A DNA stretch of 64,000 bases from Haloarcula salinisoli (GTDB lineage: Archaea > Halobacteriota > Halobacteria > Halobacteriales > Haloarculaceae): the NCBI RefSeq assembly GCF_019599405.1, contig NZ_RKLQ01000005.1, positions 62,001 to 126,000 of the forward strand. The letters run 5' to 3'. Positions 1 to 64,000 of the stretch are shown one piece after another. The notes under the pieces were generated by a model that saw only the letters and a list, made by a program, of their open reading frames with translations, was not told the DNA's origin and did no database searches. The translations under genes and the position numbers were made by a program. Each line of letters begins with the position of its first letter. Within the stretch, counting starts at the first letter, position 1.

Positions 1-342
1 CAAGCCAGCACGGACACAGCTGCCCAAACACCGTCACAGACGGTACCCGATGAGACTCGAGAAGAATTGCATGAGCGCGAACTCTCGCTGGAAGAGCACC
101 CGGAAAAAGACGTTCTACAGGACAGAGCACGCTCCCAGGAGACATCGCCTTCCACACCCTCACCAGAGAACAAACGCGACAAATCCCGCGCTCAGGAGCG
201 ACAGTCGGAGTCAGTGCTAAGCCGTGAAGCTGACTCAACCGCTGCAGAAGACAACGAGCGGGAACGAGAATTAGAACCTGAGGCAGAGTCAGAACGAGAA
301 CCGGAACCTGAGCGGGACATGGACCGGACGATGGGCGGGTGA
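1..342 (+). CDS. C-terminal end of an acidic charged protein (5' partial)
   Basis: The reading frame is open from the first base to the TGA at 340-342, so the start lies outside the window. The visible 113 residues are rich in Glu, Arg, Ser and Asp, with a repetitive tail of the type EREPEPER. I see no domain. The stop is 6 nt before the coupling ATPase gene, so the two are probably co-transcribed, and this is likely the tail of another protein of the same conjugation-like module. Only its charge and low complexity can be described. Confidence 0.6.
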   Translation, partial: QASTDTAAQTPSQTVPDETREELHERELSLEEHPEKDVLQDRARSQETSPSTPSPENKRDKSRAQERQSESVLSREADSTAAEDNERERELEPEAESEREPEPERDMDRTMGG

Positions 343-348
343 TACACT

Positions 349-2970
349 ATGAGCTCGAGTTCTGATTCCTCACACACTCCACCCGGACAACAGTCCGCAG
401 AGGTGCCCCAGAGTCTCAAGTACGACGATGTCACCTCCTTCCTGTGGGCCGCGGTAATGCTGCTGTTCCCACCTATGTGGGTCGATAGCGACAAGCCGCT
501 GCACAAACGGTTCTGGGCCTGGCGCTACATCTACAGCGGTTTCTTCCTCGTCAGCGCGATTTTCTTTGCCCCTGAACTACTTGCCGGTGACTACGACTGG
601 TTGTTCTTGTTCCCGTTTGCCCATGTCGTCGCTGCGTTGTCGCTCGCTGGGCTCTTCGCTGGCTATCCGATGCCTGGCCTCTCGCTCCCGTTGGTGAGCT
701 ATCAGACCACCGTTGTACTCTACGGTACAGGGATTGTCCTTACGCTCTCTGGCGATGCACTCCGCCGGACGTCGCCGGCGATGTTCGCTCGTAACCCCTG
801 GGACTCCGAGGACGGTGAATCAGTCGTCCCGCTCGAAGAGGTCGCGAACAAGGACGACGATGCCGACACGCCGCCGACCCTCGATCAGGATATCTCGACG
901 GCTGTCATCGGTGAGACGGGGAGTGGGAAAACGACGATGATGCGGCTGCTAGCCTACCAGTTCCCCTACGACCGCGATACTGCAGTCATCGCTCACGACA
1001 CTGGCGAAGAGTTCCAGCAGTTCTACACGGACCTCGGGTTCGACGTCAAGCGTATCAGTGCGACCGACAGTGACGTTGTCTGGAATCTGTTCCAAGATGC
1101 TGAGAGTGAATCGGAGTTTCGCGAGGTAGCTGGCGCTATCTTCGGGGAGCCCGACGGCCACAATCCGTTCCATCGGCCAGCGAAGCAGACATTCCAGGAT
1201 ATGCTCATGTACCTCCATCTGGAGGCCCAGCGAAACAACCGCCGGCAGGACCTCTGTCATACAGATATCGTCTCGCTACTCGATCAGGGCCACTACGCAC
1301 TCAAAGAGGCCCTCGACGAGTACGACCGACTCGAGTCTGGCCACATCGATCCTGACAAGGGAAAGGGAGCGCAGAATGTCTACCAGACACTGCGGGAAAA
1401 CGTTCGTCCGGTCTTCGTCGACGACTTCGCCGACTACGGCCAGTTCTCCCTGGAAGAGTATATCAAAAACCCTGATGGGCGCGTGTTGATCATCGACTCC
1501 GACCCGTCGCGAATGGAAACGCTCGGGCCGATGTATCAACTGCTGCTCGACTGGTCGATTCGGTATGCGATGAATTCGCCGAACCCGACGGTCCACATCC
1601 TCGACGAAATCGATGCGCTGCCGTCGCTTACACAGGTGACGAACCTGACGGCCCGTGGACGCAAAAACAAGGCCCGCGCGCTGATCGGTGTTCAGACCAT
1701 CGGCCAGCTCGAAGATACGTACAGTACTATCTCCGGCATCGTGGGCAACTGTCCACAGGGCGTCTACTTCGGTCCCGGTGACGCCGAGTCGACTGAATTC
1801 GTCCTCGATGAACTCGGCGAACGACGACAGCTGGACCGCACTGAAATGGTCGCGATGAGTCACCAGGGGCGCAACGAGTCGGCTCGCTCCCAGTCCCGTG
1901 ATACGTACAAGGAGAAGGACAAGACACCGATCACGTCGGGTCTCCTACGCGACTTTGAACCTGGGGAGTGCATCGTTGTCTCTCGAACGACGTGGTGGCA
2001 CGGACAATCGTATGAACTCCACGAGGTTCGTGATGATCTCCCAGAGATGGGGGCCGAGTCACCGGCTACGCGACATACCGAAGACGAGGATGATGAAGAT
2101 CTGGAGGACCACGACAGCTGGATGGCGCTAGCTCGGTCGAAAGCCGCCGACCTAACTGGCGACACCGACGACGCTGATAGTACCGATGACTCTGGCGACA
2201 TTGACGGCGAAATGCTGACTACGGGGGATGAATCAGATAGCGGCCCAGCAGTCTGGGCAGAAGAGACTGACGCTACCCCGTATCGTACGTTTACCCAGGG
2301 TGGCTGGGAACAGACCCTCGGTCGGCTTGACCTTCAGGAACCACCGATTACGGAAAAACAGAACGTCGACGCTATCCGCGACATCGCAACAATGCTTGAC
2401 GACCGAGTCCTAACGCTTCCAGAATCCGTAGCTGTCACTGAAATACGAGAGCTCTTAGCCGATATCGTGGCTCACACTGACCTCTCGGAAACACAAACCT
2501 TGGAGATCGTGACTGACCGAACTGAAATACTGCGAGTCAACGAGCAGTTCGAACAGTCCTTCGCCCAAGGTGCGCCAGAGGGTTCCCCACTGACAGGTAG
2601 TACTGCGAAAGAACCCTTCGCTCAAGATACCGGTGAGATCAACACCGCGTCGGTGTCGGAGTCAACGACTGTTGAGGCGGGAGATAGTGACCAAGACCCA
2701 GCGAGCCCTAGATCGGCGGAGGAGTCTCCGACCGATGACGCTGCTCAATCCGATACCGCACCAGACACTCAGACTGACGACCAGCAATCCACCCTTGATG
2801 AGCTAGATGAGAAACTCTCTGATGACACTGCCAATCATACTGAGTCCACCACTGCCACTGACTCAAAGGATGTCGACGACACCACCGACGAAGCCGTCGA
2901 TGCCACAATCACGGACGAAAAAGAAAATGACGACGATGGTCACACCACGAGCGCCTCTGACTTCATGTAG
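349..2970 (+). CDS. VirD4/TraD-like type IV coupling ATPase
   Basis: 873 residues. The N-terminal 135 residues hold several hydrophobic segments (about 29-43, 60-78, 81-105, 118-135), followed by a cytosolic ATPase. Walker A is GETGSGKTT at 188-196 and Walker B is HILDEID at 416-422. This layout of membrane anchor plus FtsK/TraD-type ATPase is that of coupling proteins which bring DNA to a type IV secretion channel. The last 300 residues form a very acidic, Asp/Glu/Ser/Thr-rich tail, probably a disordered partner-binding region. It follows the upstream gene by 6 nt. No relaxase or VirB4 gene is in the window, so the rest of the transfer region probably lies to the left. Confidence 0.8.
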   Translation: MSSSSDSSHTPPGQQSAEVPQSLKYDDVTSFLWAAVMLLFPPMWVDSDKPLHKRFWAWRYIYSGFFLVSAIFFAPELLAGDYDWLFLFPFAHVVAALSLAGLFAGYPMPGLSLPLVSYQTTVVLYGTGIVLTLSGDALRRTSPAMFARNPWDSEDGESVVPLEEVANKDDDADTPPTLDQDISTAVIGETGSGKTTMMRLLAYQFPYDRDTAVIAHDTGEEFQQFYTDLGFDVKRISATDSDVVWNLFQDAESESEFREVAGAIFGEPDGHNPFHRPAKQTFQDMLMYLHLEAQRNNRRQDLCHTDIVSLLDQGHYALKEALDEYDRLESGHIDPDKGKGAQNVYQTLRENVRPVFVDDFADYGQFSLEEYIKNPDGRVLIIDSDPSRMETLGPMYQLLLDWSIRYAMNSPNPTVHILDEIDALPSLTQVTNLTARGRKNKARALIGVQTIGQLEDTYSTISGIVGNCPQGVYFGPGDAESTEFVLDELGERRQLDRTEMVAMSHQGRNESARSQSRDTYKEKDKTPITSGLLRDFEPGECIVVSRTTWWHGQSYELHEVRDDLPEMGAESPATRHTEDEDDEDLEDHDSWMALARSKAADLTGDTDDADSTDDSGDIDGEMLTTGDESDSGPAVWAEETDATPYRTFTQGGWEQTLGRLDLQEPPITEKQNVDAIRDIATMLDDRVLTLPESVAVTEIRELLADIVAHTDLSETQTLEIVTDRTEILRVNEQFEQSFAQGAPEGSPLTGSTAKEPFAQDTGEINTASVSESTTVEAGDSDQDPASPRSAEESPTDDAAQSDTAPDTQTDDQQSTLDELDEKLSDDTANHTESTTATDSKDVDDTTDEAVDATITDEKENDDDGHTTSASDFM

Positions 2971-3480
2971 CTGACCCACAGCACGTCCAGATACTCCCGT
3001 CCTTCATTGGTTACAAAGTTTATATTTGCCTTTACTCTACGATTCTGTGCCGGATGTTTTTGAGTTCCACGATGCCACCTCCTGAACCGGCTGGCTACGA
3101 TTAATATAATATTATTAGTAGAGTCATTCAATCCAACTGATTTACGTCGATATTCGCCAAAATTCGCAAGACGGCAGCAGTGTGATTCATTTTTGCATCA
3201 GTTGAGTATTCAACTGATTCACATCAAAACGCAAGACTGCGGCCGGATACAATCAAAGTGAATCGTTCCTTTATCTTGCCCCATAGGAAATTGCCGAGGC
3301 GCGCCAGATTACTGACAGTACCTATCACGCTCGCAACATAGAACGGCGCCGCGTCGAATCCCGGGCGGACCAGTCGAAGCAGTGCCGGCAGCCCCACCGT
3401 TTCGGACCCCTTAGCAACCGAATATTTCTGCCCTTGACGCCCCCCAGCTGTGGGGCGGGACCACGCCCGCTACTGCAGGC
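2971..3480. other. AT-rich gene-free region with inverted and direct repeats
   Basis: There is no credible gene here. It is clearly more AT-rich than its surroundings (a TA-rich run near 3102-3120). ATCAGTTGA at 3197-3205 and TCAACTGAT at 3210-3218 form a perfect 9-bp inverted repeat, and the half-site CAACTGATTTAC occurs again near 3135-3146. A longer imperfect direct repeat (about 3127-3177 and 3208-3246) ends each time in CGCAAGAC. Iterons of a replication origin or operator sites are both possible; nothing decides between them. Confidence 0.45.
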
Positions 3481-3600
3481 ATGGTGGACCGCCGCGAGGC
3501 GCGCGATAGCGCCGAGCGAAGCGCCCCGTCGGCGCCGCGCGCCGACACGTTCCACCCAATCATCAATGCTTTCTCGCCAAGCCGGCAGCCCAGCGCTGCC
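3481..3600. repeat. Dispersed repeat A, copy 1
   Basis: GC-rich block sharing the phrases TGGACCGCCG, GCGCCGAGCGAAGCG, GGCGCCGCGCGCCGACACGT and CCGGCAGCC with blocks at 4484, 6728 and 10349. It lies between genes, and the ORFs that cross it differ from copy to copy. Function unknown; it could be the remains of an IS end or a MITE. Confidence 0.55.
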
Positions 3601-3858
3601 GCATCCATCAGACAGCTAGGTTGTCTCCCGACAGGCAACCCACCTGTTCCTATGTTCCAGGCCGCTGGTTGGGTAGACAAGAGTGTCGGTCAGTGCCCGG
3701 TACAACTCCTCACCGCAGGTGATATCGTAATCTACCGAGCTGTCCGATACCAACTAGCGACATTGACGTGGAGAACGTCGCCGACGATTTAGCAGGGAGC
3801 GATAGCCACCACTATGCCCACCCACAAAGAACTTGTAATCAGGAATGAACGACTGAGC

Positions 3859-4476
3859 ATGGACCGTCGTTCGTTCCTCGCGACGACCGCCATACTCGGT
3901 GGCTTGGCTGGGTGTTCTTCTACGCAAACGACCACAGAAACAGAACGCGGTACTCGAACGACCACGACACCAGAGCACACTGCTCGAGTGACCCAGAGCA
4001 AGACAGCTACGGCTACACCGGAAACGCCAGAACGTGAACGACCGACCTGTGTCGACCCAACCCGCCCGGACCCAGACAGCGGGAGCGAAGCGGTCGACCC
4101 GGTAGCGTACCCAGATACCCGACCCGAAGTCAGCGAGAGCAGCGCTTTGGCGGAGTATATCGCCGCATATGAGACCGCCTATAGGACCAACTGGTTGCTC
4201 GAAGAGCATGGGAGTGAACTGACCGACGTTTATTTTGGCGTCGGTGATCCCACATATTTCGATTCACTGCCGGCGTCGGTCACCGGCCGACTCCAATACA
4301 CCTACGGATTTGAGCTCGAGTCGGCTATTGCCGACTCTCCGACCATCTATGCGTCGTACTACGTCGACGACGCAGTCGTCGTTCGGGCAGAGCATCGGGG
4401 CTGGTTGCGGGACGAAGATGTTCTGGAACCGAATCCACTCGACAGCGGACATGTCCTAGAGTGCTTTGCTGAGTGA
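3859..4476 (+). CDS. Tat-exported lipoprotein, unknown function
   Basis: 205 residues if started at the ATG just before DRRSFLATTAILGGLAGC, a twin-arginine signal ending in a lipobox (LAGC). A longer frame begins at 3814, but the signal peptide decides for 3859. After the lipidated Cys comes a Thr/Ser/Glu-rich linker of about 60 residues, typical of surface-anchored haloarchaeal proteins, then a globular domain of about 110 residues that I do not recognise. It stands alone between copies 1 and 2 of repeat A. Confidence 0.75.
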   Translation: MDRRSFLATTAILGGLAGCSSTQTTTETERGTRTTTTPEHTARVTQSKTATATPETPERERPTCVDPTRPDPDSGSEAVDPVAYPDTRPEVSESSALAEYIAAYETAYRTNWLLEEHGSELTDVYFGVGDPTYFDSLPASVTGRLQYTYGFELESAIADSPTIYASYYVDDAVVVRAEHRGWLRDEDVLEPNPLDSGHVLECFAE

Positions 4477-4483
4477 ACTCGAC

Positions 4484-4664
4484 GGACCGCCCCGAGGTAC
4501 GTGACAGCGCCGAGCGAAGCGTCCCGTCGTCCTCGCGAGCGACAGCAAGCGAGGGCTCAACAGACGAGCACAGCGAGTCTGTCGGTGGCGCCGCGCGCCG
4601 TCACGTGCCACTGGGGAAAAGGCCTCTCAAGCCCGGCCGGCAGCCCCACGCTCGAGACACTTAC
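4484..4664. repeat. Dispersed repeat A, copy 2
   Basis: Shares GCGCCGAGCGAAGCGTCCCG, AGCGAGTCTGTCGGTGGCGC and CGGCCGGCAGCCCCAC with the other A copies. It begins immediately after the stop of the lipoprotein gene. Confidence 0.55.
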
Positions 4665-4709
4665 GAACCCCCCTCGGTAGAGTGAAAAATTGAGAACTGC
4701 AGACCGCAG

Positions 4710-4850
4710 TTAGCCGACGAGTTCGACCACCGTCGCGGCGTTCGCGAGTGCGGTCGTAATCATCACCACCCACTGCAACAGGGTCGTGATGACCGTCCGT
4801 CGGTGCTTCTCAGCCGCTGCCTTTTTGACGCGTGAGACTATAGACAACAA
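4710..4850 (-). CDS. Possible small membrane peptide (46 aa)
   Basis: A short frame from TTG at 4850 to TAA at 4710-4712. It encodes a basic N-terminus (KKAAAEKHRRT) followed by a hydrophobic stretch (VITTLLQWVVMITTALANAA), the pattern of a one-helix membrane peptide. The start codon is weak and no relative is visible here, so this may be a remnant. Confidence 0.3.
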   Translation of the reverse strand: MLSIVSRVKKAAAEKHRRTVITTLLQWVVMITTALANAATVVELVG

Positions 4851-5075
4851 TGTAATTTGGTTCCGATGGGGCGTGTCTCTGCGTCCCCACTTTCACATCG
4901 TCGAGTGCCAACTGCGCCCACGCCCCGGGGGCTGGTCACGCGTCACGACCAGTGGGGCGACTCGGTACGACTGACACCCCCACCGCACGGGGGTGCCGGG
5001 TCCGCGAGGACCCACCCGAATTCTTTGAGGCCCATCGGGAGTCATGGCGCTCGTCCAAGCGCTGACCGATGGCGG

Positions 5076-5320
5076 TGGAACCTCCCCTTCAGGGGAGGAG
5101 TCCACCGGCAGACCGAAGCGCGCCGGATGGCAAGTCGCGGGTGAGCCTGCGAACCCGCGACCGACGCCCTTGACCCCGATGGGCCGAAAATACCGAGGCC
5201 ACCGGCCTCGTGGGAAGCCGCCGGCGGCGCAGGCCGCCGAAGGCGGCTGAGCCGTCTCCGACAGCGCGGGGTCCCGTCCGTCGGCGGTGTGGGAAGCTCC
5301 CCTTCAGGTGAGGAGTCCCC
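5076..5320. mobile_element. Hairpin-bounded unit, possible IS200/IS605-derived element
   Basis: A hairpin CCTCCCCTTCAGGGGAGG at 5081-5098 is nearly repeated in direct orientation at 5297-5314 (CTCCCCTTCAGGTGAGG). Both are preceded by GGAA and followed by AGTCC. CCTTCAGGGG hairpins of this kind mark ends of haloarchaeal IS200/IS605 elements, and another occurs at 16086. The 200 bp between the hairpins is GC-rich and holds no gene. It may be a transposase-less derivative or two solo ends. The flanks 4851-5075 and 5321-5588 hold nothing I can assign. Confidence 0.4.
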
Positions 5321-5588
5321 ACGCCGGCGACGCAACGGCAACACCGCGCCGAGAGAGAAGCCTGGAGGTTGTGGCGGGACGGTGGTGGTGTTCGTGACAG
5401 TGGGTGTCACGCTGTTCCGCCTGCTGGAATAGCCGTCAGTTGGCGACCTAGCCAGCTAACAGACGAACCACTATGCATCCGGCGACAGCTGCCCCTGCCG
5501 GCTGCCCGACCGACTCGACGATAGAGTATATTCTGGCACACGAGATACAAGATAAGATTTAGAATGCCAGCGGCCGGGAATAAAATCG

Positions 5589-6719
5589 ATGACAGAGCCA
5601 CGCTTGGTCGCCGTGGGTCTCGCTGGACTCTGCCTGCTCGGGGCGGTCTATGGTCTCACGCCCGCCACCTTATCGCCGGCGCCAACCGAACAATCCGAGC
5701 CGACAACGGAGAACGCGACTGAACCCAGGCCAGACCAAGCCTCGACGAGCGCTCTCGCGATGGAGCCCACTCGCCTCGAGAAGCGCTACACGCTCGATAC
5801 GGCCGCCGTCAACCGGACGGAGGCCAGCCAGATTAACGACTCGCTCGGGACGTTCTACGAGCGTCTCGCCAAGAACCGGTCCCAGCGACGGAACCGAACC
5901 GCCGCGCTCGCGTCCGATATCTGCAGCCGAGCCGACCCCATCGACCCAGCTGCTATCGAGTCCACTGCGATACCCGCTGCTCGGGACGACCACCTGGGCC
6001 AAGCGGCTGAGAGACTGGAGACGAACGGTATCGACCAGATTGACGCCGACCGAGTCCGGTCACGGATACAGCAAGGCGAGGCCCCCGACGAATACGCGCC
6101 CCTAGTGGCGACGTACAATCAGTACCACGCGGCGGCCTGCAACCTTGATATCGACCGACAGGCGACGGTTGACCGATTTTATCGAGCGACGTCCGCGCTG
6201 GGTATCGAGTTGCTGTTCGTCCAGTCTGGCGCCACCTACACGGTCACCGCATCGGTGCCACGCGACGACGTCCAGGCTCGTGCGATTGAAGCGCTCGACA
6301 GGCGCTTCGGTGACGCGGCGGTTCAGGTAGTGATGACCGAGTCCCATTGGGCGAGTCGTGGCGACCTCCGGAATCTGACCGACTACCTCCGTGAGCAGTA
6401 CCGAACAGCGGAGCTGCGCTATGACGGTGACATCGATCGAGCCATGCTTCGGGCCCGGATTGCTGCCGTCGACGCAGAGACCACCCTCGACGACGCACAG
6501 GTCCCAACGGGTGCCGACCGCGAGACGCTGGGGGCACTGCTCGAACGAGCCAACGAAAGCGAGCAGGTCAATTGTGTACTGAACCAGCGGGCTGACTGGG
6601 ACGACGTCGCCACACAGCTCGTTGAGATATCCGCTGACGGGGAGGTGACGGCCGCCGAGCTCGAGACACTACCCGACGAACCCCGAAAAGACGTTGTTGA
6701 GTGCCTCCAAGCCGACTGA
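5589..6719 (+). CDS. Exported or membrane-anchored protein, unknown function
   Basis: 376 residues. An N-terminal hydrophobic segment (about residues 6-24) is followed by a Thr/Glu/Pro-rich linker and about 300 acidic, mainly helical residues with several Cys. The first helix could be an uncleaved anchor or a Sec signal; there is no lipobox. I recognise no domain. It is a single gene in a region of alternating exported-protein genes and A repeats. Confidence 0.6.
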   Translation: MTEPRLVAVGLAGLCLLGAVYGLTPATLSPAPTEQSEPTTENATEPRPDQASTSALAMEPTRLEKRYTLDTAAVNRTEASQINDSLGTFYERLAKNRSQRRNRTAALASDICSRADPIDPAAIESTAIPAARDDHLGQAAERLETNGIDQIDADRVRSRIQQGEAPDEYAPLVATYNQYHAAACNLDIDRQATVDRFYRATSALGIELLFVQSGATYTVTASVPRDDVQARAIEALDRRFGDAAVQVVMTESHWASRGDLRNLTDYLREQYRTAELRYDGDIDRAMLRARIAAVDAETTLDDAQVPTGADRETLGALLERANESEQVNCVLNQRADWDDVATQLVEISADGEVTAAELETLPDEPRKDVVECLQAD

Positions 6720-6727
6720 ACCCCCAG

Positions 6728-6900
6728 CGGGGACCGCGCGCAACGCAGTGAGCACGGTGGACCGAAGCGAGGCCCGCGCTGCGCCGAGCACAGCGTGCCC
6801 TCGTCTTCGGGAGCGTCAGGGAGTGAGGACCCGGCAGACGAGCAAAGCGAGTCTGTCGGTGGCGCCGCACGCCGATAGGGCCACCAGTCACTGACCGGCT
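6728..6900. repeat. Dispersed repeat A, copy 3
   Basis: Starts 9 nt after the stop of the preceding gene. It shares CGCAACGCAGTGAGCACGG, GCGAGTCTGTCGGTGGCGCC and GACCGGCTGG with copies 2 and 4. Confidence 0.55.
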
Positions 6901-7050
6901 CAATCTCGACCGGCTGGCCCACATTCGGGGTGCCGGAAAGCGGAACTCTGGTGGATCCCTCGCAATTGGTAACTGACAGGTGCTACAAACTGAGGGCGCA
7001 GACCGCAGGATCGAGGGAAGATTTGAGATGGGTCTCCCCGTAGAGAGTGT

Positions 7051-7248
7051 ATGGATGTTGATGGACTGAAAGAAGTTGCTCCTCATTACATTGCGCTGGC
7101 GATTCTGGTCGTCCTCGTCCTGACGACCGTTGAAGCAGTTGTCGGCGAGCTCGGATTCTGGCCGGAATTAGCGATCGTTCTCGGTATCGCCGTCGCGTAT
7201 CGCCCGCTCGTTGTGCGACTCGGTGTCGCTCCCAGTGGCTGGCAGTAG
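7051..7248 (+). CDS. Small two-helix membrane protein
   Basis: 65 residues. Two hydrophobic helices (about 13-32 and 36-54) are linked by a short turn with an acidic residue; the ends are hydrophilic. Haloarchaea encode many such proteins of unknown role. There is no operon partner: the photolyase gene begins 134 nt downstream. The composition matches the neighbours and supports a real gene. Confidence 0.6.
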   Translation: MDVDGLKEVAPHYIALAILVVLVLTTVEAVVGELGFWPELAIVLGIAVAYRPLVVRLGVAPSGWQ

Positions 7249-7382
7249 CGTGTCGAATTTTTCTCACGACACCGCACTACCGACCGACAGCGCCAGACTG
7301 CGACACAAGCGATATACAGACTCGATTGCTACTACCGGAGGACGTTGTCTATCGACATCAGTGCCGTTCCGACACCACACAG

Positions 7383-8954
7383 ATGACTGCAGACGAGGAC
7401 ACCTTGGATCCCGAGCCCCCAGATTCGATCCCCACTGGCAAGGATGGCTGTGTCGTCTGGCACTGTCGCCAGCTACGGACCCGAGACCATCCAGCCCTCG
7501 CGTATGCAGCAACAGAATATTCGACGCTGCTCCCTGTCTTCGTGTTCGACCCATCGTTCTACGGGGCCGAGGGGTTGGCCTGCGATGCCCGCATCCAGTT
7601 CCTCCACGAGTCGATTGCGGATCTAGATGGCCAGTATCGCGACCGTGGTGGGGAGTTAACACTGTGTCACGGTGATCCAGTCCAGGTTCTCACAGCCTTC
7701 GCCGAGGCTGGGTGGGATATCGTCACGACAGCGGACCCGACCGGGCGGTATGGACTGCGACGGGATAATGCGGTGGCAGAGGCCTGTGATGTGACGTTCG
7801 TCGATGCCGACGGGCTCGTCCGGGGGATCGATGATTCACGCGACGGCTGGGCCGACCAGGCCGAGGCCTGGCTCACTGGGACGCAGTGCTCCTGGAGTGG
7901 CGACGACGTCACGCTTCGATCGCTCGACACATCGGTCACGACCGACCGCGTTGCAGATGCATACGATATCACGCCGGACAAACAACAGGTTCCGACAGGC
8001 GGGACGACAGCGGCACGGAAGCGTGTTATCGACTTTCTCGACCGGCTCGACAGCTATCCAGGGAGTATCTCCGCTCCCGCCGATGCACGGGCTGGTACCA
8101 GTCAACTCTCACCGTATCTTCGATTTGGCTGTCTCTCCGTTCGGGAGGTCTATCAAGCGGTAACCGAGTACGACGGCGCCGAACGAGCAACGGAGATGTT
8201 CCAGTCAAGGCTCTGGTGGAATCGTCATTACAATCAGAAACTGGTCGATTGGGCAGGCTGGATGGACGAGGCTGCGAATCCAGTGATGGAGGGGTTCCAC
8301 GATGACACACACGACCCAGCCCTCGTTGAGGCGTGGAAAGATGGCCAGACCGGCTATCCGATGGTGGATGCATCGATGCGGTGTCTGCAAGCGACTGGCT
8401 GGTTGAACTTCCGAATGCGAGCGATGTGTGCGTCGTTCCTCTGTGACCTGCTCCAGCAACCCTGGAAGATCGGCGCCGACTGGTTCTACTATCATCTCAT
8501 CGATGCTGACCCGGCGATCAACTACACCCAGTTCCAGATTCAGGCCGGGATGGATGGGACAAACATGCTACGGATCTACAACCCACGGAAACAGGTTCGG
8601 GAGAACGACTCGGATGGCGAATTTATCTATCAATGGGTGCCGGAGTTACAGGCACTACCAGTCGAGTATCTGGACCAACCAGAGAAGACGCCACTCCACG
8701 TGCAAGACGAGTGTGGCGTGACGATTGGCGAGACGTATCCGTATCCGATAGTCGAGTACGAGGCTGCTCGCGAAGCGATCGTCTCGAAATTCGAAGCCGT
8801 CCGAGACCAGGCCAAGCGTGCCTTGCAGAACGACAAGGTCGCACGTCGGATCTCGATGTCCCAACGTGGCCGTGTCGAGGATGCTCCCGGCCAGGAGCGG
8901 TCACAGGACGACGCTACGTCAGGGAGCACGCAGTCGTCACTATCCTCGTTTTGA
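7383..8954 (+). CDS. Cryptochrome/photolyase family protein
   Basis: 523 residues from the ATG at 7383; an upstream frame from 7326 has no support. The N-terminal half (about 20-180) is the alpha/beta antenna domain. The C-terminal half carries the FAD-binding helical domain, with the family signatures RLWWNRHYNQKL, TGYPMVDASMRCL, TGWLNFRMRAMCASFL and IYNPRKQ. Such proteins repair UV-induced pyrimidine dimers using light or act as light sensors. The region aligning with the usual N-W-Q-W/AG segment reads NYTQFQIQAG, which points to a divergent subgroup, so CPD repair is likely but not certain. The C-terminal 45 residues are a Ser/Gln-rich tail. Confidence 0.85.
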   Translation: MTADEDTLDPEPPDSIPTGKDGCVVWHCRQLRTRDHPALAYAATEYSTLLPVFVFDPSFYGAEGLACDARIQFLHESIADLDGQYRDRGGELTLCHGDPVQVLTAFAEAGWDIVTTADPTGRYGLRRDNAVAEACDVTFVDADGLVRGIDDSRDGWADQAEAWLTGTQCSWSGDDVTLRSLDTSVTTDRVADAYDITPDKQQVPTGGTTAARKRVIDFLDRLDSYPGSISAPADARAGTSQLSPYLRFGCLSVREVYQAVTEYDGAERATEMFQSRLWWNRHYNQKLVDWAGWMDEAANPVMEGFHDDTHDPALVEAWKDGQTGYPMVDASMRCLQATGWLNFRMRAMCASFLCDLLQQPWKIGADWFYYHLIDADPAINYTQFQIQAGMDGTNMLRIYNPRKQVRENDSDGEFIYQWVPELQALPVEYLDQPEKTPLHVQDECGVTIGETYPYPIVEYEAAREAIVSKFEAVRDQAKRALQNDKVARRISMSQRGRVEDAPGQERSQDDATSGSTQSSLSSF

Positions 8955-9091
8955 GATGCACGTGACAATGCACCACCGGGGCGAACGGACTCGGTAACGG
9001 GCATCTGGGCAGTGATAGTGATTGGTGAACGGCTGTCGACGAGATGCCCGAGTGGTCACTGACTCGATGGAGCGGTCCGTATACAGTCTCC

Positions 9092-10114
9092 TCAGTCAGT
9101 GGGTTCGAGGACGACTCGGAAGCGGGCGTCGTTGTTGATCATTCGTTCGTACGCCTCCTCGACCGCTGTGAGTGGATACGTTTCGATTTCTGGTGTGACG
9201 TCTCGCAGGTCGCTAAACTCGAGCGTGTCTTGGGAGTCCCGCGCATCACCAGAGGCCCACCCTTCGACTGCCGAGCGGGCACCGACGAGTTGCTGTGCGT
9301 TGACTTCGACGGGCTCACCAGGAACGCCGACCACGACGACGGAGCCGTCGGTGCCAAGCCCACCGACGATGGAACTTATCGCGTCGCTGGCTGGCGCCGT
9401 CGCGAGAACCACCGATGCACCGCCGAGTTCCTGGAGTCGTTCCGCTGGGTCGTGTTTGGTCGCGTCGACGAAGTGATCCGCACCGAGGTCTACGGCAAGC
9501 GATTCCTTGTCCGCACTTCGTGAGAGCGCAACAGTTTCGAAGCCAGCGGCGTGTGCATACTGGATTCCGAGATGCCCAAGCCCTCCAATACCCTGGACGG
9601 CGACAAGGTCACCTGGTTGGGCATCCGTATGCCGGAGGGCATTGAACGTGGTGACACCGGCACAGAGGAGCGGTGCAGCGTCCACCGCACTGAGTGAGTC
9701 GGGAACGACGGCAACGGCCTCGGCAGGGACCGTTGTGTACTCCGCATACCCTCCATCGTAGGTCAGACCGGTTATCTCGCCGTTCTCACACTGCTGGAAG
9801 TCGCCACGGCGACACGGCTCACAGTTGAAACAGTGACCGCCGTGCCACCCGACACCAACGCGATCACCGATGTCGAATCGGTCGACTGCCTCACCAACAG
9901 CGTCGATACGGACGGCTATCTCGTGACCTGGTACCCGCGGGTAACTGATCCCGGGATAGGTCCCCTCCTTGACGAACTCGTCGCTGTGGCAGATGCCACA
10001 CGCATCGACAGCGATACGCACCTCCTCTGGACTCGGCTCAGGGATGTCCCGCTCAACAATCTCGAAGTCTGCACCGGCAGCTGGGACGGTGACCGCTTGC
10101 ATTTGGTCAGACAC
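9092..10114 (-). CDS. Zinc-dependent alcohol dehydrogenase (MDR superfamily)
   Basis: 340 residues. Catalytic zinc ligands: Cys39 in ACGICHSDEF, His64 in the GHE motif and Cys151. Structural zinc ligands: Cys95, Cys98, Cys101 and Cys109. The Rossmann dinucleotide motif GIGGLGHLG is at 175-183. The length and motif order fit NAD(P)-dependent class III-like alcohol dehydrogenases that interconvert alcohols and aldehydes. The substrate cannot be told. The gene stands alone; the ATG five codons in (MQAVTV) is an alternative start. Confidence 0.9.
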   Translation of the reverse strand: MSDQMQAVTVPAAGADFEIVERDIPEPSPEEVRIAVDACGICHSDEFVKEGTYPGISYPRVPGHEIAVRIDAVGEAVDRFDIGDRVGVGWHGGHCFNCEPCRRGDFQQCENGEITGLTYDGGYAEYTTVPAEAVAVVPDSLSAVDAAPLLCAGVTTFNALRHTDAQPGDLVAVQGIGGLGHLGIQYAHAAGFETVALSRSADKESLAVDLGADHFVDATKHDPAERLQELGGASVVLATAPASDAISSIVGGLGTDGSVVVVGVPGEPVEVNAQQLVGARSAVEGWASGDARDSQDTLEFSDLRDVTPEIETYPLTAVEEAYERMINNDARFRVVLEPTD

Positions 10115-10217
10115 AACTCTTGTAAGGGACTCGACACACGAAAATGGACTGCCAACTATGACCTCCGTGGATGGGGAAAGGCCGACTCAATCGAATCGTC
10201 ATCTGGCGGATCATCAG

Positions 10218-10335
10218 GCTTGCAAGCAGCTGGACTTGAGCCATCGCTCCCGGCTTAACCAACAAATTCAGGCCAGTGTTGGTTAATACTGAGGGGAACT
10301 CCCCGACATCTCGGATGTCGAACCACGACATGCTC
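10218..10335. repeat. Repeat D, copy 1, with a 10-bp perfect inverted repeat
   Basis: TTAACCAACA (10255-10264) and TGTTGGTTAA (10277-10286) form a perfect stem with a 12-nt loop. It is preceded by GCTTGCAAGCAGC and followed by GAACTC and ATGTCGAA, shared with copy 2 at 11450-11560. A third stem of the same sequence is at 46902-46942. Confidence 0.6.
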
Positions 10336-10348
10336 CCCGCCGTAGGCA

Positions 10349-10545
10349 GGATCGCGCGCAACGCAGTGAGCACGGTGGACCGCCGTGAGGCGCGCGCTAG
10401 CGCCGAGCGCAGCGTCCCGTCGTCCTCCCGAGCACCAGCGAGCGAGGACCCGACAGGCGAGCGGAGCGACGGCTGGCGGTGGCGCCGCGCGCCGACACGT
10501 TTCACCCGACCATCGAGACGCTCCAGCTCGGCCGGCTGCCACCCG
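10349..10545. repeat. Dispersed repeat A, copy 4 (longest)
   Basis: Begins with CGCGCAACGCAGTGAGCACG and runs through GGCGCCGCGCGCCGACACGT to CTCGGCCGGCTGCCAC. All phrases shared among copies 1-3 occur here in one block, so this copy shows the full unit best. Confidence 0.6.
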
Positions 10546-10607
10546 CTTGCGATACGTTATGGCCATCCTGTGGAGAGCGACCACCTCCAGCTCTCCGAAT
10601 GCCGCAA

Positions 10608-10943
10608 CTAAGGAGTCGGTTTGAGATAGGTTGTCATTGCGTCAACGACGGTCTGGACGAAGGACTCCTTGAGCCGGCCTTGTCGACGGACGACAGCAGC
10701 GTCTTTCGGCGAGGCGACGACCCATGGTGACGCGTAACTCTGGCGGGGCATCCCACCCTCGCTCCAGTCGGCATCGTCAATAGGTATTCCATCCTCGTGT
10801 GCCGTCGTTGTGAGCGTTACCGTCATGTACTCCTCGTCACCGAACGGATGCCTGTCGTTGTTCAGAATAAGCCACGGCCGGGGGTTCTCGCCGGATTTGA
10901 AGGGATCTGGTCCCCAGACGACATCACCGCGTTGGTAGCTCAT
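10608..10943 (-). CDS. MazF/PemK-like toxin
   Basis: 111 residues beginning RGDVVWG, then PRPWLIL and later MPRQSYASPW, the layout of the MazF/PemK/Kid fold, whose members are mRNA endonucleases. Its start overlaps the stop of the upstream winged-helix gene by 4 nt, the usual arrangement of an antitoxin-toxin operon. A homologous pair lies at 13135-13826, where the toxin lacks about its last 30 residues, so this copy shows the intact C-terminus. Confidence 0.7.
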   Translation of the reverse strand: MSYQRGDVVWGPDPFKSGENPRPWLILNNDRHPFGDEEYMTVTLTTTAHEDGIPIDDADWSEGGMPRQSYASPWVVASPKDAAVVRRQGRLKESFVQTVVDAMTTYLKPTP

Positions 10944-11296
10944 ACATCGCCCTCGTCGACGGCGTGGTCAAGCCATTCTTCCATATCCTCCTCACCAAAG
11001 CGCTCGTTGGCGGCCCGGGTGCTTTCGGCCATCCCAGCGTACGCCGCCACGTCGTCGTCTTTCCCGAGCGCCCAGTAAGTTCCTTTGTGACGAACGAGTC
11101 CGCGGTCCTCCAATCGCGACAAGACCACGCTGATGCTGCCAGCTTTCACCCCGGTCGCATCTCGAATCTCACTTTGTGTAAACGCCTGGTCCGGGTGCGT
11201 TGCTAGGAACTGCATCACTCGGTCGGCATTTGTCGGCTCGTTTTGCTCAAGCTGATCGCCGCTGGTCGATTCGAACGTGTCGATGTCTATTGGCAT
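10940..11296 (-). CDS. Winged-helix antitoxin or regulator of the MazF-like toxin
   Basis: 118 residues. A winged-helix domain (about 25-75; FTQSEIRDATGVKAGSISVV is the helix-turn-helix) is followed by an acidic tail likely to bind the toxin. The ATG at 11296 was chosen because a TATA-like CTAAATAC lies about 26 nt upstream, fitting a leaderless transcript; the ATG at 11317 would overlap that box. A pair with the same order is found at 13425-13826. Confidence 0.65.
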   Translation of the reverse strand: MPIDIDTFESTSGDQLEQNEPTNADRVMQFLATHPDQAFTQSEIRDATGVKAGSISVVLSRLEDRGLVRHKGTYWALGKDDDVAAYAGMAESTRAANERFGEEDMEEWLDHAVDEGDV

Positions 11297-11449
11297 GTGT
11301 ATCTCTTGTCGTTTCATGTATTTAGTGTATTGGTGTATTCGAGTGTCAGGCAGCGATATCTCAGCACTCGCTGTACTGACATCATGCGATATTGCCACCT
11401 TGTGTGGCACTCTCGCGGGTGCCGGTTGTACGCACCCACATAAAATTTC

Positions 11450-11560
11450 GCTTGCAAGCAGCAGGATTCGTTCCGCTGCTCAGTCCTTAACCAACAATAC
11501 TCTGTGTTCTCCGGCCAGTGTTGGTTAACTCTGGTAGAGAACTCTTGGCACTCACGATGT
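11450..11560. repeat. Repeat D, copy 2
   Basis: TTAACCAACA (11487-11496) and TGTTGGTTAA (11519-11528) form a perfect 10-bp stem with a 22-nt loop ending in GGCCAG, as in copy 1. The flanks GCTTGCAAGCAGC and ATGTCGAA also match copy 1. The two copies enclose the MazF-like pair at 10608-11296. Confidence 0.6.
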
Positions 11561-11640
11561 CGAAATCGGCGGCGTGAGACAAATGCAACGAGTGCTGCAG
11601 GGTAAGATTTACCCTTATATAGGGTAGACAATACTTATCG

Positions 11641-11754
11641 ATGGGTGACGGTATTCTTAAAATTATTTTCGTGGGCTGGATTGTCGCTGCTGCTGTGATA
11701 TTGGGCCCTGTGGACTGGAATAGTTCTGAGAGCTCCCCACTGATTGCCGGGTGA
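11641..11754 (+). CDS. Very small membrane protein (37 aa)
   Basis: Thirty-seven codons encoding one hydrophobic helix (GILKIIFVGWIVAAAVILG) with a short polar tail. A TATA-like element (TTATATA, about 11614-11620) lies about 25 nt before the ATG, the spacing of a leaderless archaeal transcript. Role unknown. It lies just outside the tnpB element. Confidence 0.45.
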   Translation: MGDGILKIIFVGWIVAAAVILGPVDWNSSESSPLIAG

Positions 11755-11787
11755 GGTGCGCCAATACCGCCAAATTCGGGTATTGAG

Positions 11788-13424
<1,637 letters not shown>

Positions 13425-13428
<4 letters not shown>

Positions 13429-13826
13429 TCCTCAAGCTCGTCCTCCAGCGATTCGAGTTCAGCTTCGAGCTCATCGTCAGTCCGACCAGCACCAATCTGT
13501 TTGTCGGGTTCGTCTGGGGCATCGCTCTCGCGATGATGTCCGAACAGCCGATTGGCCTGGTCGAGATTTGCCACGTAGCGACGGATATCCTCTCGGTCAC
13601 TGAGTGCGTGGTAGTATCCATCAGCGGTTTTCCCGACCATTTCGTCATCGTACAGCCGCGAGAGCGTGGTTGTAGCGGTGCCATGTGGAATGTCCAGCTC
13701 TTCCTCAATGTCTCGCGGCGAGTAGCCCCATTCGGTGTTCTGGTACAAATGTTCGACAATCTCTGACTTGGTCGTTCCTGGCCGAAGATTGATGTCCGGG
13801 TCGTGATTTTCGAGGCGAACGGGCAT
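13425..13826 (-). CDS. Winged-helix antitoxin or regulator, partner of the truncated toxin
   Basis: 133 residues. The DNA-binding domain (about 18-70) contains YSPRDIEEELDIPHGTATTT, followed by an acidic coiled-coil-prone tail rich in Glu. It corresponds to the regulator at 10940-11296. The start sits below an AT-rich stretch (13830-13855). With its toxin truncated, it may persist as a solo antitoxin. Confidence 0.65.
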
Positions 13827-14003
13827 AATGTACCTAATTGTAATTAATTGTGTCGCTTAGTAGTTTCGGTGATATAGGAGTGCGTGTCGGAAACCGGCCG
13901 AAAGTGATTTCAGCTGCCACTTCTCCCCGCCGAGCCGCCTGCGCGAGCACCGGCGGGCGCTGACCGATGGACCGGTCTCGGTCGGAAAGAGACGGTCCTC
14001 CGG

Positions 14004-15119
14004 TCAGTCGCTCACCGACACGGCAGTTTCCGTCTCCTCGTCGGTGGTCGCCATCTGCGACGTCTCATCCAGCGTCACGGCTGCCGCCCGGTCCATGTCT
14101 CGGTCGTTCGCCCACTGGTGAGTATCCGAGTCGGCCCGCCACGGGGCCACCGTCTGACTGGCACCGTCACAGCCGAAAGAACTCCGCGCTTCGCCGGTCG
14201 GCGCGGGACCGTCCCCGCGTTCGAGGACGTAGATGCACGTCTCGCTCGTCACAGCTACCGTCTTCGTACCGTTATACTCGTCAGGCTTACCGCCCGAAAT
14301 CCGCACGCGGTCCCCCTCACGGAGCGTTTGGACCATCTCGCCGCCGTGGACCGATTTTGACCAGACCGTCACCTTCGCGCTGGTCCCCTGGTCGTCTTCG
14401 ACGTAGCAGACTTGATACTGGTTGTAACTGGCTGGCTCGTCGATGATGTGGGTCACCTCTCCCTCGATGGTGGCCTCGTAGCCGTAGGGCGACAGCTCTG
14501 CAATCGGCGTCGGCGCATCCATCTTCTCGCGGGCGTCATCGTAGGTGGTGAGAGCGGCGTCGGGAATGCCTTCACAGTCGCCAAACTGTCCCGAGACATA
14601 GGCCGCCATTCGCCGGCTAGCCGCCGCCTGCGTCATGTTCGTTTCCGCTGCGATAATCGCGGCTCGCTGGTTGACCTCCGCCAGCGCCTCCTGGTCCATG
14701 TAATCCCGTGGGTCGGCGGGTGCCCCGAAGCCATCCGCTCGCTCGGTCTCTGCTTCCGTGAGCTGTCGAGAAGAGGCTTCCCGGTCCACCCCGTCGGCGT
14801 GGGCCGCGCGTGCCGTCGCCGAGTGCCGGGCCTGTTCGGCTTCGCGACCAATTCGTTCCTCTTGCTGGGCCAGCGTCTCCCCGAAGCGTCGGTCCGGCCC
14901 CACCTCGGTCGAGCGGGTCCAGTCGTAGTCGGTTTGCCGGGCGTAGACGTTCCCTCGTGAGTCGGCCCCCCGGTTCATCCGATAATCGAGTTCGTCGCCG
15001 TTCTGAGTCTCGGCCACCTGCTCAAGCAGGTGCTCAGCCCCGTCAACACGGGCGGAGAGCTGGATGGTCTGGTCGAAATCGGACGATGCTTTCTTACCGC
15101 TGGATTTGCTAGCGTACAT
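14004..15119 (-). CDS. OB-fold, probably single-strand DNA-binding protein
   Basis: 371 residues from the ATG at 15119. A long charged N-terminal half is followed by an OB-fold-like domain at about 235-320 (EGEVTHIIDEP, AKVTVWSKS, LREGDRVRISGG), as in RPA/SSB-type proteins. The tail is acidic, as in SSBs that recruit partners. Role in plasmid replication or repair is inference. An in-frame ATG at 15236 sits about 22 nt below a TATA-like TTTAAG and would add 39 residues; I cannot decide between the starts. It has no operon partner. Confidence 0.55.
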   Translation of the reverse strand: MYASKSSGKKASSDFDQTIQLSARVDGAEHLLEQVAETQNGDELDYRMNRGADSRGNVYARQTDYDWTRSTEVGPDRRFGETLAQQEERIGREAEQARHSATARAAHADGVDREASSRQLTEAETERADGFGAPADPRDYMDQEALAEVNQRAAIIAAETNMTQAAASRRMAAYVSGQFGDCEGIPDAALTTYDDAREKMDAPTPIAELSPYGYEATIEGEVTHIIDEPASYNQYQVCYVEDDQGTSAKVTVWSKSVHGGEMVQTLREGDRVRISGGKPDEYNGTKTVAVTSETCIYVLERGDGPAPTGEARSSFGCDGASQTVAPWRADSDTHQWANDRDMDRAAAVTLDETSQMATTDEETETAVSVSD

Positions 15120-15504
15120 TGTCTTCTGGTGCCCTAACGAGAAGACACTTGTCGGGTGTACCAGCACCCGATTTCCTGCGGCGCACCGCACATCGATTAG
15201 CGCCGCGTGTAATGCCTTCCCGTTAGTTACTAACATGGGTGGCTACTACTTAAAGATAACGCACATTTCTAGTGGAATAAAGTGACGAATTGCTGGTTTA
15301 GAGCCTCTCTAAATGCTATTCAGAGATTCAGATAATTGCCTCGATTAATATATAAAGGGTAAACTGGTGCCGGTGCAACGTGCCTTGCGAAAGCCCGCCG
15401 GGCGGCTGTGGCGCCCGGCCGGTACGTGGAGGTGGGCGGGTGTGGTGGGTCCGGGCGGATGGGTCCCTGCGGTCCCCGACCGGGGACCGAAAAATCGTCG
15501 GCGG

Positions 15505-15635
15505 TCGGGTGGGACTGCAAGGGGCACGGCGCTGGCGCGTGCCGTGGTCGCTGCAGCGACCCCTCTCCGAGTGGTGCGAGGAGATGTCGCTGCGCGGCCG
15601 CCAGCGCCGTGGGGCTTGCAAGATACGCTGGAGCC
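15505..15635. repeat. Repeat BC, copy 1, B part
   Basis: Shares GGGACTGCAAGGGGCACGG, GAGGAGATGTCGCTGCGCGG and CCGTGGGGCTTGCAAG with copies 2 and 4. The ends are partly complementary (CTGAAAGGGGC type against GTGGGGCTTTCAAG type), so the block can fold. The stretch 15240-15504 holds no gene. Confidence 0.6.
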
Positions 15636-15824
15636 CCTGCACTATAGATGCAGACTCCACTATCGGAATGTAGCTAGGAACCCCAGCACCTGTGCGACCC
15701 ATCGAATCAGCGTGTTACGTCCCGATGCCAGGTGTACCCGTTGTTTTATTGTGACTCCCGCAGTAGACGGTTTCTCTATATGACCAAGCGGAGATACCGC
15801 CTCTGTATCACAGCGGTAACAGCG

Positions 15825-16108
15825 CGGAAGCCCACCCGCTTTAGCGGTGGGAGGAAACGCGTAAGCGTTAGTTGACTCCGTCTCAGATTGTAACATACGT
15901 CCCACAGGCCCAGAAGCGGTCGGTGGGACGGGCTGTCTGTCAGCCAGCCCCCGGAGTCAGGGGACGACGAACGAGTCCCTCCGACTCCCCGCCCGGACAT
16001 CGCCTGAGAAAGTCCCTGATTAGAAAGTCAGGGATGTGGGACGTTCGAGCAGGGGAACGCGAAACTCGGGAGTCCCACTGACAAGCCAACCCCTTCAGGG
16101 GTTGGTAG
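15825..16108 (+). mobile_element. Non-autonomous IS200/IS605 relic (PATE-like)
   Basis: Left hairpin CCCACCCGCTTTAGCGGTGGG at 15831-15851, right hairpin CCAACCCCTTCAGGGGTTGG at 16086-16105 followed by TAG. Just before the right hairpin is CTCGGGAGTCCCACTGAC, matching the 3' end of the tnpB element at 11788 (GGGAGTCCACGCTGA, then its hairpin). No transposase frame remains. It looks like a tnpB element reduced to its ends, resembling palindrome-associated elements known from haloarchaea, and could still yield a guide-like RNA. It sits between the B and C parts of repeat copy 1. Confidence 0.6.
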
Positions 16109-16159
16109 CTGACACACCCTTGTTGCAGCAATTCTTCTAACCCCCGGCACAGAGAGCGT

Positions 16160-16265
16160 CACGAGTGCCGCCCAGCGGCATCAGTTTGCGTTCCACCAGT
16201 CAGCAATGGTTGTCGGCAGGCTGTCAGTCCCACGCTGCAAGCGGCCGACTGCACTACCAGTCGGT
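16160..16265. repeat. Repeat BC, copy 1, C part
   Basis: Shares GAGTGCCGCCCAGCGGCA, GCGTTCCACCAG and GTCAGTCCCACGCTGCAAGC with the C parts at 18.9, 19.75, 21.9 and 23.3 kb. Shorter than those. Confidence 0.6.
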
Positions 16266-16462
16266 CGCGCTGCTGAGACAAACGGGTCGCGAATCATGGT
16301 AGACTGGGTATGATTCCAGAAACGTGTTCAAGATATAGGTAGTGAATTCGTCATCTCAGTAACTACAGAAACACGGTTTTGGCGTATATTTGATGTCGGC
16401 ATCTGTTGATAGAAGCAATTTTCCCAAAATATATTCTAAACTATATCAGTAGATGAAATAAC

Positions 16463-17068
16463 ATGGTGGACCGGAGTAATTGGGATAGCCAAGACATATC
16501 GGAACAGTACAATGATGAGGCTGGTAGTCTTGATCCCGAGGATTATGATACTGAAAAATGGTTGACGTGCCATGTGTGTAATATCCCACTGGTTGCCGTT
16601 GATGGACCATTCGATGAAATGGACGATGCAGTAGATGCAATTGAAGAGATTCGAAAAGAACAGCGATACGCTCCTCATGTCCTTGCAATGAGTGGTGAGA
16701 CCCGTTGTCCAAAATGTCACGGACCCCTCGGTCAATCTGCTTCAGATCAGGACTATGATGGAGATGAATCTGACCCTATGATTGCATTTTGTCCACCATG
16801 TGATGATGCGTGGGTAGTCACCAGAGAAAAGATGCCTGATGAGGCCCAGTGTCCACAATGTGAAGGACTCCTCAGTAAATCTGATTCAGGTCAGGACAGT
16901 GATGGAGAGGAAGCAGAATACATAATTGCCCATTGTCCACCATGTGATGGAGATTGGATAGTCACCACTGAAAAGATGGGTGGTAAGATTTCTGGACTTA
17001 TCGGTGGAAATGTAGAAAGGACTCGGTTAACTTGCCCCTATTGTGGTGAGTCGTTCATCGTAAAGTAA
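16463..17068 (+). CDS. Multi-zinc-ribbon protein with an internal duplication
   Basis: 201 residues with repeated Cys pairs: CHVC (36-39), CPKC, CPPC, CPQC, CPPC and CPYC. Two stretches of about 45 residues are near-copies (CPKCHGPLGQS... to VTREKM, and CPQCEGLLSKS... to VTTEKM), so a zinc-ribbon unit has duplicated. The gene and its upstream region are AT-rich compared with neighbours, which suggests separate origin. The role is unknown; such proteins can bind nucleic acid or partners. A single gene between repeats. Confidence 0.65.
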   Translation: MVDRSNWDSQDISEQYNDEAGSLDPEDYDTEKWLTCHVCNIPLVAVDGPFDEMDDAVDAIEEIRKEQRYAPHVLAMSGETRCPKCHGPLGQSASDQDYDGDESDPMIAFCPPCDDAWVVTREKMPDEAQCPQCEGLLSKSDSGQDSDGEEAEYIIAHCPPCDGDWIVTTEKMGGKISGLIGGNVERTRLTCPYCGESFIVK

Positions 17069-17373
17069 ATACGTCTCGTTACCGCCGTTGCAGTGTAATT
17101 GGATTTACAAGATTTGCGCGTTGTATCTTGCACGTGTATCCTGTCAAGACGTGGATAGGAAGCGCGTGGCATGCATGCTGCTCCGTTGAGGCCTCACACG
17201 TGTTGTGATGCGTGTTGAGGCCCTGGCTGGGAAAATACTGTGTTCGTAGCGGGCTAAGTACCGCTGCGCGAATGGAGTTCCCGCCTGCTGCAGCTAGCCA
17301 TGCCAGCCTCGTGGCCGGCTGCATACACACCGCAGTCTTCACACACCACTCGACTCGAACGATTCCCTGCTCG

Positions 17374-18258
17374 TCACACCGTGGCCCCGTCTACCCCCGT
17401 CACAACGGGGGTGACGCCACCGTTCACTGCAGACTCCCCGTCAAGCAAGTCCAAGCCGAGATAGCGTTTGTCCAGCAGCCCCTCCGCGGTTGCCTTCGAC
17501 AGCGCCAATATCTCCGTCGCGGACTGCCGCCGCCCGACCTGTCTGGACTTCAGCCGGACATCCTCGCCACCCAACTCCTGCAACTTCGACCAGACCCGCT
17601 TGACCGTCTGGCCATGCGGATCACGACCCAACTCTGCGGTCAAGGCCGTCCGCAGATCGTCCTTGGTGAAGAACACGCCGCTCCCATCTACCCGCTCGGT
17701 CGCGAACTCCGGCCAGCGCTTTGCGACCGTCACCGCTCGATAGGTGTTCTGGCGATTACTCCGTTCGACGAACACCTCCTTCACTGTCTGTTCCCGACAG
17801 TTCGCGAAAAAATCGAGCGGCGAACTGCTGGGTTCCACGCCCTCCGGAAGACTCTCCGCATCTTCCTGCTGGTCAGCATCGGCCTCCAGTTGCTGAGCCT
17901 TTGCCACGGCACTCCGGGCGATCTCTCGGGTTTCCTCGTGGCCGTCCTCGAGGTCGTCCAGCCGACTCTCGTTGGCCGCGGCGTCTCCACTCGCCGTCGT
18001 CGCGATGTCGTGGGTCTGCTCAACTTGCTGTTCGAGCTCGTCGACGCGCTCTTGAAGCTGCTCGCGCTCCTGGACCAAGGCCTGCAGCAGCGTCGCGACG
18101 ACAGGATCAACTTCGCGGTCGTTGAGCTGGCCCAGGAGCGTGTCGCAGTTCGGGCCGGACCCATTGCCCGTGTCGATATCCATGTCGAGCGTGGCCGCCA
18201 CAGCCGCGTCGCGGTTGGTGTACTGGTCACCGTCGGAGTGGGAGTACTGGTCGGTCAT
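17374..18258 (-). CDS. Coiled-coil protein with a possible DNA-binding C-terminal domain, paralog 1
   Basis: 294 residues starting MTDQYSHSDG. A long coiled coil spans about 55-130 (VQEREQLQERVDELEQQVEQ). A conserved basic domain follows, with ERSNRQNTYRAVTVAKRWPE and GQTVKRVWSKLQELGG. It is about 80% identical in that half to the gene at 43044-43928. I do not recognise the family; architecture and basic domain suggest nucleic-acid binding. A tRNA-like element ends 8 nt before the ATG, exactly as in the paralog. Confidence 0.6.
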   Translation of the reverse strand: MTDQYSHSDGDQYTNRDAAVAATLDMDIDTGNGSGPNCDTLLGQLNDREVDPVVATLLQALVQEREQLQERVDELEQQVEQTHDIATTASGDAAANESRLDDLEDGHEETREIARSAVAKAQQLEADADQQEDAESLPEGVEPSSSPLDFFANCREQTVKEVFVERSNRQNTYRAVTVAKRWPEFATERVDGSGVFFTKDDLRTALTAELGRDPHGQTVKRVWSKLQELGGEDVRLKSRQVGRRQSATEILALSKATAEGLLDKRYLGLDLLDGESAVNGGVTPVVTGVDGATV

Positions 18259-18266
18259 ACTGCACG

Positions 18267-18312
18267 GCCCACCCCCGGAATCGAACCGGGCCACCCCGAC
18301 CACGGGGTAGGC
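18267..18312 (-). ncRNA. tRNA-like element 1 (46 nt, no anticodon arm)
   Basis: Read on the minus strand: GCCTACC, 15 nt containing CCGTGGTCGG, a T-arm-like hairpin CCCGGTTCGATTCCGGG, then GGTGGGC. The two 7-nt ends pair fully (one G-U) like an acceptor stem. It lies 8 nt before the ATG of the coiled-coil gene. There is no room for an anticodon arm. Confidence 0.6.
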
Positions 18313-18353
18313 TAGCTGCGGCATGGCTGCATTGTCGCTTCGAAACGCTGGGC

Positions 18354-18536
18354 TCACCCACTGCTGGGATAGTCATATCCAGGCGCCACGGTCCACCACT
18401 CCAGACGGACCGACCGAGCGCCGACGCTGTGGCGATACTGGTCGTACAGCGCGGCGACTGCGTCGTACTGCCCGATCCAGTCAGTGTAGTGAGCTACGCC
18501 GCCGACGTCAGGCGGGTGGGCTGGCAACGGACGCAA
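18354..18536 (-). pseudogene. Truncated paralog of the 56-aa protein at 44415-44585
   Basis: The part VGGVAHYTDWIGQYDAVAALYDQY matches, in two overlapping stretches, the conserved core of the small protein encoded at 44415-44585 (GGLTHYTEW, VAALYEQYQQ). The codons before it come from the edge of repeat BC copy 2, which begins at 18504 and has replaced the native start. It keeps the same position as the intact paralog: upstream of a tRNA-like element and a coiled-coil gene. Confidence 0.5.
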
Positions 18537-19105
18537 GACTCTCCGCAGCGACGTGCTCGTTCCGGCGAGGGAGGTCGGTCGCGAGGGTTCAGCGGCGCTG
18601 TCCGTGGCGGGACTGAAAGGGGCACGGCGCTGGCGCTTGCTTTGGTCGGCTCAGCGACCCCTCTCCGAGCCCAGCGAAGAGATGTCGCTGAGCGGCCGCC
18701 AGCGACGTGGGGCTTTCAAGATGTACTGGACCTACACCGCACTCGTCATCGTACTCACCCCTATCGAACTGTTCCAGTCTGTCTTGTTCGTCACAAGGGT
18801 AACCGTAGTAACAGCCGTAGTGGGAGTTCCGCTACCCCCTCTTCGTCCGTCTGGTCTGTCCGATGTACCCCCGCCTGCGTTCATCCCTCCACACCATCGT
18901 CTCCTCCCGGCCACAGCAATGTCTTGAGTGCCGCCCAGCAGCGGCAGAACGCGTTCCACCAGTCAGCCATGTATCCGCCCGGCAGTCAGTCCAACGCTGC
19001 GTACACGCTTACTAGCGCCCGCTGCGGCTGACTGCCAGCCCCTCGCTGGAACACACTGGGATACCGACGGCCTCGCTCGACCGGCTGCCCCACGTCGCGA
19101 CACAC
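18504..19105. repeat. Repeat BC, copy 2
   Basis: Begins GACGTCAGGCGGGTGGGCTGG, as does copy 4 at 21446. The B part (GGGACTGAAAGGGGC at 18609, GTGGGGCTTTCAAG at 18707) can fold on itself. After about 200 bp comes the C part (GAGTGCCGCCCAGC, then CCGGCTGCCCCACGTCGCG). No frame is conserved among copies. Confidence 0.65.
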
Positions 19106-19108
19106 CTT

Positions 19109-19282
19109 CTAGTGCGACTCAAATCGATAGAATAGACCCCAACCGACCAGAAATAGACCTCCTGCAACTATGCTGATCAACCACATTGGCGCCGCCATAA
19201 AAAATACCAGATACAAGCTAATCAAGATGGTCAGGGCCCAAGAAAGAAACAGAAAATAAGACCGCTGGGTGCTGAGTGTCAT
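19109..19282 (-). CDS. Small two-helix membrane protein (57 aa)
   Basis: Starts MTLSTQRSYF at 19282. Two hydrophobic helices (about 9-28 and 31-50) fill most of the protein, with a basic-aromatic end (FYRFESH). The region is AT-rich compared with the flanking repeats. Function unknown; it is a single-gene cassette between BC copies 2 and 3. Confidence 0.5.
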   Translation of the reverse strand: MTLSTQRSYFLFLSWALTILISLYLVFFMAAPMWLISIVAGGLFLVGWGLFYRFESH

Positions 19283-19432
19283 TCTGGAGTTTGTAGCTAT
19301 TGAATTTATCTTTTGAGTCTGCAATAATAAGTCTGGTTACAGTATTGTGCAACATGTCTGGCAAAAGAGAGCTAGCACATCACACGAGGAGTCGCGCCAC
19401 CCACCTTGCACACCCGGTCTACTGTTTCAAGA

Positions 19433-19995
19433 ACCCGTTCCGAGCGCAGCGAGGAGATGTCCCTGAGCGACCGCCAGCGCCGTGGGGCTTTCAAGATGTG
19501 CCGGTTCGATACCACTCTCGTCGGCGCACACCCCATCATCGAAGTGTAACTACTGTTCTTTCCTGGCGTGCTGATACCCGTACTTCCCAACCTCTAGCTC
19601 CCTTCGGGGACTGTAGTCCCGAGCCACGACCCCTTGGAGATAGTCCTGCCGGCGCTGCCTCGAGTTCGGCGCCGGATACACCGACAGGGTAACACAGAGA
19701 CGCCACACCCACCACCGCTTGAGGAATTCCCAGCTGCTCCGGCACACAACGTGTCACGAGTGCCGCCCAGCGGCACCAGATTGCGTTCCACCAGCCAACT
19801 ATGGTTCCGCCCGGCCGTCAGTCCTACGCTGCGCACACACCGGTCAGCGATGCTGCAGCTGGCTGCCAGCCCCACGCCGGAACACACCAAGGTACTGACG
19901 TCCTCACCCGGTCGGCTGCCCCACCTCGCGACACACCGGCCAGCCGACCGGGTCGCCAGCCTGGCTGCCCCACGCTGCAAGCGTCCGACTGCCAA
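19433..19995. repeat. Repeat BC, copy 3
   Basis: Matches copy 4 along its whole length, including the B-C linker (CGATACCACTCTCG, GACTGTAGTCC, ATTCCCAGCTGC) and the C part. The first part of B is missing compared with copies 2 and 4. Confidence 0.65.
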
Positions 19996-20117
19996 CGCTA
20001 GTGCAGTCAAGCGCCTCTCGGTCTCCACCTGCGCCCGACTTCGACGCGTATCATGGCTCCAGCATAGCCTCTCATCTCGAAAAAGTCAATAGTTTCTACA
20101 ATAGTACCTATGAAAAG

Positions 20118-20408
20118 ATGCACGATCTAACCGGTTTCCAGCGTGACCTACTGTATGCCATTGCTGGGCTCGAGGAACCACACGGCCTCGCTATCAAAAG
20201 CGAACTCGAAGGGTACTACGAGAACGAAATCAATCACGGGCGACTGTATCCGAATCTCGACACACTCGTCGACAAAGGACTGGTCGAAAAAGGGGAGAAA
20301 GATCGGCGAACCAACGTCTATGTGGTTACTGGGAGAGGCAACCGCGAACTTGAAGCTCGTCGAGAGTGGGAACAGCAGTACCTCGATGAAGAACTGCTTA
20401 TAGCTTAG
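20118..20408 (+). CDS. PadR-family transcriptional regulator
   Basis: 96 residues from the ATG at 20118 (MHDLTGFQRDLL); the longer frame from 20001 starts inside repeat C. The winged helix includes GLAIKSELEGYY and the family signature GRLYPNLDTLVDKGLVEKG. PadR-like proteins of this size are common autoregulated repressors in haloarchaea. It is alone on this strand; the convergent TumE/TumA-like operon ends 67 nt away. A larger relative is at 45348-45713. Confidence 0.8.
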   Translation: MHDLTGFQRDLLYAIAGLEEPHGLAIKSELEGYYENEINHGRLYPNLDTLVDKGLVEKGEKDRRTNVYVVTGRGNRELEARREWEQQYLDEELLIA

Positions 20409-20474
20409 TCGAGCCAGTCCGTATTGTAGTCTTAGTCGGTAACTTGCAGAATAGCTCCGCGGTAACAGAGCCAC

Positions 20475-20897
20475 TCAGGCCGATGCGCCGGTATCAGCTG
20501 TCGGCTGCAATGGGAACTGAATCGAGAAATCAATATTCTCGGCACCACCACGGAGCTGTGGGCGTTTGCGCTGCCCATCGTCCTCAAACTCGATTACCCC
20601 CAGAGACTCGAGCTCCTGGAGATTCCGGTGAACCTCACGGTAGTCACGATCGACAGCGGCTGCGGCCGCTTGGATACTGTCGGGCTCGTGTTCGACGATT
20701 GCCTCGATGAGTTTGAGATTGCGTTCGCGCATCAATTGGTCGATATCACTGTACTCCTCGAAATTGAGGACGAACCGCGCGTCTTGTTCGATTGCGTCGC
20801 CAGTCTCGCCGGCTTCAGCCCGCTCCAGTCGCTTCTGGGCCGCCACGCGGTGGTCGTCACGCTGCTTGAATGTGATTTTGAGTGTATTCGTTGTCAT
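20475..20897 (-). CDS. TumA-like antitoxin (winged-helix DNA-binding protein)
   Basis: 140 residues. A strand-rich start (LKITFKQRDD) is followed by a helical linker and a winged helix at about 75-115 (AAAAAVDRDYREVHRNLQEL, then LGVIEFE). It resembles the haloarchaeal HVO_A0114-type DNA-binding family found beside TumE toxins. The ATG overlaps the toxin stop by 4 nt, so this is a toxin-first operon and this protein probably represses it. Confidence 0.65.
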   Translation of the reverse strand: MTTNTLKITFKQRDDHRVAAQKRLERAEAGETGDAIEQDARFVLNFEEYSDIDQLMRERNLKLIEAIVEHEPDSIQAAAAAVDRDYREVHRNLQELESLGVIEFEDDGQRKRPQLRGGAENIDFSIQFPLQPTADTGASA

Positions 20898-21175
20898 TGT
20901 CGGGCCTCCACTTCACTGATGAATCGTTGTCGAAGCACCGCCATCCCGGGGAAGTCGATTTCCTCGACACCATCAGATGTGTGTCGTTCGTGCCGTCCGG
21001 GTGTCTCGTTCTCGTTGTCGTACCGCAGGATGGTCCCTTGGCCATCGGTATATCCATAGTGGAGCGCATACCGGTACCCGCTCGGAAACTGCGAGTCATC
21101 CGTCTTGATGATTTTGCGACGGATGATCGTGTTCCCAACGCGGTCCTCCACATCTTCGATGACCGAATATCCCAT
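20894..21175 (-). CDS. TumE-like toxin (DUF6516 family)
   Basis: 93 residues from the ATG at 21175. It carries family motifs GYRYALHYGYTDG, ILRYDNENETPGRHERH and a C-terminal FPGMAVLRQRF. In known pairs TumE is the toxin and its neighbour the antitoxin. It is the first gene of a two-gene operon below a palindromic promoter region (21183-21240). Confidence 0.7.
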   Translation of the reverse strand: MGYSVIEDVEDRVGNTIIRRKIIKTDDSQFPSGYRYALHYGYTDGQGTILRYDNENETPGRHERHTSDGVEEIDFPGMAVLRQRFISEVEARQ

Positions 21176-21182
21176 CGCTACA

Positions 21183-21240
21183 CTATGGTATGCAGCCCAT
21201 AGCATTAAGACTATGGGAAACTGCCCATACTCGTCGCACT
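21183..21240 (-). promoter_or_regulatory. Palindromic operator over the tumE-like promoter
   Basis: CCCATAG (21196-21202) and CTATGGG (21211-21217) are a perfect inverted repeat around a TATA-like core (CTTAAT on the coding strand), 21-42 nt before the start. Two further half-sites, CTATGGT at 21183-21189 and GCCCATA at 21232-21238, flank it. Autorepression by the antitoxin is the simplest reading. Confidence 0.55.
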
Positions 21241-21262
21241 GTACTGGGCGGCCGAGCCATTC

Positions 21263-21394
21263 TCACCGCCCTCCGTATCGCCGGCCCTCAAACACCGCGC
21301 TTGATTCCTGGGCACGCCGGTGGTCGGCCTCGATATCGTGGTCGTCGGTCAGTGCTGGTACAGATTCGTCAATGGACTGTGAGTCGGAACTCAT
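21263..21394 (-). CDS. Tiny conserved protein, family M, member 1 (43 aa)
   Basis: Begins MSSDSQSIDE and ends SAVFEGRRYGGR. It belongs to a family with members at 26369, 27726, 29162 and a broken one at 38239. Common features: an acidic start, a Pro-containing middle, an E/D-H-R-x-A-Q motif and a C-terminal F-E-G-R-R-Y-G-G. All follow the same hairpin leader. It is too short for a known domain; function unknown. Confidence 0.6.
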   Translation of the reverse strand: MSSDSQSIDESVPALTDDHDIEADHRRAQESSAVFEGRRYGGR

Positions 21395-21433
21395 GGGTTG
21401 GGTTCCCCGCACCCGTCCGGGGAAACACAAAAC
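21395..21433 (-). promoter_or_regulatory. Hairpin leader of family M, member 1
   Basis: On the coding strand: TTTTGTGTTTCCCC, a short loop, then GGGTGCGGGGAA, ending just before the ATG. The C4/G4 stem and TTTTGTGT are shared with six other leaders in the window. Confidence 0.55.
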
Positions 21434-21442
21434 ACTGGTGGC

Positions 21443-22135
21443 GTCGACATCAGGCGGGTGGGCTGGCGACGGACGCAAGACGCTCCGCAGCGACGTGCTT
21501 GTTCCGGCCAGCGAGGGAGGTCACGAGGGTTCTGCTGAGCTGTCCGTGGCGGGACTGAAAGGGGCACGGCGCTGGCGCTTGCTGTGGTCGCTTCAGTGAC
21601 CCTGCTCCGAGCGTAGCGAGGAGATGTCGCTGCGCGGCCGCCAGAGCCGTGGGGCTTTCAAGGTGTGCTGGTTCGATATCCCCCTCGTCGCACACCCCGT
21701 CATCGATGTGTAACTGCTGCTTTTCCCTGTCGTGCCGATAGCCGTGCTGCCCACGCTCTCGCTCCCACATGGGACTGTAGTCCGGAGACATCTTCCCCTG
21801 AAGATAGTACCGCCAACCCTGCTTCAAGTGCCGGGCGATACACACCCCCAGAACGACACTGATACTCTACGCCCACCACCGGTTCAACAATTCCCAGCTG
21901 CGCCGGCCCACACCGCGTCACGAGTGCCGCCCAGCGGCACCAGATTGCGTTCCACCTGCCAACTATGGGTCTCTGCCCGGCCGTCAGTCCCACGCTGCGC
22001 ACACACCGGTCAGCGGTGCTGCACGTGGCTGCCAGCCCCACGCTGGAACACACCGGGGGGACCGATGTCCTCACCCGCTAGGCTGCCCCACGTCGCGACA
22101 CCAGACTGCCGATGGTCGTTACCGGACTGCTGCCC
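21443..22135. repeat. Repeat BC, copy 4 (most complete)
   Basis: Runs from CATCAGGCGGGTGGGCTGG through the foldable B part (GGGACTGAAAGGGGC to GTGGGGCTTTCAAG), a 230-bp linker, and the C part ending CTGCCCCACGTCGCGACAC. Linker and C part match copy 3 throughout. Confidence 0.65.
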
Positions 22136-22146
22136 CATGCTCACAC

Positions 22147-22551
22147 TCAGCTGGTCGAACTATCGTACATCGCTCCGAACGCCTGCTCGCCACGGATCAA
22201 TGCATCGACGCCGTCGGTAAGCGTCACTTCGCCGTATACGGTCGCCCGATAATAGGTGTACAGTCCGTCCTGGCCCCGCTCTGTGCGCTGGCGTTTTTCC
22301 ACGAGGCCGACGTCGACGAGTTTGTTGAGGTGATAGTGGAGCGTACTGTCGTCGATGTCGAGCGCCGCCTCAAGTTCTTTCGGACTCATTGCACCGCTGT
22401 GGACGAGCCGGTAGAGGATCTCGTAGCGGGTACGGTGGCCCACAGCAGTATGCATATCGAGATACTCATCAAGACTGAGAACGCTCTCCTCGGGCAGCAG
22501 GTCTTCCGGGTCCTCTGGGGCGTCCCCGTTGACCGTCTGGTCCGTTGCCAT
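22147..22551 (-). CDS. ArsR-type winged-helix regulator
   Basis: 134 residues. The winged helix is at about 35-100: HTAVGHRTRYEILYRL, then SPKELEAALDIDDSTLHYHL and LVDVGLVEKRQRTE. This is the ArsR/HTH_20 pattern. It is divergent from the gene at 22650 with a 98-bp shared upstream region, so it probably controls that gene and itself. Confidence 0.75.
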   Translation of the reverse strand: MATDQTVNGDAPEDPEDLLPEESVLSLDEYLDMHTAVGHRTRYEILYRLVHSGAMSPKELEAALDIDDSTLHYHLNKLVDVGLVEKRQRTERGQDGLYTYYRATVYGEVTLTDGVDALIRGEQAFGAMYDSSTS

Positions 22552-22649
22552 CGTATTCTACACTACTGGTCGAACGCGCTTAGTCGTTGTCAAGCCAAGA
22601 GTTCTCAAAAACACGGCTCTTTAAATACTTCAGCCGAATATGCCCACCT

Positions 22650-23270
22650 ATGACCGTCGAGATCACGCGCGAGTTGATCGCTGACCGGCTTGGGCGCGTG
22701 ACATACGACCGCTTTCTCTTCTACGTGATGGGACCGTACAAGTCGTTCAACCTCAACTATGTCCTCAGCGAAGAGCAACGTCGCAAGTTCGACACCGACG
22801 ATCTTCCCGGTCCGCTCCGCCGACTCTTCCGGAACAAGGACGATATCAACGCAGCCCAGGCACTCTTGCGACGGATCCAAGGTGCCCTCCGAACTGATCC
22901 TGGAGTAAATACGTTTCTCGCACTCGATGTCGACATCGATACTGACGACGTAGATGCAGTGACCCAAAGCATCGAGTACGCACGGTGTAGCAATGCAACT
23001 GCGTTCGTGGTACCGTTTCTCGGCCACAACTTCGGCGTTGGCGAAGAAGCCGGCAGCGTCCTCGAAAATATCGCTGATACCCATGGTGAACGGCTGATTT
23101 TCATGCACGAAGACGACGTAACGAGTGCGATGATTCGGTCGGCACCTGTGCGGTGGGATCTGCGCGTCGAGACGTACGAAACCGAAGCCGAACTCGTGGC
23201 CAAACTACGTCGATTCGCCGGCGGCATAATGCACCGCGAACGACGGGGAGAGCTCGGTCGTATGGGGTGA
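22650..23270 (+). CDS. Haloarchaeal conserved protein (DUF7509-like)
   Basis: 206 residues from the ATG at 22650, with a TATA-like TTTAAATA about 27 nt upstream. Conserved-looking blocks include YDRFLFYVMGPYKSFNLNYV, LALDVDIDTDDVDAVTQSIE and PFLGHNFGVGEEAGSVLE. This alternating strand/helix pattern with acidic loops recalls nucleotide-binding folds such as TIR/STALD-like effectors. That likeness is inference; I recall the family only as DUF7509. It is divergent from an ArsR regulator. Confidence 0.5.
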   Translation: MTVEITRELIADRLGRVTYDRFLFYVMGPYKSFNLNYVLSEEQRRKFDTDDLPGPLRRLFRNKDDINAAQALLRRIQGALRTDPGVNTFLALDVDIDTDDVDAVTQSIEYARCSNATAFVVPFLGHNFGVGEEAGSVLENIADTHGERLIFMHEDDVTSAMIRSAPVRWDLRVETYETEAELVAKLRRFAGGIMHRERRGELGRMG

Positions 23271-23280
23271 GGTTGGGGTT

Positions 23281-23510
23281 GCCCGTGGCACCAGATTGCG
23301 GTCCACCAGCCAACGATGGTATCGGCCCGGCCGTCAGTCCCACGCTGCGCACACAGCGGTCAGCGGTGCTGCAACTGTCTGCCAGACCCACCCGTCGACT
23401 CACCAGGGTACAGACGTCCTCACTCGCCCGGCTGCCCCACGTCACGACACACCTACCCGCCTGTCTTCTCGACTGCTTGGCTGCTCCCACACTGCAAGCA
23501 TTCGGCTGCT
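23281..23510. repeat. Repeat BC, C part only (copy 5)
   Basis: Starts with GGCACCAGATTGCGGTCCAC 11 nt after the stop of the preceding gene and ends with GCCCCACGTCACGACACACC and a short tail. The B part is absent here. Confidence 0.6.
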
Positions 23511-23563
23511 GACGATAGTACGGCACCCTCAAACGCTTATTGCCACCGACTGAATCAACTATG

Positions 23564-23613
23564 TGTTGCAAAATACCGAAGTGATTTATATATTGGTTCG
23601 CTATTGTGCAACA
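23564..23613 (+). promoter_or_regulatory. Inverted repeat around the AbiE-like promoter
   Basis: TGTTGCA (23564-23570) and TGCAACA (23607-23613) are perfect complements around a TATA-like TTTATATA (about 23584-23591). The right half ends 3 nt before the ATG at 23616. The arrangement suits autoregulation by the first gene product. Confidence 0.5.
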
Positions 23614-23615
23614 GT

Positions 23616-24539
23616 ATGCTCACAGAAGGCGAGATTCGCGCCCTCACTGCCCTCCACGGTGAGCAGACAGTCTCTGAACTCGCGACGAATCTCGATCGAA
23701 GTCTCAGTTATACCTCAGAACTCGTCGACCAGCTCGAAACGGCTGGCCTCGTCGAGACACGTCGACAGGGGAAAACAAAGCAGATTGAACTGTCGGACGC
23801 AAAGGCTCTCGAGTTACTGGCCGGTCTCACGCAGCAGTATACACACATCGACTGGCCAGAGCTGTTGTCAGGGGCTGCCCTCCGTGTTTGCTACTTTCTC
23901 GATACCCCACGGCCAGTGACAGATATCGCACGCCACGCCGACGTCCACAGAAGCACCGTCCACCGTGCGCTTTCCCCGCTTCAGCATCGCGGAATCGTCT
24001 ACCAGACCGACGACGGTGCGTACGCACTGAACGACGGCTTCGAACAGTTGAGTGCCTTCGCTCGTGAGCTTGCCCATCACGTCCACCGACAGACTGTCAA
24101 CGACCAGACCGACACGTACACCATTCTGTGGGAATCCCTCGACAAGTTCCTTGTCCAGACGACGACTGAGATTACCGACGAACACTTCATTCCGACAGGG
24201 CCGGACCAGTTCCAACGATATGACCTACCGCTGTTGGCACGTGACCGCCGATACTACCTCTATTCGGAGACGATGAGTGAACTCTCACCGGAATTGTTGG
24301 TCTGCCACATGCTCGTAATCGATTCGGGTGCACGGGCTCAGTCATATTGCCTCCTCTTGCTCAGTCACGTCAGTATCGACCGCGATGAACTCCGAGCCCA
24401 GGCCACCAAGTACGGCGTCGACGACGTCGTCGACGATCTTTGCATATATCTCGACACCAGCGGTGCGCAGCGGACATCCCGTCTTCCCGAGTGGGAGGAC
24501 TTCCAGGAACTAGCTGAAGAGTACGAGGTGACGCTATGA
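23616..24539 (+). CDS. Winged-helix antitoxin or regulator of an AbiE-like pair
   Basis: 307 residues from the ATG at 23616; a longer frame reaches into repeat C and was refused. Two helix-turn-helix units are visible: LHGEQTVSELATNLDRSLSY (about 11-30) and TDIARHADVHRSTVHRALSP (about 104-123). The C-terminal part is a larger domain of unknown fold. Its stop overlaps the nucleotidyltransferase start by 4 nt. The pair resembles AbiEi/AbiEii, a type IV toxin-antitoxin and phage-abortive system, with a haloarchaeal regulator in place of AbiEi. Confidence 0.65.
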   Translation: MLTEGEIRALTALHGEQTVSELATNLDRSLSYTSELVDQLETAGLVETRRQGKTKQIELSDAKALELLAGLTQQYTHIDWPELLSGAALRVCYFLDTPRPVTDIARHADVHRSTVHRALSPLQHRGIVYQTDDGAYALNDGFEQLSAFARELAHHVHRQTVNDQTDTYTILWESLDKFLVQTTTEITDEHFIPTGPDQFQRYDLPLLARDRRYYLYSETMSELSPELLVCHMLVIDSGARAQSYCLLLLSHVSIDRDELRAQATKYGVDDVVDDLCIYLDTSGAQRTSRLPEWEDFQELAEEYEVTL

Positions 24540-25348
24540 GGGCGCGCTTCGATAGCTCGTACATCCGCGCAGAACTCGAGCGTATCGGCCAGCAGTTGGA
24601 CACCCCACTCACCGTCTTCTTAATTGGCGGTGGGTCAATGGCATTTCGCGGACTCAAAGAGACGACCAAAGATATCGACCTTATCGTCTCCTCGGGCGAC
24701 GATCTGAGTCAGCTACAAGCAGCACTGCTTGAGCTGGGATACGTTATCGTCCAGGAGCCGGACGAAGAGTACGAAGAACTCGGTGCCCAGCGCATCCTCG
24801 AGAACGATGATGGGTGTCGCATCGATGTCTTCAACCGGCAGGTGATCGGCAAACTGATTCTTTCTTCAGGCATTCGTGAGCGGAGTGAGCGGTATCTCGA
24901 CCCGGGACATCTCGTGGTTGAGCTCGTGAGTCCAGAAGACATCTTCCTGTTCAAGGCGGTTGCCGGTCGAGTGGACGACATCGAGGACATGTTTTCGTTA
25001 ATTCAGACCGGTCTCGACTTCGACATCGTCGAATCGGAACTGGAGACGCAGGTCGAACTGCTGGAGCAAGAACTGTTCGTAACGTATGTGAACGAAGCAT
25101 TGGCTGATCTCACGGAAGAACACAACGTGACGACACCGTTGCACGATCCAGTTACGGAAATCACCGAGCGGGTCTACGAGGAACTCGAAGTGCTGCACGC
25201 CCTCGACGAACCAAAATCGGTGGCCGACTTGGAACACGACCTAGACTGGCCTGCAGCGGACATACGGGAGATTGTGGGACGGCTGGAAGGGAAAAACGCC
25301 GTCGCGGTAATCGATGGTCGCGTAGAGCGGCGGTCAACGAGTATCTGA
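24536..25348 (+). CDS. AbiEii-like nucleotidyltransferase toxin (DUF6036-type)
   Basis: 270 residues. The nucleotidyltransferase signature GGGSMAFRGLKETTKDIDLI is at 31-50, with the metal-binding Asp46-x-Asp48; a third acidic residue is likely in CRIDVFNRQ. A winged-helix-like C-terminus follows (VLHALDEPKSVADLEHDL). Such enzymes add nucleotides to targets such as tRNA and stop growth. It is translationally coupled to the regulator before it. Confidence 0.75.
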   Translation: MRARFDSSYIRAELERIGQQLDTPLTVFLIGGGSMAFRGLKETTKDIDLIVSSGDDLSQLQAALLELGYVIVQEPDEEYEELGAQRILENDDGCRIDVFNRQVIGKLILSSGIRERSERYLDPGHLVVELVSPEDIFLFKAVAGRVDDIEDMFSLIQTGLDFDIVESELETQVELLEQELFVTYVNEALADLTEEHNVTTPLHDPVTEITERVYEELEVLHALDEPKSVADLEHDLDWPAADIREIVGRLEGKNAVAVIDGRVERRSTSI

Positions 25349-25357
25349 TTCCGAGGA

Positions 25358-25427
25358 GATTACGACTGTTGGACGGTTGCCCCATCGCGACGAACAGGCC
25401 AGTGTCGGCGATATGGAGTCGATTCAC
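25358..25427 (-). pseudogene. N-terminal stub of a PIN-domain toxin
   Basis: From a GTG overlapping the stop of the DUF7437-like gene, the frame reads HIADTGLFVAMGQPSNSR, the first strand of a PIN nuclease with its catalytic Asp. The match stops after about 23 residues, where the sequence meets the end of the AbiEii-like gene. The remaining 100 or so codons of the toxin are missing. Confidence 0.5.
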
Positions 25428-26020
25428 GCGTCGTCAGCGGCGCCACTGCCGACGTCCAACTCCTCAAGCCCCGCCCCTGTGTCCTCGATGTCGTAGTACT
25501 CGTGGACGACGGGGCGGAGTGCTTGGAGAATCATCTCCGCCGCCAGCGGCGAGATATCGAGGTCCGAAGCCATCAGTCGGTGGGTCACCTCGCCGCGGTC
25601 GCGAGCGACAGCATAGGTGAGCGCCGTCGCGAGCCCGGCGACGCCGTGACGGTCGATGTAGGTGTCGATGTCGGCGTTTGTCTGGCGTCGGCCCACCGCG
25701 TCGATTAGCGCCGGCGTGATCGTGTACTCGCGGTCCCCGGCTGCCGTTGACACGGTCAGGTCGATTTTTTCGGCGGCGTACCGTCGTGGTTGCTCATCGT
25801 GGGTAACCGCAACGACGCCGGCGTCGACGAGCCGGTTGACGTAGTTGTAGGCCGTCCCCTGGGCAAGATCGAGTTCATCCATCACATCCTGCACGGTCGC
25901 CTCGTCTGCACGAGCGAGGTAAGCGTACAGCTGGGCCAGCTGTGGCTCCTCCAGGAGATCCGCGATCGAGAGGAAGTCGCGGACGATGTCGCCATCGGCA
26001 TGGGTTGAGGGACGTGACAC
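25424..26020 (-). CDS. Winged-helix regulator (DUF7437-like)
   Basis: 198 residues from a GTG at 26020. The helix-turn-helix is at about 35-75 (EATVQDVMDELDLAQGTAYN, then VNRLVDAGVVAV). A regulatory domain follows, with NADIDTYIDRHGVAGLATAL. I recall this as a haloarchaeal family often next to a PIN protein, and a PIN stub does follow. GTG was chosen because the upstream ATG frame has low-quality sequence and a palindromic promoter lies right before the GTG. Confidence 0.6.
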   Translation of the reverse strand: MSRPSTHADGDIVRDFLSIADLLEEPQLAQLYAYLARADEATVQDVMDELDLAQGTAYNYVNRLVDAGVVAVTHDEQPRRYAAEKIDLTVSTAAGDREYTITPALIDAVGRRQTNADIDTYIDRHGVAGLATALTYAVARDRGEVTHRLMASDLDISPLAAEMILQALRPVVHEYYDIEDTGAGLEELDVGSGAADDA

Positions 26021-26032
26021 GATTCGTTCTTG

Positions 26033-26058
26033 ATTACAGTTTACAGTGAAACAGTAAA
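26033..26058 (-). promoter_or_regulatory. Repeated ACAGT operator-like sites
   Basis: TTACAGT occurs twice in tandem (26034-26040 and 26041-26047) and ACAGTAAA follows in opposite sense (26051-26058), forming an imperfect palindrome 14-39 nt upstream of the GTG start. Likely a binding site of the encoded regulator. Confidence 0.35.
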
Positions 26059-26182
26059 GAGTGTTTGGACTGCTTCGCCGATGTCGCGACGGGGTGCTCA
26101 CCAAAGTCGTGTATCCAGCAGGTGGCTAGACGACTGGGGCAACAGCGGGAGACCAGCTGGAATCCGACAACAAAACACCGTT

Positions 26183-26305
26183 CTACTCGTCAGTCGAACC
26201 GCACGCCATTTCTGACGCTGCCGCACGGTCTTTCAGGAGCTGCTCCGTCGACTGGCCGGTCGTTTCGGCCAGTTCTTCGACTGATGGGATGTTCTCCAGC
26301 GGCAT
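26183..26305 (-). CDS. Small acidic protein (40 aa)
   Basis: Reads MPLENIPSVEELAE...STEQLLKDRAAASE, an amphipathic helical peptide. A TATA-like AGCTATACC lies about 30 nt upstream. The size and charge would suit a small antitoxin, but no toxin frame accompanies it. Function unknown. Confidence 0.4.
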   Translation of the reverse strand: MPLENIPSVEELAETTGQSTEQLLKDRAAASEMACGSTDE

Positions 26306-26368
26306 TTTCGTACTCGGGAGTAGCTACCTGTCTCAGGTATAGCTTTCGTACGAAACGAGACCGGACAC

Positions 26369-26560
26369 TCACAGCCTTGCTGTAGCACCGTGAGGCGCCC
26401 AAGCAATGCTGGTCCACCAGCCATTGTCACCGCCCTCCATAGCAGCGCCCATCCAAGTTTCCCCGGATTGCTGGGCACGACGGTCCTCGGCCTCAGTATC
26501 GCGGTTTTCGGTCGGTGCTGGCACGAATCGCTCGTCGACGAACGATGACTCGGAGCGCAT
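26369..26560 (-). CDS. Family M, member 2, with a frameshifted C-terminus
   Basis: The first 34 residues (MRSESSFVDERFVPAPTENR, then AEDRRAQQSGET) match members 1 and 4. Loss of one base in the codons for F-E-G-R-R-Y-G-G then changes the frame and extends the product to 63 residues. The nucleotide sequence of the normal ending (GGAGGGCGGTGA) is still present out of frame. Confidence 0.5.
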   Translation of the reverse strand: MRSESSFVDERFVPAPTENRDTEAEDRRAQQSGETWMGAAMEGGDNGWWTSIAWAPHGATARL

Positions 26561-26599
26561 GCGTTTGGATTCCCCGCACCCGCAAGGGGAACACAAATT
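26561..26599 (-). promoter_or_regulatory. Hairpin leader of family M, member 2
   Basis: Coding strand: TTTGTGTTCCCC, TTGCGGGTGC, GGGGAATCC, then the start. Stem C4/G4 as in the other copies. Confidence 0.55.
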
Positions 26600-26643
26600 C
26601 CGCGGTAACCTCACGGCTGTGTCTAGCGCTCGCTACTCAAACC

Positions 26644-27102
26644 TCAGGATCCATCGTTCGAATACTGATATTGTGGTCGAACATCCTCGAGTAGTGCTTC
26701 GATGATGTCCCAGAGAATTAGCGACGGAGTCTCGTGTTCGAAAGTGATACCCCACCGATCCGCTGTATCATCGACCGAATACTGGAAATGGGCCGGCCCA
26801 AGGTCCGGGTGATCCTCGTCCTGGTGCCAGCCGGCATGAAAGCCCATGTTCGGGTCGCTGTAGTTCACCTGGAACCAGTCATGTGGGACCTGCCGATACC
26901 ATTTAATGGTCAGTTTCGGGGACTCCGGACCTGTCGGCGGGGCAAGTCGATTCGGGTCGAATCTCGCTCGCAACTCCTTGGCCTCGATATCGTCCGGAAC
27001 GTACTCGACCGTCGTGATTTGAGGCACGCGGTCCAGAACATCTCGCTTCAGTTGCGCATAGAGATTCGCGTTCGGATCACCGCCCGGATGCGGGACAGAC
27101 AT
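26644..27102 (-). CDS. Putative toxin partner of the DUF7342-like regulator
   Basis: 152 residues. Blocks such as WYRQVPHDWFQVNYSDPN, GWHQDEDHPDLGPAHFQY and a C-terminal PSLILWDIIEALLED recall TumE/DUF6516-type toxins, but this is by eye. It starts 3 nt after the stop of the regulator gene, so they form an operon. A truncated relative remains at 29376-29486, and a more distant one occupies the same position in the next pair (28066-28518). Confidence 0.5.
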   Translation of the reverse strand: MSVPHPGGDPNANLYAQLKRDVLDRVPQITTVEYVPDDIEAKELRARFDPNRLAPPTGPESPKLTIKWYRQVPHDWFQVNYSDPNMGFHAGWHQDEDHPDLGPAHFQYSVDDTADRWGITFEHETPSLILWDIIEALLEDVRPQYQYSNDGS

Positions 27103-27105
27103 CTG

Positions 27106-27648
27106 TTAGCTGCTGGCTTCGGTAGGCTCTGTCGTCGGGGTCAGGAAGTCCCATTCGCGGATGGCGAACCCGACGATCTCGATACGACGCTGGAGGTGCT
27201 CCCACTCGCGTGCAATCTCGCGACGGCGAGCTTCGTCGTCGGCATCGACGGTGCCGTCGGCGAGTGTCCCACGAAGCTGATTCGGTGATTCGACGCCAAA
27301 TTCGGCCTCCCAGTCCCGAACCTGGGCCTTCATATCGGCGAGGCGGTCCGTCAGCTCCTCGACGGTATGGCCGCTGTCCCGCAGGCGCATCGCCTCCTGC
27401 ATCGCCTGGCGGCGGTAATCAGGATAGTATGTCGTGTGCGTCCCGCTATCGTCACGATGGAGGATGCCATCGTCGACGAGTCGCTCGAGGACACGTTTGG
27501 TGGGCTCGTGTGACCAGCTTGCCTCGTCAGCAATCCAGTTTACCGTCTGTGGCTCCGACAGCTGTTGAGCGACCATCCGCACTCTGTCTTCGCCCGTTGT
27601 CTGGCGGTCTCGGAGTCCGCCCTCGGAATCTGATTCGTCGTCAGTCAT
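27106..27648 (-). CDS. DUF7342-like winged-helix regulator, copy 1
   Basis: 180 residues from the ATG at 27648; the longer frame upstream has no merit. The winged helix is at about 25-70 (QTVNWIADEASWSHEPTKRV, then VDDGILHR). A helical domain follows (ELTDRLADMKAQVRDWEAEF). The gene at 28515-29027 has the same architecture. It is probably the antitoxin or autorepressor of the downstream gene. Confidence 0.6.
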   Translation of the reverse strand: MTDDESDSEGGLRDRQTTGEDRVRMVAQQLSEPQTVNWIADEASWSHEPTKRVLERLVDDGILHRDDSGTHTTYYPDYRRQAMQEAMRLRDSGHTVEELTDRLADMKAQVRDWEAEFGVESPNQLRGTLADGTVDADDEARRREIAREWEHLQRRIEIVGFAIREWDFLTPTTEPTEASS

Positions 27649-27725
27649 ATGAGACAGTTCAGCCCTTGTCTTAATATAGGTTGAGGGTATTAGTCCCATA
27701 TCGAGGGGCGAGTCGAACGCTGTAC

Positions 27726-27857
27726 TCACAGCCCCCCGCATCTCTGAGCGGCGAACACGTCGCCTGACGCCTGTGCCTGGCGGTGCTCGGCAGCGATACT
27801 CGTGGTAGCTGGGTTCGGTGCGTCTCGCTCGTCGACGGGCTGTGGTTCTGAGTTCAT
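27726..27857 (-). CDS. Family M, member 3 (43 aa)
   Basis: MNSEPQPVDERDAPNPATTS, then IAAEHRQAQASGDVF and a C-terminal CGGL. It keeps the family layout but has the most altered ending (AAQRCGG in place of EGRRYGG). It lies directly upstream of the DUF7342-like operon on the same strand. Confidence 0.55.
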   Translation of the reverse strand: MNSEPQPVDERDAPNPATTSIAAEHRQAQASGDVFAAQRCGGL

Positions 27858-27896
27858 GTTCGGGAGTCCCCGCACCTGCCAAGGGGCACACAAAAT
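27858..27896 (-). promoter_or_regulatory. Hairpin leader of family M, member 3
   Basis: Coding strand: ATTTTGTGTGCCCCTTGG, CAGGTGC, GGGGACTCCCGAAC, ATG. Nearly identical to the leader of member 4. Confidence 0.6.
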
Positions 27897-28065
27897 CGTC
27901 AGCTGTGGCTACTGGGGAGTTTCCGACTCGTCTCGGTCGTCCCAGTAGTATATTGTCCCGTGCTCGTCGAAGACTTGTCGTCCGAGAACTCGGAAGAGAT
28001 ACTGCCGTACTTCCTCAGCGACTTCGTATCCAAACTTTCGGGATGACGACTCCTATTGGTCGGTC

Positions 28066-28518
28066 TTATGGCGGGTTTGATGCGCTATTCAGCTGGTCGA
28101 CAGCATCGTCCTCGTACGCTGCTCGCCACATTGCATGGACTGCACGGGTCACGAGTGAAACCTCAGTCACGTCGATACAGGACGCTTCGGCTGCCGTCGT
28201 GGCAGCCTCGGGCGGGGGATGAAAGTGAATCTCGGGTGAGTGTGTATTCGGGTGCCGGTCGAATCGCCAATTGACGTCGTCGCTATCGACGTAATGAAAC
28301 GAATACATCCTCAGTTCGCTCCATTGTATATCGAACCGAGCGCTCTCAGCCTCTCCAAGCCCGTCGCTGAGACTGACCTGCAGTTCCGTGGGTGCGACGA
28401 CATCATCGTACGAGGTTGCGTCGACGATCGGCTCAAGTTCGAGCCAGAGATCGCGAATCCGCTGGAGTGCCGGAAGATATATCGGCCCGAACTCGCCGGC
28501 ACGGTCGTCCTCATTCAT
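28066..28518 (-). CDS. Putative toxin partner of DUF7342-like copy 2
   Basis: 150 residues; its ATG overlaps the regulator stop by 4 nt. Features SARFDIQWSELRMYSFHYVD, PEIHFHPPPEA and a helical end (VSLVTRAVHAMWRAAYEDD). The order of elements (paired strands with F-x-Y-x-D, an H-P-E-I-H-F-like block, C-terminal helix) resembles the protein at 26644, so both may share a fold. Function unproven. Confidence 0.45.
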   Translation of the reverse strand: MNEDDRAGEFGPIYLPALQRIRDLWLELEPIVDATSYDDVVAPTELQVSLSDGLGEAESARFDIQWSELRMYSFHYVDSDDVNWRFDRHPNTHSPEIHFHPPPEAATTAAEASCIDVTEVSLVTRAVHAMWRAAYEDDAVDQLNSASNPP

Positions 28519-29027
28519 ACCGCAAACTGGTGGCTGGCCTCGTCGTAGGCGAGTGCGGCTTGCGCGACGGCGAGATTCTGCCGCGTCGTTCGCCACGCGG
28601 TGAGGTCGTCCCAACCCTCCGTCTCGTCAGCATCAAGTTGCTGGCTGAGCTCTTCGGGTGAGACGACGTCGTAGCGGTCCTCATACCGTCGTATCTCAAT
28701 TTTCATTTCTTTGATGCTGTCGAGCAGCTCTGGCCGAGTGACTTCCTCACGAAGCTCGCGGATGCGGGACATCAGAACCCGGTCGCTGTGTCGCTTGTAC
28801 AGCGTTGTTTGGCCGTCCTGTTCCGTCTCGGCGAAACCCGTGTTCACGAGCGACTTGCAGTGTCGACGGGCCGTCGGCTCGCTCACGAGCGCCCGGTCGG
28901 CTATCTCGGCTGCCGATTGTCCGTCGTGTGTTTGCTCGACGATTTCATACAACCGCTCGAACGGCGTGGTATCTTCTTTCCAGTCCGCTTTGACGTGCTC
29001 GTTGACGTCATCCCATGTCTCAGTCAT
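28515..29027 (-). CDS. DUF7342-like winged-helix regulator, copy 2
   Basis: 170 residues from MTETWDDVNE. The helix-turn-helix is DGQSAAEIADRALVSEPTAR (about 32-51), followed by a wing (FAETEQDGQTTLYKR) and a long helical region. It has the same role and layout as copy 1 and is translationally coupled to 28066-28518. Confidence 0.6.
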   Translation of the reverse strand: MTETWDDVNEHVKADWKEDTTPFERLYEIVEQTHDGQSAAEIADRALVSEPTARRHCKSLVNTGFAETEQDGQTTLYKRHSDRVLMSRIRELREEVTRPELLDSIKEMKIEIRRYEDRYDVVSPEELSQQLDADETEGWDDLTAWRTTRQNLAVAQAALAYDEASHQFAV

Positions 29028-29161
29028 AGGGGAGGGTACGCAGTGGAAAAACAAATAACTTCCTCAGATAATTATCCTTTTTCGACCTCGCACATCGATT
29101 AGCGCATTTGTTCCGGTCCAGCCTCGTGACGCTGTTAAACTGTGCGGGAACGGTGCCCTCG

Positions 29162-29296
29162 TTACCGCCCTCCGTATCGGCGGCCCTCGAAGGTCTCACC
29201 GGATTCCTGGGCGTGCCGGTGTTCGGCGTCGACATCGCGGTGGTCGGTCGGTGCTGGTACGAAGTGCTCGTCGAGGCGCTGTGGTTCTGAGCTCAT
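29162..29296 (-). CDS. Family M, member 4 (44 aa, best consensus)
   Basis: MSSEPQRLDEHFVPAPTDHR, DVDAEHRHAQESGE, then TFEGRRYGGR. All family features are intact. It stands alone, with the DUF7342-like operon 2 downstream on the same strand. Confidence 0.6.
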   Translation of the reverse strand: MSSEPQRLDEHFVPAPTDHRDVDAEHRHAQESGETFEGRRYGGR

Positions 29297-29335
29297 GTTC
29301 GGGAGTCCCCGCACCCGCCAAGGGGAACACAAAAT
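29297..29335 (-). promoter_or_regulatory. Hairpin leader of family M, member 4
   Basis: Coding strand: ATTTTGTGTTCCCCTTGG, CGGGTGC, GGGGACTCCCGAAC, ATG. Best example of the shared leader. Confidence 0.6.
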
Positions 29336-29375
29336 GGCCGCTGGCGGCGGCATCAGTTTTGCTCGCTGGGTTCGA

Positions 29376-29486
29376 CTTCGGTGGTTCAGGCCCTCTTGGT
29401 GGAGCAAGACGGTTCGGATGGAACATCGCCCGTAATTGCTTGGCCGTAACACGGATCTCGTTCCTGGATTGAACAAGTACACTCAC
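29376..29486 (-). pseudogene. Fragment of a toxin related to 26644-27102
   Basis: The frame reads AKQLRAMFHPNRLAPPRGPE, matching AKELRARFDPNRLAPPTGPE of the putative toxin at 26644-27102. Both flanking parts are absent, and the fragment ends near the leader of family M member 4. Confidence 0.55.
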
Positions 29487-29528
29487 TGCACCCCAATCTT
29501 TAGATGATGCCCGACTGACCCGAAATGT

Positions 29529-30227
29529 ATGCGACGGCGTTCGTTTCTCGCGACCATCCCAACTATCGCAATCACTGGCTGTTCAGGGAGCGATATCTGG
29601 GATGACCAAGATGGCAAAACCGCCGTCAGGGTGACCACCACACCTTTTCAAAGCGGACTCGATATCGTTGATTCATCGTATGAAGTAGTCAGCGGTGAGT
29701 ACGTAACAGACGGCTATTTCCGGGCTACTGTCCGCAACACACGGACGGTCCCGATAGGGGACGTGACACTGACAGCGAAACTCTTGGACAGCAGCGGTTC
29801 AACAATAGAAACGATAAACCTCTACTGTCAGACCATTGGGGCCGGCGAACGGTGGCTCGCGCAGGCACGAGTGATACCCCAGGGGGGTCCAGCACGCGTA
29901 GCCGAATACGAGCTGGCCGGTGAATTCCAAGACACACCAGCACAGGCGACGGGCCTTTCGCTCCGTGAAAGTAGCTTCCAGATCAGCGATGAAAACGGGC
30001 GAGTTACTGGAATCGTTCGCGCTGATACAGCCCAAGACGTCGATTACGTCAAAGCAATCGCAAAACTGTTTGACCCAGAAGGGCGGATTTTGGACACGAT
30101 ATACACAAGCGAGAATGATATTGCAGCTGGTGAACGATGGTCATTCGAGATGCAGACGTCCGGGTACGACGATTGGGTAAACCAGGTTGTAAACCACGAA
30201 ATCGTGTTATGGCGGGCTGCGTTTTGA
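29529..30227 (+). CDS. Tat-type lipoprotein with FxLYD-like domains
   Basis: 232 residues. The signal MRRRSFLATIPTIAITGC ends in a lipobox, giving a membrane-anchored surface protein. Two similar beta-rich units follow: the first contains GYFRATVRNTRTVPIGDVTL and AKLLDSSG, the second VTGIVRADTAQDVDYVKAIA and AKLFDPEG. These are the hallmarks of FxLYD domains. Ligand unknown. A single gene transcribed away from the flanking toxin-antitoxin genes. Confidence 0.7.
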   Translation: MRRRSFLATIPTIAITGCSGSDIWDDQDGKTAVRVTTTPFQSGLDIVDSSYEVVSGEYVTDGYFRATVRNTRTVPIGDVTLTAKLLDSSGSTIETINLYCQTIGAGERWLAQARVIPQGGPARVAEYELAGEFQDTPAQATGLSLRESSFQISDENGRVTGIVRADTAQDVDYVKAIAKLFDPEGRILDTIYTSENDIAAGERWSFEMQTSGYDDWVNQVVNHEIVLWRAAF

Positions 30228-30282
30228 ACGCGCCAATACCCACTCAGGGGGACAAAAATAACCGGGACACGTCACACGACTC

Positions 30283-30531
30283 TCAGCAGCCAGCCATGGC
30301 TGCCTCGCGAATCCCGGCCTCGCTGTCAAGGTCCCAGCCGTGATACTCGCGAGCGACCTGGCGTACTCTGACGACGTTGACGATTGCGGCGTCGGGGTTC
30401 CGCTGGGCGAGCCCCGACGGATCACGGCGGGAATACCCACCAATTGCGATACCGCCGCCCCGGTAGCTGTCCTCGTATACGGCGACGAATCCCTCTGGTT
30501 CGGTCTCGACTGGGTGTTTGAGGTTCGACAT
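30283..30531 (-). CDS. Small conserved protein downstream of HicBA (82 aa)
   Basis: From MSNLKHPVETEPEGFVAVYE to the stop; the longer frame overlaps hicA and was refused. It contains GGIAIGGYSRRDPSGLAQ. I do not recognise it. It follows hicA by 70 nt, and a degenerate family-M-type hairpin leader lies in that gap (30561-30590). Confidence 0.45.
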   Translation of the reverse strand: MSNLKHPVETEPEGFVAVYEDSYRGGGIAIGGYSRRDPSGLAQRNPDAAIVNVVRVRQVAREYHGWDLDSEAGIREAAMAGC

Positions 30532-30560
30532 TGGTCTGTATCGAGACGCGCTCTTCGGCG

Positions 30561-30590
30561 CGCCTCTCACCCGCCAGAGGCACAGAAAAC
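30561..30590 (-). promoter_or_regulatory. Degenerate hairpin leader
   Basis: Coding strand: TTTTCTGTGCCTCTGGCGGG then TGAGAGGCG: a CCTCT/AGAGG stem in place of C4/G4, with the same spacing and A/T-rich 5' edge as the family M leaders. Start of the next gene is 29 nt on. Confidence 0.35.
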
Positions 30591-30601
30591 CGCCACCAGA
30601 G

Positions 30602-30856
30602 CTAGCGATTGCGGTCAATCCAGCGGCAGAATTCGTCGAAATCCTTCGCACCGGCTTGGTCAGCTATCTCCTGTAGCGTGCCGATGCTAATTCGGTCGTG
30701 ATAGGGAACTGGAACCGTGCGAGCATCGGTGTCGTGGTCTGCTGGCGGGTCCCAGACCAAGATGTAGTGGTCACCCCGAATACGGTCCAGCTCATAGTTC
30801 CCGACGTTACAGAGGACTTTGACGACATCCTCACCGCTAAAATCGCGTGACACCAT
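30602..30856 (-). CDS. hicA: HicA-like toxin
   Basis: 84 residues with the HicA double-stranded-RNA-binding-like fold: VVKVLCNVGNYEL, the active His in RGDHYILVW, then TVPVPYHDRISIGTLQEIAD. HicA is an mRNA interferase. It lies 10 nt after the HicB-like gene. Confidence 0.75.
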   Translation of the reverse strand: MVSRDFSGEDVVKVLCNVGNYELDRIRGDHYILVWDPPADHDTDARTVPVPYHDRISIGTLQEIADQAGAKDFDEFCRWIDRNR

Positions 30857-30866
30857 CGCCGAGGAG

Positions 30867-31124
30867 TTACTTTAGAACGTCTGGAAGCTCGCTACCGGAC
30901 GTGTTCTCGTCGGGGTCGATACCCAACTCTTTGAGTTCTGCTTCGGTTGGCTCCCGTCCGGCCCCGTGATATCCCTCGACTGCCTCATCAAGATTTTCGA
31001 GCGCCTGCTCGCGGGTTTGTCCCTGGCTGGCGACGCCCGTTTCGATGTCTTTGGCAACCCAGTACTCGCTCTCTGGGTCGTCTGTAAGTCGAATCTCCCG
31101 GCCGGAACTCATGTGTACTGACAT
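30867..31124 (-). CDS. hicB: HicB-like antitoxin
   Basis: 85 residues. The partial RNase-H-like HicB fold is seen in WVAKDIETGVASQGQTREQA, followed by LENLDEAVEGYH, where HicB proteins neutralise HicA. Two starts (31124 and 31112) are possible. It is first in the operon, the antitoxin-first order. The hairpin leader at 31161-31190 precedes it. Confidence 0.75.
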   Translation of the reverse strand: MSVHMSSGREIRLTDDPESEYWVAKDIETGVASQGQTREQALENLDEAVEGYHGAGREPTEAELKELGIDPDENTSGSELPDVLK

Positions 31125-31160
31125 TGGATTGTCCTCGGTAAGTAGTTTGTGCGGGGCAGA

Positions 31161-31190
31161 ACCCCCGCAGCCCCTTGGGGGACACAAAAT
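31161..31190 (-). promoter_or_regulatory. Family-M-type hairpin leader before hicB
   Basis: Coding strand: ATTTTGTGTCCCCCAAGGGG, CTGC, GGGGGT. It has the same 5' edge as the leaders of the tiny-protein genes, here 36 nt before the hicB start. Confidence 0.5.
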
Positions 31191-31255
31191 CGGGCTGCTG
31201 TGGCGTCCCTGCTACCACCAGTATTTACGGTGAATGCTAGCCACCACTGAGACGA

Positions 31256-32464
31256 ATGGGTACAGAGCCGGACGCGACACCGGACTCGGACCTCGCGACG
31301 CTCCAGGAGCGCCTCGATACGGAGTCGGTCACGTTCGTCGACGCGATGAACGACGAACTGGCGACGCTCATCGAGGACGCCAATCACCTCGGCTTCGACT
31401 ATCTCGTCGGCGACGTCGCCGACTACGGACCCTCCTCGAACGGCCACCTCCACTTCGATCTGGTCCACAACGAGTCGAGTATCCACTGTGTCTGCTTCCA
31501 GTTCCGGGTGTCCCGTCTCGACGCTGACCTCGAGGACGGTCTGCAGGTCGCGGTGAAGGGGGATCTGTCGTACTACGAGGACGGTGGCTCGGTATCGGTC
31601 ATCGTCGAGGACGTCGTCACCGTCGGCGGCGGCGTCTACCAAGAAACCTACGAGCAGAACCGAGCCACCCTCGCCGAGGATGGCCTGCTTGACCCTGACA
31701 CCAAACAGGCACTGCCGGAGCTTCCGAGTACGGTGGGCCTCGTCACGAGCGCTGACAGCGATGCTCGCGAGGATGCAGTGACCAGTATCCACGAGCGATA
31801 CCCCGACGTCGACATCATCGTCCATGATTCCCCGGTCCAGGGCATGGACGCGATGGCCGGGCTGATGGAAGCGATCAGCGTCCTCGACGACGACGCCAGT
31901 GTCGACGTGATCGTCCTCACCCGTGGCGGTGGCTCGGACAAACACCTTCGGGTGTTCAACGAGACGCCGCTCTGTCGGGTCATCCACAACGCGTCGACGC
32001 CGGTGGTCGTCGGCGTCGGCCACGAGAACGACCGGACGCTCGCCGACGAGGTAGCCGACAGGCGGGTGATGACACCCACCCACGTCGGTGGTATCGTCCC
32101 GGAGAAGGCAACGCTCGTCGACGAGCTGCAGACGTTGTCGACGCGGCTGGACACCACCTACGAGACAGCTGTGATCGACAAACTCGAGACGTACCAGCGT
32201 GAATTGGACCGAGCATACGAGAGCCACGTCGAGACGGCCTGCACCGAGTTGCGGACCGACCTCGACCACGCTTACGAGACGTTCGCCACGGAACGGCTCA
32301 CGACGCTGCAGAATCGGCTCGATAGTGCCCGCGACCAGTACGACGAACGCCGGCAGCACCGCCAACAGACCGCCCAGTATCGCCGACAGCGACGACTGCT
32401 CATCGCCGCCCTGCTCGTGCTGGGGCTGGCCGTCGCAGCGTTGGCTGCCTACATCATCCTATGA
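31256..32464 (+). CDS. xseA: Exonuclease VII large subunit homolog
   Basis: 402 residues. An N-terminal OB-like part (VKGDLSYYEDGGSVSVIVED) is followed by the catalytic core with LPSTVGLVTSADSDAREDAV, VDVIVLTRGGGS and VVVGVGHENDRTLADEVADR, signatures of XseA. A coiled-coil region and a C-terminal transmembrane helix (LLIAALLVLGLAVAALAAYI) follow; the helix is unusual and would anchor the nuclease to the membrane. ExoVII degrades single-stranded DNA. The gene overlaps xseB by 4 nt. Confidence 0.85.
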   Translation: MGTEPDATPDSDLATLQERLDTESVTFVDAMNDELATLIEDANHLGFDYLVGDVADYGPSSNGHLHFDLVHNESSIHCVCFQFRVSRLDADLEDGLQVAVKGDLSYYEDGGSVSVIVEDVVTVGGGVYQETYEQNRATLAEDGLLDPDTKQALPELPSTVGLVTSADSDAREDAVTSIHERYPDVDIIVHDSPVQGMDAMAGLMEAISVLDDDASVDVIVLTRGGGSDKHLRVFNETPLCRVIHNASTPVVVGVGHENDRTLADEVADRRVMTPTHVGGIVPEKATLVDELQTLSTRLDTTYETAVIDKLETYQRELDRAYESHVETACTELRTDLDHAYETFATERLTTLQNRLDSARDQYDERRQHRQQTAQYRRQRRLLIAALLVLGLAVAALAAYIIL

Positions 32465-32637
32465 CCGACACCGATATCGCCGACAAGACGGACCGCATCG
32501 AATCGATCATCGAACAGCTCGAAGCCGGTGACGTCTCGCTGGAACGGGCGACCGAGCTGAAAGCAGAGGGGGACGACCTGCTCGAAGCACTCGAAGCGGA
32601 ACTCGACCTGGGTGACGGCGAGGTTCGCGAGCAGTAA
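32461..32637 (+). CDS. xseB: Exonuclease VII small subunit homolog
   Basis: 58 residues forming the two-helix XseB fold (DRIESIIEQLEAGDVSLERA, then TELKAEGDDLLEALEAEL). Multiple small subunits coat the coiled coil of XseA. Translationally coupled to xseA through ATGA. An altered second copy is at 36517. Confidence 0.8.
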   Translation: MTDTDIADKTDRIESIIEQLEAGDVSLERATELKAEGDDLLEALEAELDLGDGEVREQ

Positions 32638-32650
32638 AACAGATTCCCTC

Positions 32651-33041
32651 TCACTCGTCGAGAAACGCCTCGAACTCCCGCGCGGGCGAGTGAAACCCAG
32701 CCTCGTCGACCCAGCGCTTGAGATACGTATCAGCGGTCGTGGCTCTAAGCGCTCCGTCCTCGACGAACCGAACGAGCAGCCCGATAGATCCAGTCAGTCC
32801 GATTCCACGCTGCGTTGCGACCGACCGTGCATCACCATCGTCGGTGACGACAGTGCCATCAGCGGCAGCCGCAACAGCCACTGCCTGTGCTTCACCGGGA
32901 TCTAACTTGTTCTGGAGGTCCTGTTCCACCGACTGTGACCGCATGCGGGAGCTCCGCAATGAACTCGATGTGATCGACATGCGCAAAATTCGAGAGGACA
33001 GTCGTGTTGCAAACGGTCGCACTCGATGGTGTATCTGTCAT
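32651..33041 (-). pseudogene. PIN-domain toxin, frameshifted and internally deleted
   Basis: The start is good: ATG at 33041 overlaps the antitoxin stop and reads TVCNTTVLSNFAHVDHIEFI, the first strand of a PIN/DUF3368 nuclease. After about 47 residues the frame is lost. The remainder continues in another frame (LDPGEAQAVAVAAAADGTVV, TDDGDARSVA), which holds the later acidic residues. The middle of the protein is also shorter than in intact relatives. Confidence 0.6.
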
Positions 33042-33364
33042 TCGAGGTCGCGGGCCGTCTCGATTTCGTCACGGGCTGTGGCCATGTCTTCTGGGCCGAG
33101 TCGGAGCTCGACACCCTCTTCGCGGAGGATGTCACGCATCTCGAACCGATTCAGATCAGCCAGGCGAGCAGCTGTCCCGAGCGTGATGGCCTCATCAGCA
33201 TACAGCGATACTGCCGCTGCAATCCGGGCCTGCTCGTTTTGCTCGAAGAACTCCCGTACGACGTGTCGGATCGCGTCGCTCTTGTTCTCGAAAATGCCCG
33301 CTGTGACAGCTCCCTCGATGAGATAGGTCAGATCGTCCGGCATCGTGGCAGTGGTGCGGGGCAT
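33038..33364 (-). CDS. UPF0175-family antitoxin
   Basis: 108 residues. An N-terminal ribbon-helix-helix-like part (TYLIEGAVTAGIFENKSDAI) is followed by the UPF0175 helix-turn-helix (AITLGTAARLADLNRFEMRD, LREEGVELRLG). Members pair with DUF3368 PIN toxins; here the toxin is broken. Two starts (33364, 33343) are possible. Confidence 0.7.
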   Translation of the reverse strand: MPRTTATMPDDLTYLIEGAVTAGIFENKSDAIRHVVREFFEQNEQARIAAAVSLYADEAITLGTAARLADLNRFEMRDILREEGVELRLGPEDMATARDEIETARDLE

Positions 33365-33574
33365 ATCTACAGGTGGAGCAGGCCGAGTGCCTCGGGGCTT
33401 GACCCCGAGGCGGTTCACGGAGCAAACTGAAACTGCATACATTATATGAATTGTGCCAGCTGGTCCCACATCTGGGAGCTAAAGGCTATGCCCAGTCGAC
33501 GTGTCCTGGCAGCGGTATCGCGACCCGGGACGCGAGACGGGCCCGCCGGCGAGCCCGAAATTCTCCCTCGCGGT

Positions 33575-34387
33575 CTAGAGGTCGGCCGTCCTGAAGCGGC
33601 GGTAGCCCAGCGCGACCGGGACGACACACCACGCGAGCAACGCTACCAGCCCCATCCACCAGTCCACGTAAACGGGACCGTCCGCGTATCGCGCCGCCCG
33701 GCCGATATCGAAGCCGGCCCGGAGGAGCCTGTAGAAGGCCTCGGTCGGGGCCAGCAGCCTGACCAGCAGCGCCCAGTCGGGCATGTCGGACAGAACCGAC
33801 AAATCGAATCGATGGAGGAACAGCAAGGCAAAGGAGTGGACGCTTCCCCAGAACGGCACGAACACCACGTAGCCGCCCAGCGCGCCGAGCGTGATACGGC
33901 GGTCGGCGGTCGTTGACATCGACAGCCCGACCGCCAGTGAGACGAATGCCACGCCATAGAGGGAACTCAGGAACAGGAACAGTGGGTACCCGAGCAGCCC
34001 CTCGGTGCCGTAGCGGACGGCGCCGACCGCCCCCGCGAACACGAGCGAGACGACCGTCGGCACCAGAAGGACGGCCGCGCGGCCGGCGAGGGTCCCGGCC
34101 ACGAGGTCACGACGGGATTGGGGCGCTGACAGTGTCAGAAAGAGGCTCCCGCTCGCTCGTTCGTGGCTGATAGACTTGTAGCCAAGAAGGAGCCCGAGCA
34201 ACGGGACCGTGCTCCCGACCACGCCCGCCAGCCCGTCGACAAACCCGACGAAGGTCGGGTCGCCGAGATACTCGTGAACGACGGCATACCCCACGAACAC
34301 GACCACGGAGAGCCCGGCGAGCAACCAGATACCCGTCGATCGCCTTGCCTGGTGGAGGTCCTTTCTCGCGATGGTCCGCCAGCTCAT
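33575..34387 (-). CDS. ABC transporter permease 2
   Basis: 270 residues from MSWRTIARKDLHQARRST. Six hydrophobic segments are visible, as in ABC-2/NosY-type permeases. It overlaps the end of permease 1 by 4 nt, so the two permeases and the ATPase form one operon. The substrate is not evident. Confidence 0.75.
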   Translation of the reverse strand: MSWRTIARKDLHQARRSTGIWLLAGLSVVVFVGYAVVHEYLGDPTFVGFVDGLAGVVGSTVPLLGLLLGYKSISHERASGSLFLTLSAPQSRRDLVAGTLAGRAAVLLVPTVVSLVFAGAVGAVRYGTEGLLGYPLFLFLSSLYGVAFVSLAVGLSMSTTADRRITLGALGGYVVFVPFWGSVHSFALLFLHRFDLSVLSDMPDWALLVRLLAPTEAFYRLLRAGFDIGRAARYADGPVYVDWWMGLVALLAWCVVPVALGYRRFRTADL

Positions 34388-35190
34388 GCGATGTCCCTCC
34401 GGACGAAAGTGCCGTAGGCAACTGCCAGCGGTCCGACGCTCCACAGCACCAGCAGGACCAGCGCCACCCACTCGTTGAGGTACCACGGTCCACTCACCGG
34501 TTCACCCTGGACGAGCCCCGTGACGACCCGCCCGAAGACGTGGCCCGGTTCGATGCCGATGAGGAACTGCGCCGGGCCGGGCAGACGACCGTCGATGACA
34601 CCGGCGGCGTCCAGCCCGGCTCTGAGTGCCGCCGCGACCAGATCCCAGACGATGACGAAAAGAAACACCAGGCCGAACGCGAGTACCAGCGCCCGCCGCC
34701 TGGTCGCGACGACGAGCGAGGTAGCGAGGCCGAGCCCACACCAGAGTACCCCGAAGAGGACCGTCAGCAGGACGAACACCAGAAACCGCCCCAGGACAAG
34801 CTCGCCGAACGGGTAGACGACCAGTGCGCCGGCGACAGTCAGCGCCCCCACCAGCACGCCAGTCAACAGACCGGCACGGCTGCAGAACTTCCCGAAGAGC
34901 AGGTCCAGCCGGCTGTGTGGCAGCGACAGCGAGAGCCGTAGCGCCCCGGATTCCCGCTCACCCACCACCGCACCGTAGCCCAGCAACACGCCGACAAACG
35001 GCAGCACTGTCGTGAGCCACCCGCGCACGTACCCACCGAACCGGGCGGTCGTTATTGGCTCGGTTCCGAGAACCGGGTAGACGTACGCCGAAAGCAGGAT
35101 ACTCAGTGCCGTCAGCCCGAGCAGCAGCTTGCCGGAGCGGGTGCCGACGGTTACGTGGCCGTCCTGTCGCGCGATGGTCTGCCAGCTCAT
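34384..35190 (-). CDS. ABC transporter permease 1
   Basis: 268 residues starting MSWQTIARQDGHVTVGTRSG, clearly related to permease 2 at its N-terminus and in the block VVGERESGALRLSLSLPHSR. Six hydrophobic segments. Overlaps the ATPase gene by 4 nt. It probably forms the membrane dimer with permease 2. Confidence 0.75.
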   Translation of the reverse strand: MSWQTIARQDGHVTVGTRSGKLLLGLTALSILLSAYVYPVLGTEPITTARFGGYVRGWLTTVLPFVGVLLGYGAVVGERESGALRLSLSLPHSRLDLLFGKFCSRAGLLTGVLVGALTVAGALVVYPFGELVLGRFLVFVLLTVLFGVLWCGLGLATSLVVATRRRALVLAFGLVFLFVIVWDLVAAALRAGLDAAGVIDGRLPGPAQFLIGIEPGHVFGRVVTGLVQGEPVSGPWYLNEWVALVLLVLWSVGPLAVAYGTFVRRDIA

Positions 35191-36101
35191 CGGTTGCTGG
35201 CGTTGGTGTACTCGATGAACATGTCCTCCAGTGAGGCCTCGTCGGTCCGGAAGTTCAGTACGTCGACGCCGACGTCGCGGAGCTCGACGAGGATGTCCAT
35301 CTTCACGTCGTCGACGCAGGTGACCTCGATGGTATCCTCGTCGGTGGTGATGACCGTCTCGACGCCGTCCATAGCCCTGAGGGCGGCGAGGATCCCGTCG
35401 GTGAACTCGTCGACGGTGATGACGAGCTTGGTGCCACCACCCAGGGAGTTCCGCAGCCCCTGGATGGTGTCGACGGCGACGAGTTCGCCGTCCTGCAGGA
35501 TACCGACCCGGTCACAAACAGCCTCGACCTGTTCGAGAATGTGACTGGAGAAGAAGATGGTCGCGCCGCGGTCGTTCTCCTCGCGAAGTATCTCTCGCAT
35601 CCGTGCGGCGCCGTTGGGGTCCAGTCCGGTGGAGGGTTCGTCCAATATCAACAGGTCCGGCTCGCCGACCAGCGCCATCCCGAGCACCAGTCGCTGAGCC
35701 ATCCCCTTCGAGTACTCGCTCGCCAGCCGGTCGGCGTCGTCGCGGATGCCCACCCGGTCGAGGATGCGTATCGGGTCCGCCTCTGCCTCCTTCGAGCGGA
35801 TAGCGTACTCGATGTGCTGGCGCCCGGTGAGGCGCTCGAACACCGAGTACCCTTCCGGGAGGACGCCGATCCGGCTGCGGGCCTCGACACCCTCGCGCTG
35901 ACAGTCATGACCGAAGATACTGACCGACCCCTCCGTCGGCGTCACGAAATCGAGTAGCATGTTGATGAACGTCGACTTCCCGGCACCGTTGGGCCCCAGA
36001 AAGCCGAACGTCTCGCCCTCCTCGACGACGAGGTCGACCCGATCGAGCGCAACCGTCGTCTGATACTGCTTCGTTACCCCGGTCGAATTTATTACAGTCA
36101 C
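35187..36101 (-). CDS. ABC transporter ATPase
   Basis: 304 residues. Walker A GPNGAGKST at 36-44, signature YSKGMAQRL, Walker B LLILDEPSTGLDP, then the H-loop in IFFSSHILEQVEAVCDRVGI. The C-terminal 80 residues are typical of CcmA/NosF-like exporters. First gene of a three-gene operon. The ATG follows an AT-rich stretch (36110-36135), consistent with a near-leaderless transcript. Confidence 0.9.
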   Translation of the reverse strand: MTVINSTGVTKQYQTTVALDRVDLVVEEGETFGFLGPNGAGKSTFINMLLDFVTPTEGSVSIFGHDCQREGVEARSRIGVLPEGYSVFERLTGRQHIEYAIRSKEAEADPIRILDRVGIRDDADRLASEYSKGMAQRLVLGMALVGEPDLLILDEPSTGLDPNGAARMREILREENDRGATIFFSSHILEQVEAVCDRVGILQDGELVAVDTIQGLRNSLGGGTKLVITVDEFTDGILAALRAMDGVETVITTDEDTIEVTCVDDVKMDILVELRDVGVDVLNFRTDEASLEDMFIEYTNASNR

Positions 36102-36332
36102 GCGTCATGAAATGTTCGTCGGGATTATAAAAACCGGTTCGGAGTCTCCGACTCAGAAGTCCGGCACGAGGGAGAGTCCCTTGAGAGACAGGGTCCCACT
36201 CCGGCCATCGGCAAGTCGTCGCGACCGTCCGCCGGTCACGTGTGTCGAATGTGCGATTACGACGGTCCCGAAGATAGTAGTCCCGTGACCGTTCAGCGCC
36301 CCGATACAGGGCGCAGTGAGTCCACGTCCCCA

Positions 36333-36520
36333 GAGACACTGGCCACGGAACAGCTCACGACGCTCCAGAACCGCCTCAACAGTGCTCGCGACCACTACGA
36401 CGAACGCCCCAGCACCGCTAACAGACCGCCCAGTATCGTCGGCAGCGACGCCTGCTCATTGCTGCCTTGCTCGTGCTGGGGCTGGCCGTCGTCGCACTGG
36501 CCGTGTACATCATACTATGA
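36333..36520 (+). pseudogene. Decayed 3' end of a second xseA
   Basis: Matches the xseA 3' end from about 32280: ETLATEQLTTLQNRL against ETFATERLTTLQNRL. One base is missing in the stretch after DERP, so the membrane-helix part is in another frame. The start of the gene is absent. It still ends with the same ATGA overlap into an xseB copy. Confidence 0.65.
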
Positions 36521-36849
36521 CCGAGACCGACATCGCCGACAAGACCGACCGCATCGAATCGATTATCGAACAACTAGAGTCCGGGGACGTCTCCCTGGAA
36601 CGGGCGACTGAGCTGAAGGTAGAGGGGGACGAGCTACTCGAAGAACTTGAGGCTGAACTCGACCTCGGCGACGGCGAGGTTCGCGAGCAGATAACCGATT
36701 CTATATCGGAAATTCGCTTTCTCACTGGGAATCGCGATCCGCAGTGGGCGGTTGCAGCGAGTTTGTCTCGTAGGCTTTTCGACGGAGCCTCAGGACTGCT
36801 GGGCACAGTATTTACGAATAGTTGTTTGAGTCATCCCGTGCCGCGATAA
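36517..36849 (+). pseudogene. Second xseB with altered, extended C-terminus
   Basis: The first 58 codons are nearly identical to xseB at 32461, but the stop after REQ is lost by a one-base change in frame (ATAACC in place of TAAAAC), so 50 unrelated residues follow. With its xseA partner a fragment, this is probably a relic, though the small-subunit part could still fold. Confidence 0.6.
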
Positions 36850-37072
36850 TGTCTGCAGCGAGGTCTTCGACGTGTTGCTGATGTGCTCCAGTAGTTCCGG
36901 CGCTTTGGGCGGCTTCGAGTTGGCCGTTGACCACCGCGTTCTGCTGTGTCCCCCACGTCTCCGGTGGTTCCGATTTGATGTACTCGACCCATCGTTTGAT
37001 GCCCTCGATGCGTTGCTGTTGGTTACGCTCACGCTTCGCAGCAAGTTCGTCACGCGTGTTTGAGTCGGTCAT
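36812..37072 (-). CDS. Small helical partner protein of a lost nucleotidyltransferase
   Basis: 86 residues, helical and charged: REDELAAKRERN-like start, then GIKRWVEYIKSEPPETWGTQ. Its 5' neighbour is the C-terminal remnant of a nucleotidyltransferase (37092-37270), so it looks like the surviving small partner of a toxin-antitoxin-like pair. The family name is unknown to me. Confidence 0.5.
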   Translation of the reverse strand: MTDSNTRDELAAKRERNQQQRIEGIKRWVEYIKSEPPETWGTQQNAVVNGQLEAAQSAGTTGAHQQHVEDLAADIIAARDDSNNYS

Positions 37073-37091
37073 ATTCGCCCTCGACGTCGAG

Positions 37092-37270
37092 TCAAGTTAC
37101 CCATTTTTCGAGCCGAGGGACACTGAGGCTTTCCTCGAACAGTGTATGCAGGTGGACTGCATCTTCGATGTCCTTCTGGGCCCCGAGATAGAGTTTGTAC
37201 GCGACTTGCAGTTCGAACGGCCGATCGGCAGTACTTCGTCGTTGATTCGGGCGGAGATGGTGTTCTGAAG
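37092..37270 (-). pseudogene. C-terminal remnant of a nucleotidyltransferase-like toxin
   Basis: The frame reads PFELQVAYKLYLGAQKDIED, AVHLHTLFEESL, as in the end of MNT/AbiEii-like nucleotidyltransferases. The preceding codons (ISARINDEVLPIG) lie in another frame, so a frameshift is present, and the catalytic N-terminal part is gone. Confidence 0.5.
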
Positions 37271-37306
37271 TGAGGCTCACGGCCCAACTCGGGTTCGACG
37301 CCCTAC

Positions 37307-37822
37307 TCAATCGGTCTCCTCGAGCAACGTCCGAGCTCGCTGCACGTAGCTGTTCTCGCCCCAGCTGCGGGCGTCACTGATCTCCTCGAGGAGTGTGCGA
37401 GCGTCCGCACCTGACAGGTGCTCGGTCTGCACCAGGACCGAGAGCATGGTCGGTGTCGTCACAAGTCGCGTATCAGCGAGTGACGCATGAATCAAGCCGA
37501 GTTGGTTGAATTCGTCACAGAGAAACAGTGCAGCACCGATCTCGTTTGAAAGAGTGACGGCCGCATTCTCGCCATCATCGAGTGGGAAATCCGCGTCGAG
37601 GTCGACCGACCGTGTCCCGAATTTGTCAGTGTGATTGAGGACGGTAGTTGCTGCATGACCGTGCGTATCGTCGTACGACGCTATCTCTCGGAGTTCCTCG
37701 ACAACAGCCGTTGGGACGACAACATCGTACCGAGCCAGACACATCGCGAGCGGGTCGGGAGCTTTTCCAGCGACGATGCCGAGACTGACGAGAGCCGAAG
37801 CGTCTGCGACGAGTCTCGACAT
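37307..37822 (-). CDS. PIN-domain toxin (VapC-like)
   Basis: 171 residues. The first strand holds the catalytic Asp (LVADASALVSLGI), followed by VVVPTAVVEELREI, DDGENAAVTLSNEIGAALFL and CDEFNQLG, giving the four acidic residues of a PIN RNase. It follows its antitoxin directly (stop at 37823, start at 37822), the antitoxin-first order. Confidence 0.75.
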   Translation of the reverse strand: MSRLVADASALVSLGIVAGKAPDPLAMCLARYDVVVPTAVVEELREIASYDDTHGHAATTVLNHTDKFGTRSVDLDADFPLDDGENAAVTLSNEIGAALFLCDEFNQLGLIHASLADTRLVTTPTMLSVLVQTEHLSGADARTLLEEISDARSWGENSYVQRARTLLEETD

Positions 37823-38125
37823 CTATGCGTCGGCGACCTCGTCGATAAAGTCCTCGTCCAGCTGCTGTTTCAACACCCGCAGGTTCGCAGCCTCTTCGGC
37901 CCCGACGAGTGCTTTGAGCTGGTCGAAAGAAATCTCATCGTCGTAGTAGGCGGCTGCGATCTCCTGGGTGAGCGCGTCGTCGTGGGTGGCCTCCTGGAGG
38001 TACTCCCGCAACGCAGTCACGAGGATATTCGTCCGGTCCTCGCCAAGGACATCCGCAAGTGCATCGGTGCGATCGATAAGCCGATTCGGCGCCCGAAACT
38101 GGACGCGCTTCTTGTCGCTACTCAT
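37823..38125 (-). CDS. VapB-like antitoxin
   Basis: 100 residues from the ATG at 38125. A ribbon-helix-helix type start (KRVQFRAPNRLIDRTDALAD, then TNILVTALREYL) is followed by an acidic helix for toxin binding. Direct repeats surround its promoter (38129-38179). Confidence 0.65.
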   Translation of the reverse strand: MSSDKKRVQFRAPNRLIDRTDALADVLGEDRTNILVTALREYLQEATHDDALTQEIAAAYYDDEISFDQLKALVGAEEAANLRVLKQQLDEDFIDEVADA

Positions 38126-38128
38126 TAT

Positions 38129-38179
38129 GTGTACATTGTGAGCCAGACAACTTAGCCCTTGTCGTGTGTACAATGTGAG
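38129..38179 (-). promoter_or_regulatory. Paired operator-like repeats of the VapBC operon
   Basis: GTGTACATTGTGAG (38129-38142) and GTGTACAATGTGAG (38166-38179) differ at one base, are 37 bp apart and enclose the likely promoter. Autoregulation by the VapB-like protein is expected. Confidence 0.5.
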
Positions 38180-38238
38180 TGTCACGGGATTGGCGACTGA
38201 GATTGGGCTGGCCCACTTGCGAAGACCTCGCCAGTCTC

Positions 38239-38307
38239 CTATGCATGGCGGTGTTCAGTATCGAGATTTTGGGCTGGCTGTGCTATGTCCTGCTGTTTGC
38301 CGTGCAT
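38239..38307 (-). pseudogene. Family M, member 5, stopped by a nonsense mutation
   Basis: Reads MHGKQQDIAQPAQNLDTEHR, H-A, then TAG where the other members have Gln (CAG). After the stop the frame continues ETGEVF, matching the SGETF part of other members. Thus a single C-to-T change has shortened it to 22 codons. Confidence 0.5.
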
Positions 38308-38344
38308 AGTAGGAACCCCCGCACCCGCCCAGGGGTGCACAAAA
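38308..38344 (-). promoter_or_regulatory. Hairpin leader of family M, member 5
   Basis: Coding strand: ATTTTGTGCACCCCTGGGC, GGGTGC, GGGGGTTCC. Leader retained although the gene is broken. Confidence 0.5.
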
Positions 38345-38490
38345 TCATGAGGTACTCAGACCGATGACAGACCCAGTCAGAGCTGCCGTCTCGGGGGACT
38401 GCACAGCCCCTGCCAGATATCTAAGATAGGTGTCTTAGACTGTACTCTTAGATGCCGACAGCGACGTCGTAGTTCCAAGCCGGCGACCGT

Positions 38491-38766
38491 TCACACCATA
38501 TTCTGGGCGTCGATCGTCTCCATGACAGTCTCTCCCTGCTCTGTTGCCCCATAGACACGCCCTTTCCGACGGTCTTCAGAGACTAGTAACGTGACCAACT
38601 CCTCTTCTTGGAGTTCCTGGAGGGCACGCGAGACGTGCGCGATAGACAGGTCGGTGTCGTCTGCGATGAGTGAGGGTGTCGCTGGGCCCGTCTGCAATCT
38701 GTCGAGGGCAGCGACACGGTACCGGGAACTGATGACGTAACTGACGGCATCCCACTCGTCGGTCAT
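38491..38766 (-). CDS. Winged-helix regulator (91 aa)
   Basis: From MTDEWDAVSYVISSRYRVAA. The helix-turn-helix is TPSLIADDTDLSIAHVSRAL, with a wing in TLLVSEDRRKGRVYGATEQG. It is of the short haloarchaeal ArsR/MarR-like type. Single gene; a TATA-like GTATACAGTATACAA stretch (38797-38811) with internal symmetry precedes it and may be its operator. Confidence 0.65.
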   Translation of the reverse strand: MTDEWDAVSYVISSRYRVAALDRLQTGPATPSLIADDTDLSIAHVSRALQELQEEELVTLLVSEDRRKGRVYGATEQGETVMETIDAQNMV

Positions 38767-38977
38767 AGGCCACCTCTCGGGTGTCCAGATGGGTTCGTAT
38801 ACAGTATACAATACGCAGCGCTGATGGTTATGTCAGACATTAGTAATGATTCCCGACTCGCTTTCCAAAGTGCTTGGCTTGCACTCGAAAGGCGCTCTGT
38901 CTGATGGATGTACCCCATTGCGGTACTATCGCTCCTGTCTGCAGTCCAAGCGAACGACAATACACACTGAAGCGCCG

Positions 38978-39124
38978 CTACTCGGGGTCGACGACATCGC
39001 TACAGTTCGGACACTCGGCCCACATCCCAGTCGTCCCCTCGGTGGTCTCGTACTCGATGAGCAGCCACGACTCTGTGATTGCGGCGCCACAGAGGGGACA
39101 GTCGCCGAGGTCGTCCGGTGTCAT
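38978..39124 (-). CDS. Small zinc-finger protein (48 aa, DUF7837-like)
   Basis: Reads MTPDDLGDCPLCGAAITESW and ends WAECPNCSDVVDPE, with two CxxC knuckles forming one zinc site. I recall such haloarchaeal proteins as DUF7837. Role unknown; small zinc proteins of this kind are numerous in haloarchaea. Confidence 0.6.
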   Translation of the reverse strand: MTPDDLGDCPLCGAAITESWLLIEYETTEGTTGMWAECPNCSDVVDPE

Positions 39125-39339
39125 ACAACGGGAGTGGACGGAGCGTCTAGTATATTCCGTCTAAACGTGACTGCGTGTCCTGTCCGGGTAAGCCTTGTCC
39201 GAGAGTGCGTCATGTAGATCGAGCGGCTTCTATCGCTGGGTGTACGCTGCTCCAAATCTGATGAGGAGGTCCAGCATACGAACTGAGTAGGACCGTATAG
39301 AGAAACTGGCTTATTACGGCCCCCATTCGACACTGCGTA

Positions 39340-40704
39340 ATGACTGCGTCGCGAACCAAAGACGATCTATGGGATTCGTGGGTTGAGGAGACGATACTGG
39401 CGGACATCACCGACCCAGCCACGCCCGACCCCGTCCCGATGCTCGACGAGCGTGGGGCCGAGCTGGATATGACCGACGCCTACGATGAGTATCGCCTGGG
39501 CCGGGGCAGTGGCGACTACCTCTATGTCCTCTACCTGTTCGACGAGTCAAAGCCTGGCCCAGCGGCCATCAGACCGGTCTACATCGGCGAGTCCGGCAAC
39601 GTTGCGAGCCGGCTCCTCGACCACTTCCGGAAGCTCCGTGATGCCCTGCCCATTGCCGACTGGACCGATGATGGCTCGTGGGGTAGTTTCGGGAAGTACG
39701 ACCACATTGCGACGGTGGTCGACCATGCGGACGCGCCCCTCTGTGCCTGGGTCATCGACACGGAGGATCTCGAGACTGGACCCTACGGCTACCCCACCTA
39801 CAGACACGAACTGGAAGCGAAACTTGTCGGCCTCGTCCACTCGAGCTCACGTTTCGACCGGATTTTCGCCAACCGCGATTTCGTCCCGAACAGGGTTCCC
39901 CAGCAGATGGCGCAGGTCGGCCCAGCGTGGGTCGAGTACATCCATGAGACACCGAATTCCGAATTAGCGCGTGACGTCGACGGGCTGCCCGACACCAAAG
40001 CCGGCCTGTGGGACGACTGGCTCTCGCGGACACTCTGCCGGGATATCGCCGATGGCGAGAGTTCTGACCCCATTCCTCTGTTCGCGACCGACGAGAACCG
40101 CGTCGTCGAGTTGACCGAGCGGGGCGGGCTGAAGCGCAGCGACGCTATCGACGCACGCATCCGCCAGGAGGGCAGCAAGTGTGTCACCGCGGATGGGGTC
40201 GCGGATGATTTCGAGGGGCTGCTGTACATCATGTACCAGCTGGATGGCGATGGGACCGACCCAGCGGACCTCGTCCCGCGCTATATCGGGAAGGCCGAGG
40301 CCTACGGCAAGAAGAACGCACAGAGTGCGAACTTCGAGGAGATCGCCAAAGAGAGGGACGCCACCCGAGCGTTCGCCCGGTGGGGCGACGGCGACTACTG
40401 GCACATGGGGGAACTCTCGAACACCGTGTTCGGACGTGGGGAGAAGAAGCTGAGCTGGGCCAGCGAGCTGTTCGAGCAGGGTACCCATCAGCTAGAGGAC
40501 CAGACCTACCTGTGGGTCCGGGCTTGGGGCCCAGAGACGTCTCCCGGGCCGTATGGCTACCCGGCGACGTTGGCCGAGGTCGAGCCGCTACTGGTCGGGT
40601 TGGCGTATGCGGCTGCACCAGGGCAGCTGTTGAACCACAATGAAGTGCCCGACGACGCACCGGCGAACCGGCGTGAGTACACGTTTGAGCCAGCCGAGGA
40701 GTGA
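39340..40704 (+). CDS. Protein with two GIY-YIG-like nuclease domains
   Basis: 454 residues made of two related halves. Each begins with a helix GLWDDWL-like (LWDSWVEETI; LWDDWLSRTL) and D-P-x-P. Half 1 then has YLYVLYLFD (60-68), VYIGES (80-85), Arg91 and Glu158 in HELEAKLVGL. Half 2 has LLYIMYQLD (294-302) and RYIGKAEAYGKKN (314-326). These are the two strands and helix of the GIY-YIG fold. Some homologs act on DNA, but here the catalytic Tyr positions are altered in half 2. A TATA-like TTATTA lies about 25 nt before the ATG. Single gene. Confidence 0.55.
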   Translation: MTASRTKDDLWDSWVEETILADITDPATPDPVPMLDERGAELDMTDAYDEYRLGRGSGDYLYVLYLFDESKPGPAAIRPVYIGESGNVASRLLDHFRKLRDALPIADWTDDGSWGSFGKYDHIATVVDHADAPLCAWVIDTEDLETGPYGYPTYRHELEAKLVGLVHSSSRFDRIFANRDFVPNRVPQQMAQVGPAWVEYIHETPNSELARDVDGLPDTKAGLWDDWLSRTLCRDIADGESSDPIPLFATDENRVVELTERGGLKRSDAIDARIRQEGSKCVTADGVADDFEGLLYIMYQLDGDGTDPADLVPRYIGKAEAYGKKNAQSANFEEIAKERDATRAFARWGDGDYWHMGELSNTVFGRGEKKLSWASELFEQGTHQLEDQTYLWVRAWGPETSPGPYGYPATLAEVEPLLVGLAYAAAPGQLLNHNEVPDDAPANRREYTFEPAEE

Positions 40705-40791
40705 GCTTGGACCGAGAGAAGTAGCGTACTACACAAAGGCCAAGGTCTGACAGACCTAAGTTTGAATATCAACTGACAAATAACCAATGAT

Positions 40792-40917
40792 ATGAGAACG
40801 GTCAGCTCCGATTACTGTCCAGAGTGTGGTTCCGATGAAGGGTTGATTCTAAAAGAGCCAACGGAGGATGTTGAGTGGGTACAGTGCGAAAATTGTGGAG
40901 AAACCTTCAAAATGTGA
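40792..40917 (+). CDS. Small zinc-ribbon protein (41 aa)
   Basis: SSDYCPECGSDEGLILKEPT, then VQCENCGETFKM: two CxxC pairs. It ends 5 nt before the membrane-protein gene and shares its low GC content, so the two are probably one transcriptional and ancestral unit. Confidence 0.6.
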   Translation: MRTVSSDYCPECGSDEGLILKEPTEDVEWVQCENCGETFKM

Positions 40918-40922
40918 ATTAA

Positions 40923-41420
40923 ATGGGGAAAGAGAATTCTGACACAGACTCTCCAGAGATAGGAGAATTCAAATCACTCAAGAGTTCCCTCGATGAGATT
41001 CGTAGACGCTATGATGATGAAGAGGGCCGAAGGTCTGCTATCGATACGAAAATAAGTGGCCTTCTAGCATTGAATTCTCTACTCCTTACCGTGGTTGCTA
41101 CTCTGCCGGATTTCGGTGATGGCTATAGTAAGTTTTGGGCTCAGATACTCCTGTTACTCTCAGCCCTGTTATCGTACTCTGGGATCGTTTTTGGACATCG
41201 GCTCTGGGGAAAGTATTCCCGACCGCTTCAACATCCTGGGCAAATATATTCGAAAGTGCAAAAGAGTGAATCCGAGTTCGATGAGGATTTTCTAGAACTG
41301 TACACTAACTCTTCAAAAAAGAATGAGCGTATCAACGACTGTAAGAGAAGGTTCTTGACAGTTAATTTTCTCGTGACTGGCTCGGCTATCTGTGTAATTC
41401 TGGTAGGGAGTGTACTGTAA
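40923..41420 (+). CDS. Three-helix membrane protein, SLATT-like
   Basis: 165 residues. A helical, charged N-terminus (LKSSLDEIRRRYDDEEGRRS) leads into a hydrophobic pair (about 46-62 and 73-93). After an acidic cytosolic segment, a third helix lies at 147-164. This arrangement recalls SLATT-type or Pycsar-like effectors, small membrane proteins of antiviral nucleotide-signalling systems; the likeness is by topology only. No cyclase is nearby. The gene is markedly AT-rich against its neighbours. Confidence 0.45.
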   Translation: MGKENSDTDSPEIGEFKSLKSSLDEIRRRYDDEEGRRSAIDTKISGLLALNSLLLTVVATLPDFGDGYSKFWAQILLLLSALLSYSGIVFGHRLWGKYSRPLQHPGQIYSKVQKSESEFDEDFLELYTNSSKKNERINDCKRRFLTVNFLVTGSAICVILVGSVL

Positions 41421-41433
41421 GTAGTGGGATTGC

Positions 41434-41862
41434 TTACAACTGCTCATTGTACCAGGCCTGCGTCTCGCCGATGGCCAATCCCTCGGTCGGTATCTCGACT
41501 GTCACGCCGCTGTCCTCGATCCTCGGGAGGAGTTCCTCGTAGTAGTCCTTCCCCGCATGCAAGACGAGCGTCACGTCCTCCGAGAGCAGTCCGTGCTCGG
41601 CCAGCTGGGCGGCCACCTGATCGGCCCACTCTCGTTTCCGTGCGACCGGAGCGCCCGATAGTGTCTCGTCGTACGGTTCGATGGACGGGCCGTCAGGCGC
41701 TAGCAGGCCGTGTTTGGCCGAGAGAATCCACCAGTCGTCGTGGTACTGTTCAGCGTAGGCCCGCATCTTCCGGAAGTACGAGGAGGTGTAGAGGGCCTTC
41801 GGTGGGGCTGGCTGGTCCTGTTTGGTCTTGACGCAACTGACGAGGCCGATCTCCTGTGACAT
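41434..41862 (-). CDS. DUF6884-type protein
   Basis: 142 residues from MSQEIGLVSCVKTKQDQPAP. Features LYTSSYFRKMRAYAEQ, WWILSAKHGLLAPD and a conserved IEPYDETL, as I recall for DUF6884. The fold is probably related to PUA/TGT-like or DUF1643 domains; the activity is not known. Single gene. Confidence 0.6.
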   Translation of the reverse strand: MSQEIGLVSCVKTKQDQPAPPKALYTSSYFRKMRAYAEQYHDDWWILSAKHGLLAPDGPSIEPYDETLSGAPVARKREWADQVAAQLAEHGLLSEDVTLVLHAGKDYYEELLPRIEDSGVTVEIPTEGLAIGETQAWYNEQL

Positions 41863-42018
41863 AGACGCTGGGCGCACGATGGTCACGCCTCCAAGGCGCT
41901 CACAGCTTCGTCAATTACCATCTGTGTTTCTGGAGACGGCTGTGACAAAGCTGTTTGGGCACCGACACCCCCAATCCAGACTCCAGTGAGTCAGCGGCAC
42001 CGCGCAATCCGGTGTCTC

Positions 42019-42681
42019 TCAGACATCCTCGAACCATGCCACTGTGTCGTCGTAGAACGCCTGCAGCGTGTCTTGCTGAAACTGACCAAGATAACAGAGT
42101 GGATGCCGTTGTTCCTGCCCGTTCGAATCGCGAAGGAACCGGCTTGGCTCATTGAGCCCACTCTCCTGCAGGAAGGCGGGCTCGTCGAAGACGATATGAT
42201 AGCCGCCGAACGCACCCAGTTCGCCGGCTTTCTCGAACGAGAGACAAGAGAAGCCGCCATGTTGGAAATCTGTTCGCAATCCGCGGAGAAAGCCCAGTTT
42301 CCGGCCATAGTATGACTTGGTCGTCCCGCCCGATGCTGGCGTGAAATCACCCTGTGTGAGTGTATATTGGGAGGCTGTCTGGCGATTGAAGAGGACCCGA
42401 ACTGTCTCGTTGAACGAATACAGTGACGAGAGATAGTTGTGCAGCAGCCGGAGCACTTCGAAGGCTTCCTCTTGCCGGTTCGATTGGTGGCACAGAAAGA
42501 TCGGGTTCGTGGCCAGATCGCCATCGATGTACTCGTCGAGCTCGTAGTAGTTCTGGTCGACCGTCCGTTTGGCAGCGCTCAGTCGCGTCCGATCCGTGTC
42601 ACTGAGTCGGCGATCTGGAGAGACAGTCGCCTCCGCAAGCGTCTGTAGCTGGTACGCAAAATCCGGATCGTCGGCCGCCAC
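42019..42681 (-). CDS. Conserved protein of unknown function (220 aa)
   Basis: Chosen start is a GTG at 42681, 4 nt after the stop of the 39-codon gene upstream. The protein is mixed helical with an aromatic-rich centre (LHNYLSSLYSFNETVRVLFN) and a second part with GGTTKSYYGRKLGFLRGLRT. A longer 330-codon frame exists but runs through the small gene and non-coding sequence. I do not recognise a family. Confidence 0.5.
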   Translation of the reverse strand: MAADDPDFAYQLQTLAEATVSPDRRLSDTDRTRLSAAKRTVDQNYYELDEYIDGDLATNPIFLCHQSNRQEEAFEVLRLLHNYLSSLYSFNETVRVLFNRQTASQYTLTQGDFTPASGGTTKSYYGRKLGFLRGLRTDFQHGGFSCLSFEKAGELGAFGGYHIVFDEPAFLQESGLNEPSRFLRDSNGQEQRHPLCYLGQFQQDTLQAFYDDTVAWFEDV

Positions 42682-42685
42682 GAGT

Positions 42686-42805
42686 CTATTCGTCTGGGTC
42701 GTCGTCGAACTGGACAGCGAGCAGCGCCTGTTCGGCTGTTTCGATATCGCCGCCTGCAGATTCTGCGACCTGCTCGGCTGTCGGTGCTTGTCTGCGCTGT
42801 CCCAT
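42686..42805 (-). CDS. Small protein upstream of 42019-42681 (39 aa)
   Basis: MGQRRQAPTAEQVAESAGGD, IETAEQALLAVQFDDD: an acidic helical peptide. A TATA-like TTATAC lies about 15-30 nt upstream. It forms a tight pair with the next gene (4-nt gap), so it may be a small regulator or antitoxin. Confidence 0.45.
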   Translation of the reverse strand: MGQRRQAPTAEQVAESAGGDIETAEQALLAVQFDDDPDE

Positions 42806-43043
42806 GATAGCTGAGTATAACAGGGCCACTGGTATAAGCCTAATCCTGCATTCGGCAGGGTCACAGGTGTTGTGATGGTGTATTGGGCGGTCACGAGGAT
42901 GTCCCCGTGTTGTCTACTGTCGCTTGTTCTTGCCAACGCGGGACGGTTCCCGCCTGCTGCAGCTACGGAGCCAGGCGTCGACGTCGGCAGGGCACGTGCC
43001 GACGTGTCCACACACCACTGTTTCCGCTGCTAATTCCCTATCG

Positions 43044-43928
43044 TCACACGGCACACCCGTCGGCAGCTGTCACAACGGGGGTGACTCCGCCTGTGGCGGC
43101 CGCATCACCATCCAGGAGGTCCAAGCCGAGATAGCGTTTCTCGAGCAGTGCCTCCGCCGTTGCCATCGACATCGCCAGTATCTCCGTCGCCGATTGCTCC
43201 CGGCCGACCTGCCGTGACTTCACCCGCAAATGGTCCCCACCCAACTCTTGCAATTTGGACCACACCCGCTTCACCGTCTGTCCATGCGGCTGCTTTCCCA
43301 ACTCCGCGGTCAACGCCGTCCTCACATCCGATTTCGTGAAGAAGACCCCGGAGCCATCCACGCGTTCAGTGCCGAACTCCGGCCAGCGCTTGGCCACCTT
43401 CACCGCCCGGTAGGTGTTCTGGCGATTACTCCGTTCGACGAAGATCTCCTTGACCGTCGTCTCGCGGCAGTTCGCGAAAAAATCGAGCGGCGAGGAGCTG
43501 GGTTCGACACCCTCCGGCAGACTCTCCACGTCTTCCTGCTGGTCGGCGTCGGCTTCCAGCTGTTGTGCTTTCGCCACGGCACTCCTGGCGATGTCCCGGG
43601 TCTCGTCGTGCTCTTCCTCCAACTCCTCAAGCCGACTGTCGTTGGCCTCCGCCTTTCCACTCGCCGTGGTCGCGATATCGTGGGTCCGTTCGACCTCGTT
43701 TTCGAGCTCGTCGACGCGCTCCCGAAGCTGCTCGCGCTCCTGGACAAGCGACTCTAACAACGTCGCGACCACAGGGTCGACGTCACGGTCGCTGAGCCGG
43801 GCCAGGAGCGCCTCGCAGTCCGGGCCGGTCCCATCGCCCGTCTCGATATCCATTCCGAGTGCGGCCGCCACAGCGGAGTCTCGGTCATCGAACTGTGCGT
43901 CGTCGGCGTGGGAGTACTGGTCGGTCAT
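43044..43928 (-). CDS. Coiled-coil protein with a possible DNA-binding C-terminal domain, paralog 2
   Basis: 294 residues, equal in length to paralog 1 (17374-18258). Coiled coil at about 55-130, then the conserved ERSNRQNTYRAVKVAKRWPE and VKRVWSKLQELGGDHLRVKS region. The strong C-terminal identity against a variable N-terminus suggests that the C-terminal domain carries the function. It is last in a gene series 45713-43044 in which tRNA-like elements precede two starts. Confidence 0.6.
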   Translation of the reverse strand: MTDQYSHADDAQFDDRDSAVAAALGMDIETGDGTGPDCEALLARLSDRDVDPVVATLLESLVQEREQLRERVDELENEVERTHDIATTASGKAEANDSRLEELEEEHDETRDIARSAVAKAQQLEADADQQEDVESLPEGVEPSSSPLDFFANCRETTVKEIFVERSNRQNTYRAVKVAKRWPEFGTERVDGSGVFFTKSDVRTALTAELGKQPHGQTVKRVWSKLQELGGDHLRVKSRQVGREQSATEILAMSMATAEALLEKRYLGLDLLDGDAAATGGVTPVVTAADGCAV

Positions 43929-43935
43929 CCCTGAG

Positions 43936-43981
43936 ACCCACTCCCGGAATCGAACCGGGCCACCCCGACCACGGCGTGGGC
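43936..43981 (-). ncRNA. tRNA-like element 2
   Basis: Minus strand: GCCCACG, 15 nt with CCGTGGTCGG, hairpin CCCGGTTCGATTCCGGG, AGTGGGT. Six of seven end pairs form. It lies 7 nt before the coiled-coil start and is followed by CTCAGGG, also found after element 3. Confidence 0.6.
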
Positions 43982-44029
43982 TGGCCGCGGATTGCCCGCG
44001 GCGTCACTGATCAGGTCACCTGGCGGCCG

Positions 44030-44320
44030 CTACCCATCGCCGTCTTTCGAGGGCTGGATGTTCCGACACCGGTCGCCGTACTCCGCCTCGTACTGCGCCA
44101 GCAGGTACTCGAACTCCCGGGCAGCGGCTGCTGCCGTCGCGCCCCGGGCGGTGATCGTGATCGTATCCTCGTCTCTGGTGCCGGTCCCACGCTTGAGCCG
44201 GGCTTCGACGCTGGCGCCGACGTCCGTGTGCTCGATCCGTTCGGTCTCGGGTGGGGCCCCGAGCGTGGCCTCGTGACTGTCGCGCTGTGCCTCGTCGGCG
44301 GGGGAGTTGTTATCGGGCAT
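44030..44320 (-). CDS. Small conserved protein (DUF7389-like, 96 aa)
   Basis: Has GASVEARLKRGTGTRDEDTI, TITARGATAAAAAREFEYLL: one strand pair and a helix. I recall haloarchaeal DUF7389 proteins with this SVEARLKRGTGTRDQD-type block. Role unknown. Starts 7 nt after tRNA-like element 3. Confidence 0.55.
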   Translation of the reverse strand: MPDNNSPADEAQRDSHEATLGAPPETERIEHTDVGASVEARLKRGTGTRDEDTITITARGATAAAAAREFEYLLAQYEAEYGDRCRNIQPSKDGDG

Positions 44321-44327
44321 CCCTGAG

Positions 44328-44373
44328 ACCCACCCCCGGAATCGAACCGGGCGCCACCGACCACGGGGCGGGC
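44328..44373 (-). ncRNA. tRNA-like element 3
   Basis: Minus strand: GCCCGCC, 15 nt with CCGTGGTCGG, hairpin CCCGGTTCGATTCCGGG, GGTGGGT, then CTCAGGG and the ATG. All seven end pairs form with two G-U pairs. Confidence 0.6.
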
Positions 44374-44414
44374 TGGCCGCGGAGTGGCCGCGGCATCGGT
44401 CTTCAAGTTTCGGC

Positions 44415-44585
44415 TCACTCGGCCTCGCGAATCACCTCCCGGGCCTCGATGCGGACGGCGCTCGCGTAGGGGCCCTGCTGGTACTGCTCGTATAGGGCGG
44501 CCACGCGATGGAACTCCCCACACCACTCTGTGTAGTGGGTGAGCCCGCCGACCGCGTAGCACAGGCGCCACTCCTCGGCGTCCAT
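44415..44585 (-). CDS. Small conserved protein (56 aa)
   Basis: MDAEEWRLCYAVGGLTHYTE, WCGEFHRVAALYEQYQQ. A truncated paralog lies at 18354-18536. Its ATG overlaps the stop of the gene before by 1 nt (TGATG). Function unknown. Confidence 0.5.
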   Translation of the reverse strand: MDAEEWRLCYAVGGLTHYTEWCGEFHRVAALYEQYQQGPYASAVRIEAREVIREAE

Positions 44586-44833
44586 CACCGGGCACCTCCG
44601 AACGCCGGCGCCGGGGCGACGTCGACGGTGGGTACGTGGTAGGTAGCGATGTCGTCGGCTCGCTGGACCGCCTGGACCACCGTCGCCGGCTCGCCATAGT
44701 GCAGCCGCTGGATAGACTCCCGAGCGAGGTCGGCCAGGAGTGCCGTTTCGAGCGGGCCATCGGCCGCCAGCACGAGCAGATGGGGCCGACACTCCAGGGC
44801 CGAACAGACGACCACATCACCGGCGGTGATCAT
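44585..44833 (-). CDS. Small conserved protein (82 aa)
   Basis: From MITAGDVVVCSALECRPHLL; the earlier TTG start was refused. Strand-helix pattern with LETALLADLARESIQRLHYG. Coupled to the next gene. Function unknown. Confidence 0.45.
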   Translation of the reverse strand: MITAGDVVVCSALECRPHLLVLAADGPLETALLADLARESIQRLHYGEPATVVQAVQRADDIATYHVPTVDVAPAPAFGGAR

Positions 44834-45295
44834 CACCGCCACCTCCCGAATGTCGCCCGACAAAGTTTATTACGAATCCTCACAGACCGGGATAATGGGA
44901 CGTGATCCCGTGCCCACAATTTCCCTCTGACAGCCCCCCACCAGGGGTCACCGTCCCGTGTGTCGTCGGCCGGGTGCTGGTCACATCCGGCCACTCGTCG
45001 ACGTGGCGAGCGCCAGCAAAGTTCTCCAACGTGGGTGACAACACGACGCCGATGCCAGTCTCCACCCCAGCCACTGCGTGGGTACTGGTCACCGCGTACT
45101 GTGTGCCCGACCAACCGCTGGTGGGAGTGAGGTCGCCCGCCGTCCCTGTCAGTCAGAAAGACTATACTGCCGTGCCAGTCAAGACGAATGCAGGCACGAT
45201 TGTGGCTGTCAGAGGCACTTCGTGGGCCGGCACTTCGTGACCGGCCCCGTTTTGCAGCGTCGCTACTGTTGGCACTACATCGGGGCATGCGAATG
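44834..45295. other. Region without a confident gene
   Basis: A frame of 70 codons (GTG 45092 to 44880, minus strand) has fair codon use but no recognisable feature, and other frames contradict it. I leave the region unassigned. Confidence 0.3.
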
Positions 45296-45341
45296 GCCCG
45301 CGCCCGGAATCGAACCGGGCGACGCCGACCACGGCGCGGGC
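45296..45341 (-). ncRNA. tRNA-like element 4 (fully paired stem)
   Basis: Minus strand: GCCCGCG, CCGTGGTCGGCGTCG, hairpin CCCGGTTCGATTCCGGG, CGCGGGC. All seven end pairs are Watson-Crick. It begins 6 nt after the stop of the PadR-like gene and is not followed at once by a convincing start. Confidence 0.6.
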
Positions 45342-45347
45342 TCGGGG

Positions 45348-45713
45348 CTACTCGATGGGTGTGGCGGGCAGCATCTCGGGCAGGTCCAGTTCCTCGACGA
45401 GGCGGCCGTGGGCCGCCAGACACTCTCGGGCTGTGTCGGTGAGTTCGTAGGCGGTCTTGCGGTCGGTGATCGGCCGGCGTGTGACCAGGCCGGTCTCGTC
45501 GAGGTGGCCGAGGTTGGTGTACACTCTGGAGCGGTTGACGTCGTCGGGATAGCGGGCCTCGAGCCACTCGTGCAAGGCCGCGCCGTAGGCGTCCTGCCCG
45601 AGGCGGGCGTGGGTGGCGATGCCCAACAGGAGGTCCCGCTGGAAGCCCGTGCAGTCGTACCACTGGTCTGGCGGGCGATGCATCTCTTCGTGGGTGGGGT
45701 CGGTCTCGGTCAT
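45348..45713 (-). CDS. PadR-like regulator
   Basis: 121 residues. Contains CTGFQRDLLLGIATHARLGQ, NRSRVYTNLGHLDETGLVTR and ITDRKTAYELTDTARECL: the winged helix of PadR proteins, of the same group as 20118-20408. First gene of the minus-strand series leading to the coiled-coil gene; probably its regulator. Confidence 0.75.
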   Translation of the reverse strand: MTETDPTHEEMHRPPDQWYDCTGFQRDLLLGIATHARLGQDAYGAALHEWLEARYPDDVNRSRVYTNLGHLDETGLVTRRPITDRKTAYELTDTARECLAAHGRLVEELDLPEMLPATPIE

Positions 45714-45865
45714 GGGTAGCGGGGGCGACGGGTTCGTTTCGTCGCCTATACTGCAAATTATAGCTGAGTCATTATAATAGTTACCGTCTGGAAACTAATA
45801 AACGGCTGTAGACTCAGTCAGTCTTCCGATGCTAATTTTTGTTTGCGAAAGCTACGGTCACTAAG

Positions 45866-46111
45866 ATGGGAGATAGAGGTCGTAAAAAGACCGTGTCTGA
45901 TCTCGATATACTGCGGGAATTTGCATTAGAAGAGGCTCCATTTATGCACCCGACAGAGCTGACTGATACCCTGGATATGTCTCGACAAGGTGTCTACAAG
46001 CGGCTCGTCCAACTGGAAGAGGATGGATTACTGGACAGTAAGAAAGCTGCCGATACTCGGAATTGGTGGCTCACTGACGATGGACGACGCTATATCTCGG
46101 AAAACTCCTGA
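45866..46111 (+). CDS. Winged-helix protein (81 aa)
   Basis: From MGDRGRKKTVSDLDILREFA. The helix-turn-helix is MHPTELTDTLDMSRQGVYKR, with a wing ending NWWLTDDGRRY. Its 3' end overlaps the convergent gene 46090-46329, whose product has the same architecture. Confidence 0.65.
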   Translation: MGDRGRKKTVSDLDILREFALEEAPFMHPTELTDTLDMSRQGVYKRLVQLEEDGLLDSKKAADTRNWWLTDDGRRYISENS

Positions 46112-46329
46112 TCCTCTTCGCGCCACCAGCCAACCATACGCTGTGTCGGCTTCTTTCTGAAAACCTCGCCTTCCTCCTCTAAGGTACAGAGGCGTTTGTG
46201 TATCGCTGTCCGGGTAATTGGGAGAATATCCTCTAACTCGCTGGCAGTGACAAATGGCCCCTCGATTTCATCGAATGCCGCCAGCAGTTCTTCATCGGAA
46301 ACTTGCTGATTCCCGTGGTTGGCACACAT
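46090..46329 (-). CDS. Winged-helix protein (79 aa), convergent paralog
   Basis: LLAAFDEIEGPFVTASELED, ITRTAIHKRLCTLEEEGEVF, then GWWREED. It aligns along its length with 45866-46111. The 22-bp overlap of the 3' ends means the transcripts are complementary there. Confidence 0.65.
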   Translation of the reverse strand: MCANHGNQQVSDEELLAAFDEIEGPFVTASELEDILPITRTAIHKRLCTLEEEGEVFRKKPTQRMVGWWREEDQEFSEI

Positions 46330-46486
46330 CTGTAGTGCCAGTATTTAGTTGCCGTACGACAATAAATTTATGGTGGTGGAAATACAATGTATAGAATAGG
46401 AACCAACGTGCTGTCGGGTGATTTCGTCGCTTTAGGAAATCGCCCCGGTGCTGGAACACCGAAGCGCGTGGTTCCAGTCAGAACCA

Positions 46487-46663
46487 ATGGCAACTACGCA
46501 GTGCACCGACAGTAAAGCTGTCGGCACGGTGGATGCACAGGCACAGGACACTGGTCGCTCGGTCGTCGACATCGTCACCGCAGACCTGCGGTTGACCGAC
46601 TGGAACGTGTACCGGACCGTTTCTGAGTGCTCCGAGGACACGATTCACCGGCTCCAAGCATGA
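46487..46663 (+). CDS. Small protein of a coupled pair (58 aa)
   Basis: From MATTQCTDSKAVGTVDAQAQ; VVDIVTADLRLTDWNVYRTV gives a helical centre. ATGA overlap with the next gene. Function unknown. Confidence 0.45.
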   Translation: MATTQCTDSKAVGTVDAQAQDTGRSVVDIVTADLRLTDWNVYRTVSECSEDTIHRLQA

Positions 46664-46842
46664 CCGAGCTCTCCGTCGCTGATGCGAAGGGGTTCGTGTA
46701 CGAGCCCGTTCGTGGCCCGAAGCGGAAGATTGAGTTCGAGCCCAGGTCAGATGGGACCTTTGAACGGGTCGAGGCGGTCTGGAACGGATGTCGATGGCGC
46801 GTGACTGGACGTGAGGTCGTGAAATCGATACGCCGTATCTGA
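46660..46842 (+). CDS. Small protein of a coupled pair (60 aa)
   Basis: MTELSVADAKGFVYEPVRGP, then VEAVWNGCRWRVTGREVVKS: mainly strands, basic C-terminus. Translationally coupled to 46487-46663. Function unknown; a toxin-antitoxin-like pair is possible from size and order only. Confidence 0.45.
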   Translation: MTELSVADAKGFVYEPVRGPKRKIEFEPRSDGTFERVEAVWNGCRWRVTGREVVKSIRRI

Positions 46843-46901
46843 GCTGCGGTTTGTTTTCTCTGGTTTGCTCAAGCGTCGCTGTTTGGATAGTTTCGCGCGC
46901 C

Positions 46902-46942
46902 TTAACCAACATTGAACCGAATACACCCGCCTTGTTGGTTAA
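46902..46942. repeat. Repeat D, copy 3 (stem only)
   Basis: TTAACCAACA (46902-46911) and TGTTGGTTAA (46933-46942), 21-nt loop. The outer flanks of copies 1 and 2 are not kept. Confidence 0.55.
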
Positions 46943-47004
46943 ACAGCTACTCGACCGACCTCCCACTCTGCGGTCCCATCTTCGGCGGTTGCGGTCTGCA
47001 CGAC

Positions 47005-47034
47005 CATCCCGATCGAGCGCCCGAGTGCCGGATG
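47005..47034. repeat. 30-bp direct repeat left of CRISPR-Cas
   Basis: CATCCCGATCGAGCGCCCGA followed by GTGCCGGATG. The last 30 bp of the window (63971-64000) have the same sequence with two changes, so copies lie on both sides of the CRISPR-Cas locus in the same direction. Followed at 47036-47135 by a GC-rich block sharing phrases with repeats A and B. Confidence 0.6.
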
Positions 47035-47219
47035 GGTGAAAGCCCGGGAACGCAACGAAGTGAGTACCCCGGAACACAGCGACCAACGAGAGCGTCCTCG
47101 TTCCGGCGAGGGAGGGCGCGAGTGAGGGTTCTATAACAAAGTCAACTCTATAGCGCACCCGAGATTTACGAAACCAGTCTTATTTATCGACTGTCTGAGG
47201 TCCATAGTAGATATCCCGC

Positions 47220-47236
47220 ACGTGTTCGTCTGAAAC
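47220..47236 (-). repeat. Half of a degenerate CRISPR repeat
   Basis: GTTCGTCTGAAAC, the leader-proximal half of the repeat, preceded by unrelated bases; it lies 38 nt beyond the last full repeat. A worn trailer end. Confidence 0.5.
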
Positions 47237-47273
47237 GCAGGACATAGATGGTCCCCTGGCCGTGTTCGTAGAT

Positions 47274-50200
47274 GCTTCAACCCCACGAGGGTTCGTCTGA
47301 AACGAATTCCACATCACGTTTGTCCAAACTGCAATGATGGCTTCAACCCTACAAGGGTTCGTCTGAAACCATATTGCGCTGGGTATCCTTCGAGACTCGA
47401 TTAGCGCTTCAACCCTACAAGGGTTCGTCTGAAACACTATCCAGAATCCATGCATCGAGAGCACGTTCCAAGCTTCAACCCTACAAGGGTTCGTCTGAAA
47501 CTGGTGCGACGACTGCCAAAAGATAATCCCACACGGGGCTTCAACCCTACAAGGGTTCGTCTGAAACCCGGGAGCCTCAAAGAGGCCCAAGAACAGAAGT
47601 ACGGCTTCAACCCTACAAGGGTTCGTCTGAAACTCGAGGACGTCGACGACGAGCTTGTCCAGGCGACGGCTTCAACCCTACAAGGGTTCGTCTGAAACAA
47701 CCGAGTACGCCTATCGGGTTGTCGACGGCGTGGGGCTTCAACCCTACAAGGGTTCGTCTGAAACCGGAAGATGCGCACGCCGCGTGGCGACCTCACCGAG
47801 CTTCAACCCTACAAGGGTTCGTCTGAAACGCACATGGGCCGGTCGTGAGGCCTCCGGTGGATAATGCTTCAACCCTACAAGGGTTCGTCTGAAACCCGTT
47901 TTCCGAGTGGTTTGGTACGTGTTGATGCTCGCTTCAACCCTACAAGGGTTCGTCTGAAACGGTCGTCCCAGCCGCTGCCGCGACTCCATGACTCGCTTCA
48001 ACCCTACAAGGGTTCGTCTGAAACCAGTGTCTTCGTATCCGTCTGTGGTTATCTTGACCCGCTTCAACCCTACAAGGGTTCGTCTGAAACGCGGCTGATT
48101 GACGCGGACAAGCTGGTGGTCAACGCTTCAACCCTACAAGGGTTCGTCTGAAACAAAATACACACCGCTCCGCTGCCGCAGACTCCAGATGCTTCAACCC
48201 TACAAGGGTTCGTCTGAAACGCGTTGAGCGTCGTCTCGCCCGTCACACCGAGCGCTTCAACCCTACAAGGGTTCGTCTGAAACAACCAGTGACCTTCCCG
48301 TTGAAGCCGGCGACGACGTGCTTCAACCCTACAAGGGTTCGTCTGAAACTACCTGTGTCTCGAAGCCGCCGATAGTCTCGGGGATGCTTCAACCCTACAA
48401 GGGTTCGTCTGAAACCACCAAACCATCCAGTCGGCCCATGACGACCTGCCGGCTTCAACCCTACAAGGGTTCGTCTGAAACCCCATGATAATGTTCGTCA
48501 ATTTATCGCTTGACATTTGCTTCAACCCTACAAGGGTTCGTCTGAAACGCCCTGACCTTTATGGGTAGTGACGGCCTACCACGGCTTCAACCCTACAAGG
48601 GTTCGTCTGAAACTGGTGACGACGGCGATACCGTCTGGGGCAGCGACTCGCTTCAACCCTACAAGGGTTCGTCTGAAACTAGTCAGTCACGACCCGTCCA
48701 ACTCATAGCCGGGGCTTCAACCCTACAAGGGTTCGTCTGAAACCAGCCTTTCACTTAACCGCGAGCCGACGCCGGAGCGGCTTCAACCCTACAAGGGTTC
48801 GTCTGAAACCCGCATCGCCTCGTTCGCAAAAGCGTGATTGAACACGCTTCAACCCTACAAGGGTTCGTCTGAAACAAAGTCGCCGCGCCCGAACGGCTGG
48901 TCCGTCGAGTGCTTCAACCCTACAAGGGTTCGTCTGAAACTCTTCGTCGTATGCGTCGGCCCGAGCCAACATCTGCTTCAACCCTACAAGGGTTCGTCTG
49001 AAACCTGGTCGGTCCACTCAGACTTAGATTCGTTCAGCGAGCTTCAACCCTACAAGGGTTCGTCTGAAACTCGATATCTCCGAGCCCGGTCTCGTCCTCC
49101 AGCTCGCTTCAACCCTACAAGGGTTCGTCTGAAACAACAGCCCGATGTTGTTCTCGATGACCGCGTCGCGCTTCAACCCTACAAGGGTTCGTCTGAAACC
49201 CGCTGGTGTTGCCGATAACCGTCGTGAACGTCTGGCTTCAACCCTACAAGGGTTCGTCTGAAACGCGGTCCTCCGGCGCGATGATTTCGTCTTTGTGCTT
49301 CAACCCTACAAGGGTTCGTCTGAAACGAGCGTCTCACTGCCGACGGAATTCCCGTTCAGGTAGCTTCAACCCTACAAGGGTTCGTCTGAAACTTTGTGGC
49401 CGAGTATACGGCACCGAACCAACCCGGCTTCAACCCTACAAGGGTTCGTCTGAAACATCGGGTACTCCGGGGTCGGGGTGGACTCCGGTAATGCTTCAAC
49501 CCTACAAGGGTTCGTCTGAAACGCGAGGGGAATATGACGGTCTCGGGCGACCCCGGAGCGCTTCAACCCTACAAGGGTTCGTCTGAAACGTACTGTCCAC
49601 GGCGGCGTCGGTGTTGCCACGGACGCTTCAACCCTACAAGGGTTCGTCTGAAACACGTCCCGCGCCCGATTCGGACCTGTCCGTCAAACGTGCTTCAACC
49701 CTACAAGGGTTCGTCTGAAACATACTTGACGTCCTCGTCACCGAGGCAAACAACGAGCTTCAACCCTACAAGGGTTCGTCTGAAACTTGTAGCCCCACAG
49801 ATGCCCACGCGACGGGATGCGGCTTCAACCCTACAAGGGTTCGTCTGAAACATCGATATAACACTGGCTTCGGATGACCAGGTCTTCGCTTCAACCCTAC
49901 AAGGGTTCGTCTGAAACGTTCCCGCCTTTCTGGCCACGCTCGACGGGCTCGGTGCTTCAACCCTACAAGGGTTCGTCTGAAACGAAGTTGCCGATGCCAC
50001 CACCGAACTGCTCAACGGGCGCTTCAACCCTACAAGGGTTCGTCTGAAACATCTCGTCCGTCTCCCGGCCGAGGTAGTTGTCGCGGCTTCAACCCTACAA
50101 GGGTTCGTCTGAAACACGGTAGCAACAGCGTTCAACATTTGAATATCGGTGGCTTCAACCCTACAAGGGTTCGTCTGAAACAGCCTGTCGACGACGTAAC

Positions 50201-53200
50201 CCGGGTTCACGAGGTCGGCTTCAACCCTACAAGGGTTCGTCTGAAACGCTCATCGCTTCCTCCGTTTGTATTCGGTTGCTTTCGCTTCAACCCTACAAGG
50301 GTTCGTCTGAAACACGTAAGCGCTGCATACGGCTAAAACGTTGCTCCGGCTTCAACCCTACAAGGGTTCGTCTGAAACACTCCCACGACGGTCGATGGTG
50401 ATATTGAGTCGGGTGCTTCAACCCTACAAGGGTTCGTCTGAAACTCGGGTTAGCGTGAGCATATGTTATATTTTCACCCGCTTCAACCCTACAAGGGTTC
50501 GTCTGAAACCCAGTCCAGAAGCAGCGGGAGCGACAGACCCGACAGCGGCTTCAACCCTACAAGGGTTCGTCTGAAACGGAGCGCGGTACCAACCGCGACC
50601 TTCTCGCCGTCCTCGCTTCAACCCTACAAGGGTTCGTCTGAAACTACCAACACGGGACGTTTCCATCAGGTCCGTCCGCATGCTTCAACCCTACAAGGGT
50701 TCGTCTGAAACGGGAGCCGCCGCCCTGAACGACCACAGACGACCCCTGCTTCAACCCTACAAGGGTTCGTCTGAAACCATACGTCTCCAGCGCCTCGCCT
50801 TCGATTTCGAGGCTTCAACCCTACAAGGGTTCGTCTGAAACGCGCAGACGAGACCGACCGCTGTCGTCGCAGTTCCGCTTCAACCCTACAAGGGTTCGTC
50901 TGAAACGTCCCCACCGAAGCTGTCGACGTCGTGCCACCGCATGCTTCAACCCTACAAGGGTTCGTCTGAAACTGTTCTCGGATATCGGGGGTGTTGGTTC
51001 GTGGCTAGCTTCAACCCTACAAGGGTTCGTCTGAAACACTATTTTGTCTTGGACTCGTGATACACGGCTCAGGCTTCAACCCTACAAGGGTTCGTCTGAA
51101 ACCGTCTTCTCGGCGATACGCGGCGGCTCGTTTGCGCTGCTTCAACCCTACAAGGGTTCGTCTGAAACTACCTCAAAATCATCAACGTCGACCTGACCGA
51201 CGCGCTTCAACCCTACAAGGGTTCGTCTGAAACACCGTGGTCGCGGTCGTCATGAACCGCATGAGCCTCGCTTCAACCCTACAAGGGTTCGTCTGAAACG
51301 ATCCGCTCTCGCTGAGCCTCGATCATGAGATGCTCCGGCTTCAACCCTACAAGGGTTCGTCTGAAACGAGTACGGTCGCCGGCGCCGGGAGCCCTTTCGG
51401 CGCTTCAACCCTACAAGGGTTCGTCTGAAACACGGCCACGGGTCACTGGGGATGTTGGGCCACGAGCTTCAACCCTACAAGGGTTCGTCTGAAACGGCGC
51501 TCGCGGAGCTAGGCGGCGTGGTCGATATCGAGGCTTCAACCCTACAAGGGTTCGTCTGAAACGATATCTGCGCTCCATGTCCCGTCTCCGTTGTCGGTGC
51601 TTCAACCCTACAAGGGTTCGTCTGAAACCCGCGCTCTGGTCGTTGTAGATAGCGTTCGTGTTGCTTCAACCCTACAAGGGTTCGTCTGAAACGCAAGAGG
51701 CAATCACGGCCCGCCGGGAGGACTGACTGCTTCAACCCTACAAGGGTTCGTCTGAAACGGGTCGTTCCGGCCCGATTCGCTCCACTGGTCGGGGCTTCAA
51801 CCCTACAAGGGTTCGTCTGAAACGCCAACACGGGACGTTTCCATCAGGTCCGTTCGCATGCTTCAACCCTACAAGGGTTCGTCTGAAACAAGTTGCCGAT
51901 GCCACCACCGAACTGCTCAACGGGCGCTTCAACCCTACAAGGGTTCGTCTGAAACAGTCGGCCGCGGCCTCGCGTGGGAGCGCTTGCTCAAGGCTTCAAC
52001 CCTACAAGGGTTCGTCTGAAACGTGGTTTTTGTGCAACCGAACTCGTCGGCCATTTCCTGCTTCAACCCTACAAGGGTTCGTCTGAAACCCACTGGTAGC
52101 TGATGACCAGCGACTGGCCGTCTGGCTTCAACCCTACAAGGGTTCGTCTGAAACCGCCGCAGTGTTCGCACTCCCATGCCGGTGGGTCGCTTCAACCCTA
52201 CAAGGGTTCGTCTGAAACTTCAGCAGAGACAGCGGCTCCGGGGGCGTGTCCGCAGCTTCAACCCTACAAGGGTTCGTCTGAAACGGCCACGGAAGTAATC
52301 CACAGGTTCACTGGCCAATCGCTTCAACCCTACAAGGGTTCGTCTGAAACTCCTCGTTCTCCTCAGAGTCGGCAGTCTGCTTCAGCTTCAACCCTACAAG
52401 GGTTCGTCTGAAACTGCAAGCTCTGAACTCCGACAGGACCGACAGGACAGCTTCAACCCTACAAGGGTTCGTCTGAAACTCTCTTCTCTAAGTTTTTCTG
52501 GAGTGTCAGAGCGGACGCTTCAACCCTACAAGGGTTCGTCTGAAACGAGCGTATCTCAGACGCCTACCAACAGGTCAGTCTGCTTCAACCCTACAAGGGT
52601 TCGTCTGAAACCGCGGCGTCTCACCGCGCGCATGGTCCGCTCGCTTGCTTCAACCCTACAAGGGTTCGTCTGAAACCCGACTGCCGGGGTCCGCCGACGG
52701 GTGGTAAATGTGCTTCAACCCTACAAGGGTTCGTCTGAAACGAGATTATGACCGACGGCGGACAGATGCAAAAACCAGCTTCAACCCTACAAGGGTTCGT
52801 CTGAAACGTCAGGCAGCGTAAACGAGTGGTCATGCAACCAGTCGCTTCAACCCTACAAGGGTTCGTCTGAAACGGGTGGCGAGTACGTACACCGTCGAAG
52901 TCGGGTAGGCTTCAACCCTACAAGGGTTCGTCTGAAACTAGGTTTGCGGGTCGGCCTGTGGGACCAACTGAGCGCTTCAACCCTACAAGGGTTCGTCTGA
53001 AACGGACGACGCAATCGTGTTGCCTAAGGTCGCTTCGTCGGGCTTCAACCCTACAAGGGTTCGTCTGAAACCGCGTTTCGTGGAGATATCGTTGCCCGGC
53101 TTCTGGCTTCAACCCTACAAGGGTTCGTCTGAAACGACGTAGCCGAGGATGGCCGCGAGGATGAGTGCGCTTCAACCCTACAAGGGTTCGTCTGAAACAT

Positions 53201-53394
53201 TCTTGCGGACCTTGAGGCAGTCGGGATTCCGATGGCTTCAACCCTACAAGGGTTCGTCTGAAACCGACGCCTACGCGAAGGTGCGGGCGATGCACCGGGA
53301 GCTTCAACCCTACAAGGGTTCGTCTGAAACAGATGACCGCGCCCGCAGTCATGCCGACCAACAAGCTTCAACCCTACAAGGGTTCGTCTGAAAC
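47274..53394 (-). CRISPR. CRISPR array, about 94 repeats, type I-B
   Basis: Thirty-base repeats; on the transcribed (minus) strand they begin GTTTCAGACGAACCC and end GGGTTGAAGC. My manual count is 94 repeats and 93 spacers of about 34-39 bases. The repeat is essentially invariant except the one at 47274-47303, which has two changes, marking the old trailer end. The leader is therefore at the high-coordinate side, beside cas2. Two spacers occur twice in nearly the same form (49984 and 51890; 50645 and 51824). No cas-independent interruption is seen. Confidence 0.98.
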
Positions 53395-53499
53395 CATGCC
53401 CAACATACGGGCTATAGGCATGCTAACGGCGGGTCACAGTAAAGCCCTTCCGTCGACCATCAATAGTGCGTGTTCCCCAGGGGGGTTGATGGAATCCGA
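53395..53499 (-). promoter_or_regulatory. CRISPR leader
   Basis: The 105 bp between cas2 and the first repeat. It is unusually short. It contains CCTATAGCCCG (TATA-like) about 20 nt before the first repeat and an imperfect palindrome GCATGCC...GGGCATG reaching the repeat edge; both may serve transcription and spacer integration. Confidence 0.6.
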
Positions 53500-53760
53500 C
53501 TATAGAAACCGTTGATTCTCCGTTGGGTCTTCCCCATAGACGGTTCGATTGAGTAGCGTATCAGAAGACAGCTCGTAGATGATTGTTGATTCACCGGGTT
53601 TCAGCAAATCATCGATCTCGTTTTTGAGCTTGGACAAATCGCCCTCTGAAATTTCCCCTTCAAGAACCGAGTTCTGTACGTGAGTTAGATACCGCCGGCC
53701 GATTTTGAGGGCTTTCTGCGTTCTGTCGGCTTCCAGGTCATAGACCATCACAACGTACAT
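53500..53760 (-). CDS. cas2: Cas2
   Basis: 86 residues from MYVVMVYDLEADRTQKALKI, with the conserved Asp at the end of strand 1 (YDLE). Ferredoxin-like fold; forms the integration complex with Cas1. It starts 1 nt after the cas1 stop and is the last gene of the operon, next to the leader. Confidence 0.95.
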   Translation of the reverse strand: MYVVMVYDLEADRTQKALKIGRRYLTHVQNSVLEGEISEGDLSKLKNEIDDLLKPGESTIIYELSSDTLLNRTVYGEDPTENQRFL

Positions 53761-53761
53761 T

Positions 53762-54757
53762 TCACCACCACCGTTGGAACGGATCGTATTCTTCACCGGT
53801 GAGCAAGTGTTTTTTCAGCTTGTATGCCTCGAGCCGCATCAGATACTGGTAACTCACCTTTCGGTTGAGCGTCGGATGTTCAACAGTACGCTCAAGCGTC
53901 TCTTCGAACGCCTTTGTGTACGTTTTCCGCCCAGATTCGTTCAGTAAACACGAGCCGAGCTCCGTCTCGAAATCGGTATCCGAAATCTGGTTTCGGTTTA
54001 CCAGCCGGAACAGGACACGGTCGGCAAGGACGGGTTTGAACAGGTCGGCGAGATCGAGCGATAGCGAGTAGCGCCGCTCGCCCGGCTCGTGGAGGTAGCT
54101 AATCGTCGGGTCGAGTGCAGTAGCACGGATTGCCGAGACGCAGTTCGCATAGACCAGCGAATTACCGAACGAAATGAGGCTGTTAATCTCGTTGGGCGGT
54201 GGGTTGTACTCTCGCTGGCTCAGCTGAAACTCGCTTGGGAGAATCTCATTAAAACTCCGGTAGTATGCCTTTCTCGCAGTGGCTTCGGTTCCCAGTAACT
54301 CATCGACGGGCAACTCCTTATCAACGCGTGCGGCCGCAGCTTCGAGCTCCTCGATAATGTCGTCGAGATCGTGATCGCGGCCGTTGTAATAGACCACGTT
54401 CGTCCGCATATTGTGAATGCTGCCCCGCACAATTGCCGCGGCGAGTTGCCGTCGGTGCTGGCTATCCTCGTAGGCCCGGACCTGATTGACGACTGTCTTC
54501 CCCGATGTTTGTCCGCGTTTCGGCATCACCGACCCCGAGTAGTAATCCTCCCAGCCGAACACGTGGAGTGCGACCGTGCGGTCGTTGAGAAACGACATCA
54601 GCCGCGTGTTGAAATCGATCTGGCCGTGAAGGAAGAACGCCTCGGCGTTCTCGATTGGGATGTACTGCTTTTCTCCACCATCGTCGGGGACGAGCCTGAG
54701 CGTGTCGTCGCTGCGTTCGAGTCGGCCGTCGGAAAAGACGTGGTAATTTCGATCCAT
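53762..54757 (-). CDS. cas1: Cas1 integrase
   Basis: 331 residues from MDRNYHVFSD; the longer frame overlaps cas4. Metal ligands visible: Glu158 (GTEATARKAYY), His223 (YLHEPG) and Asp235/Asp238 (LSLDLADLFKP). All required residues are intact. It inserts new spacers at the leader end. Confidence 0.95.
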   Translation of the reverse strand: MDRNYHVFSDGRLERSDDTLRLVPDDGGEKQYIPIENAEAFFLHGQIDFNTRLMSFLNDRTVALHVFGWEDYYSGSVMPKRGQTSGKTVVNQVRAYEDSQHRRQLAAAIVRGSIHNMRTNVVYYNGRDHDLDDIIEELEAAAARVDKELPVDELLGTEATARKAYYRSFNEILPSEFQLSQREYNPPPNEINSLISFGNSLVYANCVSAIRATALDPTISYLHEPGERRYSLSLDLADLFKPVLADRVLFRLVNRNQISDTDFETELGSCLLNESGRKTYTKAFEETLERTVEHPTLNRKVSYQYLMRLEAYKLKKHLLTGEEYDPFQRWW

Positions 54758-54759
54758 TG

Positions 54760-55308
54760 TTAACACCAACAGAAGTCGTGGTACGCACACGAATCGCAGA
54801 ACGGTTTCTCCTCTGCCGGCGGCGGCGAGGACTGGCTGACAATCTCATGGATGCCACCAATCGCGGTTTCGACCTTGTCCTTTCGCTCCGCTGTAAGTAC
54901 AACCGGCTCGCGTTTTCGCTCCCGTGGGTGAGCCAAGACGCCGTCTCGCTGGATATCGGCGACGCGGTCGAGATACCAGAGGTAGTACGACAGCTGCATC
55001 TCGGCCGGTTCGGTGAGAGTCGAGGAGGGTTTGACCTCAACGACGCGGCCGTCGTCTAGCAAATCAAGTGATATCATTCCGAGATTGAGGTTCTCGCGTT
55101 TGTCACTGTAGGCCGTCTCGTCGACGCGGGTGCCACGGACAACAGTAGCGTTCTCACGGTCGATTTCGAGGTTTCGACTTTCGAACCAGAGTTCGCGTTC
55201 GCAGACGTAGTAGTACTGGACCATCACGCCAGTCACGCGAAACGGCTCGTCGACCGGCTCACCGCGAGCGGTTGCGAGGAGGCGGTCGACTGGATCAGCG
55301 GCAGTCAT
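54760..55308 (-). CDS. cas4: Cas4 nuclease
   Basis: 182 residues. Iron-sulfur cluster ligands: Cys36 (YYYVCERELWF) and the C-terminal group Cys171, Cys174, Cys180. The RecB-like nuclease core includes ISLDLLDDGRVVEVKPSSTL. Cas4 trims and orients prespacers. Overlaps cas3 by 4 nt. Confidence 0.95.
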   Translation of the reverse strand: MTAADPVDRLLATARGEPVDEPFRVTGVMVQYYYVCERELWFESRNLEIDRENATVVRGTRVDETAYSDKRENLNLGMISLDLLDDGRVVEVKPSSTLTEPAEMQLSYYLWYLDRVADIQRDGVLAHPRERKREPVVLTAERKDKVETAIGGIHEIVSQSSPPPAEEKPFCDSCAYHDFCWC

Positions 55309-57935
55309 AAAATCCGCCTCTCAGCAGTGCTATCCGGGATTACGAATCCTGTATTCTCATCGAAATACTCACTCAATCCATGTTTACGAACATCAAGACA
55401 TAGCACGTCCGTGTCAGAGTGGACTGGATTCAGCTGACCGAGCTTGTCTCTTTTATCAGACTCGCCGTGGTAGATAGGAATCGACACACGCGTCTCCTTG
55501 AGTTCATCCATCAGCCGACGGACGCGGTCGAACTCATAGAGGTTCCACGCTTCGCGTACCTGTTCTACCTGCTCCCGTTCGGCTACGGTTCGACAGATGA
55601 TAATGTCCACTGCATTACGCTGATCGATCAGTGATAGCTCTCCGAGTTTGTCTCCGCGGACGTCGTCGACATACTCAGCGTACTCCTGTTTGCCGACATT
55701 CTTGTCTGTGTGTAGTGTTTTGTAGTATTCCCTGACTGCTGTACGGGCCACAGCGGTCTCGGAGAGTGGTTCATCTTCTTCACGAACTGCATCGAGGGTT
55801 TCCGCCGCGACAGGAAGAAGTGTCGCTCCTCGGTTGTAGACCGCTTCTGCAGGCGTCTTTTGCTGCTCCTCTGGTACGTCAAGCCACCAGACAATGACGC
55901 GTCCCTGTTCTCGCTCGAACGACCGGTTACAGCGACCGGCTGCCTGAACGATACTGTCGATTGGGGCCAGATCACGGTAGACACGGTCGAAGCTAATATC
56001 GACACCAGCTTCGATCAGCTGTGTCGAGACCGTGATGAGGCCATGTCCGTCGTCGGTGAGTTCCTTTGCGGTTTCAATCAGTTTGAGACGATCCACAGGA
56101 CGGAGTCGTGTCGAGAGGTGGAGCACCGACCGGTCGCTCCGCTCTTCGACTCGGCTCGCAAGCGTCTTCGGATTGATGTCAGCTGTCGTTTCGACTTTGC
56201 TGAGTTCGTCAGCGTAGATATCTCCGACACTGGGTAGCAAGTCCGCATTGTCGGTGAGTTCGTCAAAGAGGGCCCGGGCACTATCGATTGTGTTACAGAC
56301 TGCAAGCGTTGACCCACCGGAATCAACTGCAGTTAGCAGTTCTATTCCCGCATCGGCGTATGATTTCGGGGTTTCTTGCGTTTCGATATACCTCTCGGTC
56401 GACTCATCGAGTTCGTACTGTACGCGCTCGGTCGCCTCAAAGTAGACATCAGGATCGTTGACGAGCTCAGTCACGTCCTCTCCTCTCTCGGTTGCTTCAT
56501 CGAACAGCTGTGGCTGAGTTGCGGTCATAGCAATAACCGTTGCGCCGTACTGTTCGGTCAGTATTGCAACGAGCCGGGGGACGAGCTTCCACCAGTCGAG
56601 TGGCAAGCTCTGTGGCTCATCAAGGATGACCACGCTATTTCGGAGAGCGGGAATCTTCATCGACTGCTTGTTAGCTGGCCCAGCAAGACTCTCGAACAAC
56701 TGCACGAACGTCGTGACTGTGAGGCCGGCCCGCCAACTTTCGGCGAGCATCCCGGCGACATCGTCGTTCTTGTCCGCATCGTCAGCGTCTATATCGTCGT
56801 CGACGATCTTGGTTTCTGAAAGGTGGTGGTGAGCACTAAGTAATCGTCCGAATGTGTCAGCCTCGTAGATGTCTTCAACCTCATCGACGACCTGATCGAT
56901 GATACTGGTAAACGGAAGTGCGTAGACGACCCTCTCGCCATCAAGTTCGTCACGAACCGTCTGTGCGGCCGACAACCCGGAGAGCGTCTTTCCCATTCCC
57001 GTTGGCAGGGTAAGTGTCGCTACGCCCCCGCCAGCTTCGGCAAACTCTTTCGCGTTCTCTACGACAGCGGACCGTGCACGTGAACGATAGTGGTTGAGTC
57101 GTTCCGTTCTAGAACCGTCCGAGTCAGCGGGCGAAGACGCTTCGAGTTCTGCCACGTATTCGTCCAACACCTGGAACGACGGCTGCTTTGCTTCGTAGGT
57201 CGAATCCGAGTCAGTCTCCTCACTACGACTTGCTGCACTCGTCTTGTCTGCAAGCACAAGCGATCCCCATATTTCGAGGGCTAGTCCATAACAAGACTCT
57301 GACAACGACTCTCGATTGATTGTCGTTCCACTCTCCGTGGCAACAGCACCGGCGATTTCATCGAGGAGGTCTTTGTATGAGTGGCGAAATCCGTCCCACG
57401 AACCATCGCTATCAGTGGCATCATCGAAAATATCGGCCGCCAGCTCCGAAACGTGTTCTTCGATATCGTTGAGCTGCATAGCGATTGCTGCCTGTAGCTG
57501 TTCATCGTTGGTCTGTGCCCCTCCACTTGAGTTCTCTGAGTTGTACGCACGATTATAGATGTACTGCGTCACATCGGGAAGTTGCCCATGATGTTTGGCG
57601 ACTGCGACGAAGCCAGCCAGACAGGTCTCTGTTTCAAACCCCTGTGCGTCGAGGGCATAGTACCCACCGAACGACCCGATTGGGGCATGATATCGACACG
57701 GCTTGTGCTCGGGTTCGGTGCCATGTCTAAGGTACTCCTGAAAGAAGGTCGTTGCTTTCCCGAAGTCGTGAACGTAGGCGAGCGTCTCAACGACCTGCTG
57801 TAGCGACTCATCATCAGATGTTGTCGCTTCATCGGGAACGATTTCGCTGGCCCGTCGGGCAACATCATCCAGATGATTGTGAAGATAAACACCCTCGTAG
57901 CCGTCTTCGGGTGGATGAGAGTATACAGGCATCAA
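55305..57935 (-). CDS. cas3: Cas3 helicase-nuclease
   Basis: 876 residues. HD nuclease at the N-terminus (His19/His21, His56-Asp57 in VHDFGK), helicase motif I LPTGMGKT at 310-317, motif II LDEPQ at 438-442, motif VI QAAGRCNR. It degrades DNA bound by Cascade. Overlaps cas5 by 4 nt. Fused HD and helicase, no sign of damage. Confidence 0.95.
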   Translation of the reverse strand: MMPVYSHPPEDGYEGVYLHNHLDDVARRASEIVPDEATTSDDESLQQVVETLAYVHDFGKATTFFQEYLRHGTEPEHKPCRYHAPIGSFGGYYALDAQGFETETCLAGFVAVAKHHGQLPDVTQYIYNRAYNSENSSGGAQTNDEQLQAAIAMQLNDIEEHVSELAADIFDDATDSDGSWDGFRHSYKDLLDEIAGAVATESGTTINRESLSESCYGLALEIWGSLVLADKTSAASRSEETDSDSTYEAKQPSFQVLDEYVAELEASSPADSDGSRTERLNHYRSRARSAVVENAKEFAEAGGGVATLTLPTGMGKTLSGLSAAQTVRDELDGERVVYALPFTSIIDQVVDEVEDIYEADTFGRLLSAHHHLSETKIVDDDIDADDADKNDDVAGMLAESWRAGLTVTTFVQLFESLAGPANKQSMKIPALRNSVVILDEPQSLPLDWWKLVPRLVAILTEQYGATVIAMTATQPQLFDEATERGEDVTELVNDPDVYFEATERVQYELDESTERYIETQETPKSYADAGIELLTAVDSGGSTLAVCNTIDSARALFDELTDNADLLPSVGDIYADELSKVETTADINPKTLASRVEERSDRSVLHLSTRLRPVDRLKLIETAKELTDDGHGLITVSTQLIEAGVDISFDRVYRDLAPIDSIVQAAGRCNRSFEREQGRVIVWWLDVPEEQQKTPAEAVYNRGATLLPVAAETLDAVREEDEPLSETAVARTAVREYYKTLHTDKNVGKQEYAEYVDDVRGDKLGELSLIDQRNAVDIIICRTVAEREQVEQVREAWNLYEFDRVRRLMDELKETRVSIPIYHGESDKRDKLGQLNPVHSDTDVLCLDVRKHGLSEYFDENTGFVIPDSTAERRIL

Positions 57936-58729
57936 ACAAACACCACGGTTCGACCGTCGACACTGACTGCTGTCGTGTCTCGCACCTCAAGCGAATCAGC
58001 GTCGGGATTGTAGGCGTAGTTTGTGAATCCCGTTGTCGTACGACCACCGGCATCAGAATCCATGAACGCGGGTGACTCCTCAATCTGACAGCGTGTTCCT
58101 GAATCCAGAACGATATTGTCAACGGCATTCGGGACAGCTGAATCAATTTCCACAGTATCGGTCTGTGGTCCGTCCCCAACATCGAATTCACCGTGATACT
58201 CGATGTCAGCGAGATGCTCCGAAAGGCCAAGACTCGGGACGTAGTGCGATTCGCCTGCGGCGAGCGTCTCGCGCAGTCCGGTATACCACTGCTCGTTGGC
58301 AAGTGCGACATCGATTCGATAAGCAGGATCAACCAGTACCTCGTAGTTATGTTGCTGCCGGAGCGTCGTCGGATCAGGTAGCTTGACGCTGATTTTTCCA
58401 CGGCCGTTAAGCGACTGCAAGTCTCCCGCTGCAGTTGACAGCGTGTTCATCGGCATATTGACCGTCCTGATCTCTCGAACAGGTTCGATGGCGACTGCCG
58501 AACTATCGGGCGCGAACAGGTCGTAGTAGCCATCCCGTTCAATCCCGAGGACAGCTGCGAGGAGCCCAGCAACGGTAGTGCGGGGAATAATTCGATAGGT
58601 TTGCTTGACGATATTCCCCTCAATCCGTCGGAAGTGACCCCACGGGCCACGCACCGTAAACGAGAGACAGCGATCAGGCTGGCCGCCGTTTCGGTCGGCC
58701 GTCCAATCGTCCAGCGATTGTTGCGACAT
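57932..58729 (-). CDS. cas5: Cas5 (type I-B)
   Basis: 265 residues with the RAMP start LSFTVRGPWGHFRRIEGNIV and YRIIPRTTVAGLLAAVLGIE, a Cas5 signature. Caps the 5' handle of crRNA in Cascade. Starts 2 nt after cas7. Confidence 0.95.
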   Translation of the reverse strand: MSQQSLDDWTADRNGGQPDRCLSFTVRGPWGHFRRIEGNIVKQTYRIIPRTTVAGLLAAVLGIERDGYYDLFAPDSSAVAIEPVREIRTVNMPMNTLSTAAGDLQSLNGRGKISVKLPDPTTLRQQHNYEVLVDPAYRIDVALANEQWYTGLRETLAAGESHYVPSLGLSEHLADIEYHGEFDVGDGPQTDTVEIDSAVPNAVDNIVLDSGTRCQIEESPAFMDSDAGGRTTTGFTNYAYNPDADSLEVRDTTAVSVDGRTVVFV

Positions 58730-58731
58730 CG

Positions 58732-59814
58732 TTACGCCGTGTCGTCTTTACTCGGGAGTGTCGCGGTCTGTTCGTCGTAGATATCGATTTCCTCTACGGC
58801 ATCCGTTCCGACAGCGTCTTCGAGAGCGTCCTGAAGTACCGATGGCCCGCCGAGTTCGCCATCGTAGGAGAGCTGGAGCACATCGCTGGCAACAACTCGA
58901 ACACGTTCGATACGGTCACTCGCCCCGTCGAGTCGGTCTACGAGTCCTGTCACGTCGAGCGTGAGATCACGAACCGTTCTAAGTTCCTCGTCGGGTTTCG
59001 AATGTTCGTCATCGAGTTCGAGATCGCGGTCGAGGCCGCCGAGGTGGAAACTCTCGTCGGCGTATTCAACGCGACAGTAGAGTCGCGGTTCTTGCCCGAC
59101 TTTGCTCCGACTGATAGTTTGGTTTTTGATCGCCCGCCAACAGAGCGTATCGAGTCGTTCGACATCCGCTGCGGTGAGGTTTGTATCGGCAGCACCGTGT
59201 TCGTCGACGAGTCCGTGGAACCGGATCAATCCGTATTGAATCCGGTGATCGTCGAGATCGAATCCACCCTGCTGTTTGTTTTCCTGCGTGGCGATTACGC
59301 TCGTCAGGCTATCGTACTCCTCGTTTTCGTTGACCGCGTGCATCGATTTGCCGGGTGAGAACTGGACTGGACCAGTAAAGTGGTCCGGCAGGTGTTTGGC
59401 GTATACCTCGTCAGTATCCACCGACATCGTCGCGCCGAAGTATCGTACGTCAACACTTTCGTTCAGGAACTCGCCGAAGATATCGTCGCGGAACACCTCG
59501 ACTTCTTCGTCGTCATCGAGGTCGTAGTCGTCAGGCTCGACAGCCTTGAGGCGATCTTCGAGGAGCTGGCCGCGGGTGTACTGGTCGCCATCTTCCTGCA
59601 CGTTTCGAATGTAAACGCCGTGACCGTCGTCGTCGAGCTGGTCGCGGAGATACCGCTTCAGGCGAACGTCGGTGACGATTGCCTGCTGGGTCTGTGGGTC
59701 GATTCGCGGCCGGTTGGCACCGGACAGCGGATTGCCGTTCGGGTTGGCATCGACGGCATCGTACAAGAAAACGATTTCTGAGCGGTTCGTCACGGGGTCA
59801 GCTGTGTCGGACAT
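58732..59814 (-). CDS. cas7: Cas7 (type I-B)
   Basis: 360 residues from the ATG at 59814, 1 nt after the cas8b stop; the longer frame overlaps cas8b. Features FLYDAVDANPNGNPLSGANR and VTDVRLKRYLRD, typical of Csh2/Cas7 backbone subunits. Confidence 0.95.
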   Translation of the reverse strand: MSDTADPVTNRSEIVFLYDAVDANPNGNPLSGANRPRIDPQTQQAIVTDVRLKRYLRDQLDDDGHGVYIRNVQEDGDQYTRGQLLEDRLKAVEPDDYDLDDDEEVEVFRDDIFGEFLNESVDVRYFGATMSVDTDEVYAKHLPDHFTGPVQFSPGKSMHAVNENEEYDSLTSVIATQENKQQGGFDLDDHRIQYGLIRFHGLVDEHGAADTNLTAADVERLDTLCWRAIKNQTISRSKVGQEPRLYCRVEYADESFHLGGLDRDLELDDEHSKPDEELRTVRDLTLDVTGLVDRLDGASDRIERVRVVASDVLQLSYDGELGGPSVLQDALEDAVGTDAVEEIDIYDEQTATLPSKDDTA

Positions 59815-59815
59815 G

Positions 59816-61978
59816 TTAGTGTTCCTCCTCGGAAATTGAATCGTTAGCATCGGTTTCGTCTCGGTTCCACGGGTGGTCGTTCATCCCGTACGTCACGCCA
59901 AGAGCGTAGTAGAAGCGGAGATCGTCGGTTTCGATCTCCCACTCTTCCGGTTCAGGATTGAGAATCGTATCACGAAGCCGGTCGACGATGTGATCCGCCT
60001 TCGTGCCAGGGTAGTTCCCCTGTTGTTTCTTTTCCTGACGCGTGTAGGTCAGCGTCTTGGCGACGGTTTCCTGTGTCACCTTCTTGATTCGGGAGCGAGT
60101 GATCGATTTGACTGGGTACTGATCTACGAGTGTCGTCGACCGATCCTCGCTGTACTCCTGATAGCTGCCGATGTCGCCGACGAGCGCGCCAAGCAGGAAC
60201 GCCCCCCTGCGTTGGCTCGTCACGGAGTCCGGGTCGTCGTCGTTAGCTGGCGACAATGCGGGTGTTTCGCTGATGAACGACTCGAGTTTCGGTGCGGCGG
60301 GGTGGCCCCCGTCCGCGATTGTGATTTCATCTAGTGATGGCATGGTGTCTCTATCATACTCCGGTTGCTGGGTAATCTGGTTTTTTGAAGGGTCGGTCGT
60401 CTGCAACAGCTTGAGATCGTCATCCGCAAGCACGCAGAGTTGAGCGAACTGACTGGCAACGAGGAACGAGGGGAATCCTTCGTGCTCACTGTCATCGGTC
60501 TGTTCGTCAATAATCCGGTTCACGTACTCTTCGAGCAGCACATCGACAGCTACCGCTTCACCACTCAACACGCTGATGAGAGCTTCGATTCGCGGATCGT
60601 CAGCATCAGCGTCGTCGTCATCACGTTCGGCGAAGGTCTGTCTGAAATACCAGCCAGTCGAGACTGTGTGTAACTGCCCGTCGTTCGTTTCAAGCAGTCC
60701 CCAGTTTTGGTTAGTTGGGAGTGGTGCTGTCCAGTCCGTGTAGTGGTCCCTATTGAACGCCGAGACGGTTTGGACGAACTCGTTGTGCGTGATTGCGAGT
60801 TGCTTCGGATAGTGGAGCCGGCCGTTCAGCGTCTCGCCAAACACGTCGTATCGAGACATCTGATGCGGCATCACGGCCGATACGTAGAACCGGAAATCCT
60901 GCTCTTGAAGGGTTTTTCGCCGTTCTTCTCTATACGCGTCCTCGATTGGTGTCGTCTCTTCGTCTTCGACAGTCCGATAGAGCAATTCGTATAATCGATA
61001 AACCTTCTCAGGAGCCAGTCGACCGAATACGTATGGAAGGTAGTATACCTTCGCGCCGAACGTCCGATAGGTACAGGCCTCAACGAACGTGTCGGCGTTC
61101 ATTACTGTGATTGCGGCATCCTCTGAAATCGGATGTGACCGCCACGCCTCTTCGATGTTGAGTCCAGGGAACTTCTCAAGTTGCTTGCCGAGAAAGTAAT
61201 TTTGCGGGTCTTCGGACGTACCAACGGTTCGAGCTGGCGAGCCCGTGACGAGATCAGTCGCGTCCCCGGATGAGTCATCCGCCTTGTTTTTGGTGACGAG
61301 TTTCGAGAGTTTCCGCTGCCGCATGGCCTCACGGAACACGTCTATGTCACCGGGCCACTGGTACTCGCCATCAGGTTCCGTTTTCACCTGCACAGTCAGC
61401 AGCGCGGTTGTCGACTCACCACCCAGTTTTCGTGCGAGCGTGTCTGCAATCGTGTCCAGTGCAGCCTCGTTTTCGCTGAGTTCAGCAAGCCGTTCGATAA
61501 TCCAACCTTCAGGATGTTCCCCGGCTGCTTCGGTGACCACATCGTCAGTGGCCCATTTGGTGAGCCGTTCTTTCGCATAGCGGGCTAGTTTCTCCGGATC
61601 GCTGTTTCGCCCAGCCTGATGTGTCACACTGTGATCAATTCCGCGAGCGGCCGGATACTTACAGTGACCGACCTGTTGAATCAGGTCGCCAGTGTATCTC
61701 GTCACCTGTACCGAGCCGAGTTTGTCATCAGCCAGTCGCGGGTCATCACCGGACACGTCAACCCGAACCACAATTAAGCTACTATCAGTGTCAACGAGAT
61801 CACCAGCAGCGTCGGGTGTGAGATACGGAGCATACTCGCCGCCGCCTGTCGTAGCTAGCGTATAGAGTTTCCCATAGAGGTACTGGAGATCACGTAACGA
61901 GCCGATTGGCGACTCCGGAAGCTCTGCTTCCAATTCATCGGGCGGGTACTTCTCGCGGAACGTGTCAGGTGAAAGCAT
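59816..61978 (-). CDS. cas8b: Cas8b, large Cascade subunit
   Basis: 720 residues, the signature protein of type I-B. Contains VTHQAGRNSDPEKLARYAKE and VYYLPYVFGRLAPEKVYRLY. It recognises the PAM in Cascade. Overlaps cas6 by 14 nt. Confidence 0.9.
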   Translation of the reverse strand: MLSPDTFREKYPPDELEAELPESPIGSLRDLQYLYGKLYTLATTGGGEYAPYLTPDAAGDLVDTDSSLIVVRVDVSGDDPRLADDKLGSVQVTRYTGDLIQQVGHCKYPAARGIDHSVTHQAGRNSDPEKLARYAKERLTKWATDDVVTEAAGEHPEGWIIERLAELSENEAALDTIADTLARKLGGESTTALLTVQVKTEPDGEYQWPGDIDVFREAMRQRKLSKLVTKNKADDSSGDATDLVTGSPARTVGTSEDPQNYFLGKQLEKFPGLNIEEAWRSHPISEDAAITVMNADTFVEACTYRTFGAKVYYLPYVFGRLAPEKVYRLYELLYRTVEDEETTPIEDAYREERRKTLQEQDFRFYVSAVMPHQMSRYDVFGETLNGRLHYPKQLAITHNEFVQTVSAFNRDHYTDWTAPLPTNQNWGLLETNDGQLHTVSTGWYFRQTFAERDDDDADADDPRIEALISVLSGEAVAVDVLLEEYVNRIIDEQTDDSEHEGFPSFLVASQFAQLCVLADDDLKLLQTTDPSKNQITQQPEYDRDTMPSLDEITIADGGHPAAPKLESFISETPALSPANDDDPDSVTSQRRGAFLLGALVGDIGSYQEYSEDRSTTLVDQYPVKSITRSRIKKVTQETVAKTLTYTRQEKKQQGNYPGTKADHIVDRLRDTILNPEPEEWEIETDDLRFYYALGVTYGMNDHPWNRDETDANDSISEEEH

Positions 61979-62780
61979 CTCTACCCTCCAGTTCGCTCTT
62001 GCCCGGCGGCGTTTTGTCCGTGATATTCACGAACCCAAGCCCCAGCGAATTCCGCTCACCGAGTCCGCAGTCCAGCGCGAGGTTTAGGTGTCGACGGTGG
62101 TGATCGTCCTGCACCGTATACTCGAACTTCCACTTGCTCAGGACGTAGGTCATCTCCTGACCCTCGGTAACGGTCACCGGAACGGCGAAGGTCTTGATGA
62201 GTTCGTAGCCGTCGAACAGATCGCCGTCGACATCGCTCGGCCCAGGCAGGTGGTCGTGGGCGAAGCGGTCATGTTTCTGATCGAGATTGTCCTCCAACTG
62301 CTTCCGGAGCGGTGCCATCGAATGCTTCGGGCGCCAGAACACGGCGGTTTCGCCACCGGGATGGTCGATACCGTACTCCTCGCATCTCCACGGTGGAATC
62401 CGAACCAGGAGGCCGGTCCCGGTTTCAATCGTCCCGCGTGTGCCGGGTTCGCCGACATCGGGGGATAGCGACGTGATATCGTCGACGTAAAACGGCATTT
62501 CGCCGATATTCAGTTCCGGTTCCTCGAGCAAGTCAGCAGCGACCTGTGCCAGTAACTCTTCTTCCGGCGAAGCAACCAACAGCTTCCGGTCATCCCCTGC
62601 TTCCATATCATGGGGAGGAAACGGATTGGAGTAAGCGAACCCTGGAGGCTCGCCGTCGTCGTGACGTCGATCGTACTTGGTGTCGGCGAGCGCGTCCCAG
62701 AGTCGGCCACGAAGCTTGTGATGGTAATCGTTCTGATAGGCTGTATCCGCGCGTGCCGACAAATGGGCCATTACACGCAC
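61965..62780 (-). CDS. cas6: Cas6 crRNA endonuclease
   Basis: 271 residues from a GTG at 62780. The catalytic His is among NDYHHKLRGRLWDAL (20-21), and the Gly-rich loop GLGERNSLGLGF lies near the C-terminus. It cuts within the repeat, leaving the usual 8-nt handle (predicted ATTGAAGC type; here GTTGAAGC). First gene of the operon. Confidence 0.95.
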   Translation of the reverse strand: MRVMAHLSARADTAYQNDYHHKLRGRLWDALADTKYDRRHDDGEPPGFAYSNPFPPHDMEAGDDRKLLVASPEEELLAQVAADLLEEPELNIGEMPFYVDDITSLSPDVGEPGTRGTIETGTGLLVRIPPWRCEEYGIDHPGGETAVFWRPKHSMAPLRKQLEDNLDQKHDRFAHDHLPGPSDVDGDLFDGYELIKTFAVPVTVTEGQEMTYVLSKWKFEYTVQDDHHRRHLNLALDCGLGERNSLGLGFVNITDKTPPGKSELEGRDAFT

Positions 62781-62920
62781 CCTGGTGACTCACCTTTGCA
62801 TATCATACAATCCGAATCATAATATCAGCATACAAAAAACACAGGTTGTGAAATGTTTATGATATTTTAGCAGTCGGATGCAATTAGAGGTGATACAGGT
62901 GGTCGTGATTATCGCCGTAA

Positions 62921-63100
62921 TCACGACCAATAGCCACTGGCGTCGGTAACACACAGCCCAACCGCCATTCCGCAAATCCATACCCAGCCCACCGCATATC
63001 CGACCCCAAGCCACAACCCAACGAGGCACCCAAGAACTGCCACCTCACCAGCTGGCACGAGACCAGTGTACTGCCCTGGCGTGTCCACCACGACGCCCAT
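62921..63100 (-). CDS. Small two-helix membrane protein upstream of cas6 (59 aa)
   Basis: MGVVVDTPGQYTGLVPAGEV, then a Gly-rich hydrophobic stretch (AVLGCLVGLWLGVGYAVGWV, WICGMAVGLCV). It points to the cas operon on the same strand, 141 nt before cas6. The ATG has an AT-rich, TATA-like ATACTAAG upstream. The 140 bp to cas6 are AT-rich and should contain the cas promoter. Confidence 0.45.
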   Translation of the reverse strand: MGVVVDTPGQYTGLVPAGEVAVLGCLVGLWLGVGYAVGWVWICGMAVGLCVTDASGYWS

Positions 63101-63125
63101 CCAAGTAACTTAGTATCGTAGAATC

Positions 63126-63254
63126 GTGTCCCAATATGGAGACAAAGAGCGACCGCTCGTGGAATGCGTGCGAGAACTACTCTATGACCCGCCCCTTGCA
63201 CGGGAGGCTACCGATGACAGTCTCCGGAAGATGCCCCTGTCCCCAACAGGGTGA
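63126..63254 (+). CDS. Possible small protein (42 aa)
   Basis: From a GTG: SQYGDKERPLVECVRELLYD, PPLAREATDDSLRKM. Its composition is protein-like, but the start is weak and it may be a remnant. It is divergent from the membrane peptide gene. Confidence 0.3.
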   Translation: MSQYGDKERPLVECVRELLYDPPLAREATDDSLRKMPLSPTG

Positions 63255-63342
63255 ACTTTCGAGAGATCGTAGTACCAGGCGGAGAGCGCCTGCAGAGACG
63301 CCACTAACGAGATTCTGGCCTACGTAGACCTGCTACACTAAC

Positions 63343-63891
63343 TTACGAGATATCCGCCGGCAGGTGGAAATCTACGTTGCCCGCCATGAGCAATGGCTCC
63401 AAGTATTCAATCGCCTGTTCACGGTTGTTGAACTGTAGGGACACCTCAGGGGTAGGACCCGACGCTGGTCGGGTCATCTCTTCGTCAGCTTGCGACGAAT
63501 CCTCAATGTATTCAACTCTAACCTCCCAATCAAGATTTCTGAATCGTTCGTCATCGATTGGTGCATCAGAGAAGACAACGGGGAGATCTGGATTGGCGGG
63601 ATAGGAATCGTGCGGAGGTTCAACCTCTCCTTCAGCAACCATGGCAGCAAAGATGAGCATCTGAATATATTCTGGCGGTATGCCCCAGAGGTTTCTATCG
63701 TACTCCTCACGGAGCTTCTCGGCGGTCACAGGCGACTCCTCCGCTGGTACCTGTTCGATGATGGGCTCGATTACAATTCGGGCATTTGTGCCATCGTTCT
63801 CGTACATCAGAACCGGTGGTTTCATTCTGAACGTCCCTACTTCGCCCTCCTGCTCGTATTGCCTCCAGTGCCCGGGATAGTCGATATTCAT
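63343..63891 (-). CDS. Conserved acidic protein, unknown function
   Basis: 182 residues from MNIDYPGHWRQYEQEGEVGT; the TTG at 63915 is a weaker start. The protein is very acidic and mixed strand-helix, with GIPPEYIQMLIFAAMVAEGE at the centre. I do not recognise a domain. It is the last gene before the right-hand direct repeat. Confidence 0.5.
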   Translation of the reverse strand: MNIDYPGHWRQYEQEGEVGTFRMKPPVLMYENDGTNARIVIEPIIEQVPAEESPVTAEKLREEYDRNLWGIPPEYIQMLIFAAMVAEGEVEPPHDSYPANPDLPVVFSDAPIDDERFRNLDWEVRVEYIEDSSQADEEMTRPASGPTPEVSLQFNNREQAIEYLEPLLMAGNVDFHLPADIS

Positions 63892-63970
63892 TTTGTTCTG
63901 AGCGACACCCTTCAAAGATGAAAAATTCTATTACTACTAATTTCCCCCACTGTACAGTTTGACCACTATA

Positions 63971-64000
63971 CATCCCGAGCGAGCGCCCGAGTGCCGGCTG
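63971..64000. repeat. 30-bp direct repeat right of CRISPR-Cas (cut by window end)
   Basis: CATCCCGAGCGAGCGCCCGA then GTGCCGGCTG; two differences from 47005-47034. It reaches the last base, so the repeat probably continues. Confidence 0.6.

What the first reader, a model, noticed from the sequence alone, without database searches (positions are those of the whole stretch)
49984..51925. Two pairs of near-identical spacers, the newer pair adjacent
Seen: spacer 49984-50020 equals 51890-51925 except for one extra 5' G. Spacer 50645-50681 equals 51824-51859 except at the 5' bases and one internal C/T change. The leader is at 53.4 kb, so the adjacent pair at 51.82-51.93 kb is younger, and the order of the pair is reversed relative to the older copies, ruling out a simple block duplication. 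Inference: renewed acquisition from one virus or plasmid lineage, one protospacer carrying a change; primed adaptation or a strong acquisition hot spot could explain it.
Basis: partly seen in the sequence, partly recalled or inferred. Interest (0 to 1): 0.6.

Follow-up and report, generated by a model that had tools for sequence, protein, structure and literature searches.

The report
Same viral targets recorded twice
A salt-loving archaeon's CRISPR immune memory contains two pairs of near-identical entries, whose fixed front ends and one-letter-different back ends show they were captured on separate occasions from the same sites of a returning invader; this turns out to be common in related archaea.

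Summary
The window holds one type I-B CRISPR array of 93 spacers (47274-53394, read on the minus strand) beside a Haloarcula hispanica-like cas operon, with the leader at 53395-53500. Spacers 23 and 52 (A) share 36 nt and differ only by one extra base on the older copy. Spacers 24 and 42 (B) differ at positions 6 and 36 and by one base in length. No other of the 4278 spacer pairs exceeds shuffled controls.

In both pairs the 5' (PAM-side) ends coincide and only the 3' (PAM-distal) end moves. I surveyed 3125 spacers from 60 other haloarchaeal genomes with the same repeat family. Isolated non-adjacent repeat pairs, the window's two included, have equal length in 8/34, as expected for independent captures (25%), and all 26 unequal-length ones share the PAM-side end. 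Adjacent duplicates have equal length in 10/11. So the window's pairs are independent re-acquisitions, not duplications.

The A copy is identical to its older version and B's internal change lies at the non-pairing position 6, so this is not a record of viral escape. Acquisition from an already-matched target fits best. No protospacer was found, so a single source virus is unproven. Ordinary biology, with a useful diagnostic signature.

The parts
47274..53394 (-). Type I-B CRISPR array: 94 repeats (crRNA sense GTTTCAGACGAACCCTTGTAGGGTTGAAGC), 93 spacers of 32-38 nt
   Evidence: the leader-distal repeat at 47274-47303 carries 2 changes, all others are identical
53395..53500 (-). Leader of the array
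   Evidence: closely similar to leaders of H. hispanica N601 (L148) and Haloarcula argentinensis (L161) between cas2 and the first repeat
51890..51925 (-). Spacer 23 = newer copy of A (36 nt)
   Evidence: identical to the first 36 nt of spacer 52
51824..51859 (-). Spacer 24 = newer copy of B (36 nt)
   Evidence: differs from spacer 42 at positions 6 and 36
50645..50681 (-). Spacer 42 = older copy of B (37 nt)
49984..50020 (-). Spacer 52 = older copy of A (37 nt)
53500..53796 (-). cas2
   Evidence: 98-aa ORF directly after cas1 and before the leader; identified by position and by synteny with H. hispanica cas2
53762..54790 (-). cas1
   Evidence: PF01867, E 2.5e-85; 92.8% identical to H. hispanica N601 Cas1b
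54760..55308 (-). cas4
   Evidence: PF01930, E 8e-48
55305..57935 (-). cas3
   Evidence: Cas3 HD, DEAD and C-terminal domains
57932..58729 (-). cas5
   Evidence: PF09704
58732..59850 (-). cas7
   Evidence: PF05107, E 9e-48
59816..61978 (-). cas8b
   Evidence: PF09484; 91.8% identical to H. hispanica N601 Cas8b
61965..62780 (-). cas6
   Evidence: PF01881

Best explanation
The two pairs are independent re-acquisitions by an active H. hispanica-type I-B adaptation machinery. SHOWN: in both pairs the PAM-side (5') end is the same nucleotide and the PAM-distal (3') end differs by one; the order is inverted and the flanking spacers differ, so no segment was copied; in other haloarchaeal arrays, isolated repeat pairs behave like independent draws while adjacent duplicates do not. 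INFERRED: each time the same element (or a close relative) came back, the adaptation complex docked on the same PAM and cut the far end with its usual jitter of 1 nt or more, giving 37 nt once and 36 nt the next time. The newer B and A were added one after the other, probably in one infection. Because the older A spacer matches the newer one perfectly and the older B mismatches it internally only at position 6, the incoming DNA was probably already recognised by existing crRNAs. Cascade-Cas3 degradation or priming at those or other sites then fed fragments to Cas1-Cas2-Cas4 (interference-driven acquisition) rather than responding to an escape mutant.
For: Pair geometry. Survey of 3125 spacers from 60 genomes plus the window: 34 isolated non-adjacent pairs, equal length in 8 (expected 0.247; binomial p = 1.0), all 26 unequal pairs share the 5' end; adjacent pairs have equal length in 10/11; Fisher p = 1.2e-4. 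Within-genome repeat pairs are about 97 times more frequent per comparison than cross-genome pairs, as expected if the same local elements return. Cas8b and Cas1 are 92-93% identical to H. hispanica and the leader is conserved. In H. hispanica adaptation needs a priming spacer, uses PAM TTC, and continues despite immunity (PMC3936756). Variant spacer lengths arise mainly from imprecise PAM-distal cuts in type I-F (PMC5059440). Position 6 need not pair (PMC4390866). The two newer copies are adjacent: about 2% by chance.
Against: No protospacer was found, so the PAM, strand and shared origin of A and B are untested. The priming requirement is transferred from H. hispanica, not tested here. A length difference of 1 nt in only two pairs would be weak evidence without the survey.
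Confidence: 0.82

Rival explanations
1. Array-internal duplication (replication slippage or unequal recombination between repeats) copied spacers and later small mutations made them differ.
For: Duplication does occur in this family: 10 of 11 adjacent pairs have equal length and no mismatch, and two more adjacent equal-length pairs were seen in Haloarcula relatives.
Against: The window pairs are 17 and 28 spacers apart, in inverted order, with different neighbours, and both differ in length at the same (3') end. A copied unit would keep its length and neighbours. All 26 unequal pairs change only at the 3' end; with either end equally likely, p is about 1.5e-8.
Confidence: 0.04
2. Chimeric array: the leader-proximal and leader-distal parts came from two strains that had each sampled the same virus, joined by recombination within repeats.
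For: Would also give PAM-anchored, length-jittered copies; haloarchaea exchange DNA by mating (own knowledge). Cross-genome shared targets also show fixed 5' ends in 7/8 pairs.
Against: All repeats inside the array are identical, with no internal degenerate end-repeat marking a junction. Cross-genome sharing is about 97-fold rarer than within-genome sharing.
Confidence: 0.08
3. Escape-driven priming: the virus mutated in protospacer B, escaped spacer 42, and the mismatched crRNA primed acquisition of the corrected spacer.
For: B differs between the copies, and the related H. hispanica system is known for priming (PMC3936756).
Against: The internal change is at position 6, not required for pairing (PMC4390866); position 36 is the last base. 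A was re-acquired unchanged. In the survey, mismatches are not concentrated in the seed (4 of 21) and 24/34 pairs are perfect.
Confidence: 0.1
4. Assembly artefact from repetitive DNA.
For: Arrays are hard to assemble, and no reads were available.
Against: The copies differ from each other in length and sequence and have different neighbours; the array lies inside one 212 kb contig.
Confidence: 0.02

Closest known systems
[quoted passage not shown] Li et al., PMC3936756)
   Same: Cas8b 91.8% and Cas1 92.8% identical; same gene order from cas8b to cas2, closely similar leader, same repeat family.
   Different: H. hispanica has 12 spacers here, the window 93. PAM and priming are not testable in the window. 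No spacers are shared.
Interference-driven ('targeted') spacer acquisition, Staals et al. 2016 (type I-F, PMC5059440)
   Same: Spacer gain from targets already matched by existing spacers; variant lengths come mainly from the PAM-distal cut.
   Different: Different subtype, laboratory plasmids, recent events; here it is an inferred natural record.
Spacer size heterogeneity in I-B CRISPR (Li et al. 2017, doi 10.1093/nar/gkx229; not held, content from own knowledge, citation seen)
   Same: Length variation at the PAM-distal end and a C bias at the third base from the 3' end; the survey shows 41% C there against 31% background.
   Different: That was a laboratory assay. The window alone (39% C, n = 93) is too small to be conclusive.
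Reacquisition class in SpacerPlacer (PMC11472070)
   Same: The concept of a spacer gained a second time.
   Different: That study merges spacers differing by one edit and classifies 695 of 805 repeats as duplications and 8 as reacquisitions. Here, end geometry in single genomes points mostly to reacquisition.

Membership tests
H. hispanica-type I-B CRISPR-Cas | cas6-cas8b-cas7-cas5-cas3-cas4-cas1-cas2 operon | tested here: met
   (cas2 by position and synteny)
H. hispanica-type I-B CRISPR-Cas | Conserved leader between cas2 and the first repeat | tested here: met
H. hispanica-type I-B CRISPR-Cas | TTC PAM at protospacers | not testable with these tools
   no protospacer of A or B found
H. hispanica-type I-B CRISPR-Cas | Acquisition requires a priming spacer | not testable with these tools
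   needs an infection assay; known for the 92-93% identical system (PMC3936756)
H. hispanica-type I-B CRISPR-Cas | C bias at the third base from the spacer 3' end | tested here: inconclusive
   window 39% against 30% background (n = 93); survey 41% against 31% (n = 3125)
Independent re-acquisition of a spacer | Same PAM-side end, variable PAM-distal end | tested here: met
   both window pairs; 26/26 unequal pairs overall
Independent re-acquisition of a spacer | Copies isolated, neighbours not shared | tested here: met
Tandem or block spacer duplication | Copies of equal length, adjacent or in collinear blocks | tested here: not met
   lengths 36/37, inverted order, 17 and 28 spacers apart
Escape-driven priming | Older spacer mismatches the newer target at PAM or seed | tested here: not met
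   A perfect; B differs at 6 and 36 only. The PAM part is not testable without a protospacer

The most novel reading that the evidence does not exclude
In haloarchaeal I-B arrays, most non-adjacent repeated spacers are true re-acquisitions, mostly from targets the cell already matched perfectly. If so, published reconstructions that merge near-identical spacers and call them duplications undercount re-acquisition, and spacer end geometry in a single genome can separate the two processes.
Probability: 0.5. Interest if true: 0.5.

Novelty: new member of a known kind. Interest (0 to 1): 0.33.

Why it matters
The pair itself is ordinary, but its end geometry is a simple fingerprint. Equal-length adjacent copies mean duplication; isolated copies with a fixed PAM-side end and a jittering far end mean the same site was captured again. 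Applied across genomes, this lets natural arrays show how often hosts meet the same element again and whether they keep adding spacers from targets they already recognise.

Tried and rejected
Protospacer searches, all without a convincing hit: A+B in phages and plasmids, chance-level matches only; spacers 1-71 in phages at E <= 0.1, none; A and B with up to 3 mismatches in 392 genomes of the order, only the array itself; degenerate or 20-21-mer patterns in IMG/VR, where the three 20-mer hits (L146, L147, L165) matched only 24-27 of 37 nt of A overall and were taken as chance; one degenerate frame of A in GTDB contigs, none. L165 lies in an ORF reading IVEQFGGGIGG, like one frame of A; kept only as a weak lead. 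The best haloarchaeal hit in the plasmid collection (Natrinema, H35) matches 25/36, rejected as chance. B's two differences are both third-codon positions in one frame (MRTDLMETSRVG), but differences 30 nt apart always share codon phase, so this is weak. Both also fall at multiples of six (the bases flipped out in Cascade, own knowledge), but survey mismatches show no such enrichment (3 of 21).

Full report
What is there. The window carries a complete type I-B cas operon (cas6-8b-7-5-3-4-1-2, minus strand, 62780 to 53500), a leader (53395-53500) and one array of 94 repeats and 93 spacers (53394 down to 47274). The array holds the only copies of this repeat in the genome. The system is a close relative of the experimentally studied Haloarcula hispanica I-B system: Cas8b 91.8% and Cas1 92.8% identical to plasmid pHH126 of strain N601, same gene order from cas8b to cas2, closely similar leader. 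This fixes the polarity: newest spacers are at 53.3 kb, oldest at 47.3 kb, where the only variant repeat sits.

The observation. Counting from the leader, spacers 23 and 52 (A) and spacers 24 and 42 (B) are the only near-identical pairs among 4278; every other pair scores no better than shuffled spacers. In crRNA sense A2 is the first 36 nt of the 37-nt A1. B2 (36 nt) and B1 (37 nt) differ at position 6 and at position 36. In both pairs the 5' end, next to the PAM in type I systems, coincides and the 3' end moves by one base. The order A2-B2-B1-A1 and the unrelated neighbours exclude a copied block.

A test against duplication. I collected 115 loci with the same repeat family from the GTDB-based genome collection, giving 3125 spacers from 60 genomes, and listed every near-identical pair allowing any end offset up to 14 nt. 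Adjacent pairs have equal length in 10 of 11 cases, the signature of unit duplication. Isolated non-adjacent pairs, the window's two included, have equal length in 8 of 34 cases, which is the 25% expected if two lengths are drawn independently; all 26 unequal pairs share the 5' end (Fisher p = 1.2e-4 between classes). Three pairs that were block duplicates or contig-end overlaps were set aside. In one genome the same site is held three times, at 36, 35 and 34 nt. Thirteen of 31 genomes with at least 30 spacers, counting the window, have at least one such pair. The window's pairs are therefore typical re-acquisitions. A caveat: the genomes are not phylogenetically independent and some arrays are cut at 8 kb stretch borders, which can hide neighbours.

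Mechanism. In H. hispanica, adaptation needs Cas1, Cas2, Cas4, Cas3 and at least part of Cascade plus a pre-existing spacer; 94% of new spacers have a TTC PAM; and acquisition continues in already immune cells (PMC3936756). In type I-F, variant spacer lengths come mostly from imprecision of the PAM-distal cut (PMC5059440). That is the geometry seen here. The newer A copy is perfectly matched by the older one and the newer B copy differs internally only at position 6, which need not pair in the haloarchaeal I-B seed (PMC4390866). So the existing spacers should have recognised the returning DNA. This argues for acquisition fed by interference, or by priming elsewhere on the element, and against an escape-mutant story. 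In the survey too, 24 of 34 pairs are perfect and mismatches do not concentrate in the seed. What remains inferred: that the older spacers were functional, that A and B lie on one element, and that spacers 23 and 24 came from one infection (adjacent placement has about 2% chance probability).

The source. No protospacer of A or B was found in phages, plasmids, IMG/VR patterns, 392 genomes of the order, or GTDB contigs (one frame of A). Spacer 20 matches 31/35 an Ig-domain tail-protein gene in a same-genus genome, so at least one other spacer points to a tailed virus or provirus.

Relation to what is known. Re-acquisition is an accepted event class, but a large reconstruction that merges spacers differing by one edit assigned 695 of 805 repeated spacers to duplication and 8 to reacquisition (PMC11472070). 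The haloarchaeal data here suggest that spacer end geometry would change that balance, at least in this family. The datasets and definitions differ, so this is a lead, not a contradiction.

Verdict. Observation confirmed; re-acquisition supported; single source virus unproven; escape reading not supported. Ordinary biology of a known system with a useful diagnostic.

Noticed in passing
window 52090-52124; L026 1501-1533: Spacer 20 matches 31/35 nt of a gene in a same-genus genome whose product matches phrog_18315 and phrog_807 (major tail protein with Ig-like domain), suggesting a tailed provirus target.
   Followed up: partly
window 61965-62780 and 59816-61978: cas6 and cas8b open reading frames overlap, leaving no room for a CreTA toxin-antitoxin module between them as reported for H. 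hispanica (the latter from own knowledge).
   Followed up: no
window 50051-50085; L027, L028: Spacer 51 has 28-29/35 nt similarity to places in two family genomes, possibly a conserved target gene.
   Followed up: no
L125 5224-5650 (Halalkalirubrum salinum): The same protospacer is recorded three times at intervals of three spacers, with lengths 36, 35 and 34 nt and identical 5' ends.
   Followed up: partly
L056 (Halarchaeum rubridurum): Two adjacent spacers are each repeated elsewhere in the array at separate positions with different lengths, mirroring the window's pattern.
   Followed up: partly
L111 and L127 (Haloferax denitrificans, Halonotius roseus): Adjacent equal-length exact spacer duplicates, three in the Halonotius array, as expected from slippage.
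   Followed up: no
window 47203-47303: Degenerate half-repeats beyond the last repeat mark the old, decayed end of the array.
   Followed up: no
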